NCBI RefSeq assembly: GCF_004323185.1
Contig: NZ_NAPS01000001.1
Location: forward strand, 3,360,351 to 3,392,846
DNA from: Westiellopsis prolifica IICB1
GTDB taxonomy: Bacteria; Cyanobacteriota; Cyanobacteriia; Cyanobacteriales; Nostocaceae
Direction: 5' to 3'
DNA: 32,496 nt
Shown: positions 1-32,496 of the stretch, piece by piece
How positions within the stretch are numbered: the stretch's first letter is position 1
Layout: the number at the start of each line of letters is the position of its first letter
Notes under the pieces: generated by a model
What the model was told of the DNA's origin: nothing
The model's input: the letters and a program-made list of their open reading frames with translations, nothing else
Databases searched by the model: none
Program-made: the position numbers and the translations under genes

Positions 1-1
1 A

Positions 2-61
2 CAAGTACTCTCAGCCAGATGGGACGCAGAAATTGACGATGATCCCTCTGATCTGTTTTAG
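2..61 (+). CDS. 3' end of an unidentified gene (partial)
   Basis: The first 61 bases contain an open frame that enters from the left edge and stops at TAG (59-61). The visible tail is 19 residues, QVLSARWDAEIDDDPSDLF, acidic and water-soluble in character. Only one of the three forward frames stays open this far, and the STRR repeat block begins directly after the stop, as it does after several other genes in this window. Nothing can be said about function. The call rests on an open frame and a plausible acidic C-terminus only. Confidence 0.35.
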   Translation, partial: QVLSARWDAEIDDDPSDLF

Positions 62-290
62 GATCGGGGATTGGGGATTCTCCAGAGGAGACGCTTGGGG
101 ATCGGGGATTGGGGATCGGGGATCGGGAATCGGGAATTAGGGATTGGGGATCGGGGACAACGGAGCAGGGAGCTCTTAGCAGGGAGTGTGAGGAGACAAG
201 GAGGACAAGGAAGAATTTATTCCAATGCCCAATGCCCCATGCCCCATGCCCCATGCCCAATGCCCCATGCCCAATCCCCGATCCCTATTG
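62..290. repeat. STRR-type G-rich repeat block
   Basis: The block is made of GGGGATT / GGGGATC / GGGAATC heptamer-like units on the left, then an AGCAGGGAG stretch, then the complementary style CCCAATG / CCCCATG units on the right. This is the short tandemly repeated repetitive type known from heterocystous cyanobacteria. The left (G-rich) and right (C-rich) parts could fold back on one another. It fills the gap between the partial gene at the left edge and hgdD, and the hgdD stop codon lies inside its right end. Apparent ORFs here are compositional. Confidence 0.85.
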
Positions 291-2573
291 AGCAATCCTA
301 GCTAATCCTCTAGCAGTTACAGACCTTTGCAAAGTTGCTAGAGCGCGATTGTAAGACAAAATAGCGCTCACACTATTACCTTCCGCTCTTGTGAGGTCAT
401 TTTCAGCTGCGATCACATCTGTTTGAGTTCCCACACCTGCTTGGAATCGCAAACGCGCCAAACGCAAAGATTCTCTGGCTTGTTCTAAAGCAATATTTGC
501 AGTTTGCACTTGGTCTAAATTGGATCTCAATTCTGAATAGGCTTGTTCAACCTGGAAGCGGATTTGATTGCGTGTATCGTTAAATTGAGTTTCAGCAATC
601 CTAATATTAGCTTTTTGCTGGTCAGCTCTGGCTCTGGCTGCTCCTCCATCGAATAAATTTAGGCTGGCTTGCACGCCAACAGAATAACCATCAGTTACGC
701 TAATACTGTCATCAAACTCATCTAACAAGTTATAACTAGCAACTAAGCTGATTTGTGGACCGAGTTCTGCAAGTGCTAAACGTCGTTGCTGTTCGTTAAT
801 GTTGCGTTGTGCTAACTGCTGTTGTAGTTCCGGGCGGTTTTGATAGGCGAGTACAATCGTATCTTCGAGTGGCAAATTCCACAGACCTGCCAATTTTACA
901 GGATCTGCGGCACTGACGGTTAATGGATCTGGTACATTCAATGTACTTGCTAACTGACTGCGGCGAATTCTTTGCTGAGATAACGCTCCACTTAACTCTT
1001 GTTGAGAATTTGCTAAAGTTACCTGCGCTCTTAATACATCAAATTGAGTACCTACACCCGCTCTTTCTAAAGCTTGAGCATCGCGTAAAGTCACCTCAGC
1101 ATTTCTCACAGAAGATTGAGCGATGCGGACATTTTCATCTGCTTCTTGCAAATCGTAGTAATTTGTGGCGACAGTCAGGCGAATTTCTTCAGCTTGACGC
1201 ATAGTATCGAATTCTTCGAGGCGTACCTGCTCCTCAGCAGCGCCTATATTGGCTGAACGTCTACCTGAAGTAAAAATATTATAAATAAGTTGTGCTTGAC
1301 CATTGAAAGATGTACTTGGTTCATCGACGTTGGATTGAGTGCGCTGTTGTGCTGGTAAACCCCGTTGTTGTCGTTCTTGGATTTCTGAAGAGAGTTGACT
1401 TTGAGCAGATTGGCTGCGGGTAATACTACTACTCAAGTCAAGGGTAGGAAATAAAGCTGCTTGAGCTTCCCGCAAGCTGGCTTTAGCCCGTTGTAATTCC
1501 AATAAAGAAATTTGTAGTTGTGTATTGTTGCGCTGTGCTAACTCTACAGCTTGTTCTAAGGTAATTGGCTGGTTTCCCTTTTGTCTAACTTCATCAGGTT
1601 TGGTAGGAAATAGTAAGGGATTGCTTTTGTCAGGATTGAGGTAATTAGGTGCAGGTGTTGTTGGTTTGGAAATCGGCGAAACGATGGGGACTTGGGGAGT
1701 TGTTTGTTGTTGTTGATTGTTGATGGTTGGTGCTGTTGGTGTCGGTGTCGGAGAAATTGCTTGTGATATGAGTTGCGGGGTGAAATTTTTTGGAGGACAA
1801 CTAACTGTATCTTGTGAGCAATTCTCGCTCGCTAATAATTTTGCCGAACCTGAACCTCTAGCAATATTTTGTAAAAAAGCTGATGTTTGGATATTAGGGT
1901 TTTGCTTTGATGATACTTGTGTAGTTACATTGGATAATTCCTGGGGAGCGATCGCATCACTCGCATCACTCACCCCCACTGGTAATTTTTCTGGAGTTGA
2001 TCTTCTGCTAATTATAACTTCACGCAATTTTTGCCCAACTTGAGACGGCGATGTGGGTTTGACAGAGTTTTTCTGTGATCCCGTTTTCATCTGGGCAGTA
2101 GTTTGGCGTGGATGCTGAGTGCCATACTCAAAGGGAGCCACTTGCATAATTTCAGGCTGCAAGTTGGCATCAAAAATCGCCGAAGCTAACTGATTGCTAT
2201 CTACTGGCTGGGTTTGGTATTGGGCTGATGTCAACTTGAAAGTACTTTTGCGATCCTGAAAAGAAATTTCTCCTATTGGAACACCAATTGTTTTAGTAGC
2301 TATTTTCCCAATATCATCAGTCCTAAACCTCTGGATGTTAATTGTCTTAAAATCCGCTGGTTCTGATGGTTTGATTGTTGTTGGCAAATTAGTTGCAAAA
2401 CTAATTTTTCCAACAGAAACTGGATTTTTTGTATTGTCTGCTACTAAGTTTCCACCCTTGTTTAGGGTAGAAATACTAGGGCTAACAACTTGTCGCGCCC
2501 AACTCGGTTGAGTTGTCAACACTGCTGCTGTTACACCAGGTAAGAAACTATAGAGTATTATCTGTCCTTTCAC
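285..2573 (-). CDS. hgdD: TolC-like outer membrane efflux protein HgdD
   Basis: A 762-residue TolC/OEP-family protein. It begins with an export signal (MKGQIILYSFLPG..., cleavage likely after PSWA near residue 26). A long Pro/Thr/Gln-rich, low-complexity periplasmic extension of about 300 residues follows. The OEP part starts near ITLEQAVELAQRNN and contains the two repeated coiled-coil/beta units of the family (for example RAGVGTQFDVLRAQVTLANSQ and, in the second half, QAGVGTQTDVIAAENDL). In Anabaena PCC 7120 the gene next to kaiC in this order is hgdD, the channel needed for exporting heterocyst glycolipids; that role is transferred here by synteny and family. It lies 65 bp downstream of kaiC on the same strand, so co-transcription is possible. 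The last codons and the stop run into an STRR block. Confidence 0.85.
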   Translation of the reverse strand: MKGQIILYSFLPGVTAAVLTTQPSWARQVVSPSISTLNKGGNLVADNTKNPVSVGKISFATNLPTTIKPSEPADFKTINIQRFRTDDIGKIATKTIGVPIGEISFQDRKSTFKLTSAQYQTQPVDSNQLASAIFDANLQPEIMQVAPFEYGTQHPRQTTAQMKTGSQKNSVKPTSPSQVGQKLREVIISRRSTPEKLPVGVSDASDAIAPQELSNVTTQVSSKQNPNIQTSAFLQNIARGSGSAKLLASENCSQDTVSCPPKNFTPQLISQAISPTPTPTAPTINNQQQQTTPQVPIVSPISKPTTPAPNYLNPDKSNPLLFPTKPDEVRQKGNQPITLEQAVELAQRNNTQLQISLLELQRAKASLREAQAALFPTLDLSSSITRSQSAQSQLSSEIQERQQRGLPAQQRTQSNVDEPSTSFNGQAQLIYNIFTSGRRSANIGAAEEQVRLEEFDTMRQAEEIRLTVATNYYDLQEADENVRIAQSSVRNAEVTLRDAQALERAGVGTQFDVLRAQVTLANSQQELSGALSQQRIRRSQLASTLNVPDPLTVSAADPVKLAGLWNLPLEDTIVLAYQNRPELQQQLAQRNINEQQRRLALAELGPQISLVASYNLLDEFDDSISVTDGYSVGVQASLNLFDGGAARARADQQKANIRIAETQFNDTRNQIRFQVEQAYSELRSNLDQVQTANIALEQARESLRLARLRFQAGVGTQTDVIAAENDLTRAEGNSVSAILSYNRALATLQRSVTARGLARIAQ

Positions 2574-2638
2574 CGCATCCCCTCACACAACAATAAGGCG
2601 GCTTCATACCGTTTTTTCACACAGAATATAACACGAGG

Positions 2639-4207
2639 CTAACTAGAAGCATCATTACTGTCTTTGTCTTGAAAACTCTTGACTATTCGAGACAGTTCAG
2701 CTTTTTCATCGATACTAACGCGACTAGGCGCTCCGCTGACAATTCTTTCATAATTGCGGAAAGAATCTTTAATTTCTGGGCCATCCGCCGTGATATTGTA
2801 TTCACGAATACCCTTATCATGCCAAGAGCCGCGCATTTTAAATACATTGATTGCTCGTGCCATTTCTCCACGAATTTCTACATACTGCAACATCAAAATT
2901 GTGTCGGTAATTGTGGAAATATGAGAATCGGTAATCGAATGCGAACCCATAAATTGGTCGGTTGTATTAGTAAAAAAACCTGTTATTTCTTCTTGTTTAG
3001 CGTACCCTGTGACACCAATAACAAATTGTCGGAATGCATTATTACTCACACCCCGCGCCAAGGCTGAAAGTGAATCAATAGCAATCCGAGCAGGTTTAAA
3101 ATCAGCAATTTCTGACTTAATAATTTGTAGATGATCTTCTAAACCAGTTGATTCAGGATAGGTACAAATTATTTTCAGCAATCCTTGGCGTTCTAAATCC
3201 TCAAACTCGATTCCCCAAGATGACGCGTTACGCGAAAGTTGAGCGCGCGATTCTTCATAGGCAAACAATATTGCTCGTTCGCCGTTGTTGCAACCATTTT
3301 GCAAAAATTTGCTGACTAATAATGTCTTACCTGTGCCTGTAGCTCCTGTGGCTAAAATAATTGAATCTTTAAAGAAACCACCGCCACACATATCATCTAA
3401 GGTTTTTACCCCAGAAGATACACGTACATTGGAAGATCTTTGAGTTAAGCGCATGGCCCCAAGTGGGAAAATATTGACTCCTTCATTAGTAATTGTGAAA
3501 GGATATTCGCCTTTCATGTGTGTTGTACCACGCAGTTTCAAAATTTCCATGGTACGACGACGACGTTCGCCCTCCAAGACGTTGCGGACAATTACTACGT
3601 TATCGGAAACAAATTCTTCTACTCCAAAACAAGCGACTGGGCCATATTCCTCGGTGCGTTCTGTGGTAATGATGGTGGTAACATTCAGTAGTTTGAGTCG
3701 GGCTACCAAACGAAAAATTTCGCGCCGTACGACTCCAATCGCTTCGTATTGCTGAAATACAGCAGTAATAGAGTCGATCGCTACTCTTTTTGCTTTATAT
3801 TTGCGGATGGCATACTGCAAGCGTTCGATCAATGCTGAAAGGTCAAAGTTACCAACAATATCTTGTCCTTCTGGGTCAGGAGAAGCATCCAAAATAAATA
3901 GCTTCCCATCATTGATTAAGCTTTGCAAATCCCAACCAAAAATATAGGCGTTTTTTATGATATCATAGGGCGATTCTTCAAAAGTGACGAATACTCCTGG
4001 CTCTTCCAAATAGCTAATACCGTTAAAAAGAAACTGGAGAGAAAATAAAGTTTTGCCAGTTCCAGAGGTACCGCTGACCAGAGTAGTTCTCCCTACAGGT
4101 AATCCACCATGACTAATGTCATCAAACCCCTCTATCATCGTACGAATTTTTTCTACACCACCAAATAAAGGTGTGTTGTTTTTCTCTGGTTGGTCGTTTT
4201 CTCTCAT
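2639..4207 (-). CDS. kaiC: Circadian clock ATPase/kinase KaiC
   Basis: KaiC, the core of the cyanobacterial circadian oscillator: a hexameric double-RecA protein that hydrolyses ATP and phosphorylates and dephosphorylates itself with a daily rhythm. The 522-residue product has both Walker A motifs, GTSGTGKT (46-53, CI ring) and GATGTGKT (288-295, CII ring), and the catalytic glutamate pairs E77/E78 and E318/E319. The autophosphorylation pair S431/T432 sits in SHISTITDT, at the same numbering as Synechococcus elongatus. The C-terminal tail (about residues 500-522), where KaiA binds in the family, is present. All key residues are intact, so the protein should be active. It follows kaiB by 87 bp on the same strand; hgdD follows 65 bp later. 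Confidence 0.97.
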   Translation of the reverse strand: MRENDQPEKNNTPLFGGVEKIRTMIEGFDDISHGGLPVGRTTLVSGTSGTGKTLFSLQFLFNGISYLEEPGVFVTFEESPYDIIKNAYIFGWDLQSLINDGKLFILDASPDPEGQDIVGNFDLSALIERLQYAIRKYKAKRVAIDSITAVFQQYEAIGVVRREIFRLVARLKLLNVTTIITTERTEEYGPVACFGVEEFVSDNVVIVRNVLEGERRRRTMEILKLRGTTHMKGEYPFTITNEGVNIFPLGAMRLTQRSSNVRVSSGVKTLDDMCGGGFFKDSIILATGATGTGKTLLVSKFLQNGCNNGERAILFAYEESRAQLSRNASSWGIEFEDLERQGLLKIICTYPESTGLEDHLQIIKSEIADFKPARIAIDSLSALARGVSNNAFRQFVIGVTGYAKQEEITGFFTNTTDQFMGSHSITDSHISTITDTILMLQYVEIRGEMARAINVFKMRGSWHDKGIREYNITADGPEIKDSFRNYERIVSGAPSRVSIDEKAELSRIVKSFQDKDSNDASS

Positions 4208-4294
4208 CTTTGTTTTATACTTAGCAAATGGGAATTCAACCCAGTTATTATATTAATAAAATGTTGAGACTTATGTTTTATCTATTTATATAGT

Positions 4295-4615
4295 CTATTC
4301 TGCTTGAAATTGTTCGTCTTCTATTAACTCTTCGTAAAGTAAGTCTAAACCAATCAATACTCTTTCTCGGTCTGAAAGATCACCAATAATTTTCCGAACC
4401 GGTGGAGGCAAGATTTTAGATAGTGTTGGTGTAGCTAATATTTTGTCTTCCTCCGCCAATTGCGGGTTTTTGAGTACATCTATGACCTTGAGAGTGTATA
4501 CTCCTTTAAATTCTTGTTCTAATATATTTTTAAGTGTTCTGAGTGCCATGACTGAGTTGGCAGTATTCCCTGCAACGTACAACTTGAGAACATAAGTCTT
4601 TTTGATTTTATTCAT
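4295..4615 (-). CDS. kaiB: Circadian clock protein KaiB
   Basis: KaiB, the fold-switching thioredoxin-like protein that binds the KaiC CI ring at night, sequesters KaiA and so allows dephosphorylation. The 106-residue product starts [18 protein letters not shown], carries the conserved [23 protein letters not shown] core and ends in an acidic tail ([11 protein letters not shown]), all typical. The length is close to the usual 102-108 residues. It lies upstream of kaiC with 87 bp between them, the standard kaiBC arrangement. The 469-bp gap to kaiA is unusually structured (three hairpins, annotated separately) and probably holds the kaiBC promoter. Confidence 0.97.
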
Positions 4616-4788
4616 AGTCAGCTACAGTCTGGGATAAAGAGTAAAGACGTGATCAAACAAGCTTAACAACACTATCAGGTGCTAGCCTATCGGTGGTAGC
4701 AAACCTCCCACTCAAAAACAAAAAGCTCAACTGACATTTTGCACCAGTTGCAATCAGTCGTAAAATCAATTTTCGCCTCAAAGCTTAC

Positions 4789-4866
4789 ACCCATTTTAAT
4801 GGGTTAAAACCTTAGTCAGTCGGTTTTACCGACTTTAGCTTTCAGCCCAAATTTTAATTTCGGGCT
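4789..4866. repeat. Three consecutive hairpins in the kaiA-kaiB gap
   Basis: Three small inverted repeats stand in a row: ACCCATTTTAATGGGT (4789-4804), AGTCGGTTTTACCGACT (4818-4834), and AGCCC...GGGCT (4844-4866). They lie in the 469-bp stretch between kaiA and kaiB, which otherwise holds no gene. Stems are 5-6 bp with AT-rich loops. The layout resembles a dispersed cyanobacterial repeat rather than a classical terminator, because no clean T-run follows on either strand. It could affect read-through from kaiA into kaiBC; that is inference. Confidence 0.6.
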
Positions 4867-5084
4867 AAGTGCAAGATATAAGTTAACTTTGCTATGACGT
4901 AGGCTTTTTGTCTTCTGCTTCCCTATACTAGTACAACGCCAGGAAAATAGAGATCCTATCCAACACTAACCCATCAACATAGAACATAAGTTATTTGTAT
5001 TTTTAATTCTGTGTAGTATTACTAGTAGTCTACCAGCACTAACTTTCCATACACAAACATCCACAAGCCTGAAATCAATCTGCT

Positions 5085-5390
5085 TTATTTAGGAAGCGAT
5101 CGCCGATAAAGTTCACATAAGTGAGCCAGAATATCAATTAACGTCAGACGATAGTCTAGTAATGTCTCCTCTCCTCGTCCTTCTAATCTCAGCTGCTTGG
5201 AAAATTCATCAATAAGTTCCATGTGAATTTCGATAATTTGCGGCACAGGGATATTAGCATAAAATGCTGCATTGATAAATTTATCAATTTTATCCTTCAC
5301 TGTTTTGTCTGTGGTAAAGTAATTTATAAGAATTTGGCGGTATTCTGATTTAAGTTCCTGCAAGAATGCCTGTTGTTCGGCTTTTGTCAT
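5085..5390 (-). CDS. kaiA: Circadian clock protein KaiA, short Nostoc-type
   Basis: KaiA stimulates KaiC autophosphorylation by binding the KaiC C-terminal tail. This copy has only 101 residues and corresponds to the C-terminal four-helix domain (...FTTDKTVKDKIDKFINAAF... to ...LTLIDILAHLCELYRRSLPK). The N-terminal pseudo-receiver domain of unicellular KaiA (a protein near 284 residues) is absent. Short KaiA is the known state in Anabaena/Nostoc, so this is a lineage feature and not a truncation. The ATG start gives the length known from Nostoc. It is the first gene of the kaiA-kaiB-kaiC-hgdD group; its upstream region is shared with the divergent histidine kinase. Confidence 0.93.
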   Translation of the reverse strand: MTKAEQQAFLQELKSEYRQILINYFTTDKTVKDKIDKFINAAFYANIPVPQIIEIHMELIDEFSKQLRLEGRGEETLLDYRLTLIDILAHLCELYRRSLPK

Positions 5391-6783
5391 TTGCTGAAAA
5401 AAAATCTTCTGTTCTTGTTGCTGTCATTTGATAACATCTGAAAATTTCGATTTTATTTTTGTTTTTACCTTTGAATCAGATAAATTATTCGGGAAAAAAT
5501 GAGATATTCAATGCTTATTTAGTAGCCGCGCGATCGCGAATTTTGATTATTTATATATCAATAGTTTTGGATATTCTCTCTTCAACTTTTTTGAGTAGAT
5601 GACACTAACATTTAATTTATTAACTGAAATCTATAGAGAGAGCAAAACCAGATTAATCTTTGATATGATCATGGCACTACTAAGATATGTTTCAATAAAA
5701 ATTACAGGGAACAAACAGCATAAATAATTTTGTATGTGTACCTCCTTGATTAACTAAACTCAGAACATTCATTCAATATGATTTGGTAGTTTGACTAACA
5801 ATCTCACAGTCGCATCGGCTGCATGACTATTTTGTAAAGTTACCTAAAGTTTGATTCTTAACAAATTGTACAATCTTATTAACATCTGTTACAGATACTA
5901 TTTCAAACAAGCACTTGACTTGTATTTTGAGGAGAATATTAACGCAGAGGAAAGTAGTCGTAAATGCTTGCTCTTAAACACTGTTCTCGGCAAATCAGAC
6001 TGGCAAGGAAAAGATTTCATTCGATGCTAAATCAGCGGGGTTTTGCCTCTTGTTCTTCATATCTAACCAAATACAGATTTTCTAATTTTACTCCTTAGAT
6101 AAAATACTTAAACTAAGTTAAACTATCGTCGCATCGTAAATCATTATAATTCCTAAAGGTTCTAAAGCGAATCTTTGGAGCCATAATTGTTTTAGGTATT
6201 GCTATCTAAAGAGGATTTTTGACAACAACAGCACAACTGGCAACAGAAAGCTACATTTTTAGTAGTAGTTATAACTGATACAAACTACCTAGTACCAAAA
6301 AGTAAATACGCTAAAAGCAGCTATGCTCACAAAAATAACGCCAAATCTCTTTGCTGTCAGGCAAAAAGCAAGGCCTCTAGGAAAAAGTTGTCTGAGTCTA
6401 CTTTTTTCCCAGTCAGCTTTTCCTAGCAGCAAGGGTGAAATCACCAAAGCGTATTCAAAACCTCTATAGATAAATATACCTAGCCTTGCTAACTTTAGTC
6501 TAGGCTGGGTTAGTCTCAAATCTAAAAAAGGGTTTAAGTGTATGGAAGTGTGGGGTGTACATCAAATAAAACTGAAGTACTAGAGGTGTAATTATTTCTC
6601 CTACATATCCTCTTATACTCCGTCTACACACCCGATTTAAATCGACTAACTAACCGTGTTTCCTTATAACCCGCAATGGCAAAGTGAGGATATGGCTGGG
6701 AACGCGAACAGCGCCAGGTTAACTGCTTGGTGATGCTAGATGTTCCGCACCGACAGAACGATACCCGAAAGCTTATAAAGCTT
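5391..6783. other. Long divergent intergenic region between kaiA and the hybrid kinase
   Basis: About 1.4 kb of AT-rich sequence separates the kaiA start (minus strand) from the kinase start (plus strand). No ORF here has convincing coding character: the open frames are short, basic and without recognisable family. The region must hold the promoters for kaiA and for the kinase, but no box can be assigned with confidence. One HIP1-like GCGCGATCGCG site lies near 5527. A small RNA gene or a decayed gene cannot be excluded by eye. Confidence 0.5.
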
Positions 6784-9700
6784 ATGTCAATGCTAAAGTA
6801 CCCGCTCTTTGAATTCGTCTGTACTGTACCCGTTTGCTCAAAAACAGCAACTCTCAAAGTTGTATGGGAAATTTTTGAGACGCAGGAGTGCGATCGCTTG
6901 GTAGTTTTGAATGAGCAGCAAAACCCCGTTGGGATAATTTATTCTGCTCGTTTGCTACCAGAAATTTTGGCAGCAAATCAAGAAAATACCAATCAAGCAG
7001 ATTCTTTCAACTTAGAGCAGGCATTGGCAAGTCGGGAATCAACCCTGATACAACCAATACAGACTTTAGCGTCTGATTGGGGGATCGAGGAATTTAGTCA
7101 TTCATTGCGATCGCAACATATAAAAAATAATATTAACCGAGATTGGGCATTAATTGACCCTGAAGGCAAATTTTTGGGGTTAATTGATAGTCCGCGGTTG
7201 CTGCAATTTGTATTTCGGCAAAAAGCACAAACTCAACCGCCAATCGAAGATAGCACCAACAAAACAAAATCCCGTCGCCGCAAAGCACCCGTCGCCGCCA
7301 AGACTACAAAAGAAGCAAAACAGACAATACCCCCATCTCCACCATTACCTAATCATCCGTTGATCCAACTTTTGGAAAGATTACCTTGGCCTTTAATGCT
7401 GCAAACGAACACAGGCAAAATAGTCACCCAAAATCCAGCATGGTGGGAACAATTAGGAATTTTAAAAGATCCAGAAGGCATTAGACAACAAGTAGAAGCA
7501 ATCCTCAACCCTGTAGTTGTCAAAAATCTCGAATACGCAACTCACAAACGGCTAGTCGATATCAGTATCAACAACAATGCTGAACACTATCAAAACCAGC
7601 CTATAGTTACTAAAACTCTGGTACGAGATGAGCATTTGTCCCCTAGCAGCGAAGTACTACTACCAATAGCTAAAACTACAACCGAAAATTCAATATTGTC
7701 AACACCATCAGAACCACCAACACAATTATCTTCTAATGTCAATCGCTGCTTTTTAGATAGCCAGCATGGAACTTGTACCTGTGTTGTGGAAGTAGAAAAT
7801 GGTCAAGAACGAGTTTGGCAATTTGCCAAAATTCCTTTAGACAGTCCAGAATTGAAAGCCAAAAATCCTAGTTCCGACACAACGCTGAACTCAAACTTGT
7901 GGTTAATGTTAGCAACAGATGTCACAGAGCAGCAGCAACTTAGTAAAGAACTAGCAGCAAAAAACGCCGATTTGATGCAACTAAATCGGTTAAAAGACGA
8001 ATTTTTAGCTTGCATTAGCCATGAGTTGAAAACTCCCCTCACAGCAGTTTTGGGATTATCAAGATTGTTAGTAGATCAGCAATTAGGACAACTCAACGAG
8101 CGACAAGCCCGTTATGCTGGACTAATTCATCAAAGTGGGCGGCATTTGATGAGTGTAGTCAATAATATTTTAGATTTGACCCGCATGGAAACAGGACAAA
8201 TGGAGCTGATGTTGGCAATTGTGAATATTCGTACAGTGTGCGATCGCGCTGTCGATGAAGCAAAAGCTATCCATGCTCAAAGTCGCAAAACCACAGTTTC
8301 TTCCCATCCTCAACCTGGTGGAGAAGAACACAAATTCAATCTCTCCATACAACCAGGTCTAGAAGAAATTGTCGCCGATGAATTTCGCCTGCGTCAAATG
8401 TTAGTACACCTACTATCCAATGCTTTCAAATTTACCGAAACTGGAGGAGAAATTGGGCTGCGAGTTAGTCGCTGGGAAGGATGGATTACATTTACAGTGT
8501 GGGATACAGGTCTGGGGATTCCCGAACATCAACAACATCTCATCTTTCAAAAATTTCAACAATTAGAACATCCCCTTACCCGTCAGTTTGAAGGTACAGG
8601 ACTGGGATTAGTCTTAACCAGGGCCCTTGCTCGTTTGCATGGTGGTGATCTGAGCTTTTTATCTCGCGAAGGTAAAGGTAGTCAGTTCACTTTGTTACTA
8701 CCACCAAGTCCTCCAAAAGAAGTAGGAAGACTAGCAGAGGAGGAACTAGGGACACAGATCAATAGAAGATTAACAACTCACGAAATCGGGAGAAACATTT
8801 CACCCCAGCACTTCACCAACCCAAGTCAAGGGACACAACACAGATGGGGACAAACATCAACAACAACAACATCATCTCATCATTCCACTTCTTCCCAACA
8901 ACTAGTATTAGTTGTAGAAGCTGTAGCCCGATATATTGAAGACTTTACCGAACAACTCACAGGTTTAGGTTATCGAGTCGTAATCGCGCGATCGGGATGT
9001 GAAGCTGTAGAAAAAGCCCGTCGTTTGCAACCAAAAGCTGTATTTCTCAATCCCTTACTACCTTTGCTTTCGGGTTGGGATGTCCTAACTTTAATCAAAT
9101 CTGATCCTACAACTCGCCACATTCCTGTAATTGTGACAGCAACCGCAGCAGAAAAAGAGCAAGCATTTGCCAATCGTGCAGATGGTTTTTTGAGCTTACC
9201 TGTAGAACCTCAGTTCTTAGCACCATTATTGGAAAATCTGTATACAGTTTCCCAAAAAAAGCAGCAAAACAAAGAAACAAAATCTGTTGTCATTCATACG
9301 CCATTACGAATTCTCAGATTCGTCCATCCTGAAGGAGAAAATCTCGATTTATACCCCTTACTGCAACAACATCGAATTATAGAAGTAGATGATATTGAAC
9401 AGGCAGAATTGCTAGCTAAAGTGTGGCAATTTGATGTCATTTTACTAGATCCAGAAGTACCAGCAGCAACAGCTTATTTGCAAAAACTAAGTCAGCTTCC
9501 TCGCTTGGCAAATTTACCTATAGTTACCTGTGATGTTCTAACCACACAGACAGCTTCTCAAATAGCTGGTTTGTCCGTGTTTCCTTGCTTAACGCGATCG
9601 CACACCAACAACAGCGATCAAAGCAAAAAAATAGATGCTTTATTGTCAGTGCTGCAAATAGCAGTGGGTATTTCCTGTCCTCCCAGTATATTAGTTGTGG

Positions 9701-10188
9701 AATTGGCTGCACTACCAGATTTGCCAGATGCAAAACGCAAGCATTCTACTAGCAAAAGTTTAGCAAAAGACTCTCAAATCAAAGATTTTCCCGATCAAGG
9801 CTTTAAACCTCTAACTATTTCTCGTGGTTCCGAGTGGTTCCAAGCATTAATTCAGTATCTACAGACAGCCGGACTCAAAGCAACCATTGGTAGATCTTGG
9901 GAAGAACTGCTACAACAACTCCGCCACAAAAGCATTGACTTATTACTAATTTGCTTAGAAGAATCCAGCCTCAAAAAAGAAGTATATTCAGCCCTGAAAA
10001 CACTCGGAAAGTTACCTGTAAAATTACCACCGGTTTTAGTACTAGACCAGCAATTAAATCCTGATCTGACTCAAGAACAATCTCTAGAAAATGCTGTCGG
10101 TGCGATCGCAAACCAAGTTTTACCTCGGTCAATCTCCATGGAAGATTTGCTCAACCATATTCATCAAGCTTTATCAACGAGTGATTAG
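6784..10188 (+). CDS. Hybrid sensor histidine kinase with tandem CBS, PAS and degenerate receiver domains
   Basis: A large cytoplasmic two-component protein of about 1134 residues. In order: a CBS-like pair (to about residue 150), a Lys/Arg-rich linker, a PAS-like segment (PLIQLLERLPWPLMLQ), a HisKA domain with phospho-acceptor H413 in ISHELKTPLT, and a HATPase_c domain with DTGLGIP (near 575) and GTGLGLVL (near 605). Receiver-like modules follow. The first has Asn756 (FLNPLLPLLSGWDVL) where the phospho-accepting Asp is expected. The second has DVILLDPEVP. The third, at the C-terminus, is weak. No membrane segments are visible. Start: the frame is open further upstream through TTG 6727 and ATG 6733; ATG 6784 is chosen because it sits just before the conserved CBS start (MSMLKYPLFEF), but no strong ribosome site decides it. 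It diverges from kaiA; a clock-output role is only suggested by position. Confidence 0.85.
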   Translation: MSMLKYPLFEFVCTVPVCSKTATLKVVWEIFETQECDRLVVLNEQQNPVGIIYSARLLPEILAANQENTNQADSFNLEQALASRESTLIQPIQTLASDWGIEEFSHSLRSQHIKNNINRDWALIDPEGKFLGLIDSPRLLQFVFRQKAQTQPPIEDSTNKTKSRRRKAPVAAKTTKEAKQTIPPSPPLPNHPLIQLLERLPWPLMLQTNTGKIVTQNPAWWEQLGILKDPEGIRQQVEAILNPVVVKNLEYATHKRLVDISINNNAEHYQNQPIVTKTLVRDEHLSPSSEVLLPIAKTTTENSILSTPSEPPTQLSSNVNRCFLDSQHGTCTCVVEVENGQERVWQFAKIPLDSPELKAKNPSSDTTLNSNLWLMLATDVTEQQQLSKELAAKNADLMQLNRLKDEFLACISHELKTPLTAVLGLSRLLVDQQLGQLNERQARYAGLIHQSGRHLMSVVNNILDLTRMETGQMELMLAIVNIRTVCDRAVDEAKAIHAQSRKTTVSSHPQPGGEEHKFNLSIQPGLEEIVADEFRLRQMLVHLLSNAFKFTETGGEIGLRVSRWEGWITFTVWDTGLGIPEHQQHLIFQKFQQLEHPLTRQFEGTGLGLVLTRALARLHGGDLSFLSREGKGSQFTLLLPPSPPKEVGRLAEEELGTQINRRLTTHEIGRNISPQHFTNPSQGTQHRWGQTSTTTTSSHHSTSSQQLVLVVEAVARYIEDFTEQLTGLGYRVVIARSGCEAVEKARRLQPKAVFLNPLLPLLSGWDVLTLIKSDPTTRHIPVIVTATAAEKEQAFANRADGFLSLPVEPQFLAPLLENLYTVSQKKQQNKETKSVVIHTPLRILRFVHPEGENLDLYPLLQQHRIIEVDDIEQAELLAKVWQFDVILLDPEVPAATAYLQKLSQLPRLANLPIVTCDVLTTQTASQIAGLSVFPCLTRSHTNNSDQSKKIDALLSVLQIAVGISCPPSILVVELAALPDLPDAKRKHSTSKSLAKDSQIKDFPDQGFKPLTISRGSEWFQALIQYLQTAGLKATIGRSWEELLQQLRHKSIDLLLICLEESSLKKEVYSALKTLGKLPVKLPPVLVLDQQLNPDLTQEQSLENAVGAIANQVLPRSISMEDLLNHIHQALSTSD

Positions 10189-10190
10189 GG

Positions 10191-10269
10191 AACGGGGAAA
10201 GGGGAAAGGGGAAAGGGGAAAGGGGAAAGGGGAGAGAATTTTTAATGACTAATGACTAATGACTAATGA
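10191..10269. repeat. Heptamer repeats (GGGGAAA)n and (TAATGAC)n
   Basis: Two STRR runs lie back to back: about five GGGGAAA units (10195-10230), then about four TAATGAC units (10244-10269). They fill the space between the convergent kinase and glycerate kinase genes. The TAATGAC run overlaps the last codons of the glycerate kinase on the minus strand, so that protein's C-terminal residues (VISH, stop) are encoded by repeat sequence. Confidence 0.9.
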
Positions 10270-11149
10270 CAATATTGCCGAAACTATGATCGGAGTTGAT
10301 CTCAATTACTAAATCAACTAGGGTGGGAGATTCAATTAAGGGCTTAATGAATAATTCTGGATGGAGAGAACGCCAAAAATACTTGACAAATTGCTCAACT
10401 TCTGTGTCACTCATCCCTGATTTGCCAACAGCAATCATTTCCCTTTCTGCTTGCTTGCGCCACTCTAAAGAAAGTCGATAATCTTTGGGATGCAACACGA
10501 TTAAGCCATCCAATCTTTCCCATAGTGGCAAATAATCATGCAAGTTACGATTCATATCACGGGCAAAAGCTTGATCTTCAGGGGTGATAATCGGAGGTGG
10601 TGGGTGATCAAATGCACTAGGATTAATAGGTCGCACACCTACAAACCAACCCTCAAATAATACAAAATCTGCATTTGTCACAAGTTCGGGAGTAGTTCGA
10701 TCGCCAGCACCATTGTGTACTGATTTATCAAAGCGAGGAACCGACACTGGAAATTCACAATTGCGAACTTTATTTAATACAGTTAAGCCTAACTCAACAT
10801 CATGGGTTCCAGGTGGACCGCGCCAAATCAAACGGGGATCATGCTGTTTGAGAATTTGGCGATCGCCATAGGTTTTGTATAAGTCATCCAAAGACAAACT
10901 CAGGGTCTGATATCCCAAATGTTGAAAAATCAAAGCCAAAACTCGACACAAAGTAGTTTTACCAGTCCCTTGTCCTCCCAAAATACCCTGAATCAACGGA
11001 CGATTTAATTGCTGTCGGTGGGACACCAACTTTGTAGCCAAAGGTATCCACAAATTACATAACACCTCCGACACCATCTGAGGCTGCATCCGCAGATGAG
11101 TTTGGCAAAATTCAATTACATCAGGATATACAGATTTGTCAATAGTCAT
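10256..11149 (-). CDS. D-glycerate 3-kinase (plant/cyanobacterial GLYK type)
   Basis: Predicted D-glycerate 3-kinase, which phosphorylates glycerate to 3-phosphoglycerate and closes the photorespiratory pathway. The 297-residue P-loop protein has Walker A GGQGTGKTT (about residues 58-66), SLDDLYKTYGDR, RGPPGTHDVELGL and the FEGWFVGVRP motif, which are hallmarks of this family related to phosphoribulokinase/uridine kinase. Length fits the core family without a transit peptide. The ATG start gives a normal N-terminus. It is convergent with the hybrid kinase; the Ycf20-like gene lies upstream on the same strand with a 96-bp gap that carries a palindromic repeat. The C-terminal few residues derive from an STRR. 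Confidence 0.87.
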   Translation of the reverse strand: MTIDKSVYPDVIEFCQTHLRMQPQMVSEVLCNLWIPLATKLVSHRQQLNRPLIQGILGGQGTGKTTLCRVLALIFQHLGYQTLSLSLDDLYKTYGDRQILKQHDPRLIWRGPPGTHDVELGLTVLNKVRNCEFPVSVPRFDKSVHNGAGDRTTPELVTNADFVLFEGWFVGVRPINPSAFDHPPPPIITPEDQAFARDMNRNLHDYLPLWERLDGLIVLHPKDYRLSLEWRKQAEREMIAVGKSGMSDTEVEQFVKYFWRSLHPELFIKPLIESPTLVDLVIEINSDHSFGNIVISH

Positions 11150-11170
11150 TGGTATTTATTCTCCCCCTTC

Positions 11171-11230
11171 CCCACACATCCCACACCCAGACGCGATGAA
11201 TCGCGTCTCTACATTACTCCCCACACTTCC
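11171..11230. repeat. Dispersed palindromic repeat (AGACGCGAT-GA-ATCGCGTCT core)
   Basis: AGACGCGATGAATCGCGTCT at 11189-11208 is an inverted repeat flanked by C-rich CCCACAC... on the left and CTACATTACTCCCCACAC on the right. A near-identical unit including both flanks lies inside the glycosyltransferase gene (14606-14655), and the palindrome core recurs at 12805-12830. It is a short dispersed repeat in the gap between the glycerate kinase and the Ycf20-like gene. Confidence 0.8.
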
Positions 11231-11245
11231 CAATTTTTAAATTGT

Positions 11246-11578
11246 TTATGAACCCAGCTTGAATGCTTCCAAAAATAAGCTGTAGGTGAGACCAATTTTT
11301 AGATAGTTGATTGCTTGCACCCAAAATACTTGGCGTGATAGGACACTGCGATTGTAAAATATTCTATTGGCAATTTCTGTTGCCAACACTAAACTTCCAG
11401 CGACTACAATATCCCATTCTGCTGTTTGTCCGGCTGTTGTTGCAACTGCACTTCCGAGAAAAAAACCTAATAAAAAACTGATAATTAATATAGATATGCG
11501 TCGCCAAGGGTTGAAAATCCATTGTTCTAACCGCCGAGCGATCGCATTGAATAAGTTGTTGAGACGAGTATTTTGCAT
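11246..11578 (-). CDS. Ycf20-like membrane protein (DUF565)
   Basis: A 110-residue protein of the DUF565/Ycf20 family, found in cyanobacteria and plastids. The recognisable core is LEQWIFNPWRRISILIISFLLGFFLGSAVATTAGQTAEWDI followed by a second hydrophobic region, VVAGSLVLATEIANRIFY, giving two or more membrane segments. Plastid and algal relatives have been linked to photoprotection and thylakoid function; the role here is not known. It is on the same strand as the glycerate kinase and upstream of it, with a repeat between them. The ATG start gives the normal family N-terminus. Confidence 0.85.
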   Translation of the reverse strand: MQNTRLNNLFNAIARRLEQWIFNPWRRISILIISFLLGFFLGSAVATTAGQTAEWDIVVAGSLVLATEIANRIFYNRSVLSRQVFWVQAINYLKIGLTYSLFLEAFKLGS

Positions 11579-11809
11579 GATTGATTATGGTGACATTGAT
11601 CAAAATCTGATTAGATATTCCCATCTTGAAGATATTAGGTTTAGCATAAATTCATGTGGATAAGATTGAAGCTGTTTTGGGTTTAGGGTGAACACAAAAA
11701 TTCATGGATTTTATCATGATTTTGAGCTGACCAGAAGAAATGAAGCGTCAAGGAAATTTTCCTAACTTCCTTCGGTATTGATGCTCATAATGACATAAAG
11801 TATACATCC

Positions 11810-11923
11810 AATACTGCTCGGATAAGACAAATCAATTGACATTTAAATCCCGTAGAGACGCGATATATCGCGTCTGGTATAACCCCAAAATTATGACGAA
11901 AAATCCTATTCCTTGCAGTATTG
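11810..11923. mobile_element. MITE-like element, copy A
   Basis: A 114-bp non-coding element bounded by AATACTG and CAGTATTG and flanked on both sides by GTATACATCC (11800-11809 and 11924-11933), a 10-bp target duplication. Internally it carries CTCGGATAAGACAAATC near one end, a central GTAGAGACGCGATATATCGCGTCT inverted repeat, and ATTATGACGAAAAAT near the other. These features match copy B (reverse orientation) and copy C, and the right half matches partial copy D. No ORF, so it is non-autonomous. Confidence 0.85.
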
Positions 11924-12028
11924 GTATACATCCTACCCTGAATTCTCAAAAAATTTGTAGTCGGCAATTCAATCAGTCACCAGTAATTTGTGATCAGTGA
12001 GGTGCTTGCATGTTCACTGAATCACTGG

Positions 12029-12141
12029 CAATACGGTTCGGTTAAGAATTTTTCGTCATGATTTGGGCATGTAGAGACGTGCCATGGCACGTCTCTACAG
12101 GGTTTAGATACCAATCGATTTGTCTTATCCGAACCGTATTG
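12029..12141. mobile_element. MITE-like element, copy B
   Basis: A 113-bp element with terminal inverted repeats CAATACGGTTCGG / CCGAACCGTATTG, flanked by a perfect 10-bp duplication GAATCACTGG (12019-12028 and 12142-12151). Its centre is the perfect 28-bp palindrome at 12071-12098 (GTAGAGACGTGCCA and its complement). It lies in the opposite orientation to copy A. It is the cleanest copy in the window. It occupies the space just upstream of the lipoprotein gene, 77 bp before its start. Confidence 0.9.
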
Positions 12142-12218
12142 GAATCACTGGTCAATGTTGATATTAGGTTACTATTTGAACGATCAAAAAAATACTTATT
12201 TGTAATATCTATAAGAAT

Positions 12219-12776
12219 ATGAAATCGCTAATCTACCGTCATGCTGTTCTTGCAGCTGCTTGCTTGGGATTGCTTTTGTTACCTGTAGGGTGCTATGAAC
12301 TTAAAGTATCCATTGAAGAAGAGCAATCTTCTGAATCTCAATCAAACACTAACTCAGAAAGTGCGATCGCTTCTACTTTGGATACTTCTGTAGCGATACC
12401 TCAAAAAAAATCCTTATTTGCATATCATCAAGGCTCAACAGTCAAAGCAGCAGGTCAGGGAAGTTTACGAATGAGTAATCAAACCGAACAACCTGTGCGC
12501 CTTGCTTTACTAGCACGCAAAGCAGGAGTTAAAAGTAATTCTAAAGAAAATTATGCAGTCCCAGCACATTGGGATTTTGCCCCAGGGGAAGGTAGTGAAA
12601 AAGGTTTAATCTTATCCCTACCTAACAATAAAATCAAAATCGAAAAAGGAGATGTTTTAGTCGCCTTTGCACAGGATGGTTCCCGTCGCTACTGGGGACC
12701 TTACGTAGTTGGCGAAACTCCCTCCCCCGTCTGGAACCCGCAAAAGCAAGAATGGGAATTAATTCTTAGTCAATAG
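12219..12776 (+). CDS. Putative lipoprotein of unknown function
   Basis: A 185-residue protein beginning MKSLIYRHAVLAAACLGLLLLPVGC, a signal peptide with a lipobox-like LPVGC; the Pro at -3 is atypical, so lipidation is likely but not certain. After the cysteine comes a Ser/Glu/Asn-rich spacer (EEEQSSESQSNTNSES), then a soluble domain with NQTEQPVRLALLARK, HWDFAPGEGSEKGLILSLPNN and a Trp/Tyr-rich end (SRRYWGPYVVGETPSPVWNPQKQEWELILSQ). I do not recognise the domain. The last codons and stop coincide with AGTCAAT heptamer repeats. It stands alone, with MITE copy B upstream and an STRR region downstream. Confidence 0.75.
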   Translation: MKSLIYRHAVLAAACLGLLLLPVGCYELKVSIEEEQSSESQSNTNSESAIASTLDTSVAIPQKKSLFAYHQGSTVKAAGQGSLRMSNQTEQPVRLALLARKAGVKSNSKENYAVPAHWDFAPGEGSEKGLILSLPNNKIKIEKGDVLVAFAQDGSRRYWGPYVVGETPSPVWNPQKQEWELILSQ

Positions 12777-13249
12777 TCAATAGTCATTGATCAAGGGTCA
12801 TTGGTACAGACGCGATGAATCGCGTCTGTACAATGGTTATTGGTTATTTTCTCTTGTCCTTTTTGTCCCCTCATTTAATATTTGTTTTGAGAACAAAGAG
12901 CAAAAAATCACGTCAAACGACTATTGACTATTGACTAGTGACCCTTGACTTTTGACCCTTGACCATTGACCATTGACCCTTGACCCTAGCCCTTTCAAGG
13001 TGACTCATAAAATCTCTTTTTTCCTCTCTGCGCTCTCTGCGTTCTCTGCGGTTTAAAAGTTATTTATTTAACCGCAGAGGCACAGAGAACACAGAGATAA
13101 GAGCTTACAGAGGAGTTGATTGTTGAGAATTTTGCTCCACCTTGAAAGGGCTAACCCTTGACCCTTGACCCTTGACCCTTGACCCTTGACTAGTGACCCT
13201 TGACCATTGACCATTGACTATTGACTATTGACTCTTGACTTTTGACTAA
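12777..13249. repeat. Repeat region: palindrome plus TTGACNN heptamer arrays
   Basis: This 473-bp gap contains no gene. From left to right: AGTCAAT-type units; a near-perfect 26-bp palindrome (TACAGACGCGAT-GA-ATCGCGTCTGTA, 12805-12830); TTGACNN heptamers (TTGACTA, TTGACCC, TTGACCA; about 12910-12986); an inverted-repeat element at 12987-13153; and a second TTGACNN run (13154-13247) that reaches the start codon of the glycosyltransferase. The heptamer array appears to be one array interrupted by the inserted element. Confidence 0.85.
12987..13153. mobile_element. Inverted-repeat element with TA ends, inside a heptamer array
   Basis: A 167-bp segment bounded by TAGCCCTTTCAAGGTG (12987-13002) and its exact reverse complement CACCTTGAAAGGGCTA (13138-13153). 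If the outer TA is the duplicated target, this looks like a Tc1/mariner-IS630 type MITE. The interior holds a long hairpin of CTCTGCG...GCAGAG units (about 13022-13103). The same end sequence, CCACCTTGAAAGG, recurs alone at about 19526-19538. No ORF. Confidence 0.6.
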
Positions 13250-15285
13250 ATGACAATTCGCACTTTTGACCAGTTGTTTAATAGGATTAGCAAACGTCCA
13301 GCCTTGGCGATCGCACTGTCAACTTTGTGGTTGATTTTGGTTGGTGGGATCGCATTTTTTTGGCATTTGGGTAGTATTGGGCTAATAGATGAAACCGAGC
13401 CTTTGTTTGCTGAAGCTTCTCGGCAAATGTATGTAACAGGCGATTGGATCACACCATTTTTTAACGGTAAAACTCGCTTTGATAAGCCTGCTTTGATTTA
13501 CTGGTGTCAGGCGATCGCATACAACATTTTCGGTGTAAATGAGTGGTCGGTGCGTCTACCAAGTGCGATCGCGGCAATGAGTGTAATTGCCCTAGCATTC
13601 TACACTGTACAATGGCAACTTGCAAAACAAGATGCCTTAGAACAAGTTTTTCGTCCTTCCAGACGCTGGTTAACAGCAGGTTTAGTAGCAGCTGTAATGG
13701 CACTCAATGCCGAAATGATTGTCTGGGGAAGAACTGGTGTCTCAGATATGTTGCTGACTGGCTGTATTGGATCGGCTTTGTTGTGCTTTTTTATGGGATA
13801 CGCAAGTCAGGAGGGATCGGGGATCGGGGATCGGGGATCGGGGATCGGGGACAGGGGACAGGGGGGACAGGGGGGACAGGGGAGACAAGGGGGACAGGGG
13901 GGACAGGGGGGACAAGGGGGAATTTCTCTTTCCCAATCCCCAATCCCCAATAATTGGTATTTGGCTTGTTACGTACCTGTCTCTTATACACATCTAGATG
14001 TGTATAAGAGACAGGAATTTCTCTTTCCCAATCCCCAATCCCCAATAATTGGTATTTGGCTTGTTACGTACTCATTGCTGGTGCAATTTTGACTAAAGGC
14101 CCTGTGGGTATTGTTTTACCTGGGTTGATTATTGGTGTATTTTTGCTTTATTTGGGCAAATTGCGAGAGGTTGCGCGGGAAATGCGCCTCTTAGTAGGTA
14201 TGCTAATTATCTTGGGTTTATCAGTGCCTTGGTATGTCCTAGTAATTTGGCGCAATGGCTGGAATTACATTAACTCCTTTTTTGGCTACCACAATATTGA
14301 ACGCTTTACAGAAGTAGTCAATGGTCATAGAGCTCCTTGGTACTTTTATTTTTTGGTAGTATTACTGGGTTTCGCTCCTTACTCGGTATACTTGCCCCTA
14401 TCAATGGCAAGGCTAAAATTTTGGCAGCGTCAGTATTGGCGTTCTCAAGAGCGATCGCAACAACTTGGTATTTTTGCCTTTTTCTGGTTTGTGAGCATCT
14501 TCGGCTTTTTTACCATTGCTGTCACCAAACTTCCTAGCTATGTTTTACCCTTAATGCCAGCAGCAGCAATTCTAGTGGGACTTTTGTGGAGCGATTTCTT
14601 CCAATCCCACACCCCCAGACGCGATGAATCGCGTCTCTACATTACTTCCCACACTCCCCCCACCCCTCTCTCTCCCTCCTCCCTGCTTTGGAGTGGCTGG
14701 ATCAATGTAGTGTTTGTATCAGCGATCGCAGTAGCGCTGTTTTACGTACCCCGACTAATAGGTGCTGATCCGGCTGCACCCGAATTTCGCCAACTGCTGC
14801 AACAATCAGGTTTAACAACTTTGGGAAGTGTGATCTGGTTAGTTTGTGCTGTGATATTGGCTGTGATCATACTGCGTCGTCGTTGGCGTCTATTGATTGG
14901 CGTAAATTTATTGGGGTTTGCGCTGTCTTTACTTTTTGTCCTGACTCCAGCTTTATTTTTAATAGACCAACAGCGTCAGTTACCTTTGAGAGAATTAGCA
15001 GCGATCGCAGTCCAAGCGGAAAAACCAGGTGAAGAATTAGTCATGGTTGGCTTCCAAAAACCCACCGTTGTTTTTTACAGTCAACGCCCTGTAAATTACA
15101 TCAAAATGAGTGCAGCCGCAGGAGATTATGTCAGAACTCAGGCTGTAAATAAAACACAATCTGACTCAATTTTAGTTTTAGCTCAACCGAAAAAGTTTCC
15201 CGAAATGGGTTTGCAACAAGATAGTTATCAAAGTTTAGGAAAAAGTGGTGCTTATCAATTAATTAGAGTGCCTTTAAATAGGTAA
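13250..15285 (+). CDS. Membrane glycosyltransferase, GT39/ArnT-like (interrupted by an assembly artefact)
   Basis: A polytopic glycosyltransferase of the PMT/ArnT (GT39) type, which transfers a sugar from a lipid-linked donor outside the membrane. The first part has the family signature LIDETEPLFAEASRQM, with the catalytic-type acidic residues, and FDKPALIYW. The second part has LTKGPVGIVLPG and many membrane helices. As given, the frame breaks: 13250-14092 and 14056-15285 are in different frames. Between them lies a 38-bp Nextera mate-pair junction adapter (13977-14014) flanked by a 57-bp duplication. Deleting one copy plus the adapter (95 bp) joins the two frames exactly (...NNWYLACYV + LIAGAILTKG...), giving 646 residues. 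The coding region also contains two in-frame repeat insertions (13812-13951 and 14606-14690), both apparently in loops. No ribosome site is visible; heptamer repeats run up to the ATG. A hairpin terminator follows at 15478. Confidence 0.85.
13812..13951 (+). repeat. STRR insertion within the glycosyltransferase coding sequence
   Basis: GGGGATC units, then GGGGGACA units, then CCCAATC units fill this stretch in frame. They encode a Gly/Asp/Arg/Gln-rich loop (SGIGDRGSGIGDRG..., GGQGGQGRQGG...) between the helix ending CFFMGYASQ and the one starting NNWYLACYV. It is the same repeat type as the intergenic block at 62-290, so it is repeat DNA accommodated in a coding region. Confidence 0.85.
13977..14014. 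other. Nextera mate-pair junction adapter (assembly artefact)
   Basis: CTGTCTCTTATACACATCT (13977-13995) is followed directly by its reverse complement AGATGTGTATAAGAGACAG (13996-14014). This is the Tn5 mosaic-end pair that forms the circularisation junction in Nextera mate-pair libraries. The genomic 57 bp before it (13920-13976) are repeated exactly after it (14015-14071). Translated, it yields the well-known contaminant peptide VSYTHLDVYKRQ. It is not biological sequence. Confidence 0.97.
14606..14690 (+). repeat. Dispersed palindromic repeat inside the glycosyltransferase gene
   Basis: The AGACGCGATGAATCGCGTCT palindrome (14617-14636) with C-rich flanks matches the intergenic unit at 11171-11230, including the CTACATTACT(C/T)CCCACAC right side. 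Here it is read in frame as SHTPRRDESRLYITSHTPPTPLSPSSLL, a hydrophilic loop between the helices ending LLWSDFFQ and starting WSGWINVVF. Confidence 0.8.
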
Positions 15286-15293
15286 ATTGTTAG

Positions 15294-15335
15294 TTGCGAT
15301 CGCGTAGCGCCCACTTTGCAGGATCGCTTTGACGT
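15294..15335. repeat. Small dispersed repeat, copy 1
   Basis: The stretch containing GCGATCGCGTAGCGCCCACT and then TTGCAGGATCGCTTTGACGT recurs at 16563-16604 with three substitutions. It belongs to the GCGTAGCG-containing dispersed repeats common in Nostoc genomes. MITE copy C is inserted at its right end, and the similarity to the second copy resumes after the MITE (GACGTTGGTGGTGAATATCGG versus GACGTTTGTGACGAATGTCG). Confidence 0.75.
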
Positions 15336-15439
15336 CAATACGGTTCAGTTAAGGATTTTTAGTGCAAAAATTTGACCTGTAGAGACGCGCTGTTTGAAGC
15401 GTCTCTACAAGAGATTGTGGTCTTATCTGAACCGTATTG
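15336..15439. mobile_element. MITE-like element, copy C
   Basis: A 104-bp element with ends CAATACGGTTCAG / CTGAACCGTATTG and a perfect 10-bp flanking duplication GCTTTGACGT (15326-15335 and 15440-15449). The centre holds GTAGAGACGC...GCGTCTCTAC. It interrupts a small dispersed repeat whose uninterrupted relative is at 16563, which gives an empty-site comparison. No coding capacity. Confidence 0.9.
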
Positions 15440-15477
15440 GCTTTGACGTTGGTGGTGAATATCGGCTCATACCTATC

Positions 15478-15510
15478 AGATCCCCGACTTTTTTAAAAAG
15501 TCGGGGATCT
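15478..15510 (+). terminator. Hairpin terminator after the glycosyltransferase gene
   Basis: AGATCCCCGACTTTTT and its complement AAAAAGTCGGGGATCT form a 16-bp stem with almost no loop, followed by TTCCCTTTT. It lies 193 bp beyond the stop, past the dispersed repeat and MITE copy C. A close relative of this hairpin follows pdhA (30956-30988), so this is also a dispersed repeat used as a terminator-like structure. Confidence 0.65.
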
Positions 15511-15517
15511 TTCCCTT

Positions 15518-15552
15518 TTATCAGTTATCAGTTATCAGTTATCAGTTATCAG
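15518..15552. repeat. Heptamer repeat (TTATCAG)n
   Basis: Five tandem TTATCAG units follow the terminator hairpin; a few TGTTCAC units appear shortly after (about 15596-15611). STRR-type repeat without coding content. Beyond it, 15553-15934 has no gene: it holds a hairpin GAGAGGCGTT...AACGCCTCTC (15697-15733) and AT-rich sequence. Confidence 0.85.
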
Positions 15553-15934
15553 TAAAGAGTAGTGTATTTATTCTTGGGTTTATGATCACTGATAACTGTT
15601 CACTGTTCACTGATTTAATAAGCCTCTTGTGGGTGTTTGACAAAGAATCGGTTGTGGCATCATATTAATAAGACCTTACTGAATATAGTTGGGTGGGAGA
15701 GGCGTTGTCTACTTGGTCGTGGGAACGCCTCTCTTATTTGTATATTAATACGAATAATTCTTATTTGCAATACCTTTTTAGATATTATTTCATAATATTA
15801 TATATTTATCATAGCGTTGTGTATACTGAATGTGTCGCGGGAGCAGAGACGCGAAATCACCTTGTGGGATCTTGCTACGCATTTCTACTTGACAAATAAA
15901 AGCAGCAAATCATACCCTAATTGAAGTGTGTTGA

Positions 15935-16122
15935 GTTTCATCGACACCAGTCACCCGAACCTTGAAAACCGCATAAATTCGTTGAGTGGTGTCGATGCTT
16001 TATGCAGCAACGTTTCCAGGCTGCAAAATCGATGATTTTTTGAGGATTTTTTGTTCAAATCTAGAGTGGTGTCGATCAGGGGGTCTAGAACCCTCTCTGT
16101 GTAAGCGTTCTAGATGTGAACT
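15935..16122 (+). promoter_or_regulatory. Leader region of CRISPR array 1
   Basis: This is the AT-rich stretch immediately upstream of array 1. It holds GAACCTTGAAAACC (15957-15970), also present in the leader of array 2 in the same orientation relative to transcription. It carries three copies of ATCGACACCA or its complement TGGTGTCGAT (15940-15949 minus sense; 15987-15996 and 16067-16076 plus sense). The first two form an inverted repeat around the shared motif. An 8-bp stem TCTAGAAC/GTTCTAGA (16084-16114) stands just before the first repeat. Confidence 0.6.
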
Positions 16123-16443
16123 CTTTACAATCACATCGCCCCGAAAGGGGATGGAAACTTGGTACCAGCCAAATTGAGACAAGTAGTGTTGTCTCTTTAC
16201 AATCACATCGCCCCGAAAGGGGATGGAAACTTGGGTCGAATTCCCAGCTTGAAGCCGAGCTGTCGCCTTTACAATCACATCGCCCCGAAAGGGGATGGAA
16301 ACGGTCCCATATGTTGACGAAACCAATTTCTATTAGCTTTACAATCGCATCGCCCCGAAAGGGGATGGAAACGTTAAACGCGGTCTGTTATGCGCGGTCA
16401 CGATGCACTTTACGATCGCATCACCCCGAAAAGGGATAGGTGC
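16123..16443 (+). CRISPR. CRISPR array 1 (5 repeats, 4 spacers)
   Basis: The repeat is 36 bp, CTTTACAATCACATCGCCCC then GAAAGGGGATGGAAAC, with an inner CCCC-GAAA-GGGG hairpin. Repeats start at 16123, 16195, 16267, 16337 and 16408; spacers are 36, 36, 34 and 35 nt. The first three are identical, the fourth has one change and the fifth is degenerate (end GGATAGG), so the trailer is at the right and transcription runs on the plus strand. This agrees with the GGAAAC 3' end expected for a repeat handle. No cas gene is in the window. A possible unrelated degenerate half-repeat (TTCACCCCCTCACGGGGATT) lies near 16474. Confidence 0.95.
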
Positions 16444-16555
16444 GATTATCAGTTGCTCATGTCGTAGATTACCTTCACCCCCTCACGGGGATTAAAATTC
16501 TTCATCTACCTGGCTTTTTAAAAGTTTATTCAACCAAGAACCGCGATAAATTTAA

Positions 16556-16843
16556 TCATTGATTTGCGATCGCGTAGCGCCTACTTTGCACCATCGCTTT
16601 GACGTTTGTGACGAATGTCGTTTCATTCATAAAGAACGTCGCGACGTTAGCCACAAACGTCGTGATGTTCTTTATGGATGTCGCGACGTTACCCACAAAC
16701 GTCGCGATGTTACCCACAAACGTCGCGATGTTACCCACAAACGTCGCGATGTTACCCACAAACGTCGCGATGTTACCCACAAACGTCACGACGTTACCCA
16801 CAAACGTCGCGATGTTACCCACAAACGTCGCGATTTTCTGCAT
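16556..16843 (-). CDS. Possible heptapeptide-repeat protein encoded by the 21-bp array
   Basis: An open frame of 95 residues (MQKIATFVGNIATFVGN...) reads through the tandem array as heptads of the form ATFVGN(I/V), with Asn kept at one position even in the divergent units (IKN, VAN, FMN, VTN). Its ATG lies two bases after the stop of the secreted protein gene on the same strand (TGA-CC-ATG), so translational coupling is possible. Against this, a 21-bp period keeps several frames open automatically. Hydrophobic throughout; function unknown. Low confidence that it is expressed. Confidence 0.3.
   Translation of the reverse strand: MQKIATFVGNIATFVGNVVTFVGNIATFVGNIATFVGNIATFVGNIATFVGNVATSIKNITTFVANVATFFMNETTFVTNVKAMVQSRRYAIANQ
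16563..16604. repeat. Small dispersed repeat, copy 2
   Basis: GCGATCGCGTAGCGCCTACT with its extension TTGCACCATCGCTTTGACGT is the second copy of the repeat at 15294-15335. This copy is not interrupted by a MITE and runs straight on into the first degenerate units of the 21-bp tandem array. Confidence 0.75.
16615..16837. repeat. 21-bp tandem repeat array
   Basis: About ten and a half units of ACGTCGCGATGTTACCCACAA. Units from 16699 to 16837 are nearly identical; those at 16615, 16636, 16657 and 16678 are increasingly divergent toward the left. Each unit contains the near-palindrome ACGTCGCGATGT, which in two units (16636, 16783-type variants) approaches the perfect ACGTCGCGACGT. The period is a multiple of three, so frames stay open in both directions. 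It lies between CRISPR array 1 and a minus-strand gene. Confidence 0.93.
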
Positions 16844-16845
16844 GG

Positions 16846-17415
16846 TCAACGCTCGCTGGTAATTGCAGGTTCATTTACCATTGAGATCGCCATATCTATC
16901 ATTTGCTGTTGGGACACATCTCTGGTTGAACCACCTCCCAATCCTAATACATATTCCAGTCCATCTTGCTTCCAAAAAACGTATTGGCTGATGTTATTTC
17001 CTTGTCCTCTGGTGATATAAAAACCACTAATGTTATTCCCCAAGTCTACAGGAGTGATACTATCTCCTTTGGGAGGCCAAACTTTAGAAGTTCCCTCTGG
17101 AGTGAAGACACCAAATCCTCCAGCAGTACAACCAGAAGGATTATTTGAAGCAGAACAATCTGGTGTATTTGCGAGGCGAACTTCAAAGACTTTACTATCA
17201 GAAACAATGTAGGAATAAAGCTTGACCTTGGAGGTTGCGGGAGGGAGAGACGAAGGTAAACGCATTTTCAATCCTTTTGGTAACTGAGTGCGAATATTAT
17301 CAATTAAAGGTCTAAACACAGATGCAGGTTCAGCTCCAGATTTAGAAGAAATGGCTAAACCAGTGACAAGAATTGATAGCCCGACCAAATAATTTAAAAT
17401 CATCTTGCGCTTCAT
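16846..17415 (-). CDS. Secreted hypothetical protein
   Basis: A 189-residue protein with an N-terminal signal (MKRKMILNYLVGLSILVTGLAIS, cleavage likely near SKSGAEPA). The mature part has two cysteines (TPDCSASNNPSGC), a GGFGVFTPEG segment and a conserved-looking end (YVFWKQDGLEYVLGLGGGSTRDVSQQQMIDMAISMVNEP). I do not recognise a family. Start: the frame is open to a GTG at 17430, but ATG 17415 is preferred because GAGG stands about ten bases before it. It is divergent from the sensor kinase at 17580, with the promoters of both in the 164-bp gap. A repeat-coded ORF begins two bases after its stop. Confidence 0.75.
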   Translation of the reverse strand: MKRKMILNYLVGLSILVTGLAISSKSGAEPASVFRPLIDNIRTQLPKGLKMRLPSSLPPATSKVKLYSYIVSDSKVFEVRLANTPDCSASNNPSGCTAGGFGVFTPEGTSKVWPPKGDSITPVDLGNNISGFYITRGQGNNISQYVFWKQDGLEYVLGLGGGSTRDVSQQQMIDMAISMVNEPAITSER

Positions 17416-17579
17416 TTGGTTTTTCCTCACAAACGATCATCTCTACATCACAGTATCGAAGTAAACTTCGCGATCGCCTTATCGAAAGTCATCTATAATT
17501 CATGACGAAAGTCATGTTGTAAATTCAACACAATATTCCATAATGTTACCCGTGAAGATATTTCGCTGCTTCTAGTTCA

Positions 17580-18755
17580 ATGAACCTGCTCGCAAATCGT
17601 CTTTTCTCTTTTCGTTGGATATTGCGATGGGTAGAATGGGTGATCTTGCTCGCAAATCTCTTTTCCGGCTTGATCAGCAATTATTTTCAAGAACACCCGC
17701 ATTTACTGCCCTTATTTATTGCTTATAATATTGCCTTTTTTTTACTCAGTTTTATTTTTCCGCTTGAGCGTCCACTCTGGCAAAGACGAGTTTTTATTGC
17801 TGTGGAAATAATATTAATTATTTCTGCTGTCTGGCTACGTTTTTGGTTTACAATCTTCATGTATTTTGTTCTTGCCAAGAGTTGCTTTTTTCTCAGTCGT
17901 AGAGATGTTATCCTAACAGCAATTTTCACGGGAATTGGCTACTTATCTGGTGAAGCTTGGTATCTTCCTCAACGCATAGCAGAAACCGTTTCCCAACTTC
18001 AATCCCGTGGTTCAGAGCATGTATATGACGCCAAAGCAATTTTATTGACCAGTTTGCTAGATTACATAGGAGCCAGTTTATTTATAATTTTGCTGGGTTT
18101 TGTGATCGTGGCGGAGCGCAAAAGCAAAAAGAGAGCAGAGAGTTTAGCAAAGGAAGTGGAAACTTTAGCAGCAACTTTGGAACGTACTCGTATAGCTCGT
18201 GAGATCCATGATTCCCTTGGTCACACTCTTACTACTCTTGATGTTCAGCTAGAACTTGCCCAGAAATTATACCAACGTGATCCCGCTCAAACTCTACAAG
18301 CGCTGGATACAGCCAAGTATCTTTCTAGTCAATGTCTTCAAGATGTACGTCGCGCTGTACAAACAATGCGCCGATCAGATTTTAATCTCAATCAGGCACT
18401 CAGCGCCCTAGTTACGCAAATCCAGCAAAACCAATCTTTTACGGTGCAGGCTGATCTAAAGTTGCCACCATTACCTCTCCAGACGAGTCATCAACTTTAC
18501 TGTATTATTCAGGAAGGATTGACTAATATTCAAAAACATGCTCGCGCTTCTCATGTGATTCTGCGAGGACAGTTTACCCTTGATGCCATTATCCTAGAGT
18601 TAGAAGACGACGGACAGGGCTTTGATCCTGATTCACCCCATTCTGGTTTTGGATTACGGGGAATGCAAGAGCGGATACAAATATTGGATGGTAAGCTGAG
18701 TATTAAAAGTACCCCTGGCCAAGGTACTCATATTTGGATCACAATTCCTCGATGA
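17580..18755 (+). CDS. NarL-type membrane sensor histidine kinase
   Basis: A 391-residue sensor kinase. The first 180 residues hold about five or six membrane helices with only short loops, so no large extracellular sensor domain. Next comes a HisKA_3 dimerisation domain with the phospho-acceptor His210 in IAREIHDSLGHTLTTLD, then a HATPase_c domain (QEGLTNIQKHARA as N-box, LEDDGQGFD, GFGLRGMQERI). This architecture is typical of kinases paired with LuxR-type regulators, as in DesK and LiaS. The signal is unknown. Its stop overlaps the regulator's ATG by four bases (ATGA), so the two are co-translated. It is divergent from a secreted protein gene, a plausible but unproven target. Confidence 0.92.
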   Translation: MNLLANRLFSFRWILRWVEWVILLANLFSGLISNYFQEHPHLLPLFIAYNIAFFLLSFIFPLERPLWQRRVFIAVEIILIISAVWLRFWFTIFMYFVLAKSCFFLSRRDVILTAIFTGIGYLSGEAWYLPQRIAETVSQLQSRGSEHVYDAKAILLTSLLDYIGASLFIILLGFVIVAERKSKKRAESLAKEVETLAATLERTRIAREIHDSLGHTLTTLDVQLELAQKLYQRDPAQTLQALDTAKYLSSQCLQDVRRAVQTMRRSDFNLNQALSALVTQIQQNQSFTVQADLKLPPLPLQTSHQLYCIIQEGLTNIQKHARASHVILRGQFTLDAIILELEDDGQGFDPDSPHSGFGLRGMQERIQILDGKLSIKSTPGQGTHIWITIPR

Positions 18756-19384
18756 TTCGGCTTTTGCTTGTAGATGATCAACATTTATTTCGCCAAGGAT
18801 TAGCATCCTTGTTGTCACTGGAAGAAGACTTAAAAATTGTCGGTGAAGCTAATAATGGTAATGAAGCGATCGCCCTCACTGAAAAACTCCACCCTGATGT
18901 GATTTTAATGGATGTACGGATGCCTGTTTGTGATGGGGTAGTTGCCACTCGTGAAATTCACCAACGCTATCCCTGGATTAGGATTCTGGTATTAACAACC
19001 TTTGATGAAGATGAATATATTTGGCAGTCTCTACAAGCAGGAGCATTAGGCTATCTACTCAAGAGTACTCCCTCTGGGCAACTAGCAGCAGCAATCCGCA
19101 CCCTGAATCAAGGATATAGCCAGCTAGGGCCAACCATCGCTCCCAAAGTTTTTGCTCAAATTAACCCCCCCGTATCCAAACACACAAACTATCAAAACTT
19201 GTTTAGCGATCGCGAACTAGAAGTTTTAACCCTATTGGGTCAAGGAAAAAATAATCGAGAAATAGCTCAAACTCTTTATCTGACTGAAGGTACGGTAAAA
19301 AACTACATCACTCAAATTCTTTGTCAGCTTGGTGTACAAAACCGTACTCAAGCAGCATTATGGGCGCAACAGTATTTGAAATAA
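18752..19384 (+). CDS. LuxR/NarL-family response regulator
   Basis: A 210-residue DNA-binding response regulator. The receiver domain has the acidic pair D8/D9, phospho-acceptor D54 in DVILMDVRMP, the conserved Thr in LVLTTFDED and Lys in YLLKSTP. The C-terminal LuxR-type helix-turn-helix is LFSDRELEVLTLLGQGKNNREIAQTLYLTEGTVKNYITQIL. Start: the frame is open from TTG 18734, but ATG 18752 gives the usual MIRLLLVDD start and the four-base overlap with the kinase. Partner of the preceding kinase. A long hairpin follows the gene at 19415. Confidence 0.95.
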   Translation: MIRLLLVDDQHLFRQGLASLLSLEEDLKIVGEANNGNEAIALTEKLHPDVILMDVRMPVCDGVVATREIHQRYPWIRILVLTTFDEDEYIWQSLQAGALGYLLKSTPSGQLAAAIRTLNQGYSQLGPTIAPKVFAQINPPVSKHTNYQNLFSDRELEVLTLLGQGKNNREIAQTLYLTEGTVKNYITQILCQLGVQNRTQAALWAQQYLK

Positions 19385-19414
19385 GGGTAAATTTGGAAAA
19401 TGAAAATTTCTTTT

Positions 19415-19481
19415 CTTGGTGTCTTAGTGTCTTGGTGGTGAAAAAAGAATATTTGAAACACCAAGACACCAGGACACAAAG
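19415..19481 (+). terminator. Long hairpin after the response regulator
   Basis: CTTGGTGTCTTAGTGTCTTGGTG (19415-19437, arms given by position) pairs with CACCAAGACACCAGGACACAAAG (19459-19481) with three mismatched positions and a 21-base AT-rich loop. It begins 31 bp after the stop codon. It may act as a terminator or be a dispersed inverted repeat; no T-run follows. The remaining gap to CRISPR array 2 holds no gene. Confidence 0.55.
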
Positions 19482-19647
19482 AGGAAATACAGCTTTTTAG
19501 CTGAGATAATGCTTCTGTTTCTATCCACCTTGAAAGGTTTATTACGCACTGTACAAATTGTCTATTATATGTGTAAGGATATTTGGTTGTCTGGGAGTTA
19601 ATAAAAGTTGCAACTAGTTGATTGGTCGAGTTACCCACCGATTAACA

Positions 19648-20975
19648 GTTTCAATCCCTAATAGGGATTAATTGAAGTTGCAACATGATGTTCCTAGTTC
19701 TACAGGAAGAGGTATTGCGTTTCAATCCCTAATAGGGATTAATTGAAGTTGCAACCACTCCAATCCCCCTTAGTGCAAACGATATACACGTTTCAATCCC
19801 TAATAGGGATTAATTGAAGTTGCAACCCTGAACTAATTACTGATCCTTATCCAGATCTTGGTTTCAATCCCTAATAGGGATTAATTGAAGTTGCAACTGA
19901 TTTAAATCGTTTTCCTACAGGAGAATCAATAAGTTTCAATCCCTAATAGGGATTAATTGAAGTTGCAACGCAAACCATCAACCGTGTTGGATGCGGCGTC
20001 GATGTTTCAATCCCTAATAGGGATTAATTGAAGTTGCAACTTTTGGTTTACTCTGGGGCGGCTCAAGTATATTTGTTTCAATCCCTAATAGGGATTAATT
20101 GAAGTTGCAACTTCTTGCGCGATCGCATCAACAGTCTTTCCTTCTTGCGTTTCAATCCCTAATAGGGATTAATTGAAGTTGCAACCAACTTTGCGAACAG
20201 CATGGGATTCAGTTTGAAGAGTTTCAATCCCTAATAGGGATTAATTGAAGTTGCAACACTATAGCTACCCTCCAAAATGTTGGAAGCATTAGTTTCAATC
20301 CCTAATAGGGATTAATTGAAGTTGCAACTGAGAGAATCCGTCAATGGGTGATTAATGGTTTAAGTTTCAATCCCTAATAGGGATTAATTGAAGTTGCAAC
20401 ATTTCCAAGCAAAACATATCCATCTCCATCTACGTTTCAATCCCTAATAGGGATTAATTGAAGTTGCAACACAATTCTGGCGATTGATGCAAAATGCATT
20501 CAGTGTTTCAATCCCTAATAGGGATTAATTGAAGTTGCAACCAATTCTGGACAGATTGATCGCGATACTGCAAGTCGTTTCAATCCCTAATAGGGATTAA
20601 TTGAAGTTGCAACTTCTGAATACAGGCAAAGAAAAGAGTTACCGGAAGTTTCAATCCCTAATAGGGATTAATTGAAGTTGCAACAAATCTCAGCTTTACG
20701 TGTACGATTTCGCAATTTATTAGTTTCAATCCCTAATAGGGATTAATTGAAGTTGCAACACAAGTCATATCCACCCAAGGCACGATCAATCTGTTTCAAT
20801 CCCTAATAGGGATTAATTGAAGTTGCAACGATTTACAAGATGTCCAACAATATGATTTAGAACCAAGTTTCAATCCCTAATAGGGATTAATTGAAGTTGC
20901 AACGAGCGATCGCTTGAAACTTTAGGAAGGATGAGTGAGTTTCAATCCCTAATAGGGATTAATTGAAGTTGCAAC
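19648..20975 (-). CRISPR. CRISPR array 2 (19 repeats, 18 spacers)
   Basis: Nineteen identical 37-bp repeats. Read on the plus strand the repeat begins GTTTCAATCCCTAATAGGGA and ends TTAATTGAAGTTGCAAC. Spacers are 33-38 nt and all differ. A degenerate twentieth repeat lies at 19578-19614, where only the GTTAATAAAAGTTGCAAC half is recognisable, separated by a 33-nt spacer-like stretch. Degeneracy at the left marks the trailer, so the array is transcribed on the minus strand. In that sense the repeat ends GGGATTGAAAC, the usual handle of cyanobacterial I-D/III-type arrays. The leader is then at 20976 and beyond. No cas genes are in the window. Two spacers contain a HIP1 site. Confidence 0.98.
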
Positions 20976-21240
20976 CGCTCAATATAGAAGCCTTGCTGTA
21001 TTTGGTTTTCAAGGTTCAGTGGTGCAGACCAAGAGTAAATATAGCGTTTGAGCGATCGCACTGTCAAGAGCAAATGAGGATAAAATCGCTCAAACCTAGT
21101 CAGGGTAAGATTTACACAAAAGGTGCAGACCTCATTTACCATCAAATCAGCTTCTAACATAGACAGAATAAGAGTTTCAGCCACAAAAATTGACTGCTTT
21201 TTTTCTACACCTACTGGTCTGCACCGTCATCAAGCCAAAA
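20976..21240 (-). promoter_or_regulatory. Leader region of CRISPR array 2
   Basis: In minus-strand sense this stretch contains GAACCTTGAAAACC (21004-21017), the motif also found in the leader of array 1, 28 bp from the first repeat. GGTGCAGACC occurs three times: 21021-21030, 21122-21131, and inverted at 21216-21225, spaced by about 100 bp. A further inverted pair GTTTGAGCGAT/ATCGCTCAAAC (about 21046-21096) lies between them. No convincing gene is present from 20976 to 21527; the lysC promoter must lie at its right end. Confidence 0.6.
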
Positions 21241-21527
21241 ACACTGTAGTATTTATTGGCATTTAAATCCTGGGGGTCAATCCAAAATCCTGTTAGAGTA
21301 TGGCGCACCCCACAAATTGGATGTTTTTTGATTTGCAAGTCCCTTAAGGATACACACACGGCCAGTGTCAGGTAAAATACTGGTTAAGCAGTAGATAAAA
21401 GACTAGATAAAAAAATAGTATAACAATACTATTTTTCCTATACTTAAACACCAAAACTTAATAATAGACTAGTTGTTTGCTATAAGTACTAAACCAATTC
21501 ACTCAAAGCTTTAATTTTAACGGGTTC

Positions 21528-22985
21528 ATGCTCATAGTTCAGAAATACGGTGGTACATCTGTCGGTTCCGTTGAGCGCATTGTCTCTGTCGCCCAACGCG
21601 TTTCTCAAGCCGCAAAAGCAGGAAATTCCATAGTGGTGGTAGTTTCTGCAATGGGTAAAACAACTGATGGACTTGTGAAATTAGCTGCGGAAATCTCTAA
21701 AAATCCTTGCCGTCGAGAAATGGATATGTTGCTTTCTACCGGTGAGCAAGTATCTATTGCGCTGGTGAGTATGGCATTGCAAGAATTAGGACAACCAGCA
21801 ATTTCTTTAACTGGCGCTCAGGTAGGAATTGTCACCGAAGCTGAACACACCCGCGCCCGAATTTTACATATTCAAACAGAACGGATTAAAAAGCACCTAG
21901 AAGAAGGCAAAGTTGTTGTCGTTGCAGGATTTCAAGGTATTAGCAGTACCAATGCATTAGAAATCACAACCTTGGGACGAGGCGGTTCCGATACTTCTGC
22001 GGTGGCGATCGCAGCTGCTTTACAGGCAGATTTTTGTGAAATTTATACCGACGTACCAGGGATTCTGACTACAGACCCCCGTCTAGTTCCAGAAGCGCAG
22101 TTAATGAGTGAAATCACCTGCGATGAAATGCTAGAACTCGCCAGTCTCGGCGCAAAAGTCTTGCATCCCCGCGCCGTCGAAATTGCCCGTAACTATGGAA
22201 TGCCCTTGGTGGTACGCTCTAGCTGGACAGATGATCCCGGCACATGGGTAACTTCATCCCAAACTAAAGAGCGATCGCTAATCAATTTAGAAATTGCCCG
22301 TCCGGTAGATAATGTCACCTATGATACTGACCAAGCCAAAGTAGCCTTGTTACGTGTTCCAGATAGACCGGGTGTTGCAGCCAGCCTATTTGGCGAAATT
22401 GCTCGTCAAGATGTAGACGTAGATTTGATTATTCAATCAATCCATGAAGGTAATACAAACGACATCGCCTTTACCGTATTTACACCAATCTTACCAAAAG
22501 CCGAAGCCGTAGCAGCTGCCATTGCTCCTGTTCTGAGCAGTCACAAGAGTAACCAAGCAGAAGCAGCCGAAGTCATGGTGCAGCAAAATATTGCTAAAGT
22601 CAGTATCGCCGGTGCAGGGATGATTGGTCGTCCCGGAGTCGCCGCCAAGATGTTTGCCACCCTAGCAGCAGCAGACGTAAACATCCAAATGATTTCTACC
22701 AGTGAAATCAAAGTCAGCTGCGTAATTGCTGCCCAAGAATGCGATCGCGCCGTCGCCGCCCTGCGCCAAGCATTTGAAATAGAAGCAGAAGAAAAGGAGG
22801 ACAAGGGGGACAAGGAGGACAAGGGGGACAAAGGAGCAGAGAGCAGGGTGCAGGGTGCAGGGAGCAGGGAGACAAAGGAGAATGACCAATCCCCAATCCC
22901 CAATCCCCAATCCCCAATCCCCGATGCCCGATCCCCGATCCCCCCTTACTTAGTGTCGCTCATGATTAGAACCAAGCACGTCTAG
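21528..22985 (+). CDS. lysC: Aspartokinase, catalytic domain plus first ACT pair (split gene)
   Basis: Aspartokinase makes aspartyl phosphate, the first step to lysine, threonine and methionine. The start MLIVQKYGGTSVGSVERI holds the KYGGTS motif; STGEQVSIALV, GRGGSDTSAVAIA, TDVPGILTTDPRLVP and SLGAKVLHPRAVE complete the kinase domain (about residues 1-245). Two ACT domains follow (about 265-345, with VPDRPGVAASLFG, and 355-418, with GRPGVAAKMFATLAA). The cyanobacterial enzyme normally has about 600 residues and a second ACT pair. Here an STRR insertion (from about residue 421) replaces the linker with a Lys/Asp/Gly and Pro/Ser-rich tail, and the frame stops at 22985. The truncated product still equals a standard two-ACT aspartokinase in length and could be active with altered feedback control. 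The frame break could also be an assembly error. Confidence 0.88.
   Translation: MLIVQKYGGTSVGSVERIVSVAQRVSQAAKAGNSIVVVVSAMGKTTDGLVKLAAEISKNPCRREMDMLLSTGEQVSIALVSMALQELGQPAISLTGAQVGIVTEAEHTRARILHIQTERIKKHLEEGKVVVVAGFQGISSTNALEITTLGRGGSDTSAVAIAAALQADFCEIYTDVPGILTTDPRLVPEAQLMSEITCDEMLELASLGAKVLHPRAVEIARNYGMPLVVRSSWTDDPGTWVTSSQTKERSLINLEIARPVDNVTYDTDQAKVALLRVPDRPGVAASLFGEIARQDVDVDLIIQSIHEGNTNDIAFTVFTPILPKAEAVAAAIAPVLSSHKSNQAEAAEVMVQQNIAKVSIAGAGMIGRPGVAAKMFATLAAADVNIQMISTSEIKVSCVIAAQECDRAVAALRQAFEIEAEEKEDKGDKEDKGDKGAESRVQGAGSRETKENDQSPIPNPQSPIPDARSPIPPYLVSLMIRTKHV
22796..22945 (+). repeat. STRR insertion within lysC
   Basis: GGAGGACAA/GGGGGACAA units, then GCAGGGTGCAGGGAGCAGG, then AATCCCC units fill the linker between the second and third ACT domains. 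The composition is the same as in the blocks at 62-290 and 13812-13951. The repeat is read in frame as EEKEDKGDKEDKGDKG... up to SPIPNPQSPIPD; after it the coding frame no longer matches the downstream ACT domains. Confidence 0.85.
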
Positions 22986-23446
22986 TCAATCAGCAAGTTA
23001 AATCTTGACCAGGAACCGCGGGAAGACTGTTTGGACTTTTAGCAGATCACAATATCAGCGTAGATATGATCATTCAGTCCCAACGCTGCCGTATAGTCAA
23101 TAGTGTGCCGATGCGTGATATTGCTTTCACTGTGACACGGATGGATGCAGAAGCAGCACAGAAAATGTTGCAAGCAAAAGCAGCAGAATATGGTTGGGGT
23201 GAAGTAGCTTTAGATCAGGCGATCGCAAAAGTCAGCATCGTTGGTTCTGGTATGGTAGGACAACCAGGCGTTGCAGCGAAAATGTTTGCAGCCCTAGCAC
23301 AGCATCATATAAACATTCAAATGATTACTACCTCAGAAATCAAAATCAGTTGTGTAGTAGCCCAAGAAGAAGGTGTCAAAGCACTGCAAGCAATTCACAC
23401 AGCATTTGGACTAGCAGGTAGCGAGAAATTTATAGTTCCTGCGTAG
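22955..23446 (+). pseudogene. lysC: Detached C-terminal ACT pair of lysC
   Basis: In a different frame from the upstream part, the sequence continues the expected aspartokinase: VAHD-stop-NQARLVNQQVKS-stop-PGTAGRLFGLLADHNISVDMIIQSQRC, then two ACT domains through NIQMITTSEIKISCVV to the normal end at 23446. The two nonsense codons (TAG 22967-22969, TGA 23006-23008) and several missense changes lie only in the first 20 codons; the remaining 146 codons are intact. The first ATG (23066) would drop the first strand of the third ACT domain, and no good alternative start exists. It is either a decaying gene end, a separately used regulatory fragment, or a misassembled junction. Confidence 0.7.
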
Positions 23447-23447
23447 A

Positions 23448-23620
23448 GGGGATCGGGGATTGGGGATCGGGAATCGGGGATCGGGAATCGGGGAGTAGGA
23501 AAATACAATATAAATTACCCATGTCTTCCCTTGTCCCGCTTCCATTGTTCCCCTTGTCTCCCCTTGTCTCCCTTCCAATCCCCAATCCCCAATCCCCGAT
23601 CCCCAATCCCCAATCCCCAT
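23448..23620. repeat. STRR block between lysC and the VOC gene
   Basis: GGGGATC/GGGGATT/GGGAATC units on the left and CCCAATC/CCCCTTGTCTC units on the right, with a short AT-rich centre (about 23498-23520). The two halves are roughly complementary. The C-rich half runs up to the start codon of the next gene, so an in-frame upstream extension of that gene to 23531 is repeat and not protein. Confidence 0.85.
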
Positions 23621-23980
23621 ATGCAAATTACTCAGTGTGTTCATACAGCCATTCTTGTAACTGACTTAGAACGCTCCGAACATTTTTATGGCACTGTGTT
23701 GGGATTATCTAAAGTAGAACGCCCGATGAAATTTCCTGGTAGTTGGTATCAAGTCGGCGAGTATCAAATTCACCTGATTGCAGCATGTAGCATTAAGGAT
23801 GAACCCAAAAATGAAAAATGGGGACGCAATCCCCACATTGCTTTTTTAGTTTCCGACTTAGATGCCGCTAAACAGCAGCTACTAAATTATAACTGTCTGA
23901 TACAACCCAGCGCTTCCGGTCGCCCTGCTGTTTTTACCCAAGATCCGGATGGAAATGTGATTGAATTGAGCCAGCAATGA
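23621..23980 (+). CDS. VOC (glyoxalase/dioxygenase) superfamily protein
   Basis: A 119-residue single-domain vicinal-oxygen-chelate protein. It starts MQITQCVHTAILVTDLERSEHFYGTVLGL, the typical first beta-alpha-beta unit with a metal-type His at residue 8. Later come QIHLIAA, NPHIAFLVSDLDAAKQQL and the closing FTQDPDGNVIELSQ with a Glu before the end, matching the H/H/E metal-site pattern of the superfamily. The substrate is unknown. The start was taken at ATG 23621 because the frame upstream is STRR repeat. The stop overlaps the next gene's ATG (ATGA), so the two form one unit. Confidence 0.87.
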   Translation: MQITQCVHTAILVTDLERSEHFYGTVLGLSKVERPMKFPGSWYQVGEYQIHLIAACSIKDEPKNEKWGRNPHIAFLVSDLDAAKQQLLNYNCLIQPSASGRPAVFTQDPDGNVIELSQQ

Positions 23981-25275
23981 AAATTCTTGCTTACACCTAC
24001 AGTGATCCTCTACTAGAAGCTGCTTGTGATCCTCAGACTTGGGGATGGGATGTGAATAGGGTGTACCAAGATTTCGGACAGCGCACACAGTTACAACAAT
24101 TACTCATTGACTGCCAAACTGATCCACCTAATTATCTAATTATTCGTCGTTTAGAAGAATTGGGAGATAATGTCGAGGAAGTGAGCGATCGCCTTTCTCA
24201 CATCGAAGCTATGGGGATAACCCTGGTTGCAGTCGAACAAGGTTACAATTCTGCGGCTCAATCTCCTAATCTTCATGCTGAATTGTTGCAATTGCTACAC
24301 CAAATTCAAAAACAGCAACACAGTCGTCGCATTCGCCAAGCTCATGCCCGCAAACGTTTAGACGCTGCTCCTCCTCCGGGAAAAGCGCCCTATGGTTATC
24401 GGCGAGGTAAAGATAAGTACATTCTTGATCGTAGTACCTCTCCTGTAGTTAAAGATTTTTTTGAACACTTTCTACTCTATGGTTCGCTGCGGGGAGCAGT
24501 CCGTTACCTGGCGAAAAAATATGGTAAGAAAATTTCTGTCACCACAGGACGTCGTTGGTTGACTAATCCAGTTTATCGTGGCAACACTGCTTATCAAAAT
24601 GGAGAAATTCTTGCTAATACCCACACAGCCATCCTTTCTCAAGAAGAAGCAGCGCAAATTGACAGGCTTTTACGCCGTAACAGTCGTTTACCATCACGAA
24701 CTGCAAGTGCGCCACGTTCTTTAGCGGGGTTGGTTGTCTGTGGTGAATGTCAATCACCTATGGGTGTTGCTCGCGTCACTATTCGCAACCAAGATAAAGA
24801 GTATCTTTATTTACGTCCAATTAACTGTATAAAGAAACCTAAATGTCGGGCGATTCCTTACCAAGAAGTATTAGAACATACTATTCAAGCTGTTTGCCGT
24901 GATTTACCTGTGGCGGTGGATAAGATGAATTCTCCACAATTGGATGCAGTTAAGAATAGCTTAGGGGATGCGATCGCTCGTCATCAAGAAATACTCGCAC
25001 AATTACCTGCTTTAGTCGAGACTGGGGTACTAGACCCAGAAACAGCCAAATTAAGACGATACAAACTCCGCACCGAAATATCTGCACTGCAAGCAAAGTT
25101 AGCAACTTTACCACCCGTCAACTTACGCTCTGTTGCTGTTGCAGTCTCTATCCCTCAATTTTGGTTGGATTTATCAGAATCAGAACGACGATTTTATTTT
25201 CGCGAATTTATTCGTCAAGTAGAAATTATTCGTCAAGAGCAACACTGGGAATTACGAATTATGTTTATTTTTTGA
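23977..25275 (+). CDS. Large serine recombinase-like protein, probably catalytically degenerate
   Basis: A 432-residue protein built like a large serine recombinase: N-terminal resolvase-like part (about 1-110), Recombinase domain (about 130-235: PPPGKAPYGYRRGKDKYILD..., TTGRRWLTNPVYRGNTAYQNGE), zinc-ribbon-like segment (LAGLVVCGECQSPMGVAR...CIKKPKCRAIPYQEVLE; Cys-x2-Cys and Cys-x5-Cys), and a coiled-coil tail. The catalytic end looks unusual: the usual Y-x-R-x-S start reads AYTYSDP, and the usual K-x-D-R-L-x-R stretch reads RRLEELGDN, so the expected catalytic arginines are missing. It overlaps the VOC gene by four bases, an arrangement more like a resident cyanobacterial gene than an integrase at an element's end. 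No attachment sites were seen. Relatives such as XisF excise developmental elements, but this function is not supported here. Confidence 0.8.
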   Translation: MKILAYTYSDPLLEAACDPQTWGWDVNRVYQDFGQRTQLQQLLIDCQTDPPNYLIIRRLEELGDNVEEVSDRLSHIEAMGITLVAVEQGYNSAAQSPNLHAELLQLLHQIQKQQHSRRIRQAHARKRLDAAPPPGKAPYGYRRGKDKYILDRSTSPVVKDFFEHFLLYGSLRGAVRYLAKKYGKKISVTTGRRWLTNPVYRGNTAYQNGEILANTHTAILSQEEAAQIDRLLRRNSRLPSRTASAPRSLAGLVVCGECQSPMGVARVTIRNQDKEYLYLRPINCIKKPKCRAIPYQEVLEHTIQAVCRDLPVAVDKMNSPQLDAVKNSLGDAIARHQEILAQLPALVETGVLDPETAKLRRYKLRTEISALQAKLATLPPVNLRSVAVAVSIPQFWLDLSESERRFYFREFIRQVEIIRQEQHWELRIMFIF

Positions 25276-25648
25276 GTGTTGATTGTTACTAATTAAAGTA
25301 GCATTATGTATGCAAATAACATCATAACAATCACTCAAAAAACCATAGAATATACTTTATCCAGGCAGATATTTTATTACTTTTTTTTTATTTTTTGTAT
25401 GTAGTTAAATATAAATATCTAATCACAGAATTTATAAAAAAATATACATAATCAAAGCTGATGGTTGTATAATTACTCCCTATAGGGGCATTCGATGCCC
25501 CTTGTTTTTCACCCGCAAGCTAGTTATCAGGGTAGCCAAATATTTACCAGGGTATCTACCTTTTTTAAAGGCACCTACCATTTTTAATTTGACTTATTTT
25601 GTAGCAGTATCTGACTTATTTTTTGTGTCAGTACTGCCATGCTAACAC
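25276..25648. other. AT-rich intergenic region
   Basis: No gene is seen. The stretch is very AT-rich near 25375-25445 and includes a GGGGCATTCGATGCCCC hairpin (25485-25501), which may be a terminator or a dispersed hairpin. Short repeats of CTACC/CACCTACC and of TGACTTATTTT (25590-25625) follow. Confidence 0.5.
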
Positions 25649-25702
25649 TTGTCATTTTTTCATGTCAATCATTCATGTAAAAATGACAAAAAATCATGTC
25701 AA
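25649..25702. promoter_or_regulatory. Inverted-repeat operator candidate upstream of the RHH gene
   Basis: TTGTCATTTTTTCATG (25649-25664) is matched at 15 of 16 positions by the complement of CATGTAAAAATGACAA (25674-25689), with a 9-base spacer. CATGTCAA also occurs as a direct repeat at 25661 and 25695. The site is about 60 bp before the start of a gene encoding a ribbon-helix-helix-type protein, and such proteins often bind paired short repeats in their own promoters; autoregulation is inferred. Confidence 0.45.
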
Positions 25703-25762
25703 ACAATCTTAGATATCATGAGAGAGAATAGAAAGCAAACATGATATCAAACAGTCAATAAA

Positions 25763-26218
25763 ATGACCGACAGAAGGCGTTGTGATGATTACAAACAGGT
25801 CAGCGGTTATGTTCCGGTAGATTTGGCGCGGGAATTCAAAAGCATTTGCGCTCGTGAGGGTCTTTCTCAAAGCGACGCATTGGAAGAGATTATCCGTGAG
25901 TGGCTAGGCAAAAAAACAGCCTCCAACTCTTCAAATCCCGAACAACCCAACCGCCTGATCACAATTGCTGATGTAGTTCGAGCCAATATGGCAAAGCTTA
26001 AGCGCTGTGGAGTCAAAAACCTACAAGCGCTGGCAAAAGGGGAAGTACTACCTACTCCAGGGGACTTCGCCATCATCATGTCTAGTTTGGCTATCCCTGA
26101 GGAAGAACAAAAAATGATTTGGCAAAGAACTTTTAGTTCCCTACATAATGATGATTTTGGTGGTGTGAATGAGTGCGAGCGTTCTGAAAGTCCTAAACCA
26201 ACCGGGCTGGAATTATAA
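25763..26218 (+). CDS. Putative ribbon-helix-helix DNA-binding protein
   Basis: A 151-residue protein. Residues about 12-50 (QVSGYVPVDLAREFKSICAREGLSQSDALEEIIREWLGKK) fit a CopG/Arc-like ribbon-helix-helix: a short beta strand with alternating polar residues and two helices. A Ser/Asn/Pro linker follows, then a second helical part (TIADVVRANMAKLKRCGVKNLQALAKGEVLPTPGDFAIIMSSL) that could be a helix-turn-helix-like domain. The end is acidic. I do not recognise a named family. It overlaps the next gene by 50 bp, so the pair is one transcription unit. An inverted repeat suitable as an operator lies upstream. Confidence 0.65.
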   Translation: MTDRRRCDDYKQVSGYVPVDLAREFKSICAREGLSQSDALEEIIREWLGKKTASNSSNPEQPNRLITIADVVRANMAKLKRCGVKNLQALAKGEVLPTPGDFAIIMSSLAIPEEEQKMIWQRTFSSLHNDDFGGVNECERSESPKPTGLEL

Positions 26219-26849
26219 ATTATCCTATGATGGGGTTTCTATTTTTGCCCCAACAAAAAAGGATGCTACCCACCTTGCCCAATGCTACGGATATGCTTTG
26301 AGCGAAACCGCAGCAAAAATCAATGGCAAGGTGCGGATTGGGTGGAGACACTGCAAGCGACCAATTGAATTTTACAGTTGGATGGCAACCCAGCAGTTAC
26401 CTACACCCGCCGAAACTGCTGAACGCATGTTACCTCTGGGAGGAGAAGTTTTTTGCAGTCAGTTGCAATTACCTGTAGAGTTGTTAAAACGCATGGTTAC
26501 TGCTGCTGAAAGTGAACGTCCGATTAGTATTGTCAGACAAGATAACCAAAAACAAATAATAGTCAACCAGTTAATGTCTGACATGTTACAAACTCCCCCA
26601 GAGGTTGCCACTCAAAGAGTAATGAATCGGTTTTGGCTGCCAAAAGATTTGGCCGAACTGGAACGACGCCTACGTCAAGAGTGTCGATTCACTATGACTT
26701 ACTCTGCTGGACTAAATGAGCAAACCTGGGCAATCCTCACAACCCAATTTGAAAGCTTTGAGGTTGATGGAATCTGGTACAGACAGGGAACTTCCTTAGC
26801 AACTCCCCAGGTTGTACCGATTCCACCAGAAGCTTTTGCTCCGATTTAA
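26169..26849 (+). CDS. PAS-like domain protein of unknown function
   Basis: A 226-residue soluble protein. The first third (LSYDGVSIFAPTKKDATHLAQCYGYALSETAAKINGKVRIGWRHCKRPIEFYSWM) is not recognised. Residues about 120-215 resemble a PAS fold: PISIVRQDNQKQIIVNQLMSDML..., LPKDLAELERRLRQECRFTMTYSAGL, and WAILTTQFESFEVDGIWYRQGTSL. No output domain follows. The start ATG 26169 lies inside the preceding RHH-like gene (50-bp overlap); an internal start could also be used. The tight overlap suggests that the two proteins act together, perhaps as sensor and DNA-binding partner. That is inference. Confidence 0.6.
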   Translation: MSASVLKVLNQPGWNYKLSYDGVSIFAPTKKDATHLAQCYGYALSETAAKINGKVRIGWRHCKRPIEFYSWMATQQLPTPAETAERMLPLGGEVFCSQLQLPVELLKRMVTAAESERPISIVRQDNQKQIIVNQLMSDMLQTPPEVATQRVMNRFWLPKDLAELERRLRQECRFTMTYSAGLNEQTWAILTTQFESFEVDGIWYRQGTSLATPQVVPIPPEAFAPI

Positions 26850-27004
26850 GTAGTGCATATAGTTTGACTACTTCAAGATATGAAAAATCATCAGGTGTGT
26901 AAATTATTAATTCAGGGAATGCACTACCTCACTTGGGCATTGGGGATTGGGCATTGGTCATTGGAAATAACCAACTATCAACCACCAACAACTAACAAAT
27001 ATAT

Positions 27005-29311
27005 TTAGACTTTATTCAAAACAGATATTTCCCGGATACGCCATCCATCAGTTTTACGAACCAAGTTATATCTCACTCTGACCGTTTCACTAGAGGATTT
27101 TTTCTGGTTCAGTTGATCATTTTCATAAAAACTGGTTGCTTCAGTTATGGAAGCTTGCACCGCAGCATGTTCCTGATCCTTAGGATTGATCTCTAAAGAT
27201 TCTACTTTAACAGTGTGTTGATATTTGCGATAACGGTTATCAGCCTTATCTTCCTTGGCAACGAGTTGCCATTGAGTGAGGGCTGAGTCTATTAAAATAT
27301 TTTCTAAACTATCAATCTCATGATTTGGCCCCAAAGCAGCAGATTTAGTTGCTAACCAAGTCTGAATTATTTCTTCTGCTGTCGCTTCTGTTAACAACCC
27401 TGTGGAAAACAGAGGTTTGCTATTACGATCAGGGATAGTTAGTGGTGGTTCATTGAGTTGTATTAATAACTGTTTACCTTGTAAAGCAGGTGCTGGTCTT
27501 AACGCATTATGGACGAATTTTACAGTCGTTGAAATTGCCAGCCATAAAACTAATACACTTCCCAAACTAGTCAACACTACCCACAATAACCGCTTGTTGG
27601 TATTGACGACGCCACTAGTAGTAGAACGCCGTCGCCGTGCAGCAGTTGGGCGCTGTTCCGAATGACGTTCTCTACTATAAGCAGATGGGCTGGGTTTGCG
27701 CCTTCTTGAGGTTGGTGGTTGAGAAGGTACACTAGCTCTAGCGGAACCATTCATATGATAGTCATTGCTTCTGCTAGCACGTTCCACGCCCGAAACAGAT
27801 GTAAAGCGCATATCTATTCTTGTGTCTTCACGGTCTGAATGAGGAGGTGAGACTTGATAGGACGAAGATGACTGAGTTTCGGGAGAATTTGCAGAATTGC
27901 TTCTGTGACCTGGAAATTGACCGTAAACTATATTAGTATCGCTGCGGGAATTCTGGCGATTTATCCGGGTTTGAGGATATGATGATTGGCTAGTTATTGA
28001 CCCTTCATAATTGGTTTCTACTTGTGTCGGTAGCTGTTCAAGATATGCTTGTACCTGCTGGTTAGCAAAATAATCTTTCAGAGAAGCTTGCTGTTTGACT
28101 AAATCTCGAAAGTTAGGAAAAACATCGTTTTGTAACCAGTGTTCACCGTATAAACACAAGCCTGGAAGTAGGTCGGGAGAATTTTGAGAATTTTCCCGGA
28201 TATAAACTAGGGCTTCGTATTCCTGACTCAGTTCTAAAGCACGGGTAGCTTCTTCAGTTTGACCCAACATCAAAGCGCATAACGACTGTTCTAAATGCAC
28301 ATCTTGGCGCTTCCCTAGACGCATCAGCATCTGTTTAGCTTGGTAAATCAAAGCTGGTTGACGTTGGGTAAATCCGCGTGCTATCAACGCGTAAACAGCT
28401 AAGTATATGGCTACACCAGAAGGACGTTTACTTTCCGCTTCAAATAGTTGATGCTGTTCTGCTACTGTCAGGTGGTTACGCAGTTGTTGGATAAAGCGTA
28501 AAAAATCATCAATGTTTAAACCAGAGTAGTCATTCCCTGCGCCATCAATACCGCCGCGATCGCCTAAAATTTCTTGTAATAACTTCAATCCTTGATTGCG
28601 TTCGGCAGTTTTTTCTAGTGGCAGGGCAAGTAACTCTAAAATTCTATATGGTCGCAGTCTGTAAAGATCTGCTTGAATTTCAGCTTGAACATTAGGGAAT
28701 AATCCAAAATGTGCTAGTAATTCATCGCCTGTTTCTAGGGAAGCCGCAGCATTTTCATAATGACCTTGTTGCCATTCTTCTCGACCTAATTCTAGACACG
28801 CCAGAGCAACCGTCAGAACAACATCTGGTCTTTGCGGATCAAGATCACTATACTGATCTGTTTCTAAAGTGTTGCTTGCTTGTAAACCATTACCATTATT
28901 GTTTGTTAGGTATGGATGACCTAACTTCAGTACTAGTTCATATTCCCCTAAATCTTGGAGAATCAGCAAAGCACCTGCTAATTCCTCTGAGTTGATTTCA
29001 ATGCTCAGACCTTGAGACTCAATCAAGCTATTGTCAGCAGAACGGTTTTCCACTGTCACGCCAGCATTGTGTTCCCTATCGGGACCATAGGCATGAGCAA
29101 GATAACTTTGATCGTAGGCTCTGCGTTCTTTGGGATCTGATAAAACCACGTAAGCTTCTTCAATCAGTTGTTTGCGAGAATTAATCGCTATCTGGGAATA
29201 CTCGCGTCGTGGCAATTGCTGTCGGCGATCGCTATACGCCTGCCGCAATTGCTCCTCACTTGCCGCCAAAGGCAGTCCTAAAATTCGGTAGTAATCTAGC
29301 GGAATTCGCAC
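27005..29311 (-). CDS. ftn2: Cell division protein Ftn2/ZipN (ARC6 homologue)
   Basis: The cyanobacterial ancestor of plastid ARC6, which anchors FtsZ to the membrane and organises the divisome. The 768-residue product starts with a J-like domain (LDYYRILGLPLAASEEQLRQAYSDRRQQ..., no HPD motif, as in the family). A long helical TPR-like region follows (to about 430), then a Ser/Arg-rich linker (about 440-570). A single membrane helix is present (LLWVVLTSLGSVLVLWLAIS, near 580-600), followed by the C-terminal IMS domain (EEIIQTWLATKSAALGPNHEIDSLENIL...VRVRYNLVRKTDGWRIREISVLNKV). The start codon is GTG, giving MRIPLDYY, the normal N-terminus. It stands alone; the 579 bp up to pdhA hold no convincing gene. 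Confidence 0.93.
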   Translation of the reverse strand: MRIPLDYYRILGLPLAASEEQLRQAYSDRRQQLPRREYSQIAINSRKQLIEEAYVVLSDPKERRAYDQSYLAHAYGPDREHNAGVTVENRSADNSLIESQGLSIEINSEELAGALLILQDLGEYELVLKLGHPYLTNNNGNGLQASNTLETDQYSDLDPQRPDVVLTVALACLELGREEWQQGHYENAAASLETGDELLAHFGLFPNVQAEIQADLYRLRPYRILELLALPLEKTAERNQGLKLLQEILGDRGGIDGAGNDYSGLNIDDFLRFIQQLRNHLTVAEQHQLFEAESKRPSGVAIYLAVYALIARGFTQRQPALIYQAKQMLMRLGKRQDVHLEQSLCALMLGQTEEATRALELSQEYEALVYIRENSQNSPDLLPGLCLYGEHWLQNDVFPNFRDLVKQQASLKDYFANQQVQAYLEQLPTQVETNYEGSITSQSSYPQTRINRQNSRSDTNIVYGQFPGHRSNSANSPETQSSSSYQVSPPHSDREDTRIDMRFTSVSGVERASRSNDYHMNGSARASVPSQPPTSRRRKPSPSAYSRERHSEQRPTAARRRRSTTSGVVNTNKRLLWVVLTSLGSVLVLWLAISTTVKFVHNALRPAPALQGKQLLIQLNEPPLTIPDRNSKPLFSTGLLTEATAEEIIQTWLATKSAALGPNHEIDSLENILIDSALTQWQLVAKEDKADNRYRKYQHTVKVESLEINPKDQEHAAVQASITEATSFYENDQLNQKKSSSETVRVRYNLVRKTDGWRIREISVLNKV

Positions 29312-29890
29312 AGCCTACTTCCCCTGCAGCGCGATCGACATAATGTTTGAGAGAGTATTCCAAGAGTGTAAAAGCGTGCCATAATAATAACTCGTTGTTT
29401 TCACACAACAAGTGTGTTTTGCAACAAGTTTACCTCTGCCTCTCCAATGTCTTTGACGGCAGCGCCAGTCATATTCTATTGGCAGATATTTATTATTTTC
29501 CTCTATTTGGAATGTATTTTTTAAGCATTCCTGCGGCTGGCGCTGAGGGAAGTTTCCCAACATCCCATCAGACAGACACTGTTCCGTAGTTTTGCTTCTG
29601 CTTGCAAGCGACCCGAAGTATAACATAGTTAGATATTTATGGCAATTATCTAGAGAAGTAAAAACATAGAAGATAGAATTTTTGAATTTGTTAATGAATA
29701 TGCAGAAAGCAAGCTATCCTGGTTGGTAGTCTTGGGTCTAAGGTTGTTATCTTAACCTTTCCCAGAAAAAACATAAAACAGTAATAGCTAATGACTGTTT
29801 AATTTTTAACTCTTTTTTTCGGGTTCAAAAATTATTCAATTCTTTTTAGCATGGTAACTTTAAGTGTTACTACAGGGATACTAAAAAATA
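29312..29890. other. Intergenic region between ftn2 and pdhA
   Basis: This region separates the two divergent genes and must hold both promoters. Open frames here are short, cysteine- and histidine-rich and without family resemblance, so none is accepted as a gene. A GCGATCG site lies just upstream of ftn2 (29331-29337). AT-rich tracts before pdhA (29805-29890) are the likely promoter zone, but no box can be assigned. Confidence 0.5.
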
Positions 29891-30925
29891 ATGGTTCAAG
29901 AACGCACTTTACCGACATTTGACGTCGCTAACGCCCAGATTGATCAAGAAGAAGGGCTACGGTTGTATCAAGATATGGTACTAGGGCGCACCTTTGAAGA
30001 CAAATGTGCGGAAATGTATTACAGAGGCAAAATGTTTGGTTTTGTCCATCTGTACAATGGTCAAGAGGCAGTCTCCACAGGTGTGATTCAAGGAGCAATG
30101 CGACCAGGAGAAGATTTTGTTTCTAGTACCTACCGTGACCACGTTCATGCTTTGAGCGCCGGAGTACCAGCAAAACAGGTCATGGCAGAATTATTTGGCA
30201 AAGCCACAGGTTGCAGCAAAGGACGTGGCGGTTCCATGCACATGTTCTCTGCGGAACATGGTTTGCTGGGTGGTTATGCTTTTGTCGCCGAAGGTATTCC
30301 TGTAGCTGCTGGAGCAGCTTTTCAAAGTAAATACCGCCGGGAAGTTTTAGGTGACGCCAGCGCTGATCAAGTGACCGCTTGCTTTTTTGGTGACGGTGCT
30401 TGCAACAACGGTCAGTTTTTCGAGACCTTAAATATGGCTGCGCTGTGGAAATTGCCAATTCTTTTCGTCGTTGAAAATAATAAATGGGCTATTGGTATGG
30501 CTCATGAACGAGCAACTTCCGACCCAGAAATTTATAAAAAAGCTAGCGTCTTCAACATGGTGGGTGTGGAAGTAGACGGTATGGATATTATGGCAGTGCG
30601 TGCAGTCGCACAGGAAGCCGTAGCCCGCGCCCGCGCAGGAGAAGGGCCGACCTTGATTGAAGCACTGACTTACCGTTTCCGGGGCCACTCTTTAGCAGAT
30701 CCAGACGAACTGCGAACCAAAGATGAAAAAGAATATTGGTTTAGCCGCGACCCAATCAAAAAATTTGCCGCTTATCTTACAGAAAAAAACCTAGCAACAG
30801 CGGAACAATTAAAAGAGATTGACCGCAAAATTCAGCAAGAAATAGAAGAAGCAGTGAAATTCGCTGAAACTAGCCCCGAACCTGACCCCGGCGAACTTTA
30901 TCGCTACATTTTTGCGGAAGACTAG
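29891..30925 (+). CDS. pdhA: Pyruvate dehydrogenase E1 component, alpha subunit
   Basis: The alpha subunit of the thiamine-diphosphate-dependent E1 enzyme, which decarboxylates pyruvate and passes the acetyl group to E2. The 344-residue product has the E1-alpha signature regions: [39 protein letters not shown], the ThDP/Mg motif GDGACNNG (167-174) through [10 protein letters not shown], and the phosphorylation-loop region [15 protein letters not shown]. Length is normal for the bacterial and plastid form. The beta subunit is not adjacent, as usual in cyanobacteria, where the pdh genes are scattered. A hairpin terminator stands 31 bp after the stop. Confidence 0.96.
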
Positions 30926-30955
30926 TGGTTCATCGCATTCATGATCAGGCGTTAC

Positions 30956-30988
30956 AGATCCCCAACTTCTTAAAGAAGTCGGGGATCT
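30956..30988 (+). terminator. Hairpin terminator after pdhA
   Basis: AGATCCCCAACTTCTT and AAGAAGTCGGGGATCT form a 16-bp stem with one mismatch and almost no loop. It is closely related to the hairpin after the glycosyltransferase (15478-15510). No strong T-run follows, so it may stabilise the mRNA end as much as terminate transcription. Confidence 0.65.
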
Positions 30989-31033
30989 GAACACCCCTAG
31001 TAAAAGTTATGAATTATGAATGCTGAAAATGTT

Positions 31034-31072
31034 CATAATTTCATAATTTCATAATTTCATAATTTTATAATT
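31034..31072. repeat. Octamer repeat (CATAATTT)n
   Basis: Four exact CATAATTT units followed by TATAATTA lie 16 bp before the start of the epimerase gene. The final TATAATT could serve as a -10 box for that gene, which would tie the repeat to its promoter; this is inference. Confidence 0.8.
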
Positions 31073-31087
31073 AATCATTCCAAAGCC

Positions 31088-31957
31088 GTGTTTTCTATAT
31101 CTATTCAACAACAACAATACAAAACCTACATCCTCACGGATGAAACTGCCAACTCTCAGTTAGAAGTTGTTCCAGAACGGGGCGGTATCATTACTCGCTG
31201 GCGTGTTCAAGGACAAGAAATTCTCTATTTAGATACAGAAAGGTTTGCTAACCCAGAGTTGAGTGTAAGGGGTGGTATCCCAATTTTGTTTCCGATTTGC
31301 GGCAATTTACCGGAAAATAGTTACACTTATAACGGTAAACAATATACTTTGAAACAACATGGTTTTGCTCGTGATTTACCTTGGCAAGTAACTGACCAAG
31401 TTACGCAAAATGCAGCAAATTTTACTCTTACCCTCAATAGCAACGAGCAAACACGAGCAGTATATCCTTTTGATTTTCAAGTAAGTTTCAGTTATAAAAT
31501 CCAAGGCAATACCTTAGAAATTCAGCAACAATATACCAATCTCTCCTTGGAAACAATGCCTTTTTCTTTTGGGTTTCATCCTTACTTTCTCACACAGGAT
31601 AAAACCCAATTAGATTTTGAGATTCCTGCTCAAGAGTACCAAGATCAAAGAAGCAAAGAAATTCATGCTTTTGATGGTAATTTTGATTTCAATCAAGATG
31701 AAATTGATGTGGCATTTAAGCAACTAAGTAGTCAAAGTGCTAGTGTGAGTGACAATAGCCGCAAATTAAAACTCACCCTGGAATCTGACAAGATATTTTC
31801 TACCCTCGTGTTTTGGACACTCAAGGGCAAAGACTTCTACTGCTTAGAACCGTGGAGTGCGCCTCGTAACGCCATCAACACTGGTGAACATTTGACAATT
31901 TTGCAACCAGGAGCCACTTGTGCAGCGAGTGTGAGAATTTTGGCAAAATTTTTCTAA
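31088..31957 (+). CDS. Aldose 1-epimerase family protein (galactose mutarotase-like)
   Basis: A 289-residue protein of the aldose epimerase / glucose-6-phosphate 1-epimerase-like beta-sandwich superfamily. Visible motifs: LEVVPERGGIITRW, GGIPILFPICGNLPENSYTYNGKQYTLKQHGFARDLPW (His-Gly-Phe-Ala-Arg, active-site type), PFSFGFHPYFL (second His) and FYCLEPWSAPRNAINTGEHLTILQPGATC (catalytic-type Glu). Family members interconvert sugar anomers. The exact substrate is unknown. The start is GTG (31088), giving MFSISIQQQQYKTY; no ATG fits better. Single gene, between pdhA and tRNA-Lys. Confidence 0.88.
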   Translation: MFSISIQQQQYKTYILTDETANSQLEVVPERGGIITRWRVQGQEILYLDTERFANPELSVRGGIPILFPICGNLPENSYTYNGKQYTLKQHGFARDLPWQVTDQVTQNAANFTLTLNSNEQTRAVYPFDFQVSFSYKIQGNTLEIQQQYTNLSLETMPFSFGFHPYFLTQDKTQLDFEIPAQEYQDQRSKEIHAFDGNFDFNQDEIDVAFKQLSSQSASVSDNSRKLKLTLESDKIFSTLVFWTLKGKDFYCLEPWSAPRNAINTGEHLTILQPGATCAASVRILAKFF

Positions 31958-32018
31958 ACCTCTTTACAAAATTGGGACTTCTTGTGATATAGTAATAAAG
32001 TTGCAAATCGCTGGCAAC

Positions 32019-32090
32019 GGGTCGCTAACTCAATGGTAGAGTACTCGGCTTTTAACCGATTAGTTCTGGGTTCGAATCCCAGGCGACCCA
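32019..32090 (+). tRNA. tRNA-Lys (UUU)
   Basis: A 72-base tRNA. The acceptor stem GGGTCGC pairs with GCGACCC, with discriminator A at 32090. The anticodon arm is TCGG-CTTTTAA-CCGA with anticodon TTT. The T arm is TCTGGG-TTCGAAT-CCCAGG. CCA is partly encoded only by chance (GACCCA). The D arm contains AACTCAATGGTAGAGT. It stands 61 bp after the epimerase gene. Confidence 0.96.
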
Positions 32091-32149
32091 TATAATTATC
32101 ACATTAAAACAACGAACGCTGAAAAACTTGATTGGTGTGTCTTTAGCGC

Positions 32150-32229
32150 ATTTTGTAGTAGAGACGTTGCACTGCAACGTCTCTACATGGTCAAAATTAT
32201 GACGAAAAATTCTTAACCGAACAGTATTA
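32150..32229. mobile_element. MITE-like element, partial copy D
   Basis: The central palindrome GTAGAGACGTTGCA-C-TGCAACGTCTCTAC (32158-32186), followed by TCAAAATTATGACGAAAAAT and TCTTAACCGAACAGTATTA, matches one half of copies A and B. The other end is not recognisable upstream, so this copy is truncated or strongly diverged and no target duplication can be read. It is 60 bp from the tRNA. Confidence 0.7.
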
Positions 32230-32311
32230 GACCTCTTGCAAAAATATTTTTACCCCACCCTAACCCTAAGCGTAAACGGGGAGGGAACTAAATCTTCCCC
32301 CCGTTCACGGG

Positions 32312-32496
32312 CAGGGCTGTTTCATTCTTGGAAGAAAAATGATTCAATCGAAACTGAGGTAACAAACTTAAGCGAGGGTGCGGCGTAGCCGCACCCAAGC
32401 GCTAATCAGACTTTCGACAAATTGTCCGGGGGTATCTATGACAGCAGGCTTGATTGAAGAACTCAAAAAAATTAAAGATTTTCGCACCAAAAAGGG
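32312..32496 (+). mobile_element. Left end of a probable ISAs1-family insertion sequence (partial)
   Basis: The stretch from about 32312 (CAGGGCTGTTTCATTCTTGG) to the window end looks like the left end of an IS: a likely terminal repeat, about 120 bp of non-coding leader with GGTGCGGCGTAGCCGCACC (32378-32396, a strong hairpin), then a transposase start. The right end lies outside the window, so the terminal repeat and target duplication cannot be tested here. Confidence 0.55.
32438..32496 (+). CDS. ISAs1-family transposase, N-terminal fragment (runs off the window)
   Basis: The last 59 bases open a frame from ATG 32438: MTAGLIEELKKIKDFRTKKG. The pattern L-I-E-x-L-K-x-I-x-D-x-R-x-x-x-G is the usual N-terminus of ISAs1/DDE transposases with the DDE_Tnp_1-associated domain. 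Only 19 complete codons are visible, so the family assignment is tentative. Confidence 0.5.
   Translation, partial: MTAGLIEELKKIKDFRTKK

Follow-up and report, generated by a model that had tools for sequence, protein, structure and literature searches.

The locus and its gene

The window, by which is meant the whole 32,496-nucleotide stretch of Westiellopsis prolifica IICB1 DNA analysed here, carries between positions 13250 and 15285 two called reading frames that, judged by profile matches and relatives, belong to one gene for a membrane glycosyltransferase of the general PMT_2/ArnT-like kind. The features that bear on its interruption are as follows:

13250 to 13976, forward strand: genuine first part of the predicted membrane glycosyltransferase gene, 242 codons and one base (no internal stop; Pfam PMT_2)
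13813 to 13921, forward strand: short tandem repeats with units of GGGGATC (7-bp) and GGGGACAGG (9-bp) (Tandem Repeats Finder; direct-repeat search)
13920 to 13976, forward strand: 57-bp stretch, first copy of a direct repeat (single copy in each of the 67 distinct relatives aligned across the joint)
13977 to 14014, no strand: 38-bp palindromic mate-pair junction adapter (exact match and inverted repeat; identical to the ring adapter in PMC7357533)
14005 to 14007, forward strand: TAA within the adapter, the upstream limit of the right-hand frame (frame analysis)
14015 to 14071, forward strand: second, spurious copy of the 57-bp stretch, 100% identical to 13920-13976
14072 to 15285, forward strand: genuine remainder of that gene, with 403 whole codons and a stop counted from 14074 (open frame shared in 93 of 99 fetched loci)
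14090 to 14092, forward strand: TGA that ends the left-hand frame after it has read through the adapter (frame analysis)

Pfam PMT_2 (PF13231) matches 13250-13918 of the left piece with 30.9 bits, above its cut-off of 26.1, and likewise an open relative in the same-genus genome G003 (29.8 bits). The two pieces also match consecutive parts of the NF009784 (ArnT) profile, 12-128 and 175-337; searched apart, they score 54.5 and 67.1 bits and do not reach its cut-off of 567, and because these scores lie so far below it the gene is not named ArnT itself. Compared with PMT_2/ArnT-like membrane glycosyltransferases, the conserved parts are here separated by a repeat-filled linker of variable length, with 16 to 77 residues (median 36) in 85 distinct relatives and 58 in IICB1, counting one 57-bp copy; the IICB1 linker contains the GGGGATC and GGGGACAGG tandem repeats, which lie directly left of the joint.

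Repeats are found elsewhere in the window: a CRISPR-like array at 19648-20975 (37-bp repeat, 19 perfect copies, ~71-bp spacing), a second CRISPR-like repeat at 16121-16440 (CTTTACAATCACATCGCCCCGAAAGGGGATGGAAAC and variants, about five copies) and an array of a 21-bp unit at 16635-16834 (9.5 copies; more than one frame is open). The aspartate kinase gene at 21528-23446 also falls into two frames, 21528-22985 and 23066-23446, which part at a repeat-rich linker, here with no adapter. Both of its parts match NF005656, and all four relatives searched carry the gene undivided, as an open frame 630-663 residues long; the split may be genuine, or the repeat may have been miscounted.

The junction adapter and the repeated flank

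Positions 13977-14014 consist of two 19-bp Tn5 mosaic ends set back to back with 0 nt between the arms, a perfect palindrome of 38 bp: CTGTCTCTTATACACATCT occupies 13977-13995 and its reverse complement 13996-14014, each with 0 mismatches. Scanning the window at up to 3 mismatches gave no third match to CTGTCTCTTATACACATCT; the number expected by chance was 0.01, and two matches were reached in none of 100 shuffles. Mosaic ends are described, in the available text of PMC4248319, as in vitro replacements for wild-type ends. The available text of PMC7357533 prints the identical 38 bases as a biotin-labelled ring adapter, ligated onto sheared DNA and used to circularise fragments of ~4 kb, while PMC4074385 and PMC6298255, in the text available, set out the Nextera mate-pair scheme as tagmentation with junction adapters, circularisation, shearing and capture, with trimming needed. 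The 38 bp therefore prove a mate-pair circularisation library of that design, as an initial sequence-only reading had held, and do not prove a brand. That reading's attribution to Nextera names the likeliest kit, and is left unproven because the same adapter is also printed for a shear-and-ligate protocol (PMC7357533). In the collection of papers searched, none contained the peptide letters YTHLDVYKRQ or MCIRDR.

A repeat search of the window confirmed that the 57 bp immediately left of the adapter recur immediately to its right with 100% identity; the tool reports 58 bp, since the last G of the adapter matches the genomic G at 13919. The consequences for the reading frame are straightforward. 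The left-hand frame (13250-14092, 280 aa) reads VSYTHLDVYKRQ through the adapter and terminates 18 codons past the start region of the second 57-bp copy. Excision of both adapter and second copy, 95 bp in all, had been said to shift the frame by two and to unite the halves into a 646-residue protein. The length is upheld by codon arithmetic (242 codons at 13250-13975, one across the joint and 403 up to the stop), with no stop inside either piece, and the frame is indeed restored; yet 57 bp are 19 whole codons and frame-neutral, so that the 38 bp alone shift the frame by two and break the gene. Deleting the adapter by itself also restores the frame, and frame repair is thus no proof against the second copy; it was set aside as such in favour of the evidence from relatives. 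The further contention that neither half-gene is real holds for both called frames as bounded, and fails for 13250-13976 and 14072-15285, which are genuine coding sequence.

The same gene in relatives

Both gene pieces were translated and searched separately, and 99 loci were fetched. One open frame holds both pieces in 93 of these; the left piece is missing in four, and in two (L016 and L035, with identical figures and apparently one gene) the pieces lie on different frames. The gene at L016/L035 is a relative of 92-94% identity, and its frame discord, in its own assembly, also falls at the repeat linker. In G003 (8 contigs) the gene is open and has no adapter, and the repeat region is of different length.

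This variation of the linker raises the question of whether the adapter, though artefactual, marks a real pattern, in which short tandem repeats have entered coding genes of the clade in frame, in spacers such as this linker, and may have truly split the aspartate kinase gene in this strain. We regard this as rather unlikely.

The comparison bears more directly on a second possibility, that the adapter is an artefact and the 57-bp direct repeat is real in the strain. Being 19 codons long, such a repeat would keep the frame, and the adjoining stretch is repeat-rich and differs in length among relatives, as described above. Against this, both copies are bounded exactly by the adapter, and the relatives have one copy only. 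After removal of the six loci without both pieces on one frame and of five identical-frame duplicates, 88 distinct open relatives remained, 21 of which were unusable at the joint, as their alignment ends in the variable linker. The other 67 align up to the joint on either side, and in each of them the pieces are separated by a single residue, encoded by the codon that crosses the joint, so that neither the adapter nor a second 19-residue copy fits there. This supports the earlier claim that both are foreign to the gene. Seven close loci were inspected as well: each has the 57-bp unit's 3' 30 bp just once, and none contains the mosaic end. With exact adapter-bounded flank repeats of other lengths also present at unrelated sites of another genome (see below), a real 57-bp repeat is very improbable.

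Adapter remnants in this and other assemblies

The IICB1 assembly (G000; 7.31 Mb, 29 contigs) contains the adapter, or a part of it of at least 15 bp, at nine places, and a control pattern at none:

C1:1977566, C1:3374327 (the glycosyltransferase site), C7:5543, C8:138463 and C8:772527: complete 38-bp adapter
C8:2059706: adapter minus 3 bases
C1:1313042, C8:138336 (near C8:138463) and C8:202462 (adjoining N): partial relics

Several of these sites have features of their own. At C1:1977566 the adapter is preceded by 85 bp, themselves following 30 N, that recur exactly, the copy ending 1,122 bp downstream of the start of the right flank and sitting among other near-identical repeats (95% and 86%) in a repeat-rich stretch; at C8:2059706 the 95 bp before the adapter, which follow one N, recur exactly in a copy that ends 1,637 bp downstream. 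Patches of 85 and 95 bp that start right after N are what gap filling with one half of a mate-pair read might leave. At C7:5543 the adapter replaces 61 bp still present in an otherwise matching copy elsewhere in the genome (no mismatch over 1,197 bp to the left and 291 bp to the right). At C8:772527 the right flank begins with 143 bp that match C1:1863454-1863596 at 99%, and such a match to another contig is what a chimeric junction would give. The warning that other repeat-rich spots in the assembly may be unreliable has support in the divided aspartate kinase gene, a second repeat-rich place in the window where a frame is broken.

Another genus of the same family supplies a second affected genome, G013, with 15 core adapter sites, some of which have flank repeats of 149 and 158 bp. 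The 24 bp that end at the adapter's left edge were searched for again in 11 to 20 kb of sequence around the core sites, 21 in both genomes together. A further copy on the same strand was present at nine sites, and at seven of these it lay downstream of the start of the right flank, at distances of 57 (the glycosyltransferase site), 149, 158, 161, 1122, 1637 and 7670 bp, the last a case supported by 25 bp only. At the other two it lay upstream (-293, inside a tandem repeat, and -1291). A left end recurring downstream, found at seven of the nine with two against, is the geometry that a circularised fragment demands.

An exact flank repeat of the 57-bp type was also considered as a constant companion of the adapter and rejected as such, since repeats of at least 8 bp occur at only one of six core sites in G000 and five of 15 in G013. 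The adapter-bounded exact repeats of G013, at unrelated sites, measure 8, 16, 17, 149 and 158 bp.

The adapter was also sought more widely. Among 388 sampled genomes of the order, a set that contained neither G001-G003 nor G013, the complete 38 bp occurred in one, that of IICB1; together with the nine unrelated sites in G000, this makes the adapter a property of one assembly and not of a lineage. No copy turned up in 50,697 phage records or in 5,426 E. coli genomes; 5 of 72,556 plasmid records (four genera) contained it, and a viral collection had seven adapter stretches on six contigs. The adapter as a natural element was rejected, as such counts are a contaminant type of scatter. The five plasmid records (L168-L172) are enterobacterial and labelled complete, each with the complete 38-bp adapter; no annotated gene lies over it in the gene tables shown, which are incomplete.

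Origin of the junction

One might ask whether a simpler library would suffice, namely an ordinary paired-end Nextera library in which a read ran through a short insert into the adapter. The 19-bp mosaic end is common to all such kits, and short inserts do reach the adapter, as noted in the available text of PMC3906532. Beyond the mosaic end such a read would continue with CCGAGCCCACGAGAC or GACGCTGCCGACGA, the trimming sequences given in the same available text, whereas here, as at all five complete sites in G000, the mosaic end is followed directly by its mirror half and not by i5/i7 primer sequence; moreover, at other sites fragment ends 1.1 and 1.6 kb apart have been joined. Paired-end read-through is accordingly hard to credit. 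A real Tn5-type insertion, whether left over from transposon mutagenesis in the laboratory or a palindromic element of natural origin, would account for the transposon end and for a directly repeated flank, and is nonetheless practically negligible as an explanation, given that there is no transposon body between the ends, that the flank repeat, of 57 bp at this site and of other lengths or lacking elsewhere, differs from the 9 bp that Tn5 makes (9-nucleotide gaps, in the available text of PMC10037646), and that the element occurs at nine places in one genome and complete in none of the other 387 sampled.

We conclude that an untrimmed mate-pair junction read has almost certainly been incorporated in the assembly, and that the gene, as read from the sequence, only appears broken. 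In the course of library preparation the two ends of a genomic fragment, each bearing a Tn5 mosaic end, would have been ligated together into a circle, so that the 38-bp palindrome would mark where the fragment's end meets its start. An assembler or gap filler, stalled beside the G-rich tandem repeat, may then have reached the palindrome from either side and made the join across it, with the result that one 57-bp genomic stretch would be written twice. The tandem repeats beside the joint are a likely cause of the assembly failure. The doubling itself could have arisen in two ways: two contigs, each ending in adapter and sharing a true 57-bp overlap, may have been joined over the palindrome, or a fragment of 57 bp may have ligated to itself; we infer that contig joining is the likelier. 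Self-ligated tiny circles are disfavoured as a general route by the absence of a flank repeat from most core sites, by flank repeats as short as 8 and 17 bp and by the 61 bp missing at C7:5543, all of which favour a joining of ends over the palindrome.

Significance and comparison with known systems

The interruption has no significance as biology, and its value is one of quality control: both called proteins are wrong, and the peptide SYTHLDVYKRQ provides a handy flag for mate-pair adapter artefacts. Of the adapter relics in this assembly, the one at the glycosyltransferase site coincides with a copied flank, that at C7:5543 with a missing stretch and that at C8:772527 with a transplanted one. 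The feature is an assembly artefact of an already known kind and not a biological one. Set beside the circularisation (junction or ring) adapter of mate-pair libraries, whether Nextera mate-pair or that of PMC7357533, it is alike in all 38 bases and likewise joins fragment end to fragment start; that adapter has to be trimmed before assembly, according to the available text of PMC4074385. It differs in that it sits in a finished assembly, not in reads, together with a 57-bp copied flank.
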